DNA from: Pusillimonas sp. T7-7
GTDB taxonomy: Bacteria > Pseudomonadota > Gammaproteobacteria > Burkholderiales > Burkholderiaceae_B
Length of the DNA stretch: 64,000 nt
Direction of reading: 5' to 3'
NCBI RefSeq assembly: GCF_000209655.1
Contig: NC_015458.1
Coordinates: forward strand, 1,984,001-2,048,000
The notes beneath the pieces are model-generated. The model did no database searches. It saw only the letters and a program-made list of their open reading frames with translations, and was not told the DNA's origin. This document shows positions 1 to 64,000 of this stretch, piece by piece. Each line of letters begins with the position of its first letter. Within the stretch, counting starts at the first letter, position 1. The position numbers were made by a program, and so were the translations under genes.

Positions 1-589
1 CTGGGCGATAGTGCTCGTAGTCCAATACGATTGATCCGCCTAGCCCGTAGGCATTCAACGATCCTCTATCTAAAAAATCAATATCCCGACCAGTTTGTCG
101 ACCCAGATACCAACCTGCGGCACGAACATCGCTTGTGACGTTACCAAGCGCAAAATTGAAAATCGGCCGCAGCTTCAGCTCATCGGTAAGCTTGAAGTCC
201 CAGCCAATGCCGCCTGTAGCGGACACGCTATTCCATTTGGTTGGTATGCGCCGTGACTCGGCGCCGTGTGTTGCAATAAAGGTTGGGTCGTAGCGACTGG
301 CTGCCAGCACCCCCTCAAGATAAATAGGTACGGAGTCCGATAGCGTATCGCCGCCGCCCAGCTGTGTCATGAAGAAATCGCTGGATCCATGCGTCCCTCC
401 TCCACCGCTGCCTATGGAAAGAGAGCTGGTCGTAATATCGGGAACGATGGAGTATGACATCAACGCAAGAACGCCGTTGGCGCGCTTTTGAAGATCATCC
501 TGGGTCAGCCTGACGGTCTGCGCCGATACGGTTGTACCCAGCACACAAGCCAACACGGAAAAAAGCCCGCCCGCTACGATCTTTATCAT
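1..589 (-). CDS. Outer-membrane beta-barrel-like protein, 3' end outside window
   Basis: The reading frame starts at ATG 589 and runs off the window edge, giving 196 residues with no stop. The first ~23 residues form a signal peptide (MIKIVAGGLFSVLACVLG...SAQ). What follows alternates polar and hydrophobic residues with many Gly and aromatic residues (for example GGIGWDFKL and ALGNVTSDV), as in an outer-membrane barrel. Its ATG overlaps the TGA of the upstream DUF4239 gene (stop at 588-586), so the two are translationally coupled. I do not recognise a named family; an autotransporter-type or general porin-like barrel are both possible. The barrel reading is inference from composition and signal peptide only. 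Confidence 0.7.
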   Translation of the reverse strand, partial: MIKIVAGGLFSVLACVLGTTVSAQTVRLTQDDLQKRANGVLALMSYSIVPDITTSSLSIGSGGGGTHGSSDFFMTQLGGGDTLSDSVPIYLEGVLAASRYDPTFIATHGAESRRIPTKWNSVSATGGIGWDFKLTDELKLRPIFNFALGNVTSDVRAAGWYLGRQTGRDIDFLDRGSLNAYGLGGSIVLDYEHYRP

Positions 590-1383
590 TTGATGCCCCC
601 CGATGGACTGCCCCCCATGGCTTGGCGTTGGGAAATCAGCAACGCATCGCTTTGATCTATGCGTATGGTGCCAATTCGAGGAAACTCAAAATCGATAATG
701 ATGTACAACGCCCCGGTCATGACGAAAGCGTAGATCACTTGATGAAATACACTGCCCCGTTTGTCAGAGCCTAGATTCATGCCTACAAAACAACAACAGA
801 CCAGTGTCAGAAGCGCCAGAAACACATAAGTGGCGGCAGGCGGGTGCACCTTTTGAGCAACCGTCAGGGCAGTCGACACATCAAACATGTCATTGACGGC
901 GCCCACATACGAGGCGGCGAACGGCGCTACGCTGCGCTTGGCGGCCTGCATCGATGTCGTCCAGATTTCCTGCTGGATCGACCCTACCTTGGCCGCGATT
1001 TGATCCCGTTGATCGAAGTTGGCCATGTTCTTGTAGTAGTTGATTCGTTCATCCACATAGCGGCGAAATTGATCGCGCAGCATAGGCTGATCATCACTGT
1101 TGACCATATCGATGCGCAGCCAGGCCGTTCCAATGGCATTGACTTCTTGTACTAGAAGATTTCTTCGTTCTACCATGCGCTGCGCTGCGCCGGAAAACGT
1201 GAACGCCACGAGCAAGCCAAGCAGGGCGAAAACCGACGCCTCGATTGCCGCGGACCCTAGACTACCCGACTCTTTCCCATTGGAGCCTTGACGGCCACCA
1301 AGACGACGCCCGAATTGAATCGCCGCAAACAACAGGAGAAAAAAGAGCACTGCCAAGCCGGAAAGTACAAGGGAGTAGTTCAT
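586..1383 (-). CDS. DUF4239 (bestrophin-like) integral membrane protein
   Basis: The 265-residue membrane protein has a first membrane segment at about residues 5-25 and a second at about 46-67, where the family hallmark EASVFALLGLLVAFTFSGAA is followed by RRNLLVQEVNAIGTAWLR. Two more hydrophobic segments lie in the C-terminal half. This pattern is characteristic of DUF4239 proteins, which are distantly related to bestrophin channels; their substrate is unknown. The stop overlaps the start of the downstream barrel protein by 2 bases, so the pair forms one transcript. The N-terminus (MNYSLVLSGL) is a natural membrane-anchor start. A role in ion permeation would be inference from the bestrophin relationship. 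Confidence 0.85.
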   Translation of the reverse strand: MNYSLVLSGLAVLFFLLLFAAIQFGRRLGGRQGSNGKESGSLGSAAIEASVFALLGLLVAFTFSGAAQRMVERRNLLVQEVNAIGTAWLRIDMVNSDDQPMLRDQFRRYVDERINYYKNMANFDQRDQIAAKVGSIQQEIWTTSMQAAKRSVAPFAASYVGAVNDMFDVSTALTVAQKVHPPAATYVFLALLTLVCCCFVGMNLGSDKRGSVFHQVIYAFVMTGALYIIIDFEFPRIGTIRIDQSDALLISQRQAMGGSPSGGIK

Positions 1384-1530
1384 GTTAACACCCTGCTGTA
1401 TGACAGCAACGAAAAGAGATGTTTCTTGCAGGCAATATTACATAGCTTTTTTATCGCTTTCCAGAAAATTCAGACGCAGAAGTAACTAATTTCACGCCCG
1501 ATGGGATTCATGCGAGAAGCAAACAGTCTC

Positions 1531-1559
1531 TTGACAAGACTAATGATTTCTTTATTAAT
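1531..1559 (+). promoter_or_regulatory. Candidate sigma-70 promoter for the BamA/TamA-like gene
   Basis: A perfect TTGACA (1531-1536) is followed after 17 bases by ATTAAT (1554-1559, 4 of 6 matches to TATAAT). Transcription would start near 1566, leaving a leader of about 105 bases before ATG 1671. The rest of the 1384-1670 intergenic region must also hold the divergent promoter of the DUF4239 gene, which I could not pinpoint. Confidence 0.5.
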
Positions 1560-1599
1560 CAAAGCATCATGAAGGCCCCGGCCTTGCCAGGAGAAATTA

Positions 1600-1665
1600 A
1601 TGCATCAATTTGACGACCACAAGGAAACAGTTGTCGGGCGTATAAGCAAACTCCCCCTCGTTTAG
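1600..1665 (+). CDS. Possible 21-residue leader peptide upstream of the barrel gene
   Basis: A short frame MHQFDDHKETVVGRISKLPLV starts at ATG 1600 behind a good ribosome site (AGGAG at 1589-1593, six-base spacing). It ends with TAG at 1663-1665, five bases before ATG 1671 of the BamA/TamA-like gene. That downstream gene has no recognisable Shine-Dalgarno of its own. The arrangement suggests translational coupling through a leader peptide. The peptide has no run of a single amino acid that would mark a classical attenuator. Its existence as a translated product is inference from spacing and ribosome site only. Confidence 0.35.
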   Translation: MHQFDDHKETVVGRISKLPLV

Positions 1666-1670
1666 CAAAC

Positions 1671-2822
1671 ATGTTTTCCTCTTGCCAATTCACCACTCCT
1701 TTTCTGCTGGCGGCTTTGCATCTGCCGGCCATAGGTCTTGCGCAATCCGATCCGCTCATGACAACAGGTGATATGGCCATACACGCTGATAATGTAGGTC
1801 AGTTGTCAGGCAACTATAAGGAAAAAACACAGACCGATTTTGTGGCTTTGCCCATTCCGCAATCCAACCCCGCACTAGGCTTTGGCGTAACATTGATCGG
1901 CATGGCTCTGTACAACCCGAATAACAGCGATCGGCCATGGGTCACGGGTGCCGGCGCCATGAAGGCCGGATCAAGCCACGCCGTCGGTGTTGTGCAGCAA
2001 GCCAGTCTATTGCAGAATCGCTTACGGCTGCTGGCCGGTTATGCCAGAGCCAACTTGGATCTACGGTTTTACGGCATAGGCGCCGCAGCCGGAGACCGCG
2101 ACACATCGATTCCGCTTGACCAATCCGGCAGGGGCGGCTTTGCCCAAGCCTTGTACCAGATCGGAGATCATTGGTTCGCCGGCCTGCGCTATCAGAACAT
2201 GCATCTGAAAAGCTCGATTGATCTGACCCGTATGCGGCAATTGGGTACCGTAATACCAGACGCAAACTTGAAGCTTCAGATGGCTTCGCTGGGCCCGGCC
2301 TTTGAATACGACTCACGCGACGACTCATTCTATCCAACGGAAGGCGTCTTCGCCAAAGCCAACCTGAATTTTTTCAGCCCCAAGTTTGATAGCGACGCCA
2401 GTTTCCGTCACTTATCGGCATCATGGAACCGGTATTGGCAGTACAGCCCGAGCACTGTACTTGCTGCAAGAGTGTCCGGCTGCGTCGTTGGCGGTCAAGT
2501 GCCGTTCACCAACTTGTGCATGTATGGCCGGAATAATGATTTGCGGGGCTATTCGACGGGACAATACCGTGACCGGGCCATGCTTGCGGCACAAACAGAA
2601 ATTCGCTGGCGCGTCGGTGAGCGCTGGGGTGTTGTTGCGTTTGCCGGAGCCGGCGCTATTGGCCCTTCATTTGCGGAACTGCCCCATCAGAAAATATTGC
2701 CTTCAGTCGGAGCTGGCCTGCGCTGGCAGGCCAGCAAAGACTACAAGGTCAACATCAGCGTTGACCTTGCCATCACAAAGGGAAATAATGCAATCTACCT
2801 GTATGTTGGCGAGGCATTCTGA
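1671..2822 (+). CDS. BamA/TamA-family outer membrane protein (barrel only)
   Basis: The 383-residue protein has a signal peptide ending near residue 25 (LPAIGLAQ). The mature part looks like an Omp85/surface-antigen D15 barrel: repeated amphipathic strands, YDSRDDSFYPTEGVFAKA (about residues 218-235, a common Omp85-barrel strand with the DSRD...P.G pattern), GYSTGQYRDRAML (about 292-304), and a C-terminal Phe (LYVGEAF) of the kind recognised by the BAM complex. There are no POTRA domains, and the length fits a 16-strand barrel alone. It precedes the small surface-antigen gene at 2929 on the same strand, 106 bases away. Substrate or partner is unknown; such POTRA-less members are found next to other envelope genes. 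Family-level call is good, specific role unassigned. Confidence 0.75.
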   Translation: MFSSCQFTTPFLLAALHLPAIGLAQSDPLMTTGDMAIHADNVGQLSGNYKEKTQTDFVALPIPQSNPALGFGVTLIGMALYNPNNSDRPWVTGAGAMKAGSSHAVGVVQQASLLQNRLRLLAGYARANLDLRFYGIGAAAGDRDTSIPLDQSGRGGFAQALYQIGDHWFAGLRYQNMHLKSSIDLTRMRQLGTVIPDANLKLQMASLGPAFEYDSRDDSFYPTEGVFAKANLNFFSPKFDSDASFRHLSASWNRYWQYSPSTVLAARVSGCVVGGQVPFTNLCMYGRNNDLRGYSTGQYRDRAMLAAQTEIRWRVGERWGVVAFAGAGAIGPSFAELPHQKILPSVGAGLRWQASKDYKVNISVDLAITKGNNAIYLYVGEAF

Positions 2823-2928
2823 TACAGCCACACCACTTCAGTACCAACAACCATTCAACAGCAAGGCAAGCAGTAATCGGCCAGGCACATTTTCTGCCCA
2901 ACAATATATCTTGACCAGGAGAATAAAC

Positions 2929-3282
2929 ATGAAGCGATTCCTGACCATAATGGTTCTGCTTGGTGGCGTGGCAACATCTGTACAAGCACAATCCAATCTG
3001 CGTTTTCTGCAAAACACTCCTATTAGCAAATTCAAGGGAGCCGACACCGAGCTCTTGACCAAGGCCTTGAATCAGGCGCTGGACACGGGCGAAGACGGCA
3101 CCCCGGTCACGTGGAAAAACAACGATACCGGCAGCAGCGGTAGTATCACACCGTCAAAAGACCCAGAAGGCCGCAGCAATTGCCGCAAGGCACTGGTCAA
3201 AAATCGGCATCAGAAGCTGTATAACGCAACTGAAGCTGTTTTCTGCAAAGCTAACGACAAATGGAAACTGGTCAGCAATTGA
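2929..3282 (+). CDS. RT0821/Lpp0805-type small surface protein
   Basis: The 117-residue secreted protein starts at ATG 2929, chosen because AGGAG lies at 2917-2921 and a clear signal peptide follows (MKRFLTIMVLLGGVATSVQA). The frame is open further upstream, but that stretch overlaps the preceding gene and is not coding. The mature part carries the features of the 17-kDa-surface-antigen relatives RT0821/Lpp0805: a KALNQALDTGEDG helix, VTWKNNDTGSSGSITP, and a conserved Cys in SNCRKAL near residue 84. A second Cys (VFCKAND) may pair with it. There is no lipobox. It probably sits in the periplasm or is attached to the outer membrane. Function of the family is not established. Confidence 0.7.
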   Translation: MKRFLTIMVLLGGVATSVQAQSNLRFLQNTPISKFKGADTELLTKALNQALDTGEDGTPVTWKNNDTGSSGSITPSKDPEGRSNCRKALVKNRHQKLYNATEAVFCKANDKWKLVSN

Positions 3283-3326
3283 ATCTCAAACGTGGCTTGG
3301 GTAAATAACCAGTTACTCAAGCTGCC

Positions 3327-5417
3327 TTAGAAACCGCTTTCCCTAATGGCCAGGCTGGCTAAATATTTTATGGCCCTCATTAATCGACTGCGCTTGACCC
3401 CAACAAAATACACCTTGCCACGCTGTTCGCGCAGCAATGGCAACGGCTCATCCAGACCGATACGTACTACATACAGAGCCTGCTCAGGGATCAGCACACC
3501 CTGTTTGTCATAGGCGGGAATAGGGCCGTCATGGACAGTGGCCAGCAAAGGCGAAGGCAACTGCTGCAAGCGTGTGGGTGCAATGGCTTCAATGCTGCCG
3601 CACTGGCGCACCGGATCGCTTTCCAGATAAAAGCAGCCCTGATTGCCCGGGCTTAGCGACTGGATGTCATCCTCGTCAACATAGGCCTCTACGAGCCAAT
3701 CCGAAGGGTTGACCAGGCGTCCCAGGGCCTGTTCACGGCCTACCCAGCTACCCGCCCGAATATCGAATGGCACATCGAGCCAGACTCCATCAAACGGCGC
3801 CCGCAAAATCAACCTCTCTTTTTCGGCGGCAACTGATTCCGCATTAGCCAGGCTCAGTGCAAGCGACTCCATGGCGGCTGTCTGTTCATTCAGGCCGCCG
3901 GCCTGGCCCAACAGTCCCGACAGACGCGCCGAACCGCTGCGAATGCCGGCCCTGGCGGCCTCGGCCTGGCTGACCAATTCAGGGTTTTCAAGGCTTAGCA
4001 AAACAGCTCCCCGGCTAACCGGCCCTGTCGCCGCAATCTCGGCTATCCGGGCCGGGGCCGGCGCGAAGGCCGCCCATTGCTGTATGGCCCTTGTCATAGC
4101 CGGCGCGCGGACGGACGTGGGCATAGGCATCGCCAGCCATGAAAACACCAGCAACAACAGCAGCCATAGAATGGCACGACGTCTGGACCCCACTTGCTGC
4201 CGGCGCTGCCACCATATCTTCAATTCGCGCCAGCAGGGACGCGCAATGAAAAAACCCAGCTCCACCACAAGCAGCACAATACCGAGCGCCTTGAAAAAGA
4301 AGTGGTAAACCGCCAGTGCGATCCCCAGGTAAATCAGCAGTCGATAAACCCAGGTAGCCCAGGCAAACAGGATCAGCCGCTGCCTCAGGCGCGGCGTAAA
4401 GGTTTCAGGCCAAGGCTCATCCCATCCCAGCAGCAACCGTCTCAGGGCTGTGCGCGCCAGAGCCCCCGAGCGTTCATGCAGATTGGGCAGATCCAGCCAA
4501 TCTGACAAAATAAAATAGCCGTCGAAACGCATAAAAGGACTGGCATTGAGCGCCAGTGACAGAACCCAGCTGGTGGTGGCCAGGTAAAAGCATGCCTGGC
4601 GTATTACACCTGGCGGAAAGACAGCCCATAACAGCGTGGATAAACCCGCAATGGCGAGTTCGGTGGTGATGCCCGCCGCCGCAATCATCAGACGGTCACG
4701 CGATGCGTTCAGGCGCCAGGACTCGCTGGTATCGGTATAGAGCATGGGCCACATCACCAGGAAGGCGACCCCCATGTGCCCCACCCTTACCCGGAAGTGC
4801 GTGGCCACCAGCGCATGGCCCAGCTCATGCAAAGTCTTGGCAACGATTAGTGCCAATGCAAACCCCAAGGCCCCCTTCCAGGACACGGATTCGAACAAAG
4901 TGTGCTGGAAGGTTTCCCATTGCCGCAAGGTCAGGATCACGCCAATCAGACTGCACCCCGCCACCAGCCACGCAGTCAGGGGGTGAAACAAAAAATGCAG
5001 GTAACGATACAACCTCGATAGCCAATAAGTAGGGCGAATGAGGGGAATCCGAAAAAACAGATAGTTATGCAACCACCAGCGCAGTTGCATCCATGGACGG
5101 CGCGGCGCGGCCTGCGCCATGGACTGGCTTTGCGAAGGCAGAGGCCGCAGCAGGTGGTTGTTGCGCAAGAACTCGACAAACTCACCCAACTGCGCTTCTT
5201 CGGGCTCCAGCGGGGACTGCAGGGCAATATCGGCCAGCAGTTCGCCCGGACTCATCGTCCATCGCGATAAAAATGCGAACTCAAGCCAGCCTATACGAAA
5301 ATGACGGTTGCGTACTGGATCTTCGATGATCCACGCAGGACTGCCGTCAATATGAGGCGCGGCGCCGAATATACGCAAGTCTTCGCGCAGCCCGGGCAGA
5401 GATTGCGCGGCCGGCAT
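3327..5417 (-). CDS. Membrane M50-type metalloprotease fused to a HlyD-like adaptor region
   Basis: The 696-residue membrane protein has three parts. Residues about 15-95 look like a small winged PqqD-like fold (IIEDPVRNRHFRIGWLEF... ending FVEFLRNNHLL). Residues about 120-400 are an M50/site-2-protease-like membrane core with HELGH at 197-201 and NASPFMRFDGY at 291-301, which supply the zinc-binding His pair and Asp. After a further membrane segment near 415-435, the C-terminal third is HlyD-like: a coiled region rich in Ala and Glu, then LILRAPFDGVWLDV, VGREQALGRL and VEAYVDEDDIQ. It is the last gene of the adhesin operon, three bases after the preceding adaptor gene. Role in adhesin export or leader cleavage is inferred from context. 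The catalytic residues are present, so it could be an active protease. Confidence 0.8.
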   Translation of the reverse strand: MPAAQSLPGLREDLRIFGAAPHIDGSPAWIIEDPVRNRHFRIGWLEFAFLSRWTMSPGELLADIALQSPLEPEEAQLGEFVEFLRNNHLLRPLPSQSQSMAQAAPRRPWMQLRWWLHNYLFFRIPLIRPTYWLSRLYRYLHFLFHPLTAWLVAGCSLIGVILTLRQWETFQHTLFESVSWKGALGFALALIVAKTLHELGHALVATHFRVRVGHMGVAFLVMWPMLYTDTSESWRLNASRDRLMIAAAGITTELAIAGLSTLLWAVFPPGVIRQACFYLATTSWVLSLALNASPFMRFDGYFILSDWLDLPNLHERSGALARTALRRLLLGWDEPWPETFTPRLRQRLILFAWATWVYRLLIYLGIALAVYHFFFKALGIVLLVVELGFFIARPCWRELKIWWQRRQQVGSRRRAILWLLLLLVFSWLAMPMPTSVRAPAMTRAIQQWAAFAPAPARIAEIAATGPVSRGAVLLSLENPELVSQAEAARAGIRSGSARLSGLLGQAGGLNEQTAAMESLALSLANAESVAAEKERLILRAPFDGVWLDVPFDIRAGSWVGREQALGRLVNPSDWLVEAYVDEDDIQSLSPGNQGCFYLESDPVRQCGSIEAIAPTRLQQLPSPLLATVHDGPIPAYDKQGVLIPEQALYVVRIGLDEPLPLLREQRGKVYFVGVKRSRLMRAIKYLASLAIRESGF

Positions 5418-5420
5418 AGG

Positions 5421-6752
5421 TCAGAATCCTGTGAAAGCGCGCAAAGCGGCTAGCGGACGGCGAATCATTTCAAAACCCAAGGTCGATTCTCCCCCGGAAA
5501 GCCTTGCAGCTCCCTTCAGGCCGATACGGGCGCCCTCGCCCTCATCAATGCTGGCACGCAAGCGATAACTGGGCACGCCTTCCGGGGTCAGGGCAGCCTC
5601 ATAGCTGGTCTCGATAATCTTGCCGCGCAAGGGTTTTAATGGTCGTACAGTCAAATACATATCCACCGACGCACCTATGTCCAGGGAAATCGCATCAGAC
5701 GCCGGCAATTGAATCAACATGGCCGGCTGGTCCGGATCAGCCAATTGCATGATCCGCTCGCCAGTCACCACCGGTTTACCTATCCATTCGTTGACGTCGG
5801 TAAACACCGCTACCCCGGACCTTGGCGCCCTTTGCTCAAGCCGTTGCAACTGGGACCTTATCGATGCCAGTTCGGCCCGGCGCTCTTCAGCGCGGCTGTG
5901 CAGCACCGTCAGCCGGGCACGGCTTTCCTCACTGCGAAACGCGGTCTGAGCGGCCGCCAGATACTCGGCATCGGCCACCGCCACCGCCCGGCTTGCCACC
6001 GCCTGGCGATTGCGCAGCGTGGTGTCATCCAACGAGAACAATAGCTGCCCGGCCTGCACAAGCTGGTTGGGACGGACGTGAATGGCCTTGACAACGCCGT
6101 CCAGCGGCGCGCTGATCACCTCCAGGTCCAGCGAGGTTACTTCACCGGGAGCCAGGGCCCGTTGACGCACAGGCAAGAAGCACAAGGCCGCAAGCAGTAC
6201 CAGGACCAATCTGGCCAGCATTTTTTTTCGCAAGCCCCGGCGAGGCCTGTTGCGACGCGCCAGCAGTTCCCAACTGTAAGCCCATGACTGGCTCAAGCGC
6301 GCCATCACCGCTTTCTGCCCTGGTGTTGGAGACTGTTCCAGCAGATACACAATCCATCCCAGGACCTGGCCCGCGCGCGACTTCAGCGGGCATAGCCATA
6401 CGCCTTCAGTCCACCATTCGCGCCAACCCTGAGCGACCAGCGTCGTACCGCCCGCTTCCGGCGGCGCCACCAGCCATTGCTCCTTGCCATCGGCCGCCTG
6501 CGTTTTCAGCCACTTCCGGGTGCGTTCCAGCCAAACCATATATGGCGACTCGTGGTCCGCGGACACCATGCCGGAAATATTGAGCAGCTGCCATTTATCG
6601 CCCAGCTCTTCAAACACCAGGGCCTGACGGTACTTGAGCAACGGATGTGCGTCATTTGCAATGTGAAAGCTCAATTGCTGGACATCATCGGCCTGGCGTG
6701 CCAGGCCTTCGATTTCAGCCAATTGCAGCAATAGGAGAATATCTTCCTGCAT
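5421..6752 (-). CDS. HlyD-family periplasmic adaptor with cytosolic GAF-like N-terminus
   Basis: The 443-residue protein has an N-terminal globular region (about 1-165) resembling a GAF domain (ALVFEELGDKWQLLNISG, VWLCPLKSRAGQVLGWIVYL). A positively charged stretch and one membrane segment follow (about 178-195, MLARLVLVLLAALCFLPV), then a HlyD adaptor: a lipoyl-like half (ISAPLDGVVKAIHVRPNQLV), a helical hairpin rich in Ala, Arg and Glu, the second lipoyl half (RAPRSGVAVFTDVNEWIGKPV) and a beta-barrel part. The topology fits an inner-membrane-anchored adaptor that contacts TolC. It lies between the shorter adaptor and the M50/HlyD protein, four bases from the former and three from the latter. 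A cytosolic GAF domain on a HlyD protein is unusual and may sense a ligand; that is inference. Confidence 0.8.
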   Translation of the reverse strand: MQEDILLLLQLAEIEGLARQADDVQQLSFHIANDAHPLLKYRQALVFEELGDKWQLLNISGMVSADHESPYMVWLERTRKWLKTQAADGKEQWLVAPPEAGGTTLVAQGWREWWTEGVWLCPLKSRAGQVLGWIVYLLEQSPTPGQKAVMARLSQSWAYSWELLARRNRPRRGLRKKMLARLVLVLLAALCFLPVRQRALAPGEVTSLDLEVISAPLDGVVKAIHVRPNQLVQAGQLLFSLDDTTLRNRQAVASRAVAVADAEYLAAAQTAFRSEESRARLTVLHSRAEERRAELASIRSQLQRLEQRAPRSGVAVFTDVNEWIGKPVVTGERIMQLADPDQPAMLIQLPASDAISLDIGASVDMYLTVRPLKPLRGKIIETSYEAALTPEGVPSYRLRASIDEGEGARIGLKGAARLSGGESTLGFEMIRRPLAALRAFTGF

Positions 6753-6756
6753 TCAC

Positions 6757-7530
6757 TTAGCGCGAGAGTTGAAAGTCGGCAATCCCGCTCATGCCAGGCA
6801 TCAGCTCATGCTCTGGATCTTTTGCCCGCCCTTCCAGCTCTATGGACTGCGCCACCGCATCAACACGCGCGTTGATCGCCGTAACAACAGCCTCGTAACG
6901 TTTGCCTGTTTCAAGGACGTTGACGTGAAACGGTGTATCGACCTTCACATGCCGCAGTTCGCGAGAGGGCAGATTAAGACGCAGCTTTACCGGCCCGTCG
7001 CTCACCAGATCCACCAATGGCGTGCCTACACTGACACTTTCGTAGGGACGAACGTAGAGTTTGGCGATACGCCCCGAATAAGGCGCTTTCACGGAACAAT
7101 AGTCTGCCTGCGCCTGCGCCAGGTCCTTGGCGGCCGCGGCGCGATCAGCCGCGGCACGCGCCAGGGCCACTTCGGTATCGCCTGCCACATCAAGCTTGCG
7201 CAGCTCCGCCTTGGCGCTCAGCGTCTGGAGGGCGCCTGCCAATTCGGCCGCCGCCATGCGCAAACGCGCCTCGGGCTCGGCGCAATCCAGCTTGAACAGC
7301 ACGGCGCCTTTCTCGACATGCTGGCCGAGTCGAGCGTCCATGACCTGCAGCCGCCCCTCCATCGGAGCCGCCAGGGTGCTTTCCGGATTGGCGGCAAGCA
7401 GGACCCGGATGGCGTTCGGGTCGCTTACTGCGTCGATCGGTTCTGATTGCGCCACGGCTGTCGAAGCCAATACTTGCCCGGTCAGCGCCAGACAGACGAA
7501 CAGAACACGCGCCTTGCTCCCGTTCATCAT
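6757..7530 (-). CDS. Short HlyD/RND-type periplasmic adaptor
   Basis: The 257-residue protein has a signal peptide (VLFVCLALTGQVLASTAVAQ, cleavage near residue 28) and a compact membrane-fusion-protein layout. It has a first lipoyl half (LAAPMEGRLQVMDARLGQHV), a short helical hairpin rich in Ala and Arg (about 90-145), a second lipoyl half (VKAPYSGRIAKLYVRPYESV) and a beta-barrel domain ending PGMSGIADFQ. With no lipobox or N-terminal anchor it should be soluble in the periplasm. The start overlaps the TolC gene stop by four bases, so both are translated from one transcript. It would bridge an inner-membrane unit to TolC. Two adaptors in a single export operon is unusual. Confidence 0.8.
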   Translation of the reverse strand: MMNGSKARVLFVCLALTGQVLASTAVAQSEPIDAVSDPNAIRVLLAANPESTLAAPMEGRLQVMDARLGQHVEKGAVLFKLDCAEPEARLRMAAAELAGALQTLSAKAELRKLDVAGDTEVALARAAADRAAAAKDLAQAQADYCSVKAPYSGRIAKLYVRPYESVSVGTPLVDLVSDGPVKLRLNLPSRELRHVKVDTPFHVNVLETGKRYEAVVTAINARVDAVAQSIELEGRAKDPEHELMPGMSGIADFQLSR

Positions 7531-9047
7531 TTGACCTCGCTTTGAGCTGCCAGCAATGTCGATCGTTCCCAGCCCTCCATCGTTTTCTCTATCTCGTTGG
7601 CCAAGGTCGCCACGTCATGACTCTTGATGGCGTCCGGCATCACATCCAGGCCAACCGAGTTGTACAAGCGGCCCCAAGCAGCTTGCGCATCGGAATAGGC
7701 GGCGTAACGCTGATATTGAGACAAGAGCCAACGCGCGTCGGCACGGATGTATTCCAGCCTGGAGTCGGCCGATATACTGGCGCTTGCCTTGGCAAAGTCA
7801 CGCAACCGGCTATCGACTTGCATGCTTTCCTCTGCAAAACTGAATTGCTCTCGCGCCAGATAATAACGCTGCGCCGCCACACGAACCTGAGTCAGAACAG
7901 CCATTGACAAGGCCATGCGTCGCAAATCGGCCACCTTGGCCTGATTCTCGCCAGCCGCCTCCAGCGCCGGCAGCTTGAGCAGGCCCAATAAATTCCATGA
8001 CACCCGTATACCTACCGAAGACCAGTTGTTGTTGTACAGGTAGTCATTGGAGTCGTAGTGAGCCCCGGCATTGATGCTGATGTGCGGCCAAAGTTCGGCC
8101 TTGGCGATCTTTATATCGTTTTCCGTTACCCGCTTGCGATACCACTCCTCCATGATCTCCGGCCGGTTCTCAAGCGCCAGGTGTTCCAACTTCTGCAGGT
8201 TGAAATCCGGCATGGGGATGTCTGGCTCGACCTCATCGGCCACTTGGAACTCCACGCCGCCGGGCAGCGACATCAGGGCAGCCAGTTCAGAGCGCGCCAA
8301 TTCCAGGTCCTGGCGACGCGAAGACAAAAGGCCCACCGCGTCCAGCAGCGCCCGCTGATAAGCCAGAGCCTGCTGGCGTGGCAGCAGGCCGCGCCTCTCG
8401 GCTTCCCGCGCCGACTCCAGGCCCTCGCGCACACGCACCAAAAGCTCATCAACCTGGGCTATCAGGCGTTGCGCACCCACCGCACGCCAATAGGCATTGC
8501 GCACGTCCTGCAACACGTTCTGAACAACCTTGCGGCGGCGTTCTTCCGCCATCAAGACTTGGTCCATTTTTTGCTGCGAGCGCTCGTAGGCGACCATAAA
8601 ATCCAGCGTGCTCCAAGTCAGTTCAAGATCGGCCAATCGGTGGTAGCGCTGCTCGGACGTGGACGGCCGCAGGCTGACCTGCCGGTCTTCGATACCTATC
8701 GACGTTCCGCCGGAATCATTGGAGCGGTCGGTATAACCGGCCGAAGCGGTCAGCCTGGGCAGCATTTCGTGCCGCGTCACATCGACCAAGTTACGCGCCA
8801 AAGCGCTTTCCATAAGCTTCAGCCGGTAGTCCAGGTTGTACTTCAACGCCCTGGCGGCAGCCTCGTAAAACGTAATGGGATGGGTAACAGGCTCTTGATC
8901 CGCATACATCATCTCGCGATCATGAAAGATGCGCTGATTGATCTCTTCTTTGGTGTATGGACTGGCAAGCTGAGTGGTTGAACAGGCCGTCAACCCCAAA
9001 ATGGCCAAGGCAAGCAGATTTAAACGTACCACCCGTTGCACCTTCAT
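7527..9047 (-). CDS. TolC-family outer-membrane efflux lipoprotein
   Basis: The 506-residue protein has a lipoprotein signal (AILGLTAC) with the acylated Cys at residue 22. The mature protein shows two homologous halves of the outer-membrane-factor type. Each has long helices (MESALARNLVDVTRHEMLPR and VLQDVRNAYWRAVGAQRLI in the first; RKRVTENDIKIAKAELWP and LTQVRVAAQRYYLAREQFSF in the second) and a beta segment (ISINAGAHYDSN). This is the channel component for export across the outer membrane. The gene follows the adhesin gene by 41 bases and overlaps the adaptor gene by four, making it part of the adhesin operon. No Walker motif is found anywhere in the operon, so the energy source for export is not encoded here. 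Confidence 0.88.
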   Translation of the reverse strand: MKVQRVVRLNLLALAILGLTACSTTQLASPYTKEEINQRIFHDREMMYADQEPVTHPITFYEAAARALKYNLDYRLKLMESALARNLVDVTRHEMLPRLTASAGYTDRSNDSGGTSIGIEDRQVSLRPSTSEQRYHRLADLELTWSTLDFMVAYERSQQKMDQVLMAEERRRKVVQNVLQDVRNAYWRAVGAQRLIAQVDELLVRVREGLESAREAERRGLLPRQQALAYQRALLDAVGLLSSRRQDLELARSELAALMSLPGGVEFQVADEVEPDIPMPDFNLQKLEHLALENRPEIMEEWYRKRVTENDIKIAKAELWPHISINAGAHYDSNDYLYNNNWSSVGIRVSWNLLGLLKLPALEAAGENQAKVADLRRMALSMAVLTQVRVAAQRYYLAREQFSFAEESMQVDSRLRDFAKASASISADSRLEYIRADARWLLSQYQRYAAYSDAQAAWGRLYNSVGLDVMPDAIKSHDVATLANEIEKTMEGWERSTLLAAQSEVK

Positions 9048-9088
9048 ATTGTCTCCCCTCTTGTCTTGCTCATTTCCACATTCGGCTT

Positions 9089-12000
9089 TCAGCTATCACG
9101 CAACGATGGCCGACCTGCGCTGGCGCGTATTTGCTCACTGAACGAACCTGCATGGCGAGACGGTTCGCGGCCTTCAGGTTCCTGGGCCCGGTCACGCCCG
9201 GACACGGGCTTTATCTGTAGCTCGTGATAGGAAAAAACCGAGTTGTCGCGCAGCAGGCCATCAGCCGACAGGAATACTCGCGAGTAACGTGTCTGCATCA
9301 AGGCGTCTTCATACCGGCTCAATCGCTGCAAAGCCTCAATGGTCGGCCTGAGCGGCGTACTGTGATCCTGGTTCAGCAAGCCGGCGGCCAGCGACTCAAT
9401 GGTGATTTCCGGCGGCAGGTCGAGTTCTGGTTGTTGCCCGCGTATGCTGCTCTGCATCCAGCGTTGCTCAGCCAGACTTTCGCGCACGGCCTGCGTGACG
9501 TAAGTGACCGGATCCACACTCAAGTCATAAACAAAGCGCTCCAGCTCTTCTTGCGGGCCAAGCAGATTGTGGGGATCACCGCGATCCACATATTGCGCAT
9601 CGAGATCAAGCACAATGGTCAACCGCGCCTGCGACTGCCGCCCGGCAAGATCGGTAACGATGTAAACGAACACATCGCTCAAGATGGGCCCGCGCCCGCG
9701 AGCGGCCTGCACCTCATCATTGGTCAAGTCGATTTCGTAGCGATAACTTCCGTCGGCATTCATGACGATGAAGCCATAGCGGCCGGCCAGGCGCTCACCG
9801 GCCCGGGCCTGATAGCTGTCTTGCTCCGCCCGCACTCCCGTTACGTTAAGCGCATCGCCGCCGTCCACATCGCTGTCGTTGGGCAGCACATTGCCTTCGG
9901 TGATGGGCGGCCCATTGACATCATTGACGGTGTTGCTGTCATCGCGCGCGATGGGCGTGTCGTCGCGTCCCGAAATAATGATCACCAGGCGCGCCTGGGC
10001 CGTGACCCCGGCCGCATCGCGCATGGTGTAGCTGAAAACCTCGGTCAGCGTCTGGCCCGCCGTGCGCAGCGCCTGCACCTGCGGGTTATCGTTGTCGACC
10101 ACGTATTCATAAGCGCCGCCGGCGGTCAGTACAAGCGTGCCGTACCGGCCTGTGGTGTTGCCGTCCACGGCGCCAGCGCCATTACCGCCCTCGACGGCGA
10201 TCACCGTCTTGGTGTCGCCGGCATCAACGTCGCTGTCGTTATCGAGCACATTGCCTGAAGGATTGACACCGGGTTCGGCATTGTTCAGCCCGCCCGCCTC
10301 GACCGCATCGGCCTGATCATCATTGGCTATCGGCGCATCGTTCCGCCCGACAATCAGCACGACAAAAGTGGCCTGATCCTGCAGGCCGCCACCATCTGAA
10401 ATGGTGTAGGTGAACACATCCGTCAACGTATCGGAACGCAGGCGCAGGCGGTCGACTTCCGGCAAGCTGTTGTCCAGCACATAGCTATAGGCGCCGTCGG
10501 CATTGACGATCAGGTCGCCATAGCGGCCCCGTAAAGTGCCGCCTATCGTGCCTACGGTACCGCTGCCGCCCTCCGCTCCGGTGCGGATGGACACGACTGT
10601 CAGGGGCTGGCCTTCCACATCGACATCCCGCAAGGTCAGGTCGCCGGAAGGGTTCCGCCCCGGACCAATGCCTTGCTCGATCGCCACACTGACTACCGGC
10701 GTCGCCACCGGAGGATCGTTGACGCCATTGATAGTGATCTGCAGTTCGGCATGATCCGTCAGACTGCCGCCATCGACCACCCGGTAAGTGAATACTTCGA
10801 GCAGTTGCTCTCCCGCATCCAATGCCGCCACCGCTGCGCTGGTTTCATCGGCATGATAGGTATAGCTGCCGTCGGCTGCGATATCCAGCCAGCCGTAAAG
10901 GCCATTCACGCGCAGCGCGCTGCCTCCTGTCACCGCGGTGAACCCGAGAGCGCCCGAGCCAACACGGATGCCGTCGACCGCTTTGGTGTCGCCCGCATCC
11001 ACATCGGCGTCATTGTCCAGCACATTGCCCGACGCATCGATCGCCGGCGAGATAGACGTGGCCGGCGTTGCCTGGTCGGTGTCGTCCTGCGCCACCGGCG
11101 CATCGTAGCTGCCTGCAATGGTGATCGTCAGTGTCGCGGTGTCAGTGAGCCCATCCGTATCCTGGACGGTGTAGCTAAAGGTTTCCTGCAGCGACTGGCC
11201 CGCCCGCAGGGCCTGCACCGCCGCCAGCGTGTCGTCGACCTCATAGCGATAAGAGCCATCAGCCTGGAGATATAGCGTACCGTACAAGCCGGCCGACGCA
11301 CCGCCCACAGCGCCCGCCACGCTGTCCTGGTTCTGAACGGCTGACACATTACGCGTGTCGCCGCTATCGACATCGTGATCGTTGTCCAGCACATTGCCTT
11401 CGGCCGGGCTACCCGGCGTGGCATTATTTGTGCCACCCGCTTCCACCGCGGCGCCCGTGTCATTCTGCGCCACCGGCGCATCATTTGCACCCGCTATCGT
11501 TACAGTGACGAGGCCGTCGCTGGTTAGGCCGGCCGCATCGCTCAACCGAAACGTGAAGTACTCGACCAGCGTATCGGTGGACCGGCGCAAGGCCTGCACC
11601 GCCGCCAGGCTATTGTCGACCGTATAAACATAAGTGCCGTCGCTGTCGATGTGCAGCGTGCCGTACAAACCTTGCACAACGCTGCCGGCCGGCTGCATCA
11701 CCATTCCATCGCCAGGTTGGCCGGTGCGCAGCCCGGCGATATGCAAGACGTCGCCGGTGTCTGGATCAGTACCGGCTGCCGGCAACAGATTGCCTGACGG
11801 ATCCAGCCCGCCGGTATCGTTGTCAGTGCCGCCTTCTTCTTGCGCAGCAAGATCCTGCGCCTGTGCCACCGGAGCGTCATTGCTGCCGTTGATGGTGACC
11901 GTCAATTGCGCGGTGTCGGTCAGGCCCGCAAGGTCTTTAACCGTATAACTGAAATCATCGGTCAGGACGGCGCCTGCGGCCAGTGCCTGCACATCGGGAT

Positions 12001-15000
12001 TGCTATCATCAACACGGTATACATAGCTGCCATTGGCGTTCAGCGTCAGCGTCCCGTAGGCGCCGGTGACGACTATGGGCGACCCCGTAGCGTCTGGCAC
12101 AGCGCCATCCGATTCGGCGCCGGAACGCGCGCCCGTCACCGTCTTTGTCTCGCCATAGTCAGACGAATCGACGTCCGTGTCGTTGGCAAGCACGTCACCC
12201 ACAGCCGTCCTGCCTCCGCTGGCGTTGTTTGTACCGCCCGCCTCCACGGCCGAGCCGGTATCGTCGGTAGCCACAGGTGTGTCATTCTGGCCCAGAATAC
12301 GGATGCGCAATGCCGCTTGATCATTCAGAGTGCCATCTGATATCTCATAAGTGAACACGTCCAGCAGCGTATTCCCGGCGGTGCGCAGTGCCTGAACCTG
12401 CTCGTTGTCGTTGTCGACTTCGTAGGTATAGCTGCCGTCGGCGTTCAGCGTCAGCGTGCCATACTGGCCTGCTATCGAACCACCCAAGGGCAGTAAGGGC
12501 AAGGTGCCGTCACCCTCCGCACCGGCACGCACACCCGTTACGGTCAACGCATCACCATCGGGGTCAATGTCGTTGCGCGTCACATCGCCTGTGGCGTCCT
12601 GACCCGAAGCATCGTTGTTCACACCGCCCGCTTCACGCGCTACCCCAATGATATTGTGTGCCACCGGTTGGTCTTCAACACCGAATATCTGGATGGTCAG
12701 GAGAGCGCTGGCTTGAGCGCCAAGCTCATCTTGCAATCCGTACTCAAAGCTCTCCTGCACGCTTTCGCCAGGGGGCAAGTCAATCAAGGCAGCCTTAAGG
12801 CTGTCTATCGTGTAGACATAAGTACCGTCGCTGCGCATGGTCAACGTGCCATACAAACCCACAATATCGACACTGCCCCCCGATGTAATCTCCGTCGCGG
12901 CACCGCCTTCAGGACTGATGCTATAGACCGTGGCTTGCGACATCTCATTATCGACATCGCTATCGACTGCCGTTGGGTCAGTATCAGGATAAGCATCGTT
13001 AATGACATTGCCCTGCGGGTTGTACGCCGTGCCTATAACCGTATTGGTGTCGGTGTCTACCTCGGCCGTATAGCCCACGCCCAGATTATCAACCGCAACC
13101 GGATTATCGTTGTTGCCATTTATGGTGATCACCAGCGATGCCAGCGCATTTAGGCCACCGGCGTCTGTCACGACATAATCGAAGGTCTCGGCAAGTATGT
13201 CACCGACATTCAGCGCCTGCACCTCATCATTGTCGTCATCGACTACATATTCATAACTGCCATCGGCGCCCAGGGTCAAAGTGCCATAGCGGCCTACAAT
13301 TGCCGTGCCATTGCTTGACGTACTGCCACCAGAAACCGGCTGAGTCGGTCCGGGACCACTATCGCCTTGGCTACGAGCTAGCGTAACGCTGCGGGTGTCG
13401 TTCGCGTCAACATCCGTATCGTTGCTCAATACGTTGCCCGTGGCGTCACTGCCTCCGCTTGCGTTGTCGATGCCACCCTTTTCTGTGGCCAAGCCGATAT
13501 CGTCTTGTGCCGCCGGCGCATCATTGGCCCCTTTGACCGTAATCAGCAATTGCGCTGAACTTGTCACGCCCTCTATGTCGCTAAGCGTATAGGCAAAAGT
13601 TTCCTGCAAGGGGGCACTGCTTTCCAGCAGCGCCTGGACCACCGGATTGGCATTATCCACCACATAGCGGTAGCCGCCGGCGCCGTTGATGTAAAGCATG
13701 CCGTAACTGCCGGCGATGGCCTGTTCTGCATCACGCGACGCCACATCAATGCCGTTGACCTGTATAACAGTCAGCACATCGTCATTGGTTTCAATATCGA
13801 CATCAGTATCGTTGGCCAGCACATTACCAGCCGGATCAATGCCAGACACGCTATTGTCGACCCCGCCCGCCTCAACTGCTTCGGCGCTATCGTTCACACC
13901 CATCGGGGCATCATTGACTGGCGCGATGGTAATGGCGACCGCATCGGTATCTGTCAGATTGTCGTCGCTGCTTTCAAACGGTATGCCATCGCCGTTGGCA
14001 TCACCGCGCTGGCCAAGGTCTTCTGTTTTGATGGTGAGCGTGTCGTTGCCATTGAAGTTGGCGTCGGAAGAGTAGGTCAGGCTTGCCAGCGCCGCATTCA
14101 AGGCCGTTTGGCTGCCGCGTAACTGCACAGAACTCGTACCCAGGGCGCCCGCCACGACCTCGACCGAACCCAGGGCCAGTGTCAGGCTGCCATGCTCGAC
14201 CGACAAGGTCACCAGCATATCGCCCGCAGCGGCATCGGGGTCGTCAATGCCAAGCCCGCTGATTGCCAGTGTAGTGTCCTCGTCCAGGTTTTGCGTCCCC
14301 GGCACCGTATTGACCGGCGCATCGTTGCGCTCTACATAGCCCACATTGCCGGCCGCAGAGGCGCCCCCATCGCCAAACTGCACAGCGATCTGGCCCAAGG
14401 CTGTATTGCTGTCGCTGTCTATACGTGCGTTAACCACCCCCGTCGGGTCGACCAGCGTAATGGTGGCGGGCGCATCGATGCGGAACACCCCACCACCCAG
14501 TACACCGAAATAGTAATAGCCATTGGCATCGGTCGTGGTCGTCCAACTGCCGTTATCGCCGGTGGTCGATAAATCGTTGTCGGCGCCGCCCCATACCAGT
14601 GTGATCTCTTGACCTGCCAGCACCGGGCCGTCGGGGCTTGTTGAACTATCGGCGCTGTCAGTGTCGTTCCAGAGTGTGCCCGACACTAGGCTCACGCCAG
14701 CGGCATCGGAATCACTATAAATATTCGGGCCGCTGCCATCGCCGGTACGCTCACCACCCACGGTGCCGTCCACACCTACCTGAGTGCCGGCATAGCTTTG
14801 GAAATTCTCGGGCAAGCTCGAATAGGATACTGTGGCCGAAGTGTCTGCCAACAGTTGGTTGTTGGGTAGTTCGGCGGTGTATGCCAGACTGACCGACGAA
14901 CCGACCTTGAGTTCGTCAAACATTGCGGTAATTGTGCCATCGCTAACGGTCACACTGACCCCGGCCGGATACGAGCCCGGGTCATACAGTACGCCATTGA

Positions 15001-18000
15001 TGGTCAACCCCGTGACTGTCAGGCCTTGCCCTCCGTCCGCCAATGTGTCGGTCAGCACGACGTTGTAGGCGGAGGCCGTCCCCGTGTTGCTGAAAGCCAC
15101 GATATAGCCAGCCTCGCCATAGGCCTCCCCTGGTCTGGGGTCGAATGTGCTGACGTGTTTATCGACATTATCTATCTTGGGCTCGACCACCCGCTCGACG
15201 GCGGTGTCGGTGCCGAAGCGCACTTCGGCGCCGCTCAGGAACTCGGCACGCACCTGCAACTGGCTACCTGCCACCACGCCGGCGGCATTGTCGACACGCA
15301 CATTGAACTCGAAGTACAGTCCCTCGAAATCCGAGTCCTGATTGGCATTGACGAGATTGCCTAATTGCAGATAAATAGCCCGCGGATCGCTGGTGTCGAT
15401 GGCCGAGGTATTTAGTATGCCTTCGGCCCGTATGCCGGACAAATCCGGAGCCAGCAAGGTATCGGCCTTGTCGTTCACGCCGCCATCGATGTTCAGGTTG
15501 CCGCTGGCGATCAGGTCGGCGAGATCCGTCCAGAGACCGGCAGAGCCATCAGACTGCTCATTGGCTATAAATCCCAGGGTAGCGGAACCGTCGTTCACGA
15601 AAGTCAGGCCATCGGGCAGCAGCACCCTGATGGCGGCATCCGGTTGCGTGCCCTCGGGCACCAGCAAGGCAACGCGGTAATGAATGATTTCACCCACCGC
15701 GACGTCTTGGGGGTCTGCAGTCGTCGGATCGCCATCGGCAGTATCGGCCAGCCCTCCTACATGACTGATGGTGCCAGACGCGGCAACGTTCTCGGTATGT
15801 ACACTGACCAGGCGATAATCATTCAAGGCGCCCGAATTCAGGGCGCCATCGGCGCCGGTACGCTCGCCGGCGGCCGCGCCATCAAGGCTGGACCATTCGA
15901 CGGTAACCTGGTTGTCCACCTTGCCGGTGGTGCCGGTGCTGTCGTTCAAGACACCGCGAAACTGCAGCACCAGGCTCCCTCCCTTGGGAATATCCAGCTT
16001 GGCGGCCGGATCCAGTTGCAGCACCCCGTTTTCGATGATGAAGTCGCCCCCGGTCAGCGTGACGCCGCCGTGCAAGGTCACCCCAATGATCTCGACCTGC
16101 CCAAGCTCGGACGGCAGCACATCCTGCAGGCGCACATCGAAGGCGTCGACATCGCTGCCGGCAGTGCCGTTGCCGACGGTAATGGTGTAGGTAATGGTGT
16201 CGCCTTCGTCCACGCCCACCGATGAACCCGTATTTTCCGCAACATGCGACACTGACAGAGTGGGTTCTACGATGGTGACGGACGGCAGGCCGCCGATGGC
16301 GTCCACCGTGCGATCCTGCGCGCTGCTCCCATTAGGGGTGTCGCCGTCGGGGTCGCTATAAGCCAACACAGCATCATTGGTCAGCACTGTGCCGGCTTGA
16401 TTGTTCGTTACGTTGGTGGCTACCAGCCGCAGGCGAACAACAAACTGATTGTCGGCTTGGTCATTATTGGCTGCGGCGCTGCTGGCGCTGAAGGCAAGCT
16501 GTATGTCGGCGCCATTGCCGCCCGCGGCGCCACCAATACCCGTCAGCCCTTGCACACTGACGGTACCGGCAAAGTCAGCGCTCAGCGCGCTGCTTTGCGC
16601 TGCCTGCGTGATCAACTGATAACCGCCCAGGCCAAAACTGGTATCCAAGGCAAAGCCCTCGGGGATCAGATCAGTCAAGCGTAGATTCTGGGTTGTCCCT
16701 TCAGGCAGGGTCACAATCAGGTCATAAAGCATGCTCTCGCCAACGACCAGATTGCTGCCGTCTGTGTGGCTGGCGCTGGAATCACCGGCATCCAGGCTGC
16801 CATCTGCAAAGGCCTTGATGACAACAGGCGCCGCCGCCTGGGCATCGGCGGTGTCGAAAAAATCCACCGGCGTGAAGTCGGCGCCCCCATTGACGCTTGC
16901 ATAGTTGCTGAGCACCGCCGTTGTCTGCAAGGTACTGGATGCCGCCAGTGCGCTATCGGCCACCACGTCGTAGGTGATGACCACCATGTTCGCGCCGCTG
17001 ACATCGTTGGCCGTATTCGCACGCCCCGCCAGCAGCGAAGCCTGGCCACCGGGATCAAGAAAGGTGATGGCGCCGCCCGAAATACTGTAGTCGGTACCCA
17101 GCACCAGTAAAGTGCCGTCGCCTCGCGCCACGCGCAGATTGGCTGTGTCCAACCCCCCGCCCAGGAAAGCCAGGCCGGCAGGAATCTGCAGGTCTACCAC
17201 CACATCATAGGCGCCGCCCCCGCCAAGATTCTCGATGCCTGTGACCAGGCGGATAATGTCTCCGGCATCCATGCCGGAAACGGCGCCTTCCAGCGCGCTC
17301 AGTTCCGTGATTGTGCCATTGAAGCCCGCTCCGCTGCTGCCGGCCGCAGTCCAGTCGCCAGTGGCGCCGCTGATCGTGCCACCGCTGGAAGACACGACCC
17401 CGTGTCCGATGGACAATACAGGCTCGGCGACCGACTGGATCAGCACATTGTCGGTATCAATTATAGGAGTGTGGTCAATCGTGGTCTGCTGCGAAGACTC
17501 GCCCAGCACGGTAATGGAACGCTGGTCGGCAAAAGGCAAATCGCTGACACGCATCGTGAACAGGATCTCGACGCGGTTCTGGCCGGAGGGATCGCTTTGG
17601 GTGGCGAAGCTGCCAAAGTCGAACACCAGCGCACCGCCGTTCTGTGCGGTGACACCCACCAGCTCCCCCGGATGTGTATCGCCCAGGCTATATGACCACT
17701 GATGGTCGCCCACACCTTGCGTCCATCCGCCGGCCGGATCAAACAGCGGCGCCGGCATATAGGCTGTCAATTTAAGATTTTCGTAGTCGCCGGTCTGCAG
17801 GTCATAGCGCAACGTAAAGGTGACGACATCTCCTGGCTTGAGCTCGTAATTGGCCGGCACCAGCTGGCCATTGACCTGGAATATGGCAATATCGACATTG
17901 CCCGTGGGTACGGTTATTTCCAGTTCGGAGTTGTCGGATTGCTCTTGGCCGACATTGAGGCGGCTTTGCACAATGGTACCGGCCAGCACGGCGCTGTTGC

Positions 18001-20185
18001 TCAGCGCGTCGCCCTCGTTGATCTCGGCCTGGTCGTAAGCCCCCTGGTAAGCCTGGTCAACCATCGCCAAATATTGAATCGTCGCGGTAGTGGCCGACTG
18101 AAGCGTGCTGTCGTTGGCAAGGTCGCCCACCAGCGCTCCCATATCCAAGCCGGCCTGCCTGATCGATTCCGCCAGATCAAAGATGACTTCTGTGCCGTCG
18201 GCTGTCTTGGCGCCCAATGTGTAAACCAGGGCAACAGAATATTGCTGCCCGTTCTGGGTGAAGGTCATCACCGGCGTACCGTCAAAAGTAAGGCCATCGC
18301 CCAACTTATCGGTGACGGTGAAGCTGCCCTGTTCCAGTATCGATTCGCCCATAGCGAAGTAATCGGAAAGCGCGATATCGTAGCGATACTGCAGGGTATC
18401 GCCGGGCGACAAACCAGCTACGCCGGTATCGGTGTCTACCGCAGCACTTTTGTGCAAGGTAACAGCCTTGGCTACAAAAAACACATCTTCGCCGCGATCA
18501 ATGACCGCCGGCAGAAGCTGCGCCTCGTCGCGTGGATCCAGCGGCACCCAAGCCCCTACCGCCAATGCGCGTGCAATCTCGATAGTGCGGGGCGCCCCTG
18601 ATTCCGGACTGAGGACATTTTCCCCTGTTGCGGTCTTATCGGCTACAAAGAAGCGCACTTGCGTATCGCTTGGCGCGCTCAAAGCATCATAGGTAACCTC
18701 ATAAGAGGCCACATAAGGCTTTTGTGCCAGGGCCGCGCTGATCGCGGTCGCGTTCGCCAGCACCCGTCCGTCAGCCAGTGTCAGCCGGGTGACCGTACCA
18801 CCATCGGCGGGTGTGATACTTAGCACGCGCACACTGTCGGGCAGCTGTTGTCTTACCACGACATCAGTCAATGTTTGCCCAGGCGCAGGCGTAGCCGTAA
18901 CAGTCAGCGTGTGCGGAAAATTTTCGCCGGTGACGGTCTCGCCTTCAAGCATGTCCAGCGACTGCGTGATTTCCAGCGGGGTGGAGCGCAGAGCATAAGC
19001 ATCCCAGCCCCCTTCGAACAGCGCCGGATCTTGCTGCGGGTTGTCCAGGGCATCGTTACCATACTGAAAACCAGCCCGCAGGCTGATATTGTGGTCTTTA
19101 TTGACGTCTGCCAACTCGCTCATGCGAACCACGATGTCTACCGCGATATCGGGCTGGTCTTGCCCAAAGCCCGCGTATGGCAGCTCCAACACCACGAGTT
19201 GGTCGCCGGGCTTATATCCGTAATCCGACGCCTGCAATATTACCGGATCGCCATTCTGATCGCGGGCGATAGGGTGTTGTGCCGTACCGTCCGCACCGAA
19301 GGTCACTACGTGACCGGTCAATGCAATGCCCATGGTGCTGGCCGAAACGAAACTAACCCCATCATCGCCGTCGTAGCCAGTGGCCGGCAGCAATATATCG
19401 ATGAAGGGAGCATAGCCTTCCTGGGTGGAAGGATTCGTGACTATGGCGCGTATCGTGGCATCGGCGCCCAGCAAAATATCGGCCGAGCTGCCATCCAGGG
19501 TCAAGGTGGGCGCCGCATCGGCCAACAGGCCATCGAACAGCGCCAATGCGCCGGCTTCAATCTGTAGCTCGCTTTCTATCGCGCCCGTGCGAACCTCTAG
19601 TGTCCAGTCGCCACCCGCCTGCGCACTGCCCGTATCATTGCTGGATGCCGCAATGTCGGCGCCCGTAGACTCGGCCAGGGCATTCAATAGTGCGTGACCG
19701 CTTTCCGTGCTTGCGGTAGCACAGCCATAGAGCAGGATGTCAGCGTCTGCACTAAGGTGCTCGCCCCAACTGGCCGCACGCAATGTGTCAGCCGATTGCG
19801 CGTTAAGCACGCTGCTGCCCAATGTAAGTTGGCCCGGCGTGCCATGACTGAGGATTTGCACAGAATCGACCTGTCCCAGCGCTTGCAAGGCCTGACGTAC
19901 AGCCGTGACGCCATCTTGCGAGGGATCAACCACCAACACTCTCGTGCCCGGCGTGGCGCTTTCCGCCACTGCCTGCGCGCCGGCCAATCGGCCATCGATA
20001 ACCAGCAAAGCCTTGCCGGCAGGCGGCTGCCCATCATACGAACCTTCAGCCCCACTACGGTCGGGCTGCGAATCTGATTGTTGATGGTCTGCAGCTACCG
20101 CAGCAGCAGCATCGTACAAAAGGCGAGGCTCCAGTGCCAGCGTACGGGCAACCGGCCGAAATCCGGGGCAAGTCTTCTGCTTCAC
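9089..20185 (-). CDS. Giant VCBS-repeat adhesin with DUF4347 and LEPR-type N-terminus
   Basis: The protein is about 3,698 residues. I chose GTG 20185 because AAGGAGG lies at 20197-20191 with five-base spacing; an upstream in-frame ATG at 20257 lacks a ribosome site. In order: a short leader with LEPRLLYDAAAA (about residues 18-29); a DUF4347 domain (about 60-215: LLVIDGRLAG, ILSHGTPGQL, LLYGCATA); a long series of DUF11/isopeptide-type beta-sandwich units; a SdrD-B-like domain (nt about 14,690-14,340); a cadherin-like unit with NLDEDTTL; eleven VCBS repeats (nt 13,915-9,620); and a unique tail of about 175 residues, charged and helical. There is no GGxGxD RTX array near the C-terminus, so it does not carry the usual type I signal. 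It heads the export operon. Biofilm or surface adhesion is inferred from the family. Confidence 0.9.
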   Translation of the reverse strand: MKQKTCPGFRPVARTLALEPRLLYDAAAAVAADHQQSDSQPDRSGAEGSYDGQPPAGKALLVIDGRLAGAQAVAESATPGTRVLVVDPSQDGVTAVRQALQALGQVDSVQILSHGTPGQLTLGSSVLNAQSADTLRAASWGEHLSADADILLYGCATASTESGHALLNALAESTGADIAASSNDTGSAQAGGDWTLEVRTGAIESELQIEAGALALFDGLLADAAPTLTLDGSSADILLGADATIRAIVTNPSTQEGYAPFIDILLPATGYDGDDGVSFVSASTMGIALTGHVVTFGADGTAQHPIARDQNGDPVILQASDYGYKPGDQLVVLELPYAGFGQDQPDIAVDIVVRMSELADVNKDHNISLRAGFQYGNDALDNPQQDPALFEGGWDAYALRSTPLEITQSLDMLEGETVTGENFPHTLTVTATPAPGQTLTDVVVRQQLPDSVRVLSITPADGGTVTRLTLADGRVLANATAISAALAQKPYVASYEVTYDALSAPSDTQVRFFVADKTATGENVLSPESGAPRTIEIARALAVGAWVPLDPRDEAQLLPAVIDRGEDVFFVAKAVTLHKSAAVDTDTGVAGLSPGDTLQYRYDIALSDYFAMGESILEQGSFTVTDKLGDGLTFDGTPVMTFTQNGQQYSVALVYTLGAKTADGTEVIFDLAESIRQAGLDMGALVGDLANDSTLQSATTATIQYLAMVDQAYQGAYDQAEINEGDALSNSAVLAGTIVQSRLNVGQEQSDNSELEITVPTGNVDIAIFQVNGQLVPANYELKPGDVVTFTLRYDLQTGDYENLKLTAYMPAPLFDPAGGWTQGVGDHQWSYSLGDTHPGELVGVTAQNGGALVFDFGSFATQSDPSGQNRVEILFTMRVSDLPFADQRSITVLGESSQQTTIDHTPIIDTDNVLIQSVAEPVLSIGHGVVSSSGGTISGATGDWTAAGSSGAGFNGTITELSALEGAVSGMDAGDIIRLVTGIENLGGGGAYDVVVDLQIPAGLAFLGGGLDTANLRVARGDGTLLVLGTDYSISGGAITFLDPGGQASLLAGRANTANDVSGANMVVITYDVVADSALAASSTLQTTAVLSNYASVNGGADFTPVDFFDTADAQAAAPVVIKAFADGSLDAGDSSASHTDGSNLVVGESMLYDLIVTLPEGTTQNLRLTDLIPEGFALDTSFGLGGYQLITQAAQSSALSADFAGTVSVQGLTGIGGAAGGNGADIQLAFSASSAAANNDQADNQFVVRLRLVATNVTNNQAGTVLTNDAVLAYSDPDGDTPNGSSAQDRTVDAIGGLPSVTIVEPTLSVSHVAENTGSSVGVDEGDTITYTITVGNGTAGSDVDAFDVRLQDVLPSELGQVEIIGVTLHGGVTLTGGDFIIENGVLQLDPAAKLDIPKGGSLVLQFRGVLNDSTGTTGKVDNQVTVEWSSLDGAAAGERTGADGALNSGALNDYRLVSVHTENVAASGTISHVGGLADTADGDPTTADPQDVAVGEIIHYRVALLVPEGTQPDAAIRVLLPDGLTFVNDGSATLGFIANEQSDGSAGLWTDLADLIASGNLNIDGGVNDKADTLLAPDLSGIRAEGILNTSAIDTSDPRAIYLQLGNLVNANQDSDFEGLYFEFNVRVDNAAGVVAGSQLQVRAEFLSGAEVRFGTDTAVERVVEPKIDNVDKHVSTFDPRPGEAYGEAGYIVAFSNTGTASAYNVVLTDTLADGGQGLTVTGLTINGVLYDPGSYPAGVSVTVSDGTITAMFDELKVGSSVSLAYTAELPNNQLLADTSATVSYSSLPENFQSYAGTQVGVDGTVGGERTGDGSGPNIYSDSDAAGVSLVSGTLWNDTDSADSSTSPDGPVLAGQEITLVWGGADNDLSTTGDNGSWTTTTDANGYYYFGVLGGGVFRIDAPATITLVDPTGVVNARIDSDSNTALGQIAVQFGDGGASAAGNVGYVERNDAPVNTVPGTQNLDEDTTLAISGLGIDDPDAAAGDMLVTLSVEHGSLTLALGSVEVVAGALGTSSVQLRGSQTALNAALASLTYSSDANFNGNDTLTIKTEDLGQRGDANGDGIPFESSDDNLTDTDAVAITIAPVNDAPMGVNDSAEAVEAGGVDNSVSGIDPAGNVLANDTDVDIETNDDVLTVIQVNGIDVASRDAEQAIAGSYGMLYINGAGGYRYVVDNANPVVQALLESSAPLQETFAYTLSDIEGVTSSAQLLITVKGANDAPAAQDDIGLATEKGGIDNASGGSDATGNVLSNDTDVDANDTRSVTLARSQGDSGPGPTQPVSGGSTSSNGTAIVGRYGTLTLGADGSYEYVVDDDNDEVQALNVGDILAETFDYVVTDAGGLNALASLVITINGNNDNPVAVDNLGVGYTAEVDTDTNTVIGTAYNPQGNVINDAYPDTDPTAVDSDVDNEMSQATVYSISPEGGAATEITSGGSVDIVGLYGTLTMRSDGTYVYTIDSLKAALIDLPPGESVQESFEYGLQDELGAQASALLTIQIFGVEDQPVAHNIIGVAREAGGVNNDASGQDATGDVTRNDIDPDGDALTVTGVRAGAEGDGTLPLLPLGGSIAGQYGTLTLNADGSYTYEVDNDNEQVQALRTAGNTLLDVFTYEISDGTLNDQAALRIRILGQNDTPVATDDTGSAVEAGGTNNASGGRTAVGDVLANDTDVDSSDYGETKTVTGARSGAESDGAVPDATGSPIVVTGAYGTLTLNANGSYVYRVDDSNPDVQALAAGAVLTDDFSYTVKDLAGLTDTAQLTVTINGSNDAPVAQAQDLAAQEEGGTDNDTGGLDPSGNLLPAAGTDPDTGDVLHIAGLRTGQPGDGMVMQPAGSVVQGLYGTLHIDSDGTYVYTVDNSLAAVQALRRSTDTLVEYFTFRLSDAAGLTSDGLVTVTIAGANDAPVAQNDTGAAVEAGGTNNATPGSPAEGNVLDNDHDVDSGDTRNVSAVQNQDSVAGAVGGASAGLYGTLYLQADGSYRYEVDDTLAAVQALRAGQSLQETFSYTVQDTDGLTDTATLTITIAGSYDAPVAQDDTDQATPATSISPAIDASGNVLDNDADVDAGDTKAVDGIRVGSGALGFTAVTGGSALRVNGLYGWLDIAADGSYTYHADETSAAVAALDAGEQLLEVFTYRVVDGGSLTDHAELQITINGVNDPPVATPVVSVAIEQGIGPGRNPSGDLTLRDVDVEGQPLTVVSIRTGAEGGSGTVGTIGGTLRGRYGDLIVNADGAYSYVLDNSLPEVDRLRLRSDTLTDVFTYTISDGGGLQDQATFVVLIVGRNDAPIANDDQADAVEAGGLNNAEPGVNPSGNVLDNDSDVDAGDTKTVIAVEGGNGAGAVDGNTTGRYGTLVLTAGGAYEYVVDNDNPQVQALRTAGQTLTEVFSYTMRDAAGVTAQARLVIIISGRDDTPIARDDSNTVNDVNGPPITEGNVLPNDSDVDGGDALNVTGVRAEQDSYQARAGERLAGRYGFIVMNADGSYRYEIDLTNDEVQAARGRGPILSDVFVYIVTDLAGRQSQARLTIVLDLDAQYVDRGDPHNLLGPQEELERFVYDLSVDPVTYVTQAVRESLAEQRWMQSSIRGQQPELDLPPEITIESLAAGLLNQDHSTPLRPTIEALQRLSRYEDALMQTRYSRVFLSADGLLRDNSVFSYHELQIKPVSGRDRAQEPEGREPSRHAGSFSEQIRASAGRPSLRDS
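9620..13915 (-). repeat. Eleven tandem VCBS-type repeats inside the adhesin gene
   Basis: The segment encodes eleven units of about 110-140 residues. Each begins with a variant of NDAPVAxDDxGxAVEAGGxNN, carries NVLxNDxDVDxGDT (Asp-rich, likely calcium-binding), GxYGTLxLxADGSYxYxVD, VQALxxGxxLxExFxY and ends with LTITIxGxND. Units differ enough at the amino-acid level that they are not a recent DNA amplification. Units 3, 8, 9 and 11 lack the EAGG box in its usual form. Known for large surface adhesins of proteobacteria. Confidence 0.88.
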
Positions 20186-20430
20186 GCCTCCCTCCTTGCT
20201 CATCTGCACACCACTGAACCTGTCCTTCTGGCACATGTCGGCCGCGAGGCACTGCAATTTCTATCGATAGTGCTGTTTCAATAGCTCAGTCCAGCCCATC
20301 TCTGTTCAAAAACATAGCGTCAAAGCCAAGGGAGCGCTATCCGAAAAACGAAGTTTTCAAAAGTTTGTTGCAGTAATCCAATGAAAGGAAGTGTCTATTT
20401 TGTAGTGGCCCTGCAGTATCAATATCTTCA

Positions 20431-20459
20431 TTGACAAATCATTTTTGGAAACCGATACT
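20431..20459 (+). promoter_or_regulatory. Candidate promoter for the DUF3300 gene
   Basis: TTGACA at 20431-20436 is followed after 17 bases by GATACT (20454-20459, 4 of 6 matches to TATAAT), leading into a leader of about 126 bases before ATG 20592. The remainder of the 20186-20591 gap must hold the adhesin operon promoter on the other strand. Beyond this I saw no clear operator or terminator in it. Confidence 0.45.
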
Positions 20460-20591
20460 GATTTCGATTCAAGCCGCCTGAGCTACCTGCACCTGTTCTC
20501 TTCGACGTAGTCCGGATGGGTTTTAATCAACCCGAAATGCATGATATTGGCCCGTTGTCAGTGATGTACAAGTCATACACAAGAGGTTGCT

Positions 20592-21836
20592 ATGCGAGCT
20601 CAACTATTAAGATCAATCATTGCTTTCTTGATTGGCATGCTGGCACTGCTTGGGCAGGTTACATATGCGCAAGACAAGCTCTCCAATGCGCAGTTGGACC
20701 AGCTATTGGCTCCCGTGGCGCTTTATCCAGACGCCCTACTTTCTCAAATACTGATGGCGTCTACCTACCCTGACGATGTCGCCGAAGCAGCAAAATGGTC
20801 GGCTGACCATGCCTCGCTCTCGGGCGACGCCGCTGCCAAGGCAACTGACGGCGAAACCTGGGACCCAAGCGTGAAGTCTCTGGCTGCGTTCCCATCAGTG
20901 CTTGACATGATGGGACGTCAACCACAATGGGTACAGTCCATGGGTGATGCGTTTCTTGCCCAGCCCGACGAGGTAATGGCCTCTGTGCAACGCTTGCGCC
21001 TGCAGGCAAAACAGGCAGGCTCGCTCGAAAGCAACGACAAGCAGAAGGTCACCACCGAAACCGCCAGTAACGGCACAACAGTCGTAAATATCGAACCTGC
21101 CAGCCCGCAAGTGGTGTATGTACCTTCTTATAACCCCACGGTCGTCTATGGAACCTGGGCTTATCCTTCGTACCCTCCTTACTACTACCCTCCGCCCCCG
21201 GGATCCGTTTTCGCCACTGCGCTGGTATCGGGAATTGGCTTTGGGCTTGGGGTGGCCGCCATCGATTCATTGTGGGGCGACTTCGACTGGGGGCATGGTG
21301 ATGTAGATATCGACATCAATCGCTACAACAATATCAATGTCAATAACCGCATCAACCACGACAACAATAAATGGCAGCACAATGCCGCCAACCGTGGCAG
21401 TACGCCTTACGGTAACGATGCTGTACGCAACCGATACGACAGTCAGCGGCAAGCGGGCGTACGCAGCAAAACCACCGCCCCGGCACGTGACTCGGCCCGT
21501 GATCGTGCCGCACAATCATTTCAGCGCAGTACCGGGCAACCCATTGCAGGGCACAACAAACCGGCGGCCGGACACAATAACCTGAACCAACGGCCTGCCG
21601 ATGGAGTACGCAGTACTAACCAACCTGCCGTATCAGAGCATCAACGCCTGGATCAAGACAAAGCCCGCGAGCGGGCTCGGGCAGCCAACAACAACTCGGC
21701 CCTGCATGGCGTCAGCAATAATCGACAGCTCCATCAGCAAGTACAACATCGAGGATCAACGGCTCAATCCCATGTCAGTCGCCCCAGCGGCGGGCGCATG
21801 GGTGGCGGGGCTCACCGCGGAATGGGAAGGAGATAA
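20592..21836 (+). CDS. DUF3300 secreted protein with Asn/His/Arg-rich tail
   Basis: The 414-residue protein has a signal peptide (IIAFLIGMLALLGQVTYAQ, cleavage near 27). The DUF3300 domain runs from about 30 to 200, with LDQLLAPVALYPDALLSQIL, MASTYPDDVAEAAKW, a central FPSVLDMM and the strand PQVVYVPSYNPTVVYG. A Tyr/Pro-rich linker (YPSYPPYYYPPPPG) and a hydrophobic Gly-rich segment follow. The last ~170 residues are low-complexity, rich in Asn, His, Arg and Gln, and end GGGAHRGMGRR. ATG 20592 is preceded by AAGAGG. The next gene, DUF2950, starts five bases after the stop. The two families are commonly adjacent; their role is unknown, and an envelope location is inferred. Confidence 0.88.
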   Translation: MRAQLLRSIIAFLIGMLALLGQVTYAQDKLSNAQLDQLLAPVALYPDALLSQILMASTYPDDVAEAAKWSADHASLSGDAAAKATDGETWDPSVKSLAAFPSVLDMMGRQPQWVQSMGDAFLAQPDEVMASVQRLRLQAKQAGSLESNDKQKVTTETASNGTTVVNIEPASPQVVYVPSYNPTVVYGTWAYPSYPPYYYPPPPGSVFATALVSGIGFGLGVAAIDSLWGDFDWGHGDVDIDINRYNNINVNNRINHDNNKWQHNAANRGSTPYGNDAVRNRYDSQRQAGVRSKTTAPARDSARDRAAQSFQRSTGQPIAGHNKPAAGHNNLNQRPADGVRSTNQPAVSEHQRLDQDKARERARAANNNSALHGVSNNRQLHQQVQHRGSTAQSHVSRPSGGRMGGGAHRGMGRR

Positions 21837-21841
21837 GGATC

Positions 21842-22666
21842 ATGACCAAACGTCAACAATCATCTTTAGCGCTTACCCTTGTACGCAACTTCTTGCTGGG
21901 ATCCATGGCGACGTTATCGCTCAGTCCAGCCGCTCATGCCCAGGAAGCTTTTCGGTACCCCGAGATGGCAATGAATGCCTTCGTACAGGCTGTAGATACC
22001 AACGATCAGGATGCGCTGACGCGTATTCTGGGATCCAACTACAGGCAGTTTATTCCCGAGAACCTCAACCAGGATGTAATCGATGCATTCATGGCGGCCT
22101 GGAAGGAGCGCCATAGTATCGCACTATCGAGCGCATCGGCCTGGCTCGAGGTAGGCGACTCGTACTGGCGCATGCCTGTTCCCGTCGTTCAAACCAATGG
22201 CATGTGGCAGTTTGATCTTGATGCGGGCGCTGCCGAAATGCAGCGCCGCAAGCTTGGCCGCAATGAACTGGGCGCTATTGCCGCCCTGCAGTTACTGCAA
22301 GGAGCCCAGAGAAGCTATCGGCAAACTCAAGGACACTATGCCTCCCGAGTAATCAGCGAGCCAGCTACCCATAACGGCCTGTACTGGCCCAACACAGAAA
22401 ACACAGCACCTAGTCCGCTGGATTTCAATGCCTTGGCAATGACTTCAGATACCCCTGCTGACGCGGCATATTCAGGCTATCACTTCAAAATCCTGCCCGG
22501 CGCCAGCTCAAGGGCTTATTCGATAGTGGCATGGCCGGCTGAATATGGTGTTTCCGGGGTGCATAGCTTCCTGGCCAAGCAGGACGGCACAATATCGGAA
22601 AGCCTGTCTGAACTGAACGCCGATACAGTATCGACCCGTAATATTCCATGGAAGCGTTTGCAATAG
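21842..22666 (+). CDS. DUF2950 secreted protein
   Basis: The 274-residue protein has a signal peptide ending in SPAAHAQ near residue 34. The mature part shows the DUF2950 pattern: an N-terminal helical region ([20 protein letters not shown]), a beta strand ending [16 protein letters not shown], then [20 protein letters not shown] and the C-terminal block [20 protein letters not shown] and [12 protein letters not shown]. It starts five bases after the DUF3300 stop, with AAGGA just upstream. Function is not known for the family. The constant pairing with DUF3300 suggests that the two secreted proteins act together. Confidence 0.88.
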
Positions 22667-22697
22667 GTTTGCATTGCCATTAATAGCGGAGGTAGTC

Positions 22698-23396
22698 ATG
22701 CCACTCACAAAGCGTTGTAGTGCTGAATTTTTTGGGACTTTTTGGCTGGTATTTGGCGGATGCGGCAGCGCCATATTCGCCGCCGCTTTTCCAGAACTGG
22801 GAATTGGCTTTGCAGGCGTAGCACTAGCGTTTGGTCTGACCTTGTTGACCATGTGCTATGCCATTGGCCATATCTCGGGTTGCCATATCAATCCGGCTGT
22901 CACATGCGGTCTTGTGGCTGGCGGCCGCTTCCCTGCTAAAGAGCTGGTGCCCTACATCGTTGCGCAGGTGCTGGGCGGCATTGCGGCTGGTGCTGTGCTG
23001 TACCTTATCGCCAGCGGCAAGGTCGGCTTTGATGCAAGCAGCGGCTTTGCCTCGAATGGCTTTGGCGAGCACTCGCCAGACAATTATTCGCTGATGGCCG
23101 CCTTGGTCGCTGAAGTGGTGCTGACCGCATTCTTTCTGATCATCATCATGGGCGCCACGCATAGACGGGGCCACGCCGGGCTGGCAGGGGTAGCCATAGG
23201 TCTGTCGCTCACCTTGATCCATCTGATCAGTATTCCTATTACCAACACTTCGGTGAATCCGGCGCGTTCCACCGGGGTTGCACTGTTTCAAGGCAGTTGG
23301 GCCATTGATCAGCTGTGGCTGTTCTGGCTGGCGCCTATTGTCGGCGGCATCATCGGTGCATTCATTTATCGTGCGCTGCTTGCCAATGATGATTAA
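22698..23396 (+). CDS. aqpZ: Aquaporin Z-type water channel
   Basis: The 232-residue MIP-family channel has six membrane segments and both Asn-Pro-Ala boxes, HINPAVT (first half) and VNPARST (second half). The pore Arg is kept in NPAR, and [10 protein letters not shown] matches the AqpZ signature. A hydrophilic loop lies between segments 3 and 4. The start is set at ATG 22698 because GGAGG lies at 22688-22692; a TTG 24 bases upstream is in frame but has no ribosome site. It facilitates passive water movement across the inner membrane. It lies 31 bases after the DUF2950 gene on the same strand and may be co-transcribed. Confidence 0.92.
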
Positions 23397-23496
23397 CCGC
23401 CCTTGCGGATTTTCGCTTTTTGGATAGCCCTATTGTCAGACACGCACTATTTTTAACAATCCGAAGAAGTGCAGTCCATGTCGAGAGTGAGGCGTT

Positions 23497-25212
23497 ATGG
23501 GTATCGATCAATTGGCCGAATTTGTCCGCGCCCATCCGGAACTTGGACTCTTCGCTACCATCTTTGTTGGTCACTTCATCGGTCGCATACAGATTTGTAA
23601 AATCAGTTTGGGTACCGTAGTTGGCACGTTGATTTCCGGCATGATATTTGGCTTGCTGTTTGAGCCGCAAATTCCCGACCTGCTGAAGTGGGCCTTCTTC
23701 GACCTGTTCCTGTTCGCCGTAGGGTATTCCGCGGGCCCTCAGTTCTTTGCAAGCCTAAAGCGTGAGGCCTTACCCCAAATGGCGCTGGCTGTTGTGGTTT
23801 CATGTGCTGGCTTGGCGGCAGCGATCGCAATGGTGACGCTTTTCCGATTCGATCCAGGGTTGTCGGCTGGCCTGGTTTCGGGATCAATGAGTCAGTCGGC
23901 AGCATTGGGCAGTGCACTCAGCGCAATAGCGGCCCTGGACATTGATGAGGCAACCCGCGCACTCTTGGCCGCCCACGCGCCCCTGGCCGATGCCACGACA
24001 TACATCTTCGGCGAGGTAGGTCTGATTCTGTTCCTTACTGCCATCGCACCGCGTCTGCTGAATATTGATTTGAAACAAACAGCCCGCGAGGGCGAGGCTC
24101 AGTTACAGGCACAAGAGAGCGACATTCAGGAAATGCTTTGGGACCATGCACCGCTTGCCTTGCGCGCATATCGGCTGGAAAACACGCAAATGGACAAGAT
24201 TTCGGTTCAAGATTTCGAACGCCGATTCATGGCTGGTCGCTTGACCGTCACAGCCATTCGTCGTGGCAACCATGTACAGCGTGATGTACGCCCCGATCAA
24301 CGGCTGGCGCTCAATGACGTATTGCTGGTCGCCTCTCGGCGCGCCGGTGTGTTGGGCGTAGAAACCAAAGTCGGCGCTGAACTGGACGATCAGGAGCTGC
24401 TGAGCCAGCCCATAGTGCAGGCCTCTATTGTGTTGACACGCCCCGAACTGGCAGGCAAGACGCTGGCGGAACTGGCATCCGACGTGGGGCGAGGTGTGTT
24501 TCTTGAAACACTCAGTCGAGGCTCAAGTACGCTGCCGCGGGCTTGGGGTACACGCGTACAGCGTGGTGACGTATTCAAAGTGGTGGGCAGCCAAGAAACC
24601 ATTACCGCGTTAGCCAAGGCCTTGGGCTTTATGGAGCATGACTTGGGTCACACCGATTTGGCCTATCTGGCTGGTGGTGTGGTGATTGGTATTTTGTTGG
24701 GCTTGGTTCAGGTACACCTGACCGGCGTGCCTCTGGGTTTAAGCACCAGCGGTGGAGTTCTGGTGGCAGGGTTACTGGCCGGTTGGCTATACAGCCGCTA
24801 TCCAGTGAGGGGACATATCCCCGAGCCTGCCTTGCGCTTGCTGTCAGATGTCGGTCTCATCATGTTCATTGCGGCCATTGGCTTGGCCGCTGGACCACAT
24901 GTCATGCATGCCGTTGATGAAGGCGGGTTCGGATTATTTCTGAAATTACTTGGCGCAGGCGTGGTAGTAACGCTGGCCGGCCCAGTTATTGGTCTGCTGT
25001 TTGGCCGCTATGTATTGAAACTGCCACCTCTTGTCCTATTGCCTGGCATCGCGGGCGCGCAAACCACTGTGGCTACTCTCAATGCATTGAAAGAGCGCAG
25101 TGGCAGCGACATCTACGCACTTGGTTTTACGGTGCCTTTCGCTATCAGCAATGTATTGATCACCCTTTGGGGGCCTATTATCGTTGCCTACTCCTTGACC
25201 CTCGGAACGTAA
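23497..25212 (+). CDS. AspT/YidE-family putative aspartate:alanine exchanger
   Basis: The 571-residue membrane protein has two blocks of hydrophobic segments (about 10-190 and 385-570) flanking a cytosolic middle (about 195-375) with RCK_C/TrkA-C-like halves (VTAIRRGNHVQRDVRPDQRL and RPELAGKTLAELASDVGRG). This architecture and the repeats FAVGYSAGPQFF and LIMFIAAIGLAAGPHV are those of the AAE family (AspT, YidE, YbjL). AspT of lactic acid bacteria exchanges aspartate for alanine; other members have unknown substrates, so I leave the gene unnamed. The start ATG 23497 has only a weak purine-rich site upstream. It lies 100 bases after aqpZ. Confidence 0.82.
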   Translation: MGIDQLAEFVRAHPELGLFATIFVGHFIGRIQICKISLGTVVGTLISGMIFGLLFEPQIPDLLKWAFFDLFLFAVGYSAGPQFFASLKREALPQMALAVVVSCAGLAAAIAMVTLFRFDPGLSAGLVSGSMSQSAALGSALSAIAALDIDEATRALLAAHAPLADATTYIFGEVGLILFLTAIAPRLLNIDLKQTAREGEAQLQAQESDIQEMLWDHAPLALRAYRLENTQMDKISVQDFERRFMAGRLTVTAIRRGNHVQRDVRPDQRLALNDVLLVASRRAGVLGVETKVGAELDDQELLSQPIVQASIVLTRPELAGKTLAELASDVGRGVFLETLSRGSSTLPRAWGTRVQRGDVFKVVGSQETITALAKALGFMEHDLGHTDLAYLAGGVVIGILLGLVQVHLTGVPLGLSTSGGVLVAGLLAGWLYSRYPVRGHIPEPALRLLSDVGLIMFIAAIGLAAGPHVMHAVDEGGFGLFLKLLGAGVVVTLAGPVIGLLFGRYVLKLPPLVLLPGIAGAQTTVATLNALKERSGSDIYALGFTVPFAISNVLITLWGPIIVAYSLTLGT

Positions 25213-25281
25213 CAGGTGATCTCAATATGAGCTGAGCATTAACCTACACATTGACGCCAGCGTATTCTCCTGGAGGCAAGA

Positions 25282-26466
25282 ATGCTATCTAAGCAGTCAA
25301 GACAAATTCATGACGCAGAATTCTCACTGGTGCGAAATGACCCGTTCTACCGCCTGCAACGCCGCATAGGACTGATACCTGCCAATGGCGATGGCTTCAA
25401 ACGTCGGGCAATTGTCTACGCCTTGGTAGCCTGGCTGCCGTTGGTTATTACCTCTTGGCTGGCGGGCACCGTGGTTGAATCGGCTGGGATCGCCGAGCCA
25501 TTGCTTGGCCATATTGGCATACACGTACGTTGCCTTGTTGCCATCCCATTACTGATACTGGCGGAAGGGCTGGCACAACGAACCACCCCGCTATTCATGC
25601 ATGAGTTTCGCCGCACGGGATTGATTAGTGAGGCCCAAACACCGCAGTTTGAGCAGGTTCTGGCCAACATGTTGTGGCTACGCAAACAGGCTCTCCCCTG
25701 GATCATCATCATAGGACTGGTCGTGACCTGGACAGCAGCATTTCTGCTGACGCCCAACAGAGACGAGATTCAATGGGCAGGTTCGGAAAATCGCAGTCTG
25801 GCTTTTGGCGCCTGGTGGTTCCTGCTGGTTACCCGGCCGATATTCTCGGTGCTGCTGCTGGCGTGGATATGGCGGTTATTGTTGCTGGGCATCTTGCTCT
25901 TTCGCATCGCACGCCTGCCACTGCAACTGGTGGCTATGCATCCCGATCGTTTCGCGGGCCTCGGATTTTTAGATCGCATTCCTTTGATCTATAGCCCCTT
26001 CATTTTTGCCGTATCGGCTGTCATGGCGGGAGCCTGGGCGCACAGCGTTTTCTATCACGCAGTGCCAGTGCCGTCGCTGTATGTGCAGATGGCTACGCTG
26101 CTAATCGTGCTGGTAGCCGTTGGCCTGGCCCCATTGCTGGTTTTTACACCCATGCTGCTGCAGGCAAAGAAGAAAGCATTGCTCGACTATGGTGTCTTGT
26201 TGGCCCGGCACGGACGTGCGGTCGATGCCCGGTGGATAGCACAGCAAGACGTACCGGACTATCCCATGCTGAACGCGCCTGAGCTGGGTCCTGTGGCCGA
26301 TATCCAGGCTCTGTACCAATCCGTTGCATCAATGCGCCCAGTAATTATCAACAAGTCGATCATAGCCAAGATTGTGTTGCCTGCTGCGTTGCCCTTGCTG
26401 GTGTTGGTAGCCACTCAATGGCCGCTCAAGAGTACGTTAAGCAAACTGTTGTTCACTCTGCTTTAA
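25282..26466 (+). CDS. Polytopic membrane protein of unknown function
   Basis: The 394-residue protein has about six to seven hydrophobic segments: residues about 36-57, 75-95, 136-155, 170-215 (long, probably two), 235-258, 272-296 and 365-385. Charged cytosolic loops separate them. The soluble N-terminus (about 1-33) is basic and polar, and a loop of about 70 residues lies before the last segment. ATG 25282 follows GGAGGC. It sits 69 bases after the AspT-like gene, the last of five plus-strand genes. I recognise no enzymatic or transporter motif. It could be a subunit of a transport or signalling system, but nothing in the sequence shows which. Confidence 0.75.
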   Translation: MLSKQSRQIHDAEFSLVRNDPFYRLQRRIGLIPANGDGFKRRAIVYALVAWLPLVITSWLAGTVVESAGIAEPLLGHIGIHVRCLVAIPLLILAEGLAQRTTPLFMHEFRRTGLISEAQTPQFEQVLANMLWLRKQALPWIIIIGLVVTWTAAFLLTPNRDEIQWAGSENRSLAFGAWWFLLVTRPIFSVLLLAWIWRLLLLGILLFRIARLPLQLVAMHPDRFAGLGFLDRIPLIYSPFIFAVSAVMAGAWAHSVFYHAVPVPSLYVQMATLLIVLVAVGLAPLLVFTPMLLQAKKKALLDYGVLLARHGRAVDARWIAQQDVPDYPMLNAPELGPVADIQALYQSVASMRPVIINKSIIAKIVLPAALPLLVLVATQWPLKSTLSKLLFTLL

Positions 26467-26541
26467 GCATAAAATACAGCACTACCCACCCTCTATAGTC
26501 AGTTACATGGGCAACGGAAAAGCCACCACCACTGATTAAGC

Positions 26542-26547
26542 TATAAT
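26542..26547 (+). promoter_or_regulatory. -10 element of the tRNA-Ser(UGA) gene
   Basis: A perfect TATAAT ends 10 bases before the first tRNA nucleotide (26558), a spacing typical of a tRNA promoter. No good -35 box is visible at the expected distance. Confidence 0.5.
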
Positions 26548-26557
26548 GCAGCCCGAC

Positions 26558-26864
26558 GGAAGGTTGGCAGAGTGGTCGAATGCACCGGTCTTGTTAACTC
26601 GAGCGCCAATTTGGAAACGAGTTGGATGTAAGGAGTCAAATTCGGCGAAGCCCCTGTTTTATACGAGGTAACGCCGAGCGAAGCCTGATTCAATCAGGAA
26701 CGTGTAGAGACTTGACGGCTCCCACCTAAAGCTGAAAGCTATGGTGAAGACAAAGTCCAGACTATCAAACAGGCAGCTTGTGCCTGGTAGTGAAAACTAT
26801 AGTAGTAAGGAAAACCGGCAGGGGCGCAAGTTCCTCCAGGGTTCGAATCCCTGACCTTCCGCCA
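26558..26864 (+). tRNA. tRNA-Ser(UGA) interrupted by a group I intron
   Basis: The exons are 26558-26592 and 26810-26864; joined they give a 90-nt tRNA ending in encoded CCA. The acceptor stem GGAAGGT pairs with ACCTTCC, the discriminator is G, and the D-arm GCAGAGTGGTCGAATGC is serine-like. The anticodon stem is CCGGT/ACCGG with loop CTTGAAA, giving anticodon UGA. There is a long class II variable arm (AGGGGC-GCAA-GTTCCT), and the T-arm is CAGGG-TTCGAAT-CCCTG. The intron falls between U34 and G35. The tRNA body resembles tRNA-Ser(CGA) at 60561. The gene must be spliced to yield a working tRNA. A standard tRNA finder may mis-call the anticodon or miss it. Confidence 0.9.
26593..26809 (+). ncRNA. 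Group I intron (IC3-like) in tRNA-Ser(UGA), 217 nt, no ORF
   Basis: P1 pairs 5'-exon CUU plus intron G with CGAG at 26600-26603, placing a U·G wobble at the splice site. P2 is a perfect 8-bp stem, 26606-26613 with 26618-26625, closed by a GAAA tetraloop. The core carries AAATTCGGCGAA...AACGCCGAGC (P4/P5), a P6 hairpin CCTGAT/ATCAGG, P7 formed by GACTT (26709-26713) with AAGTC (26753-26757), P8 CACC/GGTG and a P9 hairpin CAGGCA/TGCCTG. The intron ends in G. The core strongly resembles, as I recall it, the Azoarcus tRNA-Ile and cyanobacterial tRNA-Leu introns. Relative to Azoarcus, one P7 pair is swapped on both sides, which supports the helix. No homing endonuclease is encoded. Confidence 0.9.
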
Positions 26865-26916
26865 TTTTGACATCCTACCAGGGCATCAACAACGGCCTCT
26901 CCAGCCTTTGCCCCGC

Positions 26917-27002
26917 GCACCCATGGCGGAATTGGTAGACGCAAGAGACTTAAAATCTCTCGACCACTGGTCGTGCCGGTTCGATTCCGGCTGGGTGCAC
27001 CA
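26917..27002 (+). tRNA. tRNA-Leu(UAA)
   Basis: The 86-nt gene has an acceptor stem GCACCCA paired with TGGGTGC, discriminator A and encoded CCA (27000-27002). The D-arm GGCGGAATTGGTAGACGC is leucine-like, and the anticodon stem-loop AGAGA-CTTAAAA-TCTCT gives anticodon UAA. A class II variable arm and the T-arm CCGG-TTCGATT-CCGG follow. It lies 52 bases after tRNA-Ser(UGA), probably on the same transcript. Unlike cyanobacterial tRNA-Leu(UAA), this copy has no intron. Confidence 0.95.
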
Positions 27003-27030
27003 CGTATTAATGGCTCTTCCCCATTTCGGC

Positions 27031-27462
27031 TCAAGCCGCGATCTTCCAGCCGGACTCTGTATCCTCGAATACCGCCTTTTCTTCTTCCCTAAGGTCGAGG
27101 TCAACAAGGCGCTCGATCATCTCTTGAAGTTTGACGTTTCCGTCGACGTATTCAAGATAAAACGCTCGCATCAAACGGCCATAGCCCACAGGCATCCGCC
27201 CACGCCTTTCCCACAAGGAAACCGTCTGCTCGCTCGAGCCAAACATCTCTGCAAGTCGGTTCTGAGAAAGCCCCATCTCCTTGCGCAGAAAACGCAGCTC
27301 CGCGCCTGTTAACCGGGACTTTCGGGCGAGATTGCGCCCTATTGTTCGATGAAGTTCGTCCACATCATGGATAGCCACAGCCTCTTCTCCGCCAACATTG
27401 CGGATTTTGTAGCCATTAGCAAGCCACACGTTACGCAACCCCGATTCGGTGTAGTGGTACAT
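27031..27462 (-). CDS. HTH antitoxin-type regulator (MqsA/XRE-like)
   Basis: The 143-residue protein has an N-terminal segment (MYHYTESGLRNVWLANGYK, then VAIHDVDELHRTIG) and a helix-turn-helix at about residues 50-90 (LTGAELRFLRKEMGLSQNRL, then FGSSEQTVSLWERRGRMP). This layout is typical of regulators that pair with DUF4258 genes. It lacks the zinc-binding cysteines of canonical MqsA. The upstream gene (DUF4258) ends 10 bases before its start, so the pair forms an operon. It probably autoregulates the operon and neutralises the partner; that role is inferred from the pairing. Confidence 0.8.
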   Translation of the reverse strand: MYHYTESGLRNVWLANGYKIRNVGGEEAVAIHDVDELHRTIGRNLARKSRLTGAELRFLRKEMGLSQNRLAEMFGSSEQTVSLWERRGRMPVGYGRLMRAFYLEYVDGNVKLQEMIERLVDLDLREEEKAVFEDTESGWKIAA

Positions 27463-27472
27463 AGCAGTCCTC

Positions 27473-27784
27473 TCAAAATACAGTTACAACAGCAATCCAT
27501 TCCCCGTCATTGTCACGATGTAGCGCCGCAGCCACCGATACCTCGTCGCCAGCCCATCGGTAAAGCATCGTACATTTCCAGTCACCATTGATGTCTTGGT
27601 GAGCCCGCTCAGCGATCGCGCCTCTGCGCAGGCATGACAATACCTGCATCAGTGTTATTCGTCTTTGCTTCATGCGCTTTTTCGCATGACTCGTAACGAA
27701 CACATTGCAAGAGTCCTGTGCCAGCTGCCGGATAATGCGAAGCATGGTTGCATCGCTCATCGTCAATGGAATTGGTTCTGCCAT
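27473..27784 (-). CDS. DUF4258 protein, probable toxin of a type II TA pair
   Basis: The 103-residue protein is called from ATG 27784; the frame stays open to a TTG at 27820, but that extension is rich in untypical residues and has no ribosome site. The conserved DUF4258 core is visible: VFVTSHAKKRMKQRRITLMQ (His, Arg and Lys cluster), VLSCLRRGAI and the strand WKCTMLYRWAGDEVSVAAAL. The fold is related to RelE/MqsR-like RNase toxins. The gene precedes and nearly touches the HTH antitoxin. Toxic activity is inferred from the pairing. The module sits beside tRNA genes, a common integration neighbourhood, but I see no integrase or attachment repeat. Confidence 0.75.
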   Translation of the reverse strand: MAEPIPLTMSDATMLRIIRQLAQDSCNVFVTSHAKKRMKQRRITLMQVLSCLRRGAIAERAHQDINGDWKCTMLYRWAGDEVSVAAALHRDNDGEWIAVVTVF

Positions 27785-27903
27785 ACCCGTAATTATTATG
27801 GGTTTCCTGAATTTTCGCAAGCACTACTATGTAAGCACGTTAACGCTCCCTCTCCTCCGCCAAGCTCTCCAGCTAGGCATTGTCCAGCAGTTCCAACGGC
27901 TAC

Positions 27904-28212
27904 TCAGTGTTCAGGTACGTAGATCATGCGCCCGTCATCAAGACGGTAGGTGATCCCCGCGCGCGAGCCTTCGCCCTGGCCGACCTCGCCGCTGGACTCG
28001 TAGCGGGTCAGCTCTTGGCCGTCCTTGATAGTAATGCGCATCTCGGCTTCACCAGGGTTCTCCACGACCACCACTTTGTCCTGCGAGAAAGGGTTCAGCG
28101 GGTTGTGGGCGATCACCACCATCAGCATGCCGATGATGACAAGGAACAAATCAATCAGGTTGACCACCGAAAGCATCGGGTCGTTGGCTTCATCCTCGTC
28201 CAGGAAACGCAT
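27904..28212 (-). CDS. DUF2149 (HmuV-like) membrane protein
   Basis: The 102-residue protein has one membrane segment (LSVVNLIDLFLVIIGMLMVV, about 14-33), followed by a periplasmic domain with VVVVENPGEAEMRITIKDG and YRLDDGRMIYVPE. Start ATG 28212 shares a base with the TGA of the ExbB-like gene (TGATG), so the two are coupled. The single N-terminal membrane helix, with Asp in NLIDLF, recalls ExbD/TolR, partners of ExbB/TolQ. DUF2149 proteins occur in operons with CobN-like chelatases and TonB receptors, and in the Bacteroides hmu operon (from memory, HmuV). It probably forms the proton-channel complex with the ExbB-like protein. Confidence 0.82.
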   Translation of the reverse strand: MRFLDEDEANDPMLSVVNLIDLFLVIIGMLMVVIAHNPLNPFSQDKVVVVENPGEAEMRITIKDGQELTRYESSGEVGQGEGSRAGITYRLDDGRMIYVPEH

Positions 28213-28748
28213 CAGTTTTTTCCTTGCTGGCCGGCGTTTTGTCGTTCCAGCCGCCGCAGGTCCTGCAGCAGCCATCGCCTGCGAACAGTGAGTATGAAAA
28301 AGCAGATACTGGCCGCCAACAGCGCCAGAATGACCGAGGAAAATGCGGCCACCATGTTCTTGCCTACACTCGAGCCATCGTTATTGCCCAGAGCCAACAG
28401 CGCCGGCCCCATCGGGATCATGGTAGCGATCAGCCCCAGCATGGGTGCGGTACGCGAGACGATGCGCAGCCATTCGAGCCGCTTCATGATCCATAGTTCC
28501 AGGTCATCGCTGGCCATGACGGCGTGGTTGACTCGCGGAGCATTTTGCTTTTGGATTGTGGCCTGCTGTACCAATGCGAATAGCGTGCTGCGGTACATGC
28601 CTCGCCGCCGCTGCCACGCTTCAACGGCGAACATGCCCAGAACGACCAGTGCATAGGCCAGTGCGGCGGCGATCAGCAGCATCACCGGCACCAGAAAAAT
28701 ACGGGAGACGGCATATAACAGGGCTTCGATTTCGGTAAAAAAAGACAT
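28212..28748 (-). CDS. MotA/TolQ/ExbB-family proton channel subunit (HmuU-like)
   Basis: The 178-residue protein has three membrane segments. The first, about 13-40, is VSRIFLVPVMLLIAAALAYA. The other two, about 95-120 and 135-158, carry the family motif LRIVSRTAPMLGLIATMIPMGPAL and MVAAFSSVILALLAASICFF. These match the TolQ/ExbB/MotA channel family, which couples proton flow to work across the envelope. It begins 18 bases after the CobN-like gene and overlaps the DUF2149 start. It would energise the chelatase or the TonB receptor in this operon; this is inferred from the operon and from its Bacteroides counterpart. Confidence 0.87.
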   Translation of the reverse strand: MSFFTEIEALLYAVSRIFLVPVMLLIAAALAYALVVLGMFAVEAWQRRRGMYRSTLFALVQQATIQKQNAPRVNHAVMASDDLELWIMKRLEWLRIVSRTAPMLGLIATMIPMGPALLALGNNDGSSVGKNMVAAFSSVILALLAASICFFILTVRRRWLLQDLRRLERQNAGQQGKN

Positions 28749-28766
28749 TGGTTTCTCTTGGATAAG

Positions 28767-31700
28767 TCATTCAATGAAATTAAGGGCTTCGGGTACGGTA
28801 CGGTTGCACAAAATCTGCCATAGGCCTCCACCGCCGCACAGCAACAGCATGAGCGCCAGCACCCAGTACTGCCGGGTTTCGTCCTGCTCCTGCTGCGCTC
28901 CAACAGGCTCCAATACCTGACCTTGTACCTGCTGTGCTGTTTTGCCTTGTTCCGCCTGTTCTGTCGTGGCAGGTACTGGAGATGAGGCTGCGTCGGAAGC
29001 GTCGGTCGACGCGCCACCCAGTCCAAAACCTTGCGCCATGTCGGCAATGAACTGGCGCGTCAATGGCGCGCCGGTCTCTGCATTGAGTTGCTGCGCCAGC
29101 TCCTGCCAGCGTTCGGCCAAAGCCCGGCGCGTCCGCTCTGGGGCATCCCAGTAGCCTTTTCGGATGGCTTCAGCCATCCGTTCCAGCACTTGCGTCTGGG
29201 CGGTGGGATTGTGCTGCTCGAACCAATCACGCACACCCAATTGGCGCGTATCGCTTACATAGGTGTCGAACAACGCCTGCCATTGATCGTCCCGCACCAC
29301 GGCTGGATCCGTCACCTGCCAGCCGAACAGATTATTGGTGGCGTTGAGCACTTGCAGCGTTCCCGCATAGCCTTCCTGCTGCATGGCGATGATCCATTGC
29401 GGGTTCAGATAGCGGGCACGCAGCTCATCAGCCAGGAAACGCGCCAGCCCCGTGGTCTTGACGGTTTGGCTGCGCAAATCGCTGATGAGCAGTTGCGGCG
29501 ACGCGCCGTCCAGATGACGAATCGCGGCCGACAACCCGCCCATGAACTCGAAGGGATGGTCGGTGGACAATACGCCATGCAGATTCGAGGAACGCGACAT
29601 GATGACTGCCTGCGTGCCACGCAGTTGTTCGGCCAACAGATTGGCCTGCGACGTGCCCTGCCCCCATCCATAGCTGCCGTAGGCGTAACGGCTGCTGGAA
29701 AGAAACTGCTCCGCCAGCGCCGCATCGCCGTCCCAGGCAGTCGATTGCAAGGCCAGACCCGGCACGCCTGTGCCATAGGCTCCCGGCGCGTTGCTGAAAA
29801 TGCGGTAGCCGGCGGCAGTGAGGGCCTCGTCGGCCGACAGCCCGCTGTCTTGCAATGACGCGGCAATACGCCGATTATTCGCCACTATGGGGTTGCCCGG
29901 TTCGTCCAATACAGACAATCGGTCGAGTGCATCGGCCAGCAAGCGCATGAAACTATCGAACTGGTCGCGATAGACGCTGGTCACCTGCACGACCACATCG
30001 ACTCTTGGGCGCCCAAGCTCGGCAGCTGGGATGATGTCCAGCGCAGTGACTCGTCCACCCGTATCCCAGACGGGTCGCAAGCCCAGTGCATGCAGCACCT
30101 GAGCTTCCGTGACCCCCAGATGCCGGATAGCTTCGGAAGACCACAGGCTGAACGCCAGCTTTTGCGGGTACGCGCCGCCGTGCTCGCTACGAAAGGCCTG
30201 CACCAATTGCCCATACGCCGTCGCGGCCGACTCGTAGGCGGCGCGTGCGGGAATTTTGTCGGCCTCGAAAGCATACAGATTACGTCCGCTTTGCACCCCA
30301 GGACTGCGTACAGGATCACCGCCCGCGCCAGGTGGAATAAAGCGACCCGCCAAGCCCGCCAGCAGCATCTCATTTTCCTGCGTCTCGCGCAGTCCGCGAT
30401 CCAGCTTCCTGGCCTGCTCGTCAAACACCTGCAGCGTTGAACGATCAAGCGGCTGCGTGCCGGGCGCAGCTTCGCCTGCATCGGCCGGAGACAACATCTG
30501 CTCTACAGCCCGATATGCCATCGTACCTTGCAAGGCCGCATAGTCATCCACGAACAACTCATCACCTGCCACTCCCAACGCCTCGTAGAGCGGCTGACCC
30601 AACTGCTGCATGACGGTGCTGACACGGTGCTCCCGGCTGGCCGCCATGCCAAACGTATGCAGCCCGAGCGGCATGGCGGTGCGCGCCAGCTCGTGCAGAT
30701 GATCATGCAGATTCCCCAAGAAGGCATCGAAGTCCTGCTCGATCCGCTGCGGCGCCCAGCCCAGGTCTTCGTGCAGATGTGCATCCATGGCGGCGGTCGT
30801 GATCTGCTTGCTTACTTGCAAGCGCACCATGCCTTCGTCCAGCTGCTGGAACTCATGAATCAAGTGGTGCAGATCGCGCAACCGGTCATACAAGCCCGCC
30901 GGCGCAAAGGGCGGCGTCTGGTGGCTGATCGTTACCGCCCGGCCACGCCGCTTGGCCTGGATCGCCTCGCCCACATTATCTTGAATATAGGGATAGAACA
31001 CCGGCAGGCTGCCGGCGGCCAGATAAGGGTAATCTGTAGCGGCCAACCCCCTGTCCTTGCCCGGCAACCATTCCTGCGTGCCGTGCGTACCCAGATGGAT
31101 CAAAGCCTGCGCCGCATACTCATGCTGCAAATACAAGTAGGCTGCCATATAGAGGTGATCAGGCGCGCTGCCGGTGTCATGGTAATGGGCGTCTGATGCT
31201 GTTCCGCGCGGCATTTGCGGCATGATCGCGAGCTTGCCCAGCTGCCAGCGCGGGATCAGAAAATAGCGCCGCCCGTTTCTTTCCCGCACGGCCCAATGCT
31301 GTGCAGGGTCACCGCCATGCAGCAACTCCTCCTGACGCTGCTGCGGCAGACTTGCCAGCCAATCCTGATAGTCAGTCAGCGGATACCGCACCGCCATGCC
31401 ATCTGCCTCCAGATCGTCGAGCGAAACGCTACCATAAAGCGCGCCCAGCATGCGCTGGCCGGCGGCGATGACTTGCTGCTCATCCACCGGGCCACCCACA
31501 TCGTAGCCTTCGTCCGCAAGCGCCGACTGGATGGAAACAACGCTGCGGGGCACGTTCAGATGGGAGGCCGCCAGGTTCTTCTCGCCAGCGGGATAGTTCC
31601 AAAACATCATCGCCAGTTTCTTATCGGCTGCAGGCACGCGGCGCAAGGCGACCAGACTTTGCAGCTTGGCAATCAAGGCGTCGGCCTGCCGGGGCAACAA

Positions 31701-32753
31701 ATCATCCATGCCGTCGGTACTGGCGGACAACACCAACGGGTCCATCACGCCCCAGCCTTCCGGAGCGGCCAGGAATACGGCCGTGGTGCGAGCGACCACG
31801 CCACTGGTGGCATCTGGCCAATCGGCTGCTTCGCCATCCCGGAAGCGCAGCGTCTGGATGATGGGGATATCCAGTGCCAGGAAGTCATTGCTGCGCGCCG
31901 TCCCATTTTGCATATGGGTCAGATTGACCAGCGCATCCACTTTGGCCGCAGCCAGCACGCCTGGCAGGCCCGCAGGGTCCAAGGCGTCATGCCAAAACAC
32001 GATGGGCAACAGGCCGGTCGTTTCGCTACGGACGATCAGCTCGTCAATCCCGCGCGTAAGGAAATCAGCCACCATTCCTTGGTGAATCAGGAACGCGACC
32101 CGCCCCTTGATCCTGGTCTCGCCTGAATCGTTGAGGCGGCCCGTTTTCCAGTATCTTGCATGCCAGGCCAGATAGGATTCAATATCGCTGAACACACGAT
32201 CCGACTCGGGATGGTAGAAACCGGCATCCGGCAAGTGTTCAGGAGCCGCCAGCAGTTGCGAAGGTGGATCGCCGCCATTCCTCAGCGCTTTGACCAAAGC
32301 AAAGAAATCCTCGAAATTTCTGGCTCCGCCCGCGGTGTAGAACCCCGCCAATACAGAGGCATGTTGCGGCGACAAGCCTTCCCAGTCCGGGCGGCCGCCG
32401 CCTATCGTGATACGAGGCCTTGCCGCAAGCGGCGATACTTGATGCAGGCGCTGTGTGACCATCTCACGGTCATTCGGCCGGGGTACATCAAGCACCAGCA
32501 GATCGGCCTCATTGACCGCGAGCTGCAAGGCCTTAGGTGTGCCGTCTTCCACGTTCAGATGCCGCAGCCGGACGCCCTGCCGCTGCGCGAAGAACTGCAG
32601 ATGCTGAAACTTCTCGGCAGACACAAAACTGTTGTGCAGCACCTGTACCACAGGCGGATGGGCAGGCGTTGGCGCTGCCATCACAGCCGACGTCGGCCCC
32701 ATCGCCAGCAACAAGGCATACGTACACAGCCGGACTACTATGGCGGCCATCAT
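28767..32753 (-). CDS. cobN: Exported CobN-like chelatase (HmuS-like)
   Basis: The 1,328-residue CobN/BchH-family large chelatase subunit starts at ATG 32753, which overlaps the receptor gene stop (TGATG). Unlike cytoplasmic CobN it has a signal peptide (VVRLCTYALLLAMGPTSAVM) and a C-terminal membrane helix (YWVLALMLLLCGGGGLWQIL, about 1296-1315), so the body lies in the periplasm. Family blocks include LNVPRSVVSIQSAL, ALIHLGTHGTQEWLPGKDRG, YPYIQDNVGEAIQAKRRG and LHTFGM. No ATPase subunits (CobS/CobT or ChlI/D) and no cobalamin genes are nearby. The symbol names the family, not the job. In the Bacteroides and Porphyromonas hmu operons the counterpart HmuS is linked to removing iron from haem (from memory). 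Substrate here is open: haem, another metallo-tetrapyrrole or a metal carrier. Confidence 0.88.
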   Translation of the reverse strand: MMAAIVVRLCTYALLLAMGPTSAVMAAPTPAHPPVVQVLHNSFVSAEKFQHLQFFAQRQGVRLRHLNVEDGTPKALQLAVNEADLLVLDVPRPNDREMVTQRLHQVSPLAARPRITIGGGRPDWEGLSPQHASVLAGFYTAGGARNFEDFFALVKALRNGGDPPSQLLAAPEHLPDAGFYHPESDRVFSDIESYLAWHARYWKTGRLNDSGETRIKGRVAFLIHQGMVADFLTRGIDELIVRSETTGLLPIVFWHDALDPAGLPGVLAAAKVDALVNLTHMQNGTARSNDFLALDIPIIQTLRFRDGEAADWPDATSGVVARTTAVFLAAPEGWGVMDPLVLSASTDGMDDLLPRQADALIAKLQSLVALRRVPAADKKLAMMFWNYPAGEKNLAASHLNVPRSVVSIQSALADEGYDVGGPVDEQQVIAAGQRMLGALYGSVSLDDLEADGMAVRYPLTDYQDWLASLPQQRQEELLHGGDPAQHWAVRERNGRRYFLIPRWQLGKLAIMPQMPRGTASDAHYHDTGSAPDHLYMAAYLYLQHEYAAQALIHLGTHGTQEWLPGKDRGLAATDYPYLAAGSLPVFYPYIQDNVGEAIQAKRRGRAVTISHQTPPFAPAGLYDRLRDLHHLIHEFQQLDEGMVRLQVSKQITTAAMDAHLHEDLGWAPQRIEQDFDAFLGNLHDHLHELARTAMPLGLHTFGMAASREHRVSTVMQQLGQPLYEALGVAGDELFVDDYAALQGTMAYRAVEQMLSPADAGEAAPGTQPLDRSTLQVFDEQARKLDRGLRETQENEMLLAGLAGRFIPPGAGGDPVRSPGVQSGRNLYAFEADKIPARAAYESAATAYGQLVQAFRSEHGGAYPQKLAFSLWSSEAIRHLGVTEAQVLHALGLRPVWDTGGRVTALDIIPAAELGRPRVDVVVQVTSVYRDQFDSFMRLLADALDRLSVLDEPGNPIVANNRRIAASLQDSGLSADEALTAAGYRIFSNAPGAYGTGVPGLALQSTAWDGDAALAEQFLSSSRYAYGSYGWGQGTSQANLLAEQLRGTQAVIMSRSSNLHGVLSTDHPFEFMGGLSAAIRHLDGASPQLLISDLRSQTVKTTGLARFLADELRARYLNPQWIIAMQQEGYAGTLQVLNATNNLFGWQVTDPAVVRDDQWQALFDTYVSDTRQLGVRDWFEQHNPTAQTQVLERMAEAIRKGYWDAPERTRRALAERWQELAQQLNAETGAPLTRQFIADMAQGFGLGGASTDASDAASSPVPATTEQAEQGKTAQQVQGQVLEPVGAQQEQDETRQYWVLALMLLLCGGGGLWQILCNRTVPEALNFIE

Positions 32754-34732
32754 CAAAATCTCGCCGTCAGGCCGACGAAGTAGCGCCGGCCCTCGTCCGC
32801 ATCGCTGTAGATGCTGGCGTCGTCATTGGCAAGGCGCTTATCCGTCAGATTTTCAATACCGGCGCTCAGGCTGACCGTCTTGTTCAGATCGTAGTCCACA
32901 TACCAATGCAACAGCGTATAGCCCGGGCGGTCCGCCTCTGTTGCCGAGCGAAACTGCGCCCCCGTGTATTCAGCGCGCAAGCGGGTCGTCAATGCCTCCA
33001 TGGCAGCCCATTCCAGCGTGGCATTCGCCCTATGGCGAGAGCGATCAGGCAATCGCTCGCCCGTGGTCCGGTCACGTGCATCCAGATAGGTGTAGTTGGC
33101 GCTGAGCCGCCATCGCCGGGACAGATCCAGACCCGTGACCAACTCGACACCCTGCAGCCGCACCTTCGCGACATTCTCGTATTCCAGGCATACCTTGCCC
33201 CGCTCGAAGCAGCTTGGTTGGCGTACTGTCTCAATCAAGTTCCGCACATCGTTATGGAAGATCGTTGCGCTGGCAGACCAGGGCCGCTGCTTGTACTCTA
33301 CCCCCAACTCAAAGGATTGATTCGTTTCAGGCTGCAGCTCTGGATTGCCGCGGATGATCCCGCGCCCTCCCATCGCTGCCCGTGACTCGTACTCGGGCGA
33401 GAGCTGCTTGAGGGTCGGCGCTTTGAAACCGCGACCAACGCCGGCTTTGAAAGTGAGCTTCTGGCTGGGATGAAACAGGAGATAGGCCCTGGGGCTGACT
33501 TGTGAGCCAAAGTCCTCATGCTGATCGAAACGGCTGCCCAGCACCAGTTCCCATTGCTCGCTCAAACGGACTTCATCTTGCGCAAAGAGTGCGTAGTGGG
33601 TTTGGTCTTCTTCGCCCTGCTTATTGACGGAGGGATCTTTCAGACTCTCGCGCCGGGTTTCTCCGCCCAGGGTGATCTTGTGAGCAGAGCCCACGGCGAA
33701 GGCCACGCGCCCATCCAGCACCGTATCGGTGAAGCGATTGGGCCTGCTTTGAGTATCGCCATCGCTGCGAATATTTTCGCGGTTCAATGTGGAACGGTAC
33801 AAGCGAACCTGGCTGTCGCCCCAGTCCCAATTCCCCGTATGCGACAAGGCATAACGTCGGCGTTGAACATCGTCTTCACTGCTGTAGACCGAACCTCTTA
33901 TGCCACCACGCATCCCTTCACGCTCTTCCGATCCCGCATCCAAAGACATGTCAATGCGTTGACGCGTATCCGGCGTCCACGTCAAGCCAATGTGTCCCGT
34001 CGCCGAGCGACGCTTATCCTGTGCAGTCAATGCCGTATTGTCGGCATCACGCAAAGCATGGCGGTCGGCCAGCTCACCCCACGCACTCAAGCCCAGCCGG
34101 CCAGGAACCAAAGGTCCGCCCAGATAGAAGCCATTCTTGAACTGATTGCCGCCCAGGCCATGGTCATTCACCAAGGCGTAGCTGCTCAGCGAACCTTCCC
34201 AGGTATCGGTAGCGGCGCGCGTCACGACGTTCACCACGCCGCCCAGGGCATCCGAACCATAAAGCGATGACATGGGGCCGCGCACCACCTCCACCCGCTC
34301 AATCGCCGCGGCCGGCACCCATCCCAGCTCATAGTCCGAATGAGCGATTGCAGAGGCGGACGTACTGATGCGCTGGCCGTCGATCAGCATCAACGTGTGC
34401 TCCGAGCTCATGCCTCGAATCGAAATGCCACGCCGCCCCAAGCCGGTGCTTTCCAGGCCCACCCCAACCGTATCCTTCACCGCGTCAGCCAGATCGAGCA
34501 TCGGCTCCCTGCGCAGGCTCTCGCCATCAATCACCGTCACACTGGCCGGCGTATCCGCCAAGTCGCGCTCTGAAGCGGTTGCCGTCACAACCACGGGTGA
34601 CAGGGTGCTGACTTCAAGCGGTTGCGGATGTGGCTGGCTTTTGCTTTCCTCATCGGCTTCTTGCGCCTGAACGCTTGCTCCCAAAGCCATGAGTGCAATC
34701 AGGCAGACAGGGGCGATAGTACGGGTTTCCAT
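32753..34732 (-). CDS. TonB-dependent outer-membrane receptor (HmuR-like)
   Basis: The 659-residue receptor starts at ATG 34732, which gives a proper signal peptide (IAPVCLIALMALGASVQAQ) behind GAGAG; the open frame extends further upstream without a ribosome site. The plug domain (about 45-155) carries LSPVVVTATASERDLAD (TonB box region), GISIRGMSSEHTLMLIDGQR and RVEVVRGPMSSLYGSDALGG. The barrel has RGFKAPTLKQLSP and IRGNPELQPETNQSFELG, a Cys pair in SCFERGKVC and a C-terminal Phe (FVGLTARF). The stop overlaps the chelatase start. It imports the ligand processed by the chelatase. Two Zur-like boxes lie 52-84 bases upstream. It resembles the split receptor at 60.7-64 kb. Confidence 0.9.
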   Translation of the reverse strand: METRTIAPVCLIALMALGASVQAQEADEESKSQPHPQPLEVSTLSPVVVTATASERDLADTPASVTVIDGESLRREPMLDLADAVKDTVGVGLESTGLGRRGISIRGMSSEHTLMLIDGQRISTSASAIAHSDYELGWVPAAAIERVEVVRGPMSSLYGSDALGGVVNVVTRAATDTWEGSLSSYALVNDHGLGGNQFKNGFYLGGPLVPGRLGLSAWGELADRHALRDADNTALTAQDKRRSATGHIGLTWTPDTRQRIDMSLDAGSEEREGMRGGIRGSVYSSEDDVQRRRYALSHTGNWDWGDSQVRLYRSTLNRENIRSDGDTQSRPNRFTDTVLDGRVAFAVGSAHKITLGGETRRESLKDPSVNKQGEEDQTHYALFAQDEVRLSEQWELVLGSRFDQHEDFGSQVSPRAYLLFHPSQKLTFKAGVGRGFKAPTLKQLSPEYESRAAMGGRGIIRGNPELQPETNQSFELGVEYKQRPWSASATIFHNDVRNLIETVRQPSCFERGKVCLEYENVAKVRLQGVELVTGLDLSRRWRLSANYTYLDARDRTTGERLPDRSRHRANATLEWAAMEALTTRLRAEYTGAQFRSATEADRPGYTLLHWYVDYDLNKTVSLSAGIENLTDKRLANDDASIYSDADEGRRYFVGLTARF

Positions 34733-34783
34733 GTTGACTCTCGTTATCAAAGCTAAAGCGTGCTTCTTTTCATAAAAATGCGA

Positions 34784-34815
34784 TGTTATAACATAACTAT
34801 TAGTATGATATAACA
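34784..34815 (-). promoter_or_regulatory. Two Zur-like operator boxes upstream of the receptor-chelatase operon
   Basis: Box 1, 34784-34798, TGTTATAACATAACT, matches the neisserial Zur consensus TGTTATDNHATAACA (as I recall it) at 14 of 15 positions. Box 2, 34801-34815, TAGTATGATATAACA, matches 13 of 15. Together they also form an inverted repeat with arms 34783-34795 and 34804-34816 (12 of 13 paired, 8-base spacer). They do not resemble Fur boxes. The operator overlaps the likely promoter (TATAAC on the minus strand), fitting repression by zinc-loaded Zur. This is a motif reading only; no zur gene is in the window. Confidence 0.6.
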
Positions 34816-34967
34816 TTGCTAAAAAACCAGCGTGTCCCATCATCCGCCTAAGCTATCGCTCCCTCACACACTCAACATATATCGCAACTCGATATGTGTA
34901 GCGCCATATACACAGTTCACGCCGTTACAAACGCCCCAGGGTAAAAATGTCTTTCCATCTCTTTAAA

Positions 34968-34998
34968 TGAGAATTATTATTAATGGCAATAATTATCA
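34968..34998 (+). promoter_or_regulatory. Two adjacent Fur boxes upstream of the siderophore receptor
   Basis: TGAGAATTATTATTA (34968-34982) and TGGCAATAATTATCA (34984-34998) each match the 7-1-7 Fur consensus TGATAATNATTATCA at 13 positions, counting N. They end 24 bases before the GTG start at 35022, so they overlap the promoter or ribosome-loading region. Iron repression of the siderophore receptor follows from established Fur biology. Confidence 0.8.
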
Positions 34999-35021
34999 TT
35001 GCATAGAGAGGAAGAGTTGCT

Positions 35022-37265
35022 GTGTCTATAAAAAATCTGCCGCCCCAGGCCATATTGGGCTCGTCGCTGGCGCTTACCCTGGTATCGTCCAGCGTGTTCA
35101 TGCCGCAAGCGCACGCGCAAAACACAACCGACAACGCGCCGCTGTTGTCCCCGGTGACCGTATCGGGTACCGGACCTGAGTCCTACCAAACACGGGAGGC
35201 ATCGCAAACAAAGTTCACCGCCCCGCTGCTGGACACGCCAAAGACCGTACAGGTCATTCCACAGGCAGTCATTCAAGACAGCGCCGCCACCTCGCTTGAA
35301 GATGTGCTGCGCAACGTGCCCGGCATTACCTTTGGCGCAGGCGAAGGCGGGCAACCGCTGGCTGACCGCCCGTTCATCCGGGGCAGCTCATCGGGTAATA
35401 ATGTGTACGTTGATGGCATACGTGATCCGGGCGGTCAGACACGCGAGATCTTCAATCTGGAGAGCGTCGAAGTCATCAAGGGCGCCGACTCGGTTTACGG
35501 CGGTCGCGGCTCGGGTGGAGGCAGCATCAATCTAAGCAGCAAGCGCGCCCGCTTGGGGAACTCTGCCGAAGGCATAATGGGATATGGCACAGATGGCTAC
35601 TTGCGCAGCACGCTTGATGGCAACTGGCAGTTTAATGAGACATCCGCCTTCAGATTGAACCTGCTAGGCGCCAAGGGCAACAGCCCTGGCCGCAACCAGG
35701 TCGATTATCAGAAATTTGGTATTGCGCCGTCACTGTCGCTGGGCTTGGGAACGCCTACACGGATCACCTTCAGCTACTACCATCTGAATACAGACGACAT
35801 GCCGGACTATGGCATTCCGACCACCCGCAAGGTTCCAGAGCTCAATACCAACGGCACCGGAATTGTCGATGTGGACCGAGATACTTTCTACGGCCTGGAT
35901 CGCGATTTCCAGAAAACCAGAGCCGACATCGGCACCATAGAAATCGAACACGATTTCAACGAGAACCTGACACTGCGCAATGCCACCCGCTATGGCGAGA
36001 CGCTGAACGATTATCTGGTTACCAATCCAGGCGACGGAACCGTCAAGTTCGATTCGGCCTCCAACCAATATTGGCTGCAGCGCGGTACCAAGTCGCGTTG
36101 GCAAGAAGGCACCATGCTTGCCAATGTAACCGAACTGTATGGAAGCCTGGATACAGGCACGCTGAAGCACCGCTATAACCTGGGTGTGGAGTTCTCGCGC
36201 GAAACAAACAAGAACGCCAGCTATGCAATGACTACGACGCAAGGCGCTCCCTGCCCCGCCGGCGCCGGATTCAAGGCGGGCAGCATGGATTGCACGCCGT
36301 ACCTAGATCCACGTTTCAGCGACCCGTGGTCGGGCTCCATCACACGTAATCCCTTGAATCAGGACACCACATCCACCACTCGCGCGGCCTATTTATTCGA
36401 TACTATCGAGCTCTCGGAGCAATTCCAGGTTAATGCCGGCATACGCCTGGACAACTACCGGATTTCGGGCGACTACACACCGCGCGGCGGCTCCATGGAG
36501 TCGGCCAGCGGCGAATGGACTCTGTTCAACTATCAGCTGGGCCTGGTCTACAAACCTGCCAAGAACGGCAGTGTCTATCTTTCGTACGCGACGGCGTCCA
36601 CTCCACCCAGCATCACCGGAGGCGACCAGGAAGGCCTAAGCGCCAACATCAACGACCTGGAACCTGAAAAAAGCCGGACCATAGAACTCGGTACCAAATG
36701 GAATGTGCTGAATGAACGCCTGAACCTGACCGCCGCACTGTTCCAGACCGAGCGGCACGATGCTCAGATAGAGGTGGCGCCTGATGTCGTGGAACAAGCC
36801 GGGGAGACCAGGGTGCGCGGCCTGGAACTGGGCATATCGGGTGAGGTCATGCCTGGCTGGATGCTGTATGGCGGCTATACCTATATGGACAGCGAGCTCG
36901 TTAAAGGAGCATACGACGGCGTCAATGAAGGCGACCCGCTGGCCAATACGCCCGAGCACAGCTTCAGTTTGTGGACCACATACAAAATCGCCCCCCCCTT
37001 GACCATAGGCGGTGGCGCCTACTATGTGGGCAAGACTTACGGCGGCAACCAGGGCGGAGCGGGCGGCGGCGCCAACAAGGTGTACATGCCGGCATACTGG
37101 CGCTTTGACGCCATGGCCGCCTACCAGTACAACAAGAACCTTGGTTTCCAGCTCAATGTGCTTAACCTGACCGACAAGCTTTACATCAGGCGCACCAACG
37201 GGGTGCACCATGCCGATTTCGGTCCTGGCCGGCAAATCATCCTGAGCGCCAGCCTACGCTACTAA
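35022..37265 (+). CDS. TonB-dependent catecholate-type siderophore receptor
   Basis: The 747-residue receptor starts at GTG 35022, with AGAGGAAGAG just upstream. The signal peptide ends in FMPQAHAQ near residue 33. The plug (about 45-170) carries LLSPVTVSGTGPESYQTREA (TonB box), SLEDVLRNVPGITFGAGEGG and VEVIKGADSVYGGRGSGGGS, typical of the FhuA/Fiu/CirA siderophore group. The barrel ends in a Phe-rich strand and Tyr (QIILSASLRY). The motif VPGITFGAGEGGQPLADRPF recalls Fiu-type catecholate receptors; the exact siderophore is not shown. Two Fur boxes upstream point to iron regulation. It is divergent from the receptor-chelatase operon and convergent with pnp. Confidence 0.88.
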   Translation: MSIKNLPPQAILGSSLALTLVSSSVFMPQAHAQNTTDNAPLLSPVTVSGTGPESYQTREASQTKFTAPLLDTPKTVQVIPQAVIQDSAATSLEDVLRNVPGITFGAGEGGQPLADRPFIRGSSSGNNVYVDGIRDPGGQTREIFNLESVEVIKGADSVYGGRGSGGGSINLSSKRARLGNSAEGIMGYGTDGYLRSTLDGNWQFNETSAFRLNLLGAKGNSPGRNQVDYQKFGIAPSLSLGLGTPTRITFSYYHLNTDDMPDYGIPTTRKVPELNTNGTGIVDVDRDTFYGLDRDFQKTRADIGTIEIEHDFNENLTLRNATRYGETLNDYLVTNPGDGTVKFDSASNQYWLQRGTKSRWQEGTMLANVTELYGSLDTGTLKHRYNLGVEFSRETNKNASYAMTTTQGAPCPAGAGFKAGSMDCTPYLDPRFSDPWSGSITRNPLNQDTTSTTRAAYLFDTIELSEQFQVNAGIRLDNYRISGDYTPRGGSMESASGEWTLFNYQLGLVYKPAKNGSVYLSYATASTPPSITGGDQEGLSANINDLEPEKSRTIELGTKWNVLNERLNLTAALFQTERHDAQIEVAPDVVEQAGETRVRGLELGISGEVMPGWMLYGGYTYMDSELVKGAYDGVNEGDPLANTPEHSFSLWTTYKIAPPLTIGGGAYYVGKTYGGNQGGAGGGANKVYMPAYWRFDAMAAYQYNKNLGFQLNVLNLTDKLYIRRTNGVHHADFGPGRQIILSASLRY

Positions 37266-37305
37266 AAAGCAAAAAGGCCGGTGCCGGACAACTCCGGCAC
37301 CGGCC
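37266..37305 (-). terminator. Rho-independent terminator of pnp
   Basis: A perfect 12-bp inverted repeat (GGCCGGTGCCGG at 37276-37287 and CCGGCACCGGCC at 37294-37305) is followed on the minus strand by TTTTTGCTTTTT. It ends pnp transcription. The stem may also stop the convergent receptor transcript. Confidence 0.85.
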
Positions 37306-37328
37306 CAACTGCTTGCGCAGCGTGTTAC

Positions 37329-39476
37329 TTAGCCTTCGGTGGGTGCCTCGGGCGCTTGCGGACCGCCCTGGGCTTCTATACCGCCTATGGCCTTCATGGA
37401 CAAACGCAAACGACCCTTGTCATCGGCTTCGATGACTTTGATGCGTACCGTCTGGCCAACCTTGAGCACATCGTTGATGTTGGCGATGCGATAGTTGGCG
37501 ATTTCAGAAATGTGCAGCAAGCCATCACGGCCTGGCAATACCTGAACGATGGCGCCAAAGTCCAGCAGACGCAGGACGGGGCCTTCGTATTCCTGACCAA
37601 CTTCGACATCCGCCGTCAATTCCTTGATACGGCGCTCGGCTTCGCGTGCCTTATCAAGGTCGGCGCTGGAAATGGTGATGGTGCCATCGTCGCCGATGTC
37701 GATCTGCGTGCCGGTTTCTTCGGTCAATGCACGGATGGTTGCACCACCCTTGCCGATGACGTCGCGGATTTTTTCAGGATTGATCTTGACGGTAAGCATG
37801 CGCGGAGCGAACTCGGACAGCTCCGTGCGCGAGCCGTCGAGGGCTTCCTTCATTTTGCCCAGGATATGCAGACGGCCTTCTTTGGCCTGCGCCAAAGCAA
37901 CCTGCATGATTTCACGGGTAATGCCCTGAATCTTGATATCCATTTGCAGGGCGGTAATGCCAGTCACGGTGCCTGCCACCTTGAAATCCATATCGCCCAG
38001 GTGATCTTCATCGCCCAGGATATCGGTAAGGACTGCAAACTTGCCGCCGTCTTTGATCAGGCCCATGGCTACGCCCGCTACATGGTCTTTGACCGGCACG
38101 CCGGCGTCCATCATGGCCAGCGAACCGCCGCACACCGACGCCATGGAAGACGAGCCATTGGACTCGGTGATTTCAGACACGATACGTATGGTGTACTGGA
38201 AGTCTTGCGCCTCGGGCAGGGAAGAAACCAGCGCACGCTTGGCCAAGCGGCCATGGCCGATTTCGCGGCGCTTGGGCGAGCCGAAACGGCCTGTTTCGCC
38301 CGTAGCGAACGGAGGGAAGTTGTAGTGCAACATGAAACGATCACGGTGCTCGCCCATGATGGAATCAATGATTTGCTCGTCTTGCTTGGTACCCAAGGTA
38401 GCCACGACCAATGCCTGAGTTTCGCCACGCGTGAACAAGGCACTGCCGTGCGCACGGGGAAGCACACCCAGGCTGACGCTGATGGGGCGCACGGTGCGCG
38501 TGTCGCGACCATCGATACGCGGCTCGCCATTCAAAATTTGGCCGCGAACAATCTTGGCTTCCAGATCGAACAACATGTTTTCGACTTCGACGTTGTCGGG
38601 GGCATCTTCGCACTTGGCAGTCGCATGTTCGGCCAGTTTGGCTTTGACCTCGGCGTAGACTTCACGCAGTTTGGTGGTACGGGCCTGTTTTTCACGGACC
38701 AGGTAGGCTGCCTGCAGGCCTTCCTGGGCAGCCGATGCCACCGCAATGGCCAGCGCTTCGTTGGCTGGCGCGGGCTGCCAATCCCACTCTGGTTTGCCGG
38801 CTTCGGCAACCAAGTCATGAATGGCGTTGATGGCGGCCTGCATTTGATCGTGGCCAAACATCACGCCGCCCAGCATGACTTCTTCAGACAGGTTCTGCGC
38901 TTCGGACTCAACCATCAGCACGGCTGCTTCAGTGCCTGCCACGACCAGATTCATTTGTGACGCCTGGATCTGGCTGGAAGTGGGATTCAGCACATACTGA
39001 CCGTCGATATAACCAACGCGTGCGGCGCCAATGGGTCCATTGAAAGGAATACCGGAAATAGCCAATGCGGCAGAGGCGCCGATCATGGCGGCGATGTCGG
39101 GATCGATTTCAGGATTGACCGAAACCGTGTGCAGAATGACCTGAACTTCGTTGTAGAAGCCTTCAGGAAACAAGGGGCGCAGCGGACGGTCAATCAGACG
39201 CGAGGTAAGGATTTCTTTTTCGGAAGGACGGCCTTCGCGCTTGAAAAAACCGCCTGGAATACGGCCGGCCGCGTAGGTTTTTTCAACGTAATCAACAGTA
39301 AGGGGGAAGAAGTCTTGCCCTGGCTTGGCATTCTTGGCGCCAACAACCGTTGCCAATACAACGGTATCGTCAATCGAAACCAGTACGGCGCCTGAGGCTT
39401 GGCGAGCAATCTCGCCGGTTTCCAGAACTACCGTGTGCTGACCGTACTGAAACGACTTGCTCACTTTATTAAACAT
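37329..39476 (-). CDS. pnp: Polyribonucleotide nucleotidyltransferase (PNPase)
   Basis: The 715-residue phosphorolytic 3'-5' exoribonuclease belongs to the RNA degradosome. It has two RNase PH-like halves ([20 protein letters not shown] at the N-terminus, [20 protein letters not shown] mid-protein, GMEHRDRF-type active-site region [20 protein letters not shown]), a helical linker, a KH domain (about 553-615 with [15 protein letters not shown]) and an S1 domain (about 620-690 with [20 protein letters not shown]). The short Pro/Glu tail is PEAPTEG. AAGGA precedes ATG 39476. It lies 92 bases downstream of rpsO, the order found in most proteobacteria. In other bacteria PNPase autoregulates through RNase III cutting of its leader. 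Confidence 0.97.
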
Positions 39477-39497
39477 TAGGAAGTATCCTTACAATAT

Positions 39498-39542
39498 AAA
39501 AAAACCGTGCACACCACGACACGAGTCGCGGTGTGCACGGTT
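39498..39542 (-). terminator. Terminator hairpin between rpsO and pnp
   Basis: An inverted repeat AACCGTGCACACC (39503-39515) and GGTGTGCACGGTT (39530-39542) is extended inward by further pairing. It is followed on the minus strand by a TTTTTTT run (39504-39498). It lies after rpsO and 22 bases before the pnp start. It may partly terminate rpsO transcription and also serve as the RNase III-type leader structure of pnp. Confidence 0.8.
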
Positions 39543-39568
39543 GCATCGTGGGGAGCCAGCCCCGGGTA

Positions 39569-39838
39569 TCACTTACGCAGACCGAGCTTTTCGATCAGCG
39601 CGCGATACGAATCGGGATTGCGGCCCTTCAGGTAATCTAGCAGTTTGCGGCGGCGGCTAACCATACGCAGCAGGCCACGACGCGAGTGGTGGTCTTTCAT
39701 GTGCGCTTTGAAGTGGCCGGTAAGTTCGTTGATACGGGCAGTCAGCAACGCAACCTGGACTTCAGGGGAGCCGGTATCGCCTTGAGCACGTTGGAATTGT
39801 GCAACGATGTCGGATTTTTTAATTTCTGCAACAGACAT
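39569..39838 (-). CDS. rpsO: 30S ribosomal protein S15
   Basis: The 89-residue protein has the normal S15 length. Characteristic segments include [20 protein letters not shown] (about 20-39), [20 protein letters not shown] (about 45-64) and the basic C-terminus EKLGLRK. It binds the central domain of 16S rRNA during small-subunit assembly. GAGG lies eight bases before ATG 39838. It is followed by pnp, as in most proteobacteria. Confidence 0.98.
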
Positions 39839-40015
39839 TATTTAGCCTCTTTAACATGCGACAGAGCCGAGGTGCCCTGACGTGAAATGATTAACAAACT
39901 ACAATTTTATAGGTTTTTACCTGGGCCAGCCCAATGCAAACAAACGCGCGAACAAACCCGCATATAAACGCAGCCACCCCAGGAAAGACAGCATTATACT
40001 GCAAAGGTGAAAATC

Positions 40016-40537
40016 ATGGACTCTACGCTTACCCGGCTTACCCGCATGGCTCTGACCGGCATCGGGCTTGGCCTGCTGTCCGCTTGCGCCAATATGGCCG
40101 ATACGCCTCCAGGAACGCCCTTACACCAGGTTGAAGCCAAGTTCGGCCGGGCCAATTTTTCCTGCCCTGCCGAAAACGGCGGCCAACGCCTGATTTGGTC
40201 CCAGCAGCCTTACGGGCAATATGCCTGGGGCGCCAACGTCAACAGTGCCGGCATCACCGACCGTATCGAGCCCTTGCTGACTGACAAGCATTTCAATGTG
40301 CTGGCCACAGGCGTCTGGACGCCTGAGCGGGTCCGCTGTGAATTTGGCCCCCCCGCTGAAATCACTCAAGTCGGTCTGCCTTCGTCCATTCAAACCGTCT
40401 GGGGCTATCGCTACAAGCAATCGGGCGCCTGGAATTCTTTGATGTACGTATATTTTGGAACGACTGGGCAGGCTGTCACCCGTTTTCATCCCGGCCCCGA
40501 CCCTATGTACGAACGTGAAAGCTTCTGGTTCGACTAG
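40016..40537 (+). CDS. Lipoprotein of unknown function
   Basis: The 173-residue protein starts at ATG 40016 with AGGTGA upstream; a GTG nine bases earlier is in frame but would bury that ribosome site. A lipobox (GLLSAC) gives an acylated Cys near residue 24. The mature part begins with a small domain rich in aromatic and Gly residues (GTPLHQVEAKFGRANFSCP, then GGQRLIWSQQPYG), and ends with WGYRYKQSGAWNSLMYVYFG and FHPGPDPMYERESFWFD, a pattern of SmpA/BamE-like small lipoproteins. It is convergent with pssA. A membrane-associated role in envelope assembly is possible but not shown. Confidence 0.75.
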   Translation: MDSTLTRLTRMALTGIGLGLLSACANMADTPPGTPLHQVEAKFGRANFSCPAENGGQRLIWSQQPYGQYAWGANVNSAGITDRIEPLLTDKHFNVLATGVWTPERVRCEFGPPAEITQVGLPSSIQTVWGYRYKQSGAWNSLMYVYFGTTGQAVTRFHPGPDPMYERESFWFD

Positions 40538-40552
40538 GACCAAAAACGCGGC

Positions 40553-41455
40553 TTATAACGGCTGGTCGGGGCCACGGGGCTTCCCGGGCTCGTGCTTGTC
40601 GGTTTGGCCGCCCAGTTCCGGCGACTGATAGGTATGGGTGGCGCTGAACGAAGGCTCGTGCACAACGGCGGCTTCGGCGCCATCAGGGCCGTCAGCGCCC
40701 TGCTGGTGGCGCTTACGGGTAAGTTCGCGGGCACGACGCCAGCGCCACGCCATAATGAACCAACCCGACAGCCCATACACTACAAACAGGCCAAAAAGCA
40801 CCATGGGCGGATCGCTGGACACAAATACAAATACGCCCACCAGCACCAGAATCACCCAGAAAGGCACGCTGCGCCCAAGAGCAAAGCTTTTGCCGCTGTA
40901 AAAAGGAGCGTTGGTGACCATGGCAATGCCGGCATAGACCGTAAAGACAAAGCTCAGCCAGGAAATGGACTGGCTGGAAAGCGTAAACTTGTTATCGACG
41001 ACCAGCCAAAGAAAGCCCGCCACCAATGCCGCCGCCGCAGGGCTGGGCAAGCCCTGGAAGAAACGCTTGTCGACCACGCCGATATTGGTATTGAAGCGAG
41101 CCAGGCGTAAAGCCGCACCCACCACATAGATAAAGGCGGCCAGCCAGCCCCAGCGGCCCAGGTCTTGCAATGCCCATTCGTACATGACCAGCGCCGGCGC
41201 TATGCCAAACGAGGTCATGTCGGACAGGGAGTCATATTGCTCGCCAAAGGCTGATTGAGTATTGGTCAGCCGCGCCACCCGCCCGTCCATACCGTCAAAA
41301 ACCATCGCCAGGAAGATTGCAATGGCCGCCATTTCAAAGCGGCCATTCATGGCCTGTACCACGGCATAGAAACCCGCAAACAGGTTGGCAGTGGTAAAAG
41401 CATTGGGCAGCAGGTAAATGCTGCGGCGGCGGTGGGATTCGTCGGAGTTGGGCAT
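40553..41455 (-). CDS. pssA: CDP-diacylglycerol-serine O-phosphatidyltransferase
   Basis: The 300-residue CDP-alcohol phosphatidyltransferase carries the signature DGMDGRVAR...GEQYDSLSDM (about residues 53-80), with the metal-binding Asp residues. Several membrane segments follow, and the long polar C-terminal tail is basic then acidic. It makes phosphatidylserine from CDP-diacylglycerol and serine in the inner membrane. ATG 41455 was chosen because it is four bases after the psd stop and begins the conserved region (SIYLLPNAFTTANLFAG); the frame extends upstream into psd. It follows psd and so acts in the same phosphatidylethanolamine pathway. Confidence 0.93.
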   Translation of the reverse strand: MPNSDESHRRRSIYLLPNAFTTANLFAGFYAVVQAMNGRFEMAAIAIFLAMVFDGMDGRVARLTNTQSAFGEQYDSLSDMTSFGIAPALVMYEWALQDLGRWGWLAAFIYVVGAALRLARFNTNIGVVDKRFFQGLPSPAAAALVAGFLWLVVDNKFTLSSQSISWLSFVFTVYAGIAMVTNAPFYSGKSFALGRSVPFWVILVLVGVFVFVSSDPPMVLFGLFVVYGLSGWFIMAWRWRRARELTRKRHQQGADGPDGAEAAVVHEPSFSATHTYQSPELGGQTDKHEPGKPRGPDQPL

Positions 41456-41459
41456 AGGC

Positions 41460-42131
41460 TTACTCGCTTGGATTGTTGGGCATATCAGGCAATTCGGCCA
41501 GCACCGTGCTGGTGGCCTGCACCTTGTCGCCGATGGCGACACGCGGGCGTGACCCGGGCGGAAGATAGACATCTACCCGTGACCCAAAGCGTATGAAGCC
41601 ATAACGCTGGCCGGCATACAGCGAGTCGCCGGGCTTCACATAACAAAGAATACGCTTGGCCACCAAGCCGGCCACCTGCACGGCCGTAACGACGTGCCCC
41701 TGCGGGGTCAACATGACTGTTGCGTTGCGTTCGTTTTCCAGCGACGCCTTGTCCAGCGATGCATTGAAAAACTGGCCGGCGAAATAATCGACGGACTGAA
41801 CTGCACCTGCGACTGGCGCACGGTTGGAATGAACATTAAATACATTCATGAATACGCTTATTTTAAGCGCATCGCGGTTGGCATAGGTATCGCGTACCTC
41901 TTCAACCGCAACAATACGCCCATCGGCAGGCGACAGCACATTAAGCTCGCCCTCGGGCGCAAGACGCGACGGGTCGCGAAAAAACTGCAGCACAAACACG
42001 GACAGCAGCCAGAAAATGATCGAGGCGGCGCCCGACCAGAAGCTGACAAGAATCGACACCAGCACGATGCCGGCCAGAAACGGCCAACCTTCGCGCGCGA
42101 TAATGGGATGGGGATAAGGAGGTTTATTCAT
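41460..42131 (-). CDS. psd: Phosphatidylserine decarboxylase proenzyme
   Basis: The 223-residue protein is the short (Psd-A) form. An N-terminal membrane segment (about 17-50) is followed by [11 protein letters not shown], the conserved [16 protein letters not shown] (about 94-109) and the autocleavage site [10 protein letters not shown] with Gly183-Ser184. Cleavage leaves the pyruvoyl prosthetic group on the alpha chain from Ser184. It converts phosphatidylserine to phosphatidylethanolamine, the step after pssA. The start ATG 42131 is the first in frame. It lies downstream of the ilvC terminator and upstream of pssA. Confidence 0.95.
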
Positions 42132-42163
42132 GATAAGACGAAGAATAACCGAAATCGGCCAAC

Positions 42164-42187
42164 AAAAAACCCGGCCGAAGCCGGGTT
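42164..42187 (-). terminator. Rho-independent terminator of the ilv operon
   Basis: An eight-bp stem, AACCCGGC (42168-42175) with GCCGGGTT (42180-42187), has a CGAA loop that reads TTCG on the minus strand. A T-run (42169-42164) follows in the minus-strand direction. It sits 20 bases after the ilvC stop and separates ilvC from psd. Confidence 0.85.
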
Positions 42188-42206
42188 ACTGAACTAGGAG
42201 CGCCTC

Positions 42207-43274
<1,068 letters not shown>

Positions 43275-43330
43275 TCAGCGCTATGGTTAAGTTTGGCCGG
43301 CATACTGCCGCCTGGCCGGTGAATAATAAA

Positions 43331-43822
43331 TTAAAGCTTCAAAACGCGTTCGCCGCGACCTATGCCCGATACCCCGGTACGCACGGTTTCGAGGATGGCG
43401 CTGCGATCCAGGGCTTGGATAAACGCTTCTATCTTGCCCTGGTCGCCAGTGAGTTCAATGGTGTAGACCTTGTCGGTTACATCAATGATGCGACCCCGGA
43501 AAATATCGGCCATGCGCTTCATTTCTTCGCGTTCCTTGCCTACCGCCCGCACCTTGATCAGCATGAGCTCGCGTTCGATATGCGGCCCTTCCGACAAGTC
43601 GACCACCTTGACGACATCAACCAGGCGGTTCAAATGCTTGGTGATCTGCTCGATGACCTCATCGGACCCCTGGGTCACGATAGTCATGCGCGACAGGGTC
43701 GCGTCTTCGGTGGGCGCAACCGTCAAGGTTTCGATGTTGTAGCCTCGGGCGGAAAACAGGCCCACTACCCGAGACAATGCCCCAGGTTCATTTTCCAGAA
43801 GGATAGAAATAACGTGTTTCAT
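43331..43822 (-). CDS. ilvN: Acetolactate synthase small (regulatory) subunit
   Basis: The 163-residue protein has the normal IlvH/IlvN length. The N-terminal ACT domain (MKHVISILLENEPGALSRVV, with GYNIETLTVAPTED) binds valine for feedback inhibition, and a second ACT-like half follows (ELMLIKVRA, then FRGRIIDVTDKVYTIELTGD). AAGGAG lies upstream of ATG 43822. The gene starts 12 bases after ilvI. It activates and confers valine sensitivity on the catalytic subunit IlvI. Confidence 0.95.
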   Translation of the reverse strand: MKHVISILLENEPGALSRVVGLFSARGYNIETLTVAPTEDATLSRMTIVTQGSDEVIEQITKHLNRLVDVVKVVDLSEGPHIERELMLIKVRAVGKEREEMKRMADIFRGRIIDVTDKVYTIELTGDQGKIEAFIQALDRSAILETVRTGVSGIGRGERVLKL

Positions 43823-43834
43823 GGTTTTCTCTCC

Positions 43835-45556
43835 TTACAGGTCTTCTGAACCAAGCAGCATTTCGGTCAGGCCACGGCCAGCCTTCACCATGGGCCATAC
43901 GTTTTCAGTCTGGTCGGTGATGAAGTCCAGAAAGACCAACCTGTCTTTGTATTTGACGAATGCTTCGCGTATGGCTGGCTCGACATCAGCCGGTTTCTCG
44001 ATACGCATGCCCACATGCCCGTAGCTTTCCACCAGCTTCACAAAATCAGGCAAGGCATCGACATAGGACTCGGAATAGCGTGAACCGTAGTCGATCTGCT
44101 GCCATTGGCGCACCATGCCCAGGTAACGGTTATTCAGGCACAGCACCTTGGGCGTCAGGCGATACTGACTGCAGGTGGAAAGCTCCTGAATATTCATCTG
44201 TATGGACGCTTCACCCGTGATGACGGCGATGTCGCTGTCGGGATTGGCCATTTGCACGCCCATGGCATAAGGCAAGCCCACACCCATGGTGCCAAGACCA
44301 CCGGAGTTGATCCAGCGCCGTGGCTGCCTGAAACGGTAATACTGGGCGGCCCACATCTGGTGCTGCCCAACGTCGGAGGTGACAAACGCGTTGCCGCCCG
44401 TCACTTCCCACAGCTTCTCGACCACGAACTGAGGCTTGATCAGCGTATCGGAGTTTTCATATACCAGACACTGCTTGCCCCGCCAGGTGTTGATCTGCTG
44501 CCACCATTTGGCCAGGGCATCTTTATTGACTGGCGTATCGACGGTTGCCTGTGCATACAAGGAATTCATCTCTTGCAGTACGTCTTTCACATTGCCAACA
44601 ATGGGCACGTCAACACGTACCCGCTTGGAAATCGAAGACGGGTCGATGTCGATATGAACGATCTTGCGGGGAGTCTGCGAAAAGTGCTTGGTATTGCCGA
44701 TGACGCGATCATCGAAGCGCGCACCGACGGCAATGAGCACGTCGCAATTCTGCATGGCCATATTGGCCTCATAAGTGCCGTGCATGCCCGGCATGCCAAC
44801 AAACTTGTCATCATCGGCGGGAAACGCGCCCAGGCCCATCAGCGTATTGGTGCAGGGTGCACCGGTCAGCTCAACCAGCTCGCGCAGTTCAGCCGAGGCA
44901 TCGGACAGGACCACGCCACCGCCCGAATAAATCATGGGCCGCTCGGCCGTCAGCAGCATCTGCACGGCTTTCTTGATTTGCCCTTGGTGGCCTTTGACCA
45001 CCGGAGCATACGAACGCATCTTGACCTCGCCGCGTTTGGGCGTGAACTTGCAGGTCGCAACCGTGATGTCTTTGGGGATGTCGACCAAAACGGGGCCGGG
45101 CCGTCCGGTCTTGGCAATGAAAAAGGCACGGCGCATGGTTTCGGCCAAGTCTTTTACGTCGCGCACCAGGAAATTATGCTTGACACAAGGCCGTGTAATG
45201 CCAACGGTGTCGCACTCCTGGAAAGCATCTTCGCCGATGGCGGCAGTGGGCACCTGGCCACTGATGATCACCATGGGAATGGAGTCCATGTAAGCTGTGG
45301 CAATACCGGTGACGGCATTGGTCAGGCCAGGACCGCTGGTTACCAGCGCAACACCGATCTTGTCGGACGAGCGCGAATAGGCGTCGGCCGCATGCACGGC
45401 AGCCTGCTCGTGGCGAACCAGAATGTGCTTGAAATTGTCTTGTTTGTAGATTGCGTCGTAGATGTACAGTACCGCGCCGCCCGGGTAGCCAAACACGTGG
45501 TCTACGCCCTGTTCGGCAAGGCAACGCACGACGATATCGGCGCCATTGAGTTCCAT
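43835..45556 (-). CDS. ilvI: Acetolactate synthase large (catalytic) subunit
   Basis: The 573-residue ThDP enzyme is close to E. coli IlvI in length. The start at ATG 45556 is set by AAGGA upstream and MELNGADIVVRCLAEQG, the conserved N-terminus; the frame stays open for 40 more codons. FGYPGGAVLYIYD and VRHEQAAVHAADAYSRSS hold the catalytic Glu. The ThDP/Mg motif reads TGEASIQMN...LCLNN rather than GDG. GARFDDRVIG and YLGMVRQWQ are present. It condenses two pyruvates (or pyruvate and 2-oxobutyrate). Upstream, 45557-45800 (about 245 bases) is the probable promoter region, with no clear leader peptide seen. Confidence 0.95.
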   Translation of the reverse strand: MELNGADIVVRCLAEQGVDHVFGYPGGAVLYIYDAIYKQDNFKHILVRHEQAAVHAADAYSRSSDKIGVALVTSGPGLTNAVTGIATAYMDSIPMVIISGQVPTAAIGEDAFQECDTVGITRPCVKHNFLVRDVKDLAETMRRAFFIAKTGRPGPVLVDIPKDITVATCKFTPKRGEVKMRSYAPVVKGHQGQIKKAVQMLLTAERPMIYSGGGVVLSDASAELRELVELTGAPCTNTLMGLGAFPADDDKFVGMPGMHGTYEANMAMQNCDVLIAVGARFDDRVIGNTKHFSQTPRKIVHIDIDPSSISKRVRVDVPIVGNVKDVLQEMNSLYAQATVDTPVNKDALAKWWQQINTWRGKQCLVYENSDTLIKPQFVVEKLWEVTGGNAFVTSDVGQHQMWAAQYYRFRQPRRWINSGGLGTMGVGLPYAMGVQMANPDSDIAVITGEASIQMNIQELSTCSQYRLTPKVLCLNNRYLGMVRQWQQIDYGSRYSESYVDALPDFVKLVESYGHVGMRIEKPADVEPAIREAFVKYKDRLVFLDFITDQTENVWPMVKAGRGLTEMLLGSEDL

Positions 45557-45800
45557 ATTGATATTCCTTTCGTAACCAGCACATGCACCTCGATTGGCCC
45601 TTGGGCCCAAGCCTGAACCGACTGCAACAACATGACCTGGCGCTTTATGGCTCACGGAGCCATGCCACCCAGACACCTTGCCGACCCGATCCGAACTTAT
45701 CGAAACACAGCACTAACGTTCATGTGAACGCGGGAGGTAGAAACGGAAGCCTTGGCAACACACGCTTGTGACGCGGCCAACAGCAAAGTATTACAGGCGC

Positions 45801-45823
45801 AAAAAACCGGGCGGATAGCCCGG
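45801..45823 (-). terminator. Terminator after the TetR gene
   Basis: A six-bp GC-rich stem (CCGGGC 45807-45812 with GCCCGG 45818-45823) has a GGATA loop and is followed on the minus strand by TTTTTT (45806-45801). It lies 64 bases past the TetR stop and upstream of ilvI. It fits the end of the liv/TetR operon. An ilv attenuator is a less likely alternative. Confidence 0.7.
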
Positions 45824-45886
45824 CGCACAGAGCCTTGACAGGTTTAATCGGGATAATTGAATAAACCAACACAGTAATGTAGCGCG

Positions 45887-46603
45887 TTAGCCCGCCCGAG
45901 GCAAATCGGCTTGGCGATCAAGGGCCAGGTAGCGGTCCAGCACGGCTCCGATCAGCTCCGCATACTGTGTTGCGCTAACGCCCTGGTTACTGTATTTGCG
46001 CCGTTTCAAATACCAGTCCTGCATCATGGCCTTGCACAGGGACGCCAGCATGCGGGCATTGATGTCGCGAAAAACCCCTGCAGCCATCCCCTGCTCGATA
46101 ATGTCGCACAGAATGTTCTCGACTTCGAGTTCAATGGCGATGGCTTCCTTCTTCTGCTTGTCGGGAAGGCTTTTGGTTTCCATGAAAGAAAAGTAAAACC
46201 AGGGCTGCATCAACTCGCTCAGGTAAACGTGCGCCTTGACCGCTGCCAGCAGTTTTTCGCGTGGCGCCGTGACGTCGCGCGTGTAGTCCAGCATGGTGCG
46301 TCGGGTCAGCAGCACGCCATGCCCCTGTATCAGGCCAACCAGATCCTCTTTGCTGCGGATATAGGCATACAGGCCACCAATGCTGAAACCGGAATCGGCG
46401 CACAGGTCGCGCAGCGACATGGCATGGAAACCCTTGGCGCTGGTCAGGCGCAGCGTTGAATTGATGATGCGCAACAGATTCTTGACCGCAATATGTTCTT
46501 TTTTTATTCGAATCATGTCGCGGTTCAAATGGTACAGCTCGCGGCAAATTTCGATTTTCGACAGGCTTAGCTCGATCTTGAAGGACTCAAAATCAGCGAT
46601 CAT
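45887..46603 (-). CDS. TetR-family transcriptional regulator
   Basis: The 238-residue regulator has an HTH at about residues 45-90 (LRLTSAKGFHAMSLRDLCAD, then FSIGGLYAYIRSKEDLVGLI), followed by an all-helical ligand domain. An N-terminal extension of about 40 residues (starting MIADFESFKIELSLSK) precedes the DNA-binding domain. GGGAG lies upstream of ATG 46603. It follows livF by 44 bases, the last gene of the uptake and acyl-CoA cluster, and probably regulates that cluster. The palindrome at 56436-56447 upstream of the cluster's first gene is a candidate operator. The effector is likely an acyl-CoA or the transported acid, inferred from the family. Confidence 0.85.
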   Translation of the reverse strand: MIADFESFKIELSLSKIEICRELYHLNRDMIRIKKEHIAVKNLLRIINSTLRLTSAKGFHAMSLRDLCADSGFSIGGLYAYIRSKEDLVGLIQGHGVLLTRRTMLDYTRDVTAPREKLLAAVKAHVYLSELMQPWFYFSFMETKSLPDKQKKEAIAIELEVENILCDIIEQGMAAGVFRDINARMLASLCKAMMQDWYLKRRKYSNQGVSATQYAELIGAVLDRYLALDRQADLPRAG

Positions 46604-46647
46604 TCATGGCTCCCGCTTTGGTTTGATCGTGCAAGTTGACGGTAGCG

Positions 46648-47349
46648 TTAAACCGACAGGTAACGATGCTGCGTATCGGTATCGGCCAATAATTCCTGGC
46701 TGCTGGCTTCATGAACGATCATGCCTTTTTCCAGAATATAGGCGCGCCGCGCATGCTTCAGGGCAAAATGCACGCTTTGGTCGGTGAACAGAATGGTGGT
46801 CGACGCAGACAGCGCATCGATCAGCGCACCTATCTGCTTGACAATGACCGGAGCCAGTCCTTCGTTAGGCTCGTCGAGCAGCAACAAGCGCGGCTCGCTC
46901 ATCAATGAGCGGGCAACCGCCAGCATTTGCTGTTGGCCGCCAGACAAGGTTGCACCATCTTGGTCGGCCAATTCGGCCAGCATAGGATACTCGTCGAAGA
47001 TGCGCTCGATCGACCACGACGGCGTTTCACCCGGGCGCTGATAACGTGCCACTTCCAGATTTTCCCGGACGCTCAGGCCAGGAAAAATACGGCGATCTTC
47101 AGGGACCAGACCAACCCCCTGACGCGCAATTTTATAGGCAGGCTGGCCCGCGACCTCTTTACCCTGAAATACCACGCGTCCGCTGCGCGGTGGGGTCAGC
47201 CCGATAATGCTGCGCAGCGTAGTGCTTTTGCCTGCGCCATTGCGGCCCAGCAGGCACACCGTTTCGCCCTGTTGCAAGGCCAGCGATACCCCTTGCAAGG
47301 CATGGCTTTCACCATAATAGGTATGAATATTGTCGACTTCCAGAATCAT
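46648..47349 (-). CDS. livF: Branched-chain-type ABC transporter ATPase LivF
   Basis: The 233-residue LivF-type ATPase has Walker A GRNGAGKST (about 34-42), the signature LSGGQQQML, Walker B LLLLDEPNEGLAP and the switch His region TTILFTDQSVHF. It starts by a four-base overlap with livG. LivF works with LivG, LivH, LivM and a periplasmic binding protein to import small carboxylates or amino acids. The name reflects family and gene order; the substrate is not shown. Confidence 0.92.
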   Translation of the reverse strand: MILEVDNIHTYYGESHALQGVSLALQQGETVCLLGRNGAGKSTTLRSIIGLTPPRSGRVVFQGKEVAGQPAYKIARQGVGLVPEDRRIFPGLSVRENLEVARYQRPGETPSWSIERIFDEYPMLAELADQDGATLSGGQQQMLAVARSLMSEPRLLLLDEPNEGLAPVIVKQIGALIDALSASTTILFTDQSVHFALKHARRAYILEKGMIVHEASSQELLADTDTQHRYLSV

Positions 47350-48116
47350 GGCGCCATCTCCTCGTCGGCATCTCCCAGATAAGCACGGCGAACTTCCGGA
47401 TGTGCCCTGACCTCTTGCGGCGTGCCCAGCACCAGGTTCTGCCCTCTGTGCATGACCAGTATGCGATCCGCCACATCAAAAACCACACTCATGTCATGCT
47501 CGGTAATCAAAAAGGTATAGTCGCCGGTGCTTGCCAGAGACTTCACCAAGGCCGTCACCCGGTGAGTCTCGTCGGGCGTCATGCCCGCCGTGGGTTCATC
47601 GAGCAATACCAGGTGGGGCCGGGTGGCCAGCACCACGGCAATTTCGACCAGGCGCTTGTCGCCATAACTGATTACCCCCGCCCGCCGGTGAGCAAGATCA
47701 GACAGTGAAAGCCGCTCAAGTATGCTGTCGGCTTCCTGTTGTATGGGTTTGTTGCGCGTAGCAATGTTGGCCCAGCGGCGACTGTGGCCATGATAGGCCG
47801 AGAGCGCCACCTCGACGTTCTCGCGCACCGTCATTTCACTGAAGATGTTGTTGATCTGGAACGAACGCGACACGCCCATGCGGCTGATACGCTGCGGCGG
47901 CAGGCCGGTAATGTCGGCGCCCTCGAGAAAGATGGAGCCTTCAGTAGGCGCCATGCGCCCCGACAGCATGTTGTAGAAGGTGGTTTTACCGGCCCCATTG
48001 GGCCCGATAATGGCCAGTGTTTCCTTGGGAAGAACGTCAAGCGAAACGTTTAACACGGCGGCTACGCCGCCAAAGCGCTTGGTCAAATTCTTGATCTGCA
48101 AAAGAGGTTCAGTCAT
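47346..48116 (-). CDS. livG: Branched-chain-type ABC transporter ATPase LivG
   Basis: The 256-residue LivG-type ATPase has Walker A GPNGAGKTTF (about 38-47), the LivG variant of the signature (VISYGDKRLVEIA), Walker B HLVLLDEPTAGM and the C-terminal helices. ATG 48116 overlaps the livM stop (ATGA). The longer open frame upstream overlaps livM and is not coding. Partner of LivF in the cytosolic ATPase pair. Confidence 0.92.
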   Translation of the reverse strand: MTEPLLQIKNLTKRFGGVAAVLNVSLDVLPKETLAIIGPNGAGKTTFYNMLSGRMAPTEGSIFLEGADITGLPPQRISRMGVSRSFQINNIFSEMTVRENVEVALSAYHGHSRRWANIATRNKPIQQEADSILERLSLSDLAHRRAGVISYGDKRLVEIAVVLATRPHLVLLDEPTAGMTPDETHRVTALVKSLASTGDYTFLITEHDMSVVFDVADRILVMHRGQNLVLGTPQEVRAHPEVRRAYLGDADEEMAP

Positions 48117-49057
48117 TTGCGCTCCTGCAGCCAATCCAAAAAAGTACCCAGCACACCGCGCCGGAAGAACATCACCATCAGGGCAAGAATAATGCCCAGT
48201 ACAAGCATCCATGCATGAGTCATGCTGGTGATCCAGGTTTCCAACAGCACGAACATGCCCGCCCCAAAAAATGGTCCCAGAAAATAACCGGTACCACCCA
48301 GTATGGACATCAGTACCGGCTCGGCCGACATGGACCAGTGCACCAGCTCGGGACTGGCAATACGCAGAAATGGCGCCATAAGGCCGCCCGCCAGGCCGGC
48401 AAACGCGCCTGCAATGGTAAATGCCGCAAGCCGGTAACTACGCACATTAAGCCCGCAAAAGGCCACCCGCTCGGGGTTTTGTCGGATAGCCCGCAAAATC
48501 AGGCCAAACGATGAGCGGCAGATCAGGTACAGCAAGGCGGTGGCCAATACAACAATCACCAGCACCACGTGGTAGTACACTGCGGGGTTACCCAGCGTCA
48601 CGTCTATGCCCAGGCCCAGCGACTGGACCATAAAGCCGGCAATGCCATCGCTGCCGTTGGTGACTGAGCGCCATTGATGAACAACTGCATACACCATCAT
48701 GCCGAAAGCCAGTGTAAGCATCGAAAAATACACCTCGTTCAGACGCACACTGAAAAACCCAATGACCAGGGCCAGCAAGGCGCCGGCCAGCACAGCCACC
48801 AGCAGGCAGGCAAGCAATGGCCATTGCATCGATTGCAGCAGCATGGCCGTCGCGTAGGACCCAACGCCGAAAAATGCCGCATGGCCAAAGCTGAGCATGC
48901 CTGTGTAGCCAAAGATAAGGTTGAAGCTGGCCGCCAGCAGGCCAAGTATCAGTATTTCCGTAGCGATGAAAATATAGAAAAACGGCGCAATCCATGGCAA
49001 GGCGACCAAAAGCGCCAGCACGAAAACCAGGACGCCTAGCGTGATGACGTTCCTCAT
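48113..49057 (-). CDS. livM: Branched-chain-type ABC transporter permease LivM
   Basis: The 314-residue permease has about nine to ten hydrophobic segments. It carries the LivM hallmark ASFNLIFGYTGMLSFGHAAF (about 43-62) and the cytosolic coupling region GLILRAIRQNPERVAFCGLN. The basic C-terminal tail is FRRGVLGTFLDWLQERK. It overlaps livH by four bases (ATGA) and livG by four. Forms the membrane channel together with LivH. Confidence 0.92.
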   Translation of the reverse strand: MRNVITLGVLVFVLALLVALPWIAPFFYIFIATEILILGLLAASFNLIFGYTGMLSFGHAAFFGVGSYATAMLLQSMQWPLLACLLVAVLAGALLALVIGFFSVRLNEVYFSMLTLAFGMMVYAVVHQWRSVTNGSDGIAGFMVQSLGLGIDVTLGNPAVYYHVVLVIVVLATALLYLICRSSFGLILRAIRQNPERVAFCGLNVRSYRLAAFTIAGAFAGLAGGLMAPFLRIASPELVHWSMSAEPVLMSILGGTGYFLGPFFGAGMFVLLETWITSMTHAWMLVLGIILALMVMFFRRGVLGTFLDWLQERK

Positions 49058-49926
49058 GTTGATGCTCCTTTGCCCATGAGTCCGTGCGGCTTGAGCAGCA
49101 ACACGATGGCCATGCCTATAAAGGGCAGGATCAGGTTGACTTCCGGAAAGAACCGCCCGCCCAGGCCGTACATCAGGCCCAGCACGATGGCGCCCAGCAA
49201 GGCTCCGGGGAAGCTGCCCAGACCACCAATGACCACCACGATGAAGCTTTCAATAATGATCTTGTCGCCCATGCCTGGATCGATGGCGCGCATGGGCGCC
49301 GCCACCACACCACCGACAGCGGCCAGCCAGGCGCCGAAAGCGAATACGCCGGTGATGACGAGCTTGGTGTCTATGCACAGCACCTGGGCCATTTCACGGT
49401 CGAGCGCGGCCGCCCGCATGATTTTACCGACCCGGGTCCGATTGAATAGATACCAAAGCCCGAACAGAATAAGCAGGCCCACACCCACTACGAACAGACT
49501 GTACAAGGGGTAGCTAATACCGCCAGGCAAGGCTACGGTTCCTTGCAACAAGGTTGGCGGATCGATGACATGTATGCCGGTGCCCCATATCAAGCGTACT
49601 GACTCGTTGATAATCAGCAAGAGCGAAAAAGTCAGCAACAAGCTGTCGGAGATCTCGCGCTCGTAGATAAAGCGCAGCATGAGGCGGTCTATGGCGATAG
49701 CCAGCACCGCCACCCCTAAAGGCGCAATCAACAAGGTCAGCCAGAACGGCATGCCCAGCAAAATGACGCAGGAGTATGCCAAATAGGCGCCCAGCATATA
49801 CAAGGCGCCGTGGGCGAAATTGATGATGTTCAGCACACCAAAAATGATGTTCAGGCCGACCGCAATGACGAACAGCAGCAAGCCGATATCCAGGCTATTG
49901 AGCAAAGCCATACCTAAACTGCTCAT
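49054..49926 (-). CDS. livH: Branched-chain-type ABC transporter permease LivH
   Basis: The 290-residue permease has eight or so hydrophobic segments and the family motif GLNIIFGVLNIINFAHGALY (about 23-42). A coupling helix follows (GKIMRAAALDREMAQVLCID). AAGGG lies before ATG 49926. It is followed by livM with a four-base overlap. An 89-base gap with a hairpin separates it from the binding-protein gene upstream. Confidence 0.92.
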   Translation of the reverse strand: MSSLGMALLNSLDIGLLLFVIAVGLNIIFGVLNIINFAHGALYMLGAYLAYSCVILLGMPFWLTLLIAPLGVAVLAIAIDRLMLRFIYEREISDSLLLTFSLLLIINESVRLIWGTGIHVIDPPTLLQGTVALPGGISYPLYSLFVVGVGLLILFGLWYLFNRTRVGKIMRAAALDREMAQVLCIDTKLVITGVFAFGAWLAAVGGVVAAPMRAIDPGMGDKIIIESFIVVVIGGLGSFPGALLGAIVLGLMYGLGGRFFPEVNLILPFIGMAIVLLLKPHGLMGKGAST

Positions 49927-49947
49927 GACATTCCCTTCCGGTTAAGC

Positions 49948-49980
49948 CATCCGCTCCGGCATTCAATACCAGAGCGGATG
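49948..49980 (-). other. Intercistronic hairpin between the binding protein and livH
   Basis: A perfect nine-bp inverted repeat (CATCCGCTC at 49948-49956 and GAGCGGATG at 49972-49980) lies just after the livK-like gene. No T-run follows, so it is not a full terminator. Such stems often protect the 3' end of a highly expressed binding-protein message; that role is inferred. Confidence 0.55.
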
Positions 49981-50015
49981 ATCCGTTCTACTGAACGGGC
50001 AGACGCATTACAGCA

Positions 50016-51236
50016 TTACAGTTTGCAGGCGGAGTCGACCGGTGGCGTGATTTTGTTGCCGTCAAAGTATTGCACTTCGGTGAGCGAACGTATCTTGTCT
50101 TCGGTATTCATCGCGGCAGTCTTGCCCCAGGTCGGCCCGATGAGTGCCTGGTTGTCGCCTTTGCGTATGGTCAGGGTGCCGGTGGGGGTTTCCAGGCTCA
50201 GTCCCGACAGGGCCTGGGCGACCGCCTTGCCGTCGGTATTGCCGGCTTTTTCGATAGCTGCCTTGAAGGCATGGACAGCCACATAGGCGCCTTCGGCGTT
50301 ATAGCTGGGCGGCGTGCCATATTTTTGCTTGTAGTTCGCCACGAATTTCTTGTTCAATTCGTTATCGTGAGCGCCGTACCAATAGCGTGTACCCAGCCAT
50401 ACGCCTTCGGGCATCTGCTCGCCCAGGGAGCTCAAGACTTCAGTTGCTGCGCCCACCGTCAGCAACACCTCGAAGCCCTGATCAAAGAAACCCCGGCTAT
50501 TGGCCTGCCGCACAAAGTTGACCAGGTCACCGCCCCACAGGGAAATCAGCACGCCGTCCGGCTTGTTTTCCATGACCCCATTGATGAAGGGAGTGAAGTC
50601 TTCGGCTCCAAAGCGCGGAAAGGCGGTTTCGCTCATGAGTTCGGCATCGGGTACTCTTTCTTTCAGATACTTGCCGAAGAACTCCCAGGACTGGTGTCCG
50701 AACGCATAATCGGGACCGATGGTGGTCCATTTTTTTGCACCTGTCTTGGCGGCGATTTCGGCCGCGCCCGACATGTTCTGGTGCACATTGACGCTGATGC
50801 GATAAGTGTAGGCATTGCATAGCTTACCCGTCACATCGGGCGTAGCGGCATGAGTGATGATGAAAGGTTTGCCCAGCTCGGGCAACACAGGCGCCAGGCC
50901 CTGCGCCACACCGGAACTATCCAGCCCCATCAGCACATCGGCCTTGTCCTGATAAACCAGCTTGCGCGCAGCCTGTATGGCCACCGAAGCCTTGCCCTGC
51001 CCGTCTTCAAGCTGCAAAGCAAACGGACGCCCCAGTACACCGCCCGCAGCATTGATTTCGTCCATGGCCAGTTGCATGCCCTGCTGGGCAAACTTGCCGT
51101 AATTGGCGGCGCTGCCCGACATGATGTAAATGGCGCCGATTCGTATGGGTTCTTCTGCAGCCTGAGCCGGCGCCAGGCTGCATGCGCCCGCCAAAGCGAG
51201 CACAGCTAAAGGTTGTTTGGAAAAAAACTTGATCAT
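50016..51236 (-). CDS. Periplasmic substrate-binding protein (LivK/Type I PBP)
   Basis: The 406-residue protein has a signal peptide (LAVLALAGACSLAPAQAA, cleavage near 26) and a Leu/Ile/Val-binding-protein-type fold: IRIGAIYIMSGSAANYGKFA (about 30-49), GMQLAMDEINAAGG, and a second lobe with IGPDYAFGHQSWEFFGKYLK (about 172-191) and NAEGAYVAVHAFKAAI. Two Cys (CNAY and the C-terminal DSACKL) may pair. GGAGA precedes ATG 51236. It captures a ligand for LivHMGF. The acyl-CoA genes alongside make an organic acid more likely than an amino acid. Confidence 0.9.
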   Translation of the reverse strand: MIKFFSKQPLAVLALAGACSLAPAQAAEEPIRIGAIYIMSGSAANYGKFAQQGMQLAMDEINAAGGVLGRPFALQLEDGQGKASVAIQAARKLVYQDKADVLMGLDSSGVAQGLAPVLPELGKPFIITHAATPDVTGKLCNAYTYRISVNVHQNMSGAAEIAAKTGAKKWTTIGPDYAFGHQSWEFFGKYLKERVPDAELMSETAFPRFGAEDFTPFINGVMENKPDGVLISLWGGDLVNFVRQANSRGFFDQGFEVLLTVGAATEVLSSLGEQMPEGVWLGTRYWYGAHDNELNKKFVANYKQKYGTPPSYNAEGAYVAVHAFKAAIEKAGNTDGKAVAQALSGLSLETPTGTLTIRKGDNQALIGPTWGKTAAMNTEDKIRSLTEVQYFDGNKITPPVDSACKL

Positions 51237-51352
51237 GCGATGTCTCCGTTATGTTATTGATATACACATTGTATCTATTCTGTTTCTACTTCAACCACCA
51301 AGCTATTCTCATCAATACCATCACCTCCGTCAACAGTCTTTATTTGTCTGCA

Positions 51353-52984
51353 TCAGACCTGGTCGCGTCGCAGCAGTTCGTCACGCAAAATATTCTTTCT
51401 GATTTTTCCGGTTGATGTTTTAGGCAGCTCGCCGAAAACGATGCGCTTGGGTGTCTTGAACGAGGCCATATTCTGTTTGCAAAAATCAATGAACTCTTGC
51501 TCGTTTGCCGACTGGGTATCGTCTTTCAGGGTGATGAATGCGCAAGGCACTTCACCCCACTTTTCATCGGTCATGGCCACCACGGCGGCATCCAGCACCA
51601 TAGGGTGACGATACAAGACCTCTTCGATTTCCTGGCTGGAAATATTTTCTCCGCCCGAAATGATGATGTCTTTGGCTCTATCCTTGACCTCGACGTAACC
51701 GTCAGGGTGCATCACCGCCAGGTCGCCTGTATGGAACCAGCCATCGCGAAATGCCTCGTCGGTGGCTGCTTCGTTCTTCAGATAGCCTTTCATCAGTGTA
51801 TTGCCGCGCATCAGCAGTTCGCCCAGCGTCTGCCCATCGGCGGGCACGAAACCGCCATCATCGGGATTGGCGACGGCAAGTTCATCGATAGCCAGGGTGC
51901 CCACGCCCTGCCTAGCCATTTTTTGCGCCAGCGCATCGGTGGAGAGTGCTTCCCAGTCGTTCTGCCACACGCACAAAGCCGAGGGACCATAGGATTCAGT
52001 CAGGCCATACAGATGGGTAATATCGAATCCGATCTCCTGGGCCCGGCGAATGACCGGGCTGGGTGGTGCGGCGCCCCCCGTTGCAAACTGCACGGACTCG
52101 GCCAAAGTATGGCCGTTCTTGTGGAAATCGTTAAGAAGCATATTCAGGACGATAGGCGCACCACACAAGTGGGTGACCTTGTGGTCTTGTATGCGCGACA
52201 ACACGTGGTCGGCTTGCACTTTGCGCAGGCAAACATGTGTACCGCCCACTGCCGTAATGGCCCAGGTATAAGCCCAGCCATTGCAATGGAACATAGGCAA
52301 CGTCCACAAATAGACTGTGCTTGCCGTCATGTTGAACGCCATGGCATTGCTCATGGCAGCCAGATAGGCGCCGCGATGGTGATACACAACCCCTTTGGGA
52401 TTGCCGGTGGTGCCTGACGTATAGTTCAAGGCAATGGCATCCCATTCATCCTCGACTTTGGCCCATGCGTAGTCGGGGTCGCCCGCTGCGATCATGTCTT
52501 CGTATGACAAGGCCGACAGCCCTTGTGACACGCCGGCAAGACGCGCAATGGAGACCAGCAAGGGGGGGGATTCCATACCCGCCGCCACCTGCTGTACCAA
52601 GGACTCGAACTCGGTATCGTAGAACAACAGGCGCGATTCACCATGCTCAAGAATGAAGCGCAATGTTGCGGCATCCAGACGGGTGTTCAGGGCATTGAGT
52701 ACTGCACCGATCATGGGGACCGAGTAGTGGCTTTCCAGCAATTCGTGCGTGTTGAAGCACAGCAGCGATACCGTATCGCCCGCCTTGATGCCAATATTGC
52801 TCAGCGCTGAGGCCATACTGCGGCAGCGGCGGTAGAACTCGGCGTAAGTCAGCATCATGTCGTCGTCGACTACCGCCAGCTTATCGGGAAAGATACCCGC
52901 CGAGCGCTGCAGAAAACTGATGGGCGTCAGGCTGGAGTAGTTGGCTGCACTTTTATCAAGACCATGCTGATATTTATTGCTCAT
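51353..52984 (-). CDS. Acyl-CoA synthetase (AMP-dependent ligase)
   Basis: The 543-residue ANL-family ligase has the AMP-binding motif NYTSGTTGNPKGVVYHHRGA (about 188-207), then LPMFHCNGWAY, GAAPPSPV and HLYGLTESYGPSALC. It also has the hinge motif GWFHTGDLAVMHPDGYVEVK and the C-terminal GGENISSQEIEEVL, PKTSTGKIRKNILR with the catalytic Lys. It activates a carboxylic acid as an acyl-AMP and then an acyl-CoA. Sequence style resembles medium-chain or methylthio-acid ligases. It precedes livK by 116 bases in the same direction. Confidence 0.9.
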   Translation of the reverse strand: MSNKYQHGLDKSAANYSSLTPISFLQRSAGIFPDKLAVVDDDMMLTYAEFYRRCRSMASALSNIGIKAGDTVSLLCFNTHELLESHYSVPMIGAVLNALNTRLDAATLRFILEHGESRLLFYDTEFESLVQQVAAGMESPPLLVSIARLAGVSQGLSALSYEDMIAAGDPDYAWAKVEDEWDAIALNYTSGTTGNPKGVVYHHRGAYLAAMSNAMAFNMTASTVYLWTLPMFHCNGWAYTWAITAVGGTHVCLRKVQADHVLSRIQDHKVTHLCGAPIVLNMLLNDFHKNGHTLAESVQFATGGAAPPSPVIRRAQEIGFDITHLYGLTESYGPSALCVWQNDWEALSTDALAQKMARQGVGTLAIDELAVANPDDGGFVPADGQTLGELLMRGNTLMKGYLKNEAATDEAFRDGWFHTGDLAVMHPDGYVEVKDRAKDIIISGGENISSQEIEEVLYRHPMVLDAAVVAMTDEKWGEVPCAFITLKDDTQSANEQEFIDFCKQNMASFKTPKRIVFGELPKTSTGKIRKNILRDELLRRDQV

Positions 52985-53002
52985 GAATTTTCCCGATGGC
53001 GC

Positions 53003-53365
53003 CTAGGCAAGATACTTGGGATTGGACAGCGCAAGCTTTGCACGTGTCAAGGACAGCAACAGTTCGTGCAGCCGCTCATGCTGATCAGGTGTAATCGCAC
53101 GGGCGCGTATCTGCGCAGCCAGCCCCTGCTCTGTGGCCTCTTCAGTTTGGGGCATGGAAGCCTGCCGGTAGAACTGGGCAATAGCCTGGCTGGACTGCCC
53201 GTCGTGCTCGCCATGAGGCTGAAGTTCACGCGCCGCGATCGCCATCGCATTGGCAATCATCAGCACATCGTAGGTCTTGTCGGCCGGCAGCAGCGGCAAC
53301 AAATCGTCAAGCAAGACGCGACGGGCTACCGTAAGCAGCTCATTGCCATGAGGGCGGTTGTTCAT
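53003..53365 (-). CDS. DUF6285 protein
   Basis: The 120-residue helical protein has the conserved region HGNELLTVARRVLLDDLLPL (about 6-25), YDVLMIANAMAIAARE and a C-terminal LLSLTRAKLALSNPKYLA. This small family is consistently found next to APH-like phosphotransferase and acyl-CoA dehydrogenase genes. It overlaps the phosphotransferase gene by four bases (53362-53365), indicating tight coupling and probably a physical partnership. No catalytic residues are apparent. Confidence 0.75.
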   Translation of the reverse strand: MNNRPHGNELLTVARRVLLDDLLPLLPADKTYDVLMIANAMAIAARELQPHGEHDGQSSQAIAQFYRQASMPQTEEATEQGLAAQIRARAITPDQHERLHELLLSLTRAKLALSNPKYLA

Positions 53366-54390
53366 GCTTTCCCCTTCATTTCATGGATTTGATTGAGCAA
53401 GTCAAATTCGATTTCCGGCAGTAGACGGCCTGTAAGCGCCAGCTCGAGCGAAGTCTGCTCGCCCGACAGATGACGCTGCGCTTGCTGCAGGGCAATGATG
53501 GCCCAGCGCGTCATGCCCATAATTTCCCAATACAGGACTTTATTGGCATCGAGCACCCTGCCCGAAGCCTGAGCATAAGCCTGAAACAGGTCAACCTTAT
53601 GCCCTACCCCGCCCACGGTTTTATCATTGACGCCAAACCGCCAACTGCGGGCGCACAACCACCCCAGATCTTCATAAGGATCGCTGAATGATGCGAATTC
53701 CCAATCGAGCACGCCGCTGACGCGGCCTTCATGCACCATGTAGTTACCCGTGCGGAAGTCGCCGTGGCACAAGGTGATATCGTTGCTGTCAGCTGCGTGG
53801 TCTTGCAGCCAGTTCAAGGCCCATTCCAAAACAGGGTGAGGTTCGGGAATAAGGTCGAGTGCGCTACGGTATTCGTGCACACGCGCCAAGGCCGGAGCCT
53901 GGGTGGGCGACGATAGAAAGGCCAGGCGCTCTTGCGGCGGCTTGATCCGGTGCAAGCAGGCCAGTTCGTGTCCAAGCTGCCGCACCAACTGCGTGGACTG
54001 CTCTGCTGTGAGCGCCCCACGTACCAACTGCCGGCCCGACGCTGTGCCAGGCACGCGCATCATGACGCAAAAAGCCTGGCCTATGACTGATTCGTCGGGA
54101 CACAGCCACAAGGGACGAGGGACGGTAACGCCGGCCTCGTAGGCCACGCTCAGCACCTGGAACTCTTGCTCGCGTGTCATGCTTACGTCGACCTTGGATG
54201 GCGCATCACTGCGCACAACCAGTTCGAGCGGACCCGGCATGATGCCGCCCGTACATAGCAGCGACAACGCATAGTTGCTTTGTATGGCGCCTCCCGACAG
54301 GCGGGAGAACCCCGTGACCGAAACCTGCTCGGCTCCAGTCTGGCGCTGCACATACAGCGCCAATGCCTGGCTGATATCAGTGGCCTTCAT
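53362..54390 (-). CDS. APH-family phosphotransferase (ACAD10/11-type kinase)
   Basis: The 342-residue kinase-like protein starts at ATG 54390 behind AAGGA; a longer open frame upstream overlaps the dehydrogenase gene. The N-terminal lobe binds ATP (VTGFSRLSGGAIQSNYAL, ELVVRSDAPSKVD). The catalytic loop LCHGDFRTGNYMV is the Brenner motif HGDxxxxN, followed by VSGVLDWEFASFSDPYEDLG with the metal-binding Asp. This type accompanies acyl-CoA dehydrogenases and resembles the kinase domain of mammalian ACAD10/11, which acts on hydroxyacyl-CoAs. It is therefore more likely metabolic than an antibiotic-resistance enzyme. Confidence 0.85.
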   Translation of the reverse strand: MKATDISQALALYVQRQTGAEQVSVTGFSRLSGGAIQSNYALSLLCTGGIMPGPLELVVRSDAPSKVDVSMTREQEFQVLSVAYEAGVTVPRPLWLCPDESVIGQAFCVMMRVPGTASGRQLVRGALTAEQSTQLVRQLGHELACLHRIKPPQERLAFLSSPTQAPALARVHEYRSALDLIPEPHPVLEWALNWLQDHAADSNDITLCHGDFRTGNYMVHEGRVSGVLDWEFASFSDPYEDLGWLCARSWRFGVNDKTVGGVGHKVDLFQAYAQASGRVLDANKVLYWEIMGMTRWAIIALQQAQRHLSGEQTSLELALTGRLLPEIEFDLLNQIHEMKGKA

Positions 54391-54421
54391 GCATTTTCCT
54401 TGTGATGCGCGGCTTGCCTGA

Positions 54422-55618
54422 TTAGCCCCATGACCAAAAATCACTGCCTTCCTTAAGCAGATTCTTGGACAGGACCATTTTATGTACTTCGGATGCGCCA
54501 TCGACCAGCCGAGCTTGGCGCGCATAACGGTAAATCCATTCCAGCCGGGTGTCTTTGGAATAACCCCGGGCGCCGCACAGCTGAATGGCCGTATCAACGG
54601 CCAGCTGCAAGGTATTTGAAACAGCCACCTTGGCCATAGACACTTCTTTACGCGCAAAATCGCCCTGATCCAGCTTCCAGGCCGCGTGCATGGTCAGCAG
54701 CCTGCCTACCTGTATGCCCATGGCGGCCTCGCCCAGCATCCATTGCACACCTTCACGATCGGCCAGCTTGATACCAAAGGACTCACGCTCGGAAACGTAG
54801 GCCGACGCGATTTCCAGTGAACGCTTGGCCAGCCCCAGCCAGCGCATGCAGTGCGTCAGCCGCGCCGGCCCAAGACGGATTTGGGTAAGCTTCAGGCCGT
54901 CGCCCACTTCCATCAGGCGGTTTTCGTCGGGGATGACCATATCGGTGAAGCGCAGCTCGCAGTGCCCGCCGTGCTCTTCAGGCCCCATAATGGGGATGCG
55001 GCGCACAATTTCCCAGCCCGGGTCGTCTTTGTGAAACAGAAAGGCCGACAAGCCTTTTCGGGCATCATCGGACGTGCGTGCTATCAGGATGAAATGCGAT
55101 GCAACGCCCGCCCCGGTGATAAAGTGCTTGACGCCGTTAACCACCCAGTCATTGCCCTTGCGTACGGCATTGGTCAGCATCATGGAGGGGTCTGAACCCG
55201 AACCAGGAGCCGGTTCCGTCATGACAAACGCCGACCGAACATCGCCATTCACGATGGGCTTGAGCCAGCGTTCTTTCTGAGCCTCGGTGGCCACTTTGCT
55301 GAGCACCATCATGTTGCCGTCGTCAGGGGCTGCCGAGTTGAACACCACGGGGCCGAAAATGGACCGGTTCATGGCTTCGTAGCAGGCGGCCATTTCGACT
55401 GTGCTCAAGCCCTGCCCGCCCAGCTCTTGCGGTGTTTGCAACGACCACAAACCTTGGGCCTTGGCTTTCTGGCGCATGACCTGCAGCATATCTTCGCTGA
55501 TGTTCTCGTGTTCGTCGTACGAGCTGGCCTGCTCTTCCAGAGGAATCAGCTCTTGTTCAACGAAATCCTGTATGCGGCTACGGAACGTTTCGCCCCGGGT
55601 CGATAAAGTAAAGTCCAT
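54422..55618 (-). CDS. Acyl-CoA dehydrogenase (ACAD10/11-like)
   Basis: The 398-residue FAD-dependent dehydrogenase has the N-terminal helical domain, the middle beta-domain motif FVMTEPAPGSGSDPSM (about 130-145), WVVNGVKHFITGAG, and the C-terminal domain with IQLCGARGYSKDTRLEWIYR and ARLVDGASEVHKMVLSKNLL. The DGASEVHKM region replaces the usual catalytic Glu stretch, as in ACAD10/11-type members. It introduces a double bond into an acyl-CoA, or, with the adjacent kinase, removes a hydroxyl as in 4-hydroxyacid breakdown (inference). Confidence 0.9.
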   Translation of the reverse strand: MDFTLSTRGETFRSRIQDFVEQELIPLEEQASSYDEHENISEDMLQVMRQKAKAQGLWSLQTPQELGGQGLSTVEMAACYEAMNRSIFGPVVFNSAAPDDGNMMVLSKVATEAQKERWLKPIVNGDVRSAFVMTEPAPGSGSDPSMMLTNAVRKGNDWVVNGVKHFITGAGVASHFILIARTSDDARKGLSAFLFHKDDPGWEIVRRIPIMGPEEHGGHCELRFTDMVIPDENRLMEVGDGLKLTQIRLGPARLTHCMRWLGLAKRSLEIASAYVSERESFGIKLADREGVQWMLGEAAMGIQVGRLLTMHAAWKLDQGDFARKEVSMAKVAVSNTLQLAVDTAIQLCGARGYSKDTRLEWIYRYARQARLVDGASEVHKMVLSKNLLKEGSDFWSWG

Positions 55619-55636
55619 GTTGCGTATAACCTCTGG

Positions 55637-56404
55637 TTAAAGGGAGGACTGCAAGTGCCCTCCGTCGAGCACGATAGAACTGCCAGTCATGTAGGCCGAT
55701 GCATCGGACGCCAGCAGCAGCAAAGCGCCTTCCAGATCAGCGGGCGTGCCAAGGCGTCGCTGCGGAATGCGGCGAATCAAGGCCTTGCCAAGATCGGAGG
55801 CAAAAAATTCAGAGTTAAGAGGCGTAGATATATACCCAGGCGCCAGGGCATTGACGCGTATACCGTAGCGTGCCCACTCCAGGGCCATGGCACGTGTCAT
55901 TTGCTCGAGTCCGGCTTTTGACGTGGTGTAAGGCAGCACGGAGCCTGCCACGCGATGCCCCAGGATAGACGTAACGTTGATCAACGACCCCGGCTGTTTG
56001 GCCTCGACCAGGCGCCGTGCGGCTTCGGAGCATACAACCCAGCTGCCCTTCAGGTTGATATCCACGACCTTGGACCATTCTTCGGTGGTCAGATCCAGGG
56101 CGGGTTTATCGGTTGCAGCGCCAGCGTTGGACACCACCACATTGACCAGCCCGAATTCCGCCTGGGCCTGATCAAACCCTGCCTTGACACTGGCCGGGTC
56201 GGTCACATCCATGGACAAGGCCAGCGCCTGGATGTTTTCTTTTTTCAATTGCGCAGCCAATTCTTGAAGGGGCTGTAAACGGCGCCCCACGACAATGACT
56301 TTTGCCCCTGCAGCACCCAGCGTACGTGAAAAATGCTCACCCAATCCACCGGCAGCGCCGGTTACCAATGCCACCTTTCCGCCTAGACTCAGTCTATTGT
56401 CCAT
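55637..56404 (-). CDS. SDR-family dehydrogenase, first gene of the acyl-CoA/Liv cluster
   Basis: The 255-residue short-chain dehydrogenase starts at ATG 56404, with AAGGAGG upstream; the longer frame above it is non-coding. Glycine-rich TGAAGGLG (about 16-23), NNAG-type VSNAGAATD, the Ser in NVTSILGHRVAGS and the catalytic YTTSK are all present. ISTPLNSEFF and YMTGSSIVLDGG are typical C-terminal features. It oxidises or reduces a hydroxyl/keto group, probably of the acid handled by the cluster. A TetR-type palindrome lies 32 bases upstream. Confidence 0.9.
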   Translation of the reverse strand: MDNRLSLGGKVALVTGAAGGLGEHFSRTLGAAGAKVIVVGRRLQPLQELAAQLKKENIQALALSMDVTDPASVKAGFDQAQAEFGLVNVVVSNAGAATDKPALDLTTEEWSKVVDINLKGSWVVCSEAARRLVEAKQPGSLINVTSILGHRVAGSVLPYTTSKAGLEQMTRAMALEWARYGIRVNALAPGYISTPLNSEFFASDLGKALIRRIPQRRLGTPADLEGALLLLASDASAYMTGSSIVLDGGHLQSSL

Positions 56405-56435
56405 GTCAGCCTTCCTCCTTCTTGAATAAATCATA

Positions 56436-56447
56436 GAACGATCGTTC
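56436..56447 (-). promoter_or_regulatory. TetR-type operator palindrome
   Basis: GAACGATCGTTC is a perfect 12-base palindrome in the divergent region between the SDR gene (56404) and the FUSC gene (56537). It has the GATC-centred form of many TetR-family operators. It probably binds the TetR at 45887-46603. It may also affect the FUSC gene. Confidence 0.6.
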
Positions 56448-56536
56448 GATAAAGTCAACGAGCATCGTATGCCCTGTGTACGGCAAAACGGGACACTTGC
56501 CTCTATACTGCACACACTCACAGCTTTGAACCGTGC

Positions 56537-58771
56537 ATGACCACATACACCCCCCAGCTGCAGCGCTTTTTCTACAGCCATTATTTTTCTGGCGGCCTGC
56601 GCCAAGCCGTGGGTGTGCTGCTGCCTGCCCTCATTCTGGCAGGCGTTTTCCAGATGCATGCCATAGGCATGATCGCTGCCATAGGCGCTGCCTGTGTAGC
56701 CATCATCGACCAGCCTGGCGGACCTCGACGCTATGGCACCAATGGCATGCTGGCGGCCATATTGCTGGGTTCGCTGACCGCCTTCATCACCGGCCTGGCC
56801 TCATCGCACAGTCTCCTGATCTGGCTGGTGGTGCCCTTGCTGTGTTTTTTGTTTTCCATGTTTACGGTGTTTGGCAAACAGGGCGGGCTACTGGGCTTTG
56901 CCTGCTTGCTGATCATGGCGCTGACCATGCGTGAGCCGCTGGCGCCGCATCAAGTGCTTGAGCACACCGCCTATTCTTTTGTCGGCGGGGTCTTCTATTT
57001 TGTATACAGCTTTGTCGTACATCGCCTGATGTGGCATCGCGATGAACAACAAGCTTTATCCGTCGCGCTGTTTGCCACGGCCGACTACATGGCGGCCAGA
57101 TCGCGTTTTTACGATATAAATACCGATCTTGATGACAGCTATCGCATGCTGATCCATACCCAGTCAAACATGACGGACAAGCATCAGGCCGCACGCGACA
57201 CCATTTTGCGTGAGCTGCCGAAAAGTCACAGCCGGGCAAGCCGGCTGCATACGGCATCGCTGAATGTCTTTATAGACATGGTGGCCTTGCTCGACAGCCT
57301 GGTAGCCACCCACACCGACTACGCCACGCTACGCCGCAGCCTGCCCGATAGCGACGCGCTGATTTTCGCGCGGGATGCCTTGAAGAAGCTGTCCATCAAC
57401 GTAGAACATATTGCGCTGAATATCGCCCGCGACAAACATGTAAGGGAAAGGAATAGCGTCAAAGCCGAACTGCGCGCCTTCGAATACGAGCTTGAAACCT
57501 ACCGCCGTGACGGCATTGTCGAACGCGACCCGGAAATCTACGCCCTGCTGGTACAAGTGTTGCGCCGCCTGCGCAATGCCACTCGGCTGGTAGACCGCAT
57601 GGCCGCGCACACCAGCCTGAGTTCTAATACTGAGCTGGTGGACAAACGCCTGGATAAATCGCTGGACCGGTTCTTGTCGCGCAAGAAGTGGCGGATAGGC
57701 ATGTTGACCAGCAACCTCAGACTGGACTCCTCACACTTTCGTTATGCCTGCCGCGTAGCTATTGCAGCACTGCTTGCCATGAGCGTATCGGCGATCTGGT
57801 CACACCTGGGCATACTGACACGCGTCGCGCCTGGCCTGAGCGCGCACAGCTATTGGATAGTCCTGACCGTGCTGGTGGTCATGAAGCCCGGCTTCGCGCT
57901 CACACGGCAACGCAACGGCTGGCGCCTGGCCGGCACATTGATAGGCTGCGCACTGGCCCTGGCCCTATTCAATATCACGCAAAATGGCGACATTTACCTG
58001 GCCGTACTCATCGTCTGCTGTGTATTGGGCTATAGCCTGATACAAGTCAATTTCATGGCGGCGGCCATCTTCAATACCGTATTCGTGCTGCTGGTATTTC
58101 ACTTCATTTCACCTAACTCCAATACGGTCATCGGTGAAAGGATGGTCGATACCCTGGTAGGCTGCGGACTGGCACTGCTGTGCAGCTATATTCTGCCCTG
58201 GTGGGAACATCGTTATATGGCTTCGCTTGCCAGAGCGGCCAGGAAAGCCAACCTTGAATTCTTCAATGCCGGGCTGCGTTATGCTGAACTGACCCGCGCC
58301 CAGACAGCGGCACAAGCCAGCACACAGTCGCCTTCCACCAGCCACCATGCCGTGCCTGTCGACATCCAGGCATTGAACGCCGAGCAGCATGAGGCAGAGG
58401 TGGCTTGGCGCGTAGCCCGCAAGAACATGCATATCGCTTTCAGCAACTTTGCCGCTGCCTTTTACCGCATGATGGACGAGCCCATCAAGCGCCAGGCCAA
58501 CGTTCCCGAGCTGAACAATCTGCTGATACAGAACCACGTGCTGGCATCCCAGATCACCTCTGCCATACCTGTACTTGCAGAGCTGCCTGCAGTACCGGAC
58601 GGCATACAAAAATCGCTGGACGCGACAGGGCACTATTTGAGCGATCAAGATGCCAGCCCCCCGGCGTCGATAGAAACAGAAGGGGAACTGGCCACCCTGG
58701 CTTATCCATTGCGGCAAATGGTCAAGGCATCTCAGCTGATACGGCAGGAAATGCGTGGACTGACAGGCTAA
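56537..58771 (+). CDS. FUSC-family (YccS/YhfK-type) inner-membrane transporter
   Basis: The 744-residue protein has two membrane halves. The first (about 20-160) has about six segments (GLRQAVGVLLPALILAGVFQ, LLIWLVVPLLCFLFSMFTVF), followed by a cytosolic helical domain (about 165-395). The second FUSC block (about 400-560) contains RVAIAALLAMSVSAIWSHLG, WIVLTVLVVMKPGFALTRQR and GERMVDTLVGCGLALLCSYI, which is the YccS/AaeB signature. The C-terminus is a long cytosolic helical region. Known relatives export aromatic acids. It is divergent from the SDR gene and overlaps the end of yaaA by four bases (58768-58771). Confidence 0.87.
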   Translation: MTTYTPQLQRFFYSHYFSGGLRQAVGVLLPALILAGVFQMHAIGMIAAIGAACVAIIDQPGGPRRYGTNGMLAAILLGSLTAFITGLASSHSLLIWLVVPLLCFLFSMFTVFGKQGGLLGFACLLIMALTMREPLAPHQVLEHTAYSFVGGVFYFVYSFVVHRLMWHRDEQQALSVALFATADYMAARSRFYDINTDLDDSYRMLIHTQSNMTDKHQAARDTILRELPKSHSRASRLHTASLNVFIDMVALLDSLVATHTDYATLRRSLPDSDALIFARDALKKLSINVEHIALNIARDKHVRERNSVKAELRAFEYELETYRRDGIVERDPEIYALLVQVLRRLRNATRLVDRMAAHTSLSSNTELVDKRLDKSLDRFLSRKKWRIGMLTSNLRLDSSHFRYACRVAIAALLAMSVSAIWSHLGILTRVAPGLSAHSYWIVLTVLVVMKPGFALTRQRNGWRLAGTLIGCALALALFNITQNGDIYLAVLIVCCVLGYSLIQVNFMAAAIFNTVFVLLVFHFISPNSNTVIGERMVDTLVGCGLALLCSYILPWWEHRYMASLARAARKANLEFFNAGLRYAELTRAQTAAQASTQSPSTSHHAVPVDIQALNAEQHEAEVAWRVARKNMHIAFSNFAAAFYRMMDEPIKRQANVPELNNLLIQNHVLASQITSAIPVLAELPAVPDGIQKSLDATGHYLSDQDASPPASIETEGELATLAYPLRQMVKASQLIRQEMRGLTG

Positions 58772-59559
58772 GCTTTTGCCTTGCGCCGGAACACCAGCTT
58801 ATCGGCGCCAGACTCGGCCGGGGCGTAAACATAGCCCTCGGCCGAAAAACCCTGCAGCTTGTCCACTGCATTGATCTTGTGTTCGATAACATAGCGCGCC
58901 ATCAGCCCGCGCGCGCGCTTGGCATGGAAACTGATCACTTTCCATGCGTCGTTCTTATAGTCCTGAAACACACACTGCACCACCCTGGCTTGCAAGGTTT
59001 TCCGATCAACTGACTTGAAATACTCTTCAGACGCCAGGTTCAATACGACTGCTTCATGCTTCTTCCCTTTGGACTGCTCAGCCAAACGCTGATTCAGGTA
59101 TTGCGCAATGGTGTCGCCCCAAAAATCATAAAGATTCCTGCCCTTTTTGGTCTCCAGGCGGGTACCCATCTCGAGCCGGTAAGGCTGCATCAGGTCAAGT
59201 GGACGCAGTACCCCATACAAACCGCTAAGCAGCGCCACGTGCTCCTGCGCCCACTTCAGCTGAGCATCGGACAAGCTGGATGCATCCAGGCCTTCGTACA
59301 CATCACCATTGAAGGCCAGAGCCGCCTGGCGCGAATTCGTCTGATTGAACACAGGTTTCCAGGCGGCATAACGCTCAACATTGAGCTTGGCCAACGCATC
59401 GCTCAACTTCATCAAGCCAGCGATTTCCGATGCCGATTTCTTCTTCAGCACCTTAATGAGCTCGGACGACTGCTCGACAAACAAGGGCTGGGTATGCAAG
59501 GTACTGCGCACCGGCGAGTCGTAATCCAGCTTTTTCGCCGGAGACAATAACAACAGCAT
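58768..59559 (-). CDS. yaaA: Peroxide-stress protein YaaA
   Basis: The 263-residue YaaA (DUF328) protein has the invariant N-terminus MLLLLSPAKKLDYDSP. Other conserved blocks are QLKWAQEHVALLSGLYGVLR (about 101-120), YRLEMGTRL, NLYDFWGDTI, VLNLASEEYFKSVD and KRARGLMARYVI. In E. coli YaaA limits free iron during peroxide stress. AGAGGAAG lies upstream of ATG 59559. It lies 14 bases after the hydroxybutyrate dehydrogenase gene and its stop overlaps the FUSC gene end. Confidence 0.95.
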   Translation of the reverse strand: MLLLLSPAKKLDYDSPVRSTLHTQPLFVEQSSELIKVLKKKSASEIAGLMKLSDALAKLNVERYAAWKPVFNQTNSRQAALAFNGDVYEGLDASSLSDAQLKWAQEHVALLSGLYGVLRPLDLMQPYRLEMGTRLETKKGRNLYDFWGDTIAQYLNQRLAEQSKGKKHEAVVLNLASEEYFKSVDRKTLQARVVQCVFQDYKNDAWKVISFHAKRARGLMARYVIEHKINAVDKLQGFSAEGYVYAPAESGADKLVFRRKAKA

Positions 59560-59573
59560 GTCGAAGCTTCCTC

Positions 59574-60356
59574 TTAGCGTGCTGTCCAGCCGCCATCCAG
59601 CGACAGGGTGGTGCCTGTCATTTGATCGGCTGCCTCGGAGGCCAGGAAAACCGCTGCGCCACCCAACTGCTTGGGCGTCACGAACTGCAGTGAAGGCTGC
59701 TTTTCAAACAACAGCTCTTTGGCTGCAGCTTCAGTATCGATCCCGCTTTTCTGAGCCAAGGCTGCAATCTGTTTTTCAACCAGGGGGGTCCGCACCCAGC
59801 CCGGGCAGATTGCGTTGCAGGTTACCCCATTGCCGGCGTTTTCAAGTGCGGTCACCTTGGTCAGGCCCACAACACCGTGCTTGGCGGCAACATAAGCGGA
59901 CTTGGTGGCCGAGGCCACCAGTCCATGGGCGGACGCAATGTTGATAATTCGCCCCCAGCCCTGATTCTTCATGTAAGGCAGCGCCGCCGCTGTACCGTGG
60001 AAAACCGCCGACAGGTTCAAGGCAATGATGGCGTCCCAGCGATCTGTCGGAAAATCCTCGATCAGGTCAGTATGCTGGATACCTGCATTGTTGACCAGGA
60101 TATCTATGCTGCCCAGCACCTTGACCGATTGTTCAATGAAGTCGCGCGTGGCCTGGGCCTGCATCAGATCGGCATTGATGTAATGAGCCTTGACATCAAA
60201 CTCCAGCTCAATGTTGACCCTTTCTTTTTCGATGGCATTCGCATCGCCAAAACCATTGATCACTAAATTTGCGCCGTTTGCAGCCAGTTCACGGGCAATC
60301 GCCAAGCCAATGCCGCTGGTTGAACCCGTTACGACAGCATTTTTACCTTTAAGCAT
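59574..60356 (-). CDS. bdhA: 3-Hydroxybutyrate dehydrogenase
   Basis: The 260-residue SDR has the BdhA features: TGSTSGIGLAIARELAANGA (about 9-28), LVNNAGIQHTDLIEDFP, NIASAHGLVASATKSAYVAAK with the catalytic YVAAK, and CNAICPGWVRTPLVEKQI. HGLVAS, PGWVRTPLVEKQI and the C-terminal LSLDGGWTAR match the D-3-hydroxybutyrate dehydrogenase group. It oxidises 3-hydroxybutyrate (from polyhydroxybutyrate) to acetoacetate with NAD. AAGGAAG lies before ATG 60356. yaaA follows 14 bases later. Confidence 0.92.
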   Translation of the reverse strand: MLKGKNAVVTGSTSGIGLAIARELAANGANLVINGFGDANAIEKERVNIELEFDVKAHYINADLMQAQATRDFIEQSVKVLGSIDILVNNAGIQHTDLIEDFPTDRWDAIIALNLSAVFHGTAAALPYMKNQGWGRIINIASAHGLVASATKSAYVAAKHGVVGLTKVTALENAGNGVTCNAICPGWVRTPLVEKQIAALAQKSGIDTEAAAKELLFEKQPSLQFVTPKQLGGAAVFLASEAADQMTGTTLSLDGGWTAR

Positions 60357-60560
60357 AATCTTCCTTTTCTCGGTCCAAAAATCCAGATTCGGACCTTAGT
60401 GTACTGCCTGACAAGCACACCGTAAGCGTCTGCAGCGGCGCATGCAGCCCATTATGATATTTTTTTATTTCTTGCTAGAATAGCGGACTTGCCTTTAGCC
60501 AAGTTTGGTTTTCGACCGAGCCAAACAATGCGGCCGGGCAAGCGTAGTAATGCAGTAAAA

Positions 60561-60651
60561 GGACAGGTGGCAGAGTGGTCGAATGTACCTGACTCGAAAT
60601 CAGGCGTACGGTAACCCCGTACCGTGGGTTCGAATCCCACCCTGTCCGCCA
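60561..60651 (+). tRNA. tRNA-Ser(CGA)
   Basis: The 91-nt gene has acceptor GGACAGG paired with CCTGTCC, discriminator G and encoded CCA. The D-arm GCAGAGTGGTCGAATGT is serine-like, and the anticodon stem-loop CCTGA-CTCGAAA-TCAGG gives anticodon CGA. A long class II variable arm (CGTACGGTAACCCCGTACC) and T-arm GTGGG-TTCGAAT-CCCAC follow. It is uninterrupted, in contrast to tRNA-Ser(UGA) at 26558. Confidence 0.96.
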
Positions 60652-60663
60652 CTCAGATCATTG

Positions 60664-60698
60664 AAACCCGCATAGCTCAAGGCCTTGCGGGTTTTTTT
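60664..60698 (+). terminator. Terminator of tRNA-Ser(CGA)
   Basis: AAACCCGCA (60664-60672) pairs with TGCGGGTTT (60686-60694) to form a stem of about nine base pairs. It runs directly into a T-run (60692-60698). It lies 13 bases after the tRNA. Confidence 0.85.
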
Positions 60699-60714
60699 GT
60701 TGTGTGCAGCCGTC

Positions 60715-60875
60715 CTAGAACTTGAGGTTCATGCCCAGCCAATAACGGCGGCCGTCTTCAACATAGCCGTAGTCGTCGTAGATGACCTGCTTGTCCAGCA
60801 CATTGTAGACACCGGCATACAGGGTCACTTGCTTGCTGACGTCATACGATCCGCCAAAGTCTATAAAGGTCGATG
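60715..60875 (-). pseudogene. 3' fragment of TonB-dependent receptor, cut by the IS
   Basis: This is the last ~52 codons of a TonB-dependent receptor, read on the minus strand from the insertion site to TAG 60717-60715. It encodes SSTFIDFGGSYDVSKQVTLY, then YNVLDKQVIYDDYGYVEDGR and RRYWLGMNLKF, a terminal barrel strand with C-terminal Phe. The IS begins at 60876. Removing the IS and one copy of the 8-bp duplication joins this in frame to the fragment ending at 62189, restoring a receptor of about 651 residues. Confidence 0.9.
60868..60875. repeat. Left 8-bp target-site duplication of the IS
   Basis: GGTCGATG directly precedes the left inverted repeat of the IS and recurs exactly at 62182-62189. 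Confidence 0.92.
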
Positions 60876-62181
60876 GGCTCTACCCCATTAACGGGGGATC
60901 AGGGCATTCATCAAACCCGGTTAATTACACCATTCCAACCGCATTGAGCCAAGACTCTCATGCGGTAATTCTCAAAATTCCTGAACCCATACGCTCGGCG
61001 TGAGAGCATCTCCATCTTTGTATGGAATCCTTCAGTGATCCCATTGGACTTGGTGAATCGCCACATACGTACGATGGGCTCGAGCCACGATGTTAACGTC
61101 GCGGCCAGCGCCTTGGCCGGACTTTGCTCAAACTGACGAATCAAGGCCAGGAACTTGGGCAACAGCTGTTTGGCCCGCTTGGCCTTCAAGTGCTTCATGA
61201 CCAGAAACCCATTCAACTGCTGCTTGGCAAAGTAAAGCGCCTGCAGTACGGGCTCCTGGGCCAGGTACTGGTGCAGGCGTTCTTTTTGCACTGAGGATAG
61301 CTTCCAGTGATGGCGGCGCATCAGGCTGAGCAGCCCCCGGTTCTTGCGCCCCTCCGGATCATGCTGCTGCCATAGCTTCAGAAAGTGCTGGTTCACCAAC
61401 CGCACGACATGGAAGCGGTCAGCCACGATCATGGCGTTGGGGAAGTACTCCTGGGCAATGCGCCGATAGGTCTCGGACAGGTCCATCACAATGACCCGCA
61501 CGTGCTCACGCCCTGGTAAACGCTTCAAATAGCTGCGCAGGCTCGCTTCTGAGCGCCCCAGCACCACATCGAACACCTTGTGGTGCTTCAAATCAACCAG
61601 CGTGGTGGCGTAGCCCTTCTTGCGGCTAAAGAAGTGCTCATCAATGCCTAGAACCTGCGGACAACTTCGACCCGACAGCTCCGAGACCCGCTGCTTGATA
61701 AAGGACTGGTACCAGCGCTCGACCGTGGCACTGCCGATCCGGTGCGTGCGCGTCAGCTGGCGCTGGCTCACGCCCCCGTCGTGCGCCTCGAAGACCTCCA
61801 AGCGATACGCCTCGGTGGCCCGGCGCCGTGGCCGGATGCCCGCGAAGCGGTGACGAAAATAGCGATTGCAGTCCAAGCAGTGGTACTTGGGCACGGCTAG
61901 ATGCAGCACCATCAACTGGTTGCCTTGGCGGGTGTGCTTGAGCGTACGCTGGTGCGTCGCTTTAATACGTACCGACCCTTGCTGACAATGGATGCACGCC
62001 AAGCGCTTGGCCGGGCTGGCCCAGACGTGAATGTCTCGGTGCCGCTCTACGCGCTGAACTACTAAATCTCTGATTCCTAAGATAGAATTTACTGGGGACA
62101 TCGGCATTCCTTCCATTAAGCTCGTTCTTCGCAAAAACAAGTCTAATGAATGTCGCTGTCCCCCTTTAATGATGAAGAGCC
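60876..62181 (-). mobile_element. ISL3-family insertion sequence, 1,306 bp
   Basis: The ends are imperfect inverted repeats. The left begins GGCTCTACCCCATTAACGGG (60876 onward). The right, read on the minus strand from 62181, begins GGCTCTTCATCATTAAAGGG. They share GGCTCT, CATTAA, GGGGGA and ATTCAT over about 36 bases (roughly 26 identities). An exact 8-bp duplication, GGTCGATG, flanks it, the size expected for ISL3. A single full-length transposase fills the element. The intact ends, exact duplication and intact transposase suggest a recent insertion. Confidence 0.92.
60911..62101 (-). CDS. ISL3-family transposase
   Basis: The transposase is about 396 residues. The start is set at ATG 62101, with GAAGGA seven bases upstream; ATG 62116 and a TTG at 62140 are also in frame. 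An N-terminal zinc-binding domain (CIHCQQGSVR...KYHCLDCNRYF, about residues 36-85) is followed by an HTH (GVSQRQLTRTHRIGSATVER). The DDE catalytic core carries GIDEHFFSRKKGY (first Asp), VRVIVMDLSETYRR (second Asp) and GITEGFHTKMEMLSRRAYGF (Glu). It is intact and probably active. It lies inside the IS in the minus orientation, like the receptor gene it splits. Confidence 0.93.
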   Translation of the reverse strand: MSPVNSILGIRDLVVQRVERHRDIHVWASPAKRLACIHCQQGSVRIKATHQRTLKHTRQGNQLMVLHLAVPKYHCLDCNRYFRHRFAGIRPRRRATEAYRLEVFEAHDGGVSQRQLTRTHRIGSATVERWYQSFIKQRVSELSGRSCPQVLGIDEHFFSRKKGYATTLVDLKHHKVFDVVLGRSEASLRSYLKRLPGREHVRVIVMDLSETYRRIAQEYFPNAMIVADRFHVVRLVNQHFLKLWQQHDPEGRKNRGLLSLMRRHHWKLSSVQKERLHQYLAQEPVLQALYFAKQQLNGFLVMKHLKAKRAKQLLPKFLALIRQFEQSPAKALAATLTSWLEPIVRMWRFTKSNGITEGFHTKMEMLSRRAYGFRNFENYRMRVLAQCGWNGVINRV

Positions 62182-62189
62182 GGTCGATG
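62182..62189. repeat. Right 8-bp target-site duplication of the IS
   Basis: GGTCGATG directly follows the right inverted repeat of the IS. It is an exact copy of 60868-60875. Confidence 0.92.
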
Positions 62190-63984
62190 AGGGTGCCATG
62201 GTGGAGCTGGAAGAGATGCCCTGGGTGGGATCGCCTTCCTTGCCTCTATAGGTCACCTTCACCCAGCCATTCACCTTTTCTGTGGGCTGCCAGTCCAGAC
62301 CCATGTTGAACATATGCTCGGGCATTTGGTTCAAGGGGTTGCCAGCATATTGGCCTGTCTTCTGCTTTGAATAGGTGTAGGTGTAGCTGGAAGTCATCGA
62401 CAAAGTATCGGAAAGCGGCGCTGAAAGCGTGGCTTCAACACCGCGTGTCACAGCATCATCCACGTTAGTGTATGTCGTAGACTCGCGTCCGAATTGATTA
62501 GGTGGCCCGCACTCCGGGCAAGGAACGCGCGTAATCTTGTCGCTGAACTCGTTATTGAACAGCGTAAGGCCGGCAATCAAGCCGTTATCAGCGCTATAAA
62601 TCAGCGCAATTTCTTCTGTAAGCGTTTTTTCCGGCTTCAGATCCGGATTGCCGTACATATTCCCGCCGCGGCTCGTCGCTCCCCAGTCCGGGATAGTCTG
62701 GCGCATGGACGGGGCACGAAAACCGGTAGAAACACCGCCCTTGAGCGTCCAATTATCCGCCATGTGCCAGACCCCATACAGGCGAGGGCTCCAGTGCTGG
62801 CCCGCCTTCTGGTCGCGGTCCATGCGTATGCCTCCGGTCAAGGCAAAAGTATCCGTGATCTGCCACTCATCTTCGGCATACAAGGCATACTGCCAGCGCT
62901 CGACTGTGGAGCGATCCGAGATTCGATTGGTCGTGGTGTCGTTAAGGTCTTCGGCGCTATAGTAGGCACCCAGCGTCAGGATATGATCGTCCAGCACCGG
63001 CATGCTCCAGTTTGTATTGAGCGTGGTGTTGACGATCGTCATGTCGCGCGAAACATTTTTGGTTTCTTCCCGCTGTGCATAGGAATTCGACGTCCCGAAT
63101 CCCCAACGACCATTGTGAGTCAGCGAATAGTGCTGACGATCAAACGTGCGGTGGCTGGGGTCTTCGTCCAGCGCCAAGGTATGCCCCGGCGTGGAACGAT
63201 ATAGCTGCTTGGATGCACCGCCCTCCAGGATGATGTCATGATCGCGATTGGGGGTCAGAGACAGCTTGGCGGTAACACCTTGATTGGTGTGCCGGTTATA
63301 GCCTTGCTCAATTTTGTCTTCACCCCGATATGAATAAATACCGTACACGCTCAGACCAAGCAGATCTTCCTTGATGGGACCGGCCACATAAAAATTGCCC
63401 TGATAAATATTGCCAGAACGGGAATGGGCCTGCAGTGTGGAGTCCAGCCGCAAGGAACCACCCCACTCTTTGGGCACCTTGCGCGTAATGATGTTGACAA
63501 CGCCCCCCATGGCGTCGGACCCGTACAGCGACGACATAGGGCCACGCACCACTTCGATGCGCTCGATTGCCTCGAGCGGAGGCACCCAGCTTTGATCGGT
63601 GCCGGTGCTGCCATTGGTTTGTGTTTCTCGTGTGCTGACACGTTTTCCGTCCACCAGAATCAATGTGTAGCTGGCGCCCATACCGCGTATCGAGATGTCG
63701 GATGTGTTGTTATCCGAAGGCGTCATAATGACGCCCGGCACATCACGCAATGCATCGGTCAGGTCCTTGTAGGCGCCTTGCTCAAGCTTCTCGCGCGGAA
63801 TAACTGAAATCGATGCTGGTGCATCGATAATATCCTGCTCAAATCCCGAAGCTGTAACAACCACCGTATCCATTGTTGCGACCGAGCCGACATCCAAGGT
63901 TTGAGCCAGGGCTGGCGTAAAAGCGGACCCCAAGCCCAATGTACATAAAACGGCCACCCAGTTGGGGTGGCCTTTGGAAATCAC
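62182..63984 (-). pseudogene. 5' part of TonB-dependent receptor, interrupted by the IS
   Basis: This fragment codes about 601 residues of a receptor up to the IS. Read on, the frame enters the IS and stops at 62143. The signal peptide ends in FTPALAQ (about residue 28). The plug has VATMDTVVVTASGFEQ (TonB box), DISIRGMGASYTLILVDGKR and RIEVVRGPMSSLYGSDAMGG, and the barrel has STGFRAPSMRQTIPDW, MYGNPDLKPEKTL and a Cys pair in RVPCPECGPP. It resembles the receptor at 32753-34732 in plug motifs and barrel features. GTG 63984 is a plausible start, but the frame is open to the window edge, so the real start may lie outside. Its natural role was probably metal-complex or siderophore uptake. Confidence 0.88.
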
Positions 63985-64000
63985 CCCTTGGGATGGGGTT

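Follow-up and report, generated by a model that had tools for sequence, protein, structure and literature searches.

Agrobacterium carries a group I intron in tRNA-Arg(CCU). Such introns are further described for tRNA-Ile(CAU) of Azoarcus in PMC3984707 and for tRNA-Leu(UAA) of cyanobacteria and plastids in PMC4033280; tRNA-Ile2 introns of Acidovorax and Burkholderia appear in the tRNAscan-SE 2.0 paper (PMC8450103), and introns of Arg, Gly and Lys tRNAs are claimed for cyanobacteria in PMC5733544. On the other hand, no group I intron of a bacterial tRNA-Ser was found in the open-access literature, in titles and the starts of abstracts, among the matches listed. This agrees with the initial annotation, which named tRNA-Ser(UGA) as a host not described in bacteria, and is not proof of it. 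The element reported here, found in a 64,000-nt stretch of the Pusillimonas sp. T7-7 genome (the window), is of a kind already known, in an apparently undescribed bacterial host.

The split tRNA-Ser(UGA) gene

With introns allowed, ARAGORN reads positions 26558-26864 of the window as a tRNA-Ser(tga) gene with a 217-nt intron after gene position 35, which is U34. The 5' exon (26558-26592, forward strand, as are all features of the gene given below) ends in U34 and is the same as the 5' half of L096, an uninterrupted tRNA-Ser(UGA) gene of another genus in the same family (G225); the intron (26593-26809) ends in G, the omega G; and the 3' exon (26810-26864) runs from G35 through the encoded CCA. 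Once the insert is removed, a cloverleaf with a long variable arm and the anticodon UGA is obtained, and the spliced exons are identical to L096 at 90 of 90 positions, in keeping with the split between U34 and G35 that had been proposed earlier. An uninterrupted tRNA-Leu(UAA), identified by ARAGORN, follows at 26917-27002 (forward strand) and completes a Ser-Leu tRNA pair, an order also seen at L096. In the scan upstream of the split gene, no promoter-like hexamer pair passed, and a TATAAT is legible at 26542-26547. No homing endonuclease is encoded in the intron, as each of its three forward frames is broken by stops within the 217 nt.

Beside the tRNA pair, on the minus strand at 27031-27820 of the window, a helix-turn-helix protein and a DUF4258 protein are encoded next to each other; as a guess, this layout resembles a toxin-antitoxin module.

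Fold and covariation of the intron

The Rfam group I intron model RF00028 aligns along its entire length to window positions 26582-26776 and scores 46.7 bits (E 8.9e-11, 601 nt searched), and P1 to P9 and the terminal G are all present, which bears out the group I assignment of the initial annotation. Helices P1 to P10 were drawn from the window sequence, giving 64 pairs, all of them standard, and these were then counted on 18 aligned homologues, with 500 shuffles and versions in which the partner was slid by 1-3 columns serving as controls. In the homologues, 96.7% of the pair cells are paired, compared with 86.8% after shuffling and 30-43% after sliding. Changes on both sides of a pair occur in 28 of the 64 pairs (18.3 in the shuffles) and in 126 cells (38.6 in the shuffles and at most 23 in the slid versions); the number of further pair types, one of five measures compared with the shuffles, is 58 against 52.6, barely above chance, and was reached by 21 of the 500 shuffles. 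Because the shuffles leave the relatedness of the rows in place, the weight is carried by the slid control and by the changes in P7, P2 and P6a.

In P1, the exon triplet CUU pairs with the internal guide GAG (26601-26603), and the preceding UC (26599-26600) forms P10 with GA of the 3' exon. P1, P10 and the terminal G are unchanged in all 18 homologues; every one of the 18 has a final intron G and, where the internal guide meets the 5' splice site, the U.G pair that was likewise claimed earlier. P2 (26606-26625) has 8 pairs, 6 of them with two-sided changes, and a GAAA loop. P3 (26632-26637 with 26717-26722) encloses P4, P5, P6 and P6a within 26632-26722, and 5 of the 6 pairs of P6a have changed on both sides. 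P7 (26709-26713 with 26753-26757, spanning 26709-26757) is pseudoknotted with P3 and paired in all 18 rows; three adjacent pairs have changed on both sides together in two of these rows, which are of the Acidithiobacillus type and close relatives, so that these changes may represent one event. P8 (26723-26746) is paired in 100% of the cells of its outer half and 96.3% of those of its inner half. Finally, P9.0/P9, P9a (26770-26786) and P9b (26787-26800, with a GAAA loop), all within 26761-26806, are paired in 92.6%, 90.9% and 100% of the cells. In the core, P3, P4, P6, P7 and outer P8 are paired without exception in the 18 rows, with two-sided changes in P3, P7 and P8. Pairing is weakest at the terminal pairs of P5, where 7 of 14 rows pair, and of P9a, with 6 of 14. 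The 307-nt transcript also folds better than each of 100 shuffled versions (z = -3.2), in a free fold that does not include the pseudoknot.

The initial annotation had called this core Azoarcus-like. The description holds if it is taken broadly, as a sharing of core motifs; the comparison itself was made with tRNA-Ile(CAU) introns of the same order, standing in for Azoarcus. By motif resemblance, the intron may belong to subgroup IC3, the Azoarcus and cyanobacterial tRNA type.

tRNA genes are common integration sites, and a truncated tRNA-Ser lies beside the split gene in one relative, as would suit an insertion that was derived from an integrase or is spliced by proteins, and is not a group I intron. 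Such an origin is hardly conceivable given the full-length RF00028 match, the P7 pseudoknot with its compensatory changes, the invariant U.G and terminal G, and a length of 217 nt with stops in each forward frame. Based on the results presented above, the insert is almost certainly, as judged from its sequence, a small tRNA-type group I intron, and it interrupts the anticodon loop of the one tRNA-Ser(UGA) gene that this genome was found to have.

Detection by standard searches

In the 3.92-Mb genome, the window intron is the sole RF00028 match at E <= 0.001 (E 1.4e-10). Its 46.7 bits lie below the gathering score of 50 for this family, which is a matter of detection threshold and not of structure. 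With default ARAGORN and Rfam at gathering thresholds, the intron and the split tRNA were both absent from the output, and only tRNA-Leu(UAA) and tRNA-Ser(CGA) were reported. Similarly, RF00028 at its gathering score gave no match at 13 further loci that carry a gene of this sort, of which L121 and L180 are incomplete in the stretch examined, and a multi-genome scan of the order showed none in three genomes with known introns (G006, G008 and G016). The RF00028 tallies, at least 36 of 349 genomes of the order and at least 48 of 321 of the class with introns, are consequently lower bounds and not prevalences. Because neither part is reported under these settings, pipelines that use the ARAGORN and Rfam defaults would likely omit both the intron and the tRNA.

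The only gene copy found and the probable dependence on its splicing

RF00005 gives 47 matches in the genome; all were inspected, and no second tRNA-Ser(UGA) was found among them. ARAGORN, run on the stretches with these matches, gave only GCU, GGA and CGA as the other tRNA-Ser of genome and window. A search of the same genome with the anticodon-arm pattern (up to 2 mismatches) returned 1,930 places and is uninformative as to a further copy; the two exact places on the forward strand are not tRNAs. In the nine carriers of the family, no intact tRNA-Ser(UGA) was found beside the split one, the other matches inspected being CGA and one GCU (the match in G001 is its intact gene). A further check covered 13 genomes, 11 beyond the nine together with G016 and G138, which were revisited by coordinates. 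The tRNA-Ser genes retrieved from them, several weak T-arm matches aside, are the split UGA gene, CGA, GCU or GGA, and the sole match of G935 is a tRNA at a contig end. In G928 the split gene is labelled Pro by ARAGORN.

By established decoding rules, UCA is read by tRNA-Ser(UGA) only, and two long reading frames contain 5 and 4 UCA codons. Since this tRNA alone reads UCA and no other copy was found, growth should depend on splicing of the window gene, as the initial annotation had surmised for a sole copy. The opposite view, of a dead gene whose intron no longer splices while another tRNA reads UCA, could appeal to the Rfam score below the cut-off and to the fact that splicing is inferred from sequence; it is very improbable when all 64 pairs are intact in the window copy and 96.7% of the cells are paired in 18 homologues, when the exons equal those of an uninterrupted gene, and when UCA codons are in use with no other tRNA-Ser(UGA) found. 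The intron is real and very probably functional, in an essential tRNA.

A mechanism of splicing may be proposed. The precursor RNA would fold after transcription, and exon CUU would pair with guide GAG. Exogenous guanosine would then attack after U34. Finally, the freed 5' exon would attack after the terminal G, whereby U34 and G35 would be joined and the anticodon UGA restored. The splice position, the fold and the junction can be read from the DNA, and the chemistry is that expected by analogy with the group I family.

Distribution in bacterial genomes

Of the 268 genomes of the family, 9 have full-length intron matches, and these represent 5 of its 43 genera. Three of the four genomes of the window's genus carry the intron; the fourth, G001, lacks it and has an intact tRNA-Ser(UGA) whose sequence is of a different type, agreeing with the spliced exons of the window in 69 of 92 aligned columns. 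Because this member has an intact gene, the intron is dispensable to the genus.

An exact 3'-junction pattern run over species genomes gave 68 places, 17 of which continue with a T-loop-like motif; the other 51 were set aside. One of the 17 (L142) is plainly no tRNA. The remaining 16 continue as tRNA-Ser, 15 of them confirmed whole (including L180) and one, L121, truncated where its contig stops; ARAGORN labels L170 as Pro, yet its sequence reads as Ser(UGA). Of these 16, five belong to family genomes included in the count above, and 11 are further genomes: a Propionivibrio, two Sulfuritalea, a Rhodocyclales MAG, three filed only as beta- or proteobacteria, Acidithiobacillus sulfuriphilus, two MAGs filed as Acidobacteriaceae and one filed as Mycobacteriaceae. 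As the pattern demands exact bases, this carrier count is a lower bound, and MAG labels are given as filed. The intron on the contig filed as Mycobacteriaceae (L169) falls among the introns of the window's family; the label is probably a case of misfiling or misbinning.

On plasmids, six records gave partial matches only, covering at best 34% of the query, and movement by plasmid was dropped from consideration. A tRNA-Leu(UAA) with a 204-nt group I intron was noted on a Bradyrhizobium plasmid typed as conjugative (CP094621; L305, 498-788).

Guide sequence and host exon

Altogether, 104 tRNA-borne introns were gathered and assigned to hosts by a splice-site rule: 31 in Leu(UAA), 35 in Ile(CAU) at two sites, 18 in Ser(UGA), 12 in Arg(CCU), 5 in Thr(UGU), 2 in Asn(GUU) and 1 in Lys(CUU). 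The last three hosts, observed in the window's order and class, are represented by L195, L197, L219, L223 and L226 (Thr), L191 and L200 (Asn, the latter on a very long branch) and L228 (Lys). Eight Ile(CAU) introns lie at a second site before the anticodon, between U33 and C34 (L212, L216, L217, L218, L254, L255, L256 and L267), and 7 of these 8 form a clade of their own.

Guides located upstream of P2 by an automatic finder fit the exon of their own host in 17/17 Ser rows (CUU), 18/21 Ile (CAU), 14/20 Leu (CUU) and 4/5 Arg (CCU). The exons of other hosts are fitted in 0 to 2 rows of each host, and no Ser guide fits CCU, CAU or UGU (0/17). For Thr, UGU/GCA is paired in 3/5 rows of the first table and 0/4 in the strict cross table. 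These counts are to be read with the rows for which the finder gave no guide, namely 1/18 Ser, 14/31 Leu, 7/12 Arg, 8/27 Ile, 7/8 second-site Ile, 2/5 Thr and the single Lys; the first version of the finder missed many rows because P2 was poorly located. The bases that form P10 are UC in 18/18 Ser introns compared with UU in 17/18 of the Leu rows located by the first finder. Guides that follow the exon (CUU/GAG, CCU/GGG, CAU/GUG, UGU/GCA) constitute a natural ribozyme set on a shared scaffold.

Phylogeny and origin

The first tree comprised 80 introns, 24 of the 104 having been dropped as other core types and hosts. In it, the 18 bacterial Ser introns cluster together (84/96; 89% of 200 bootstrap trees) and stay separate from the clades of Leu, Arg and Ile introns. 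The second tree, with 84 rows and the core only (26 of 110 dropped), again has one group of 17 Ser rows (98/96), including L296 from a viral contig; the Acidithiobacillus pair falls outside the Ser group, and one clade was not rejected (AU p 0.453). Three viral-contig Ser introns group instead with an intron that a 735-kb huge phage carries in tRNA-Leu (95/81). A single clade of all 22 Ser introns was mildly rejected (p 0.029, in a test devised once the tree was known), and viral and main Ser introns as a clade gave a borderline result (p 0.0507). Mutual attraction of the long, AT-rich viral branches may play a part, and the tree program warned of it. On these sequence comparisons, introns probably entered tRNA-Ser(UGA) on two or more occasions, and the viral Ser introns are perhaps derived from Leu introns.

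The initial annotation had suggested a move between tRNAs within the betaproteobacteria. A recent jump of this kind, by reverse splicing from a neighbouring intron-bearing tRNA such as Leu(UAA), about 50 nt away, or from Ile or Arg, could draw on the exon CUU and guide GAG that Leu and Ser have in common, on the grouping of Ser and Leu introns from viral contigs, and on G005 (L088, 1190-1643), in which the same Ser-Leu tandem has an intron in Leu(UAA) and an intact Ser(UGA). The bacterial Ser group, however, lies outside the clades of Leu, Arg and Ile introns, differs from Leu in P10 as given above, and takes in MAGs filed under another phylum, as Acidobacteriaceae, so that a jump appears improbable. 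Because the window lineage does not branch from within the introns that its relatives carry in Leu, Arg or Ile tRNAs, a recent arrival from another tRNA is not supported by the sequences.

Introns on viral contigs

Five of nine pattern places on IMG/VR contigs are tRNA-Ser(UGA) introns; at the other four there is no tRNA, and these were set aside. The five introns measure 722 nt in L295 (431-2927) and L302 (4919-11177), which have the same sequence where read, 521 nt in L300 (1679-7193), 208 nt in L298 (494-787) and 244 nt in L296. In L296, on a 47.6-kb viral contig, the exons and the tRNA-Leu neighbour resemble host DNA. L295, L300 and L302 lie in tRNA arrays, and the array of L302 includes an HNH endonuclease frame. 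No endonuclease was found in the 722-nt intron, where only one frame of at least 60 aa (61 aa) lies inside; an antisense one overruns the gene. Four of eight tested proteins (from L298, L300 and L302) match PHROGs families, none of them structural, and the viral nature of these contigs therefore rests on the IMG/VR call, their size and the arrays.

On large viral contigs, ARAGORN also called candidate introns in tRNA-Gln(UUG) (556 nt) and tRNA-Arg(UCU) (554 nt). The huge phage (LR756501, 735 kb) has a tRNA-Leu(UAA) with a 205-nt group I intron (L304, 920-1210). According to a 2014 review, all phage introns observed to date were in protein-coding genes (PMC3984707), and the tRNA introns of large viral contigs run counter to that statement; in the main text of the huge-phage paper (PMC7162821) the word 'intron' is absent.

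Spread of the intron

Because the intron has no endonuclease frame, it would spread by vertical inheritance and by DNA transfer, at times probably of the whole tRNA gene. One pattern is seen in Allopusillimonas, whose spliced exons are identical to the uninterrupted L099 at 90 of 90 positions; as in the window and L096, the sequences point to insertion or loss of the intron with the exons unchanged, a pattern in which gain and loss are indistinguishable.

Another pattern is found in G933, filed as Rhodocyclales (L338, G933:C68:47700-48500). Here, a complete intron-bearing gene is preceded, at a distance of 169 nt, by the 5'-terminal 39 nt of a different tRNA-Ser(UGA), which end at the anticodon loop. 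This half gene is 100% identical to the intact L054 gene, the acceptor stem of the intron-bearing gene differs from it, and the scar lies inside a 157-kb contig; the arrangement suggests replacement of a whole gene. It is the only scar in flanks of 125-3000 nt from 21 sets, equal to 20 genes (L177 = L249); a second flank match, beside L158, is a T arm and not a scar. The acceptor GGAAGGU is shared by 16 of 18 bacterial Ser carriers compared with 4 of 27 intact genes, the 27 being a convenience sample, and on the simplest reading of these sequences gene and intron descended together.

It is conceivable, and we offer it as a tentative and rather doubtful proposal, that intron-bearing tRNA-Ser(UGA) genes travel as units, ousting the resident essential gene, across classes and perhaps phyla, and that the tRNA arrays of large phages are a second, independently colonised reservoir whose Ser introns came from Leu introns. 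If genes do travel in this way, an essential tRNA gene would be a vehicle that the cell could not lose after disappearance of its native copy. With the half-gene scar, the endonuclease-free spread of tRNA introns becomes a testable question.

Comparison with known tRNA introns

The tRNA-fMet introns of cyanobacteria are elements of the same kind in another host, and that of Synechocystis has an intron reading frame, according to PMC5733544. Bacterial tRNA-Ile(CAU) introns resemble the Ser intron in the kind of core, the small size, the position in the anticodon loop and a guide triplet that pairs with the last three exon bases, but they differ in host, in the insertion point relative to the anticodon and in the guide, GUG compared with GAG, and form separate clades. 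The tRNA-Arg(CCU) introns, present in several members of the window's family, share the core and have the best partial BLAST similarity outside tRNA-Ser (77%, query 80-213), whereas their guide is GGG, their exon CCU and their clade separate. The tRNA-Leu(UAA) introns, also found here in the window's order and class, share the insertion after U34, exon CUU and guide GAG, but have AAAA as the 3' exon and mostly UU in P10, where the Ser introns have GAAA and UC, and again form separate clades. To the bacterial tRNAs with predicted self-splicing introns, tRNA-Ser(UGA) adds an apparently undescribed host with a whole group of introns; the family is unexpectedly wide, with about 20 bacterial genomes and a few large virus-like contigs.
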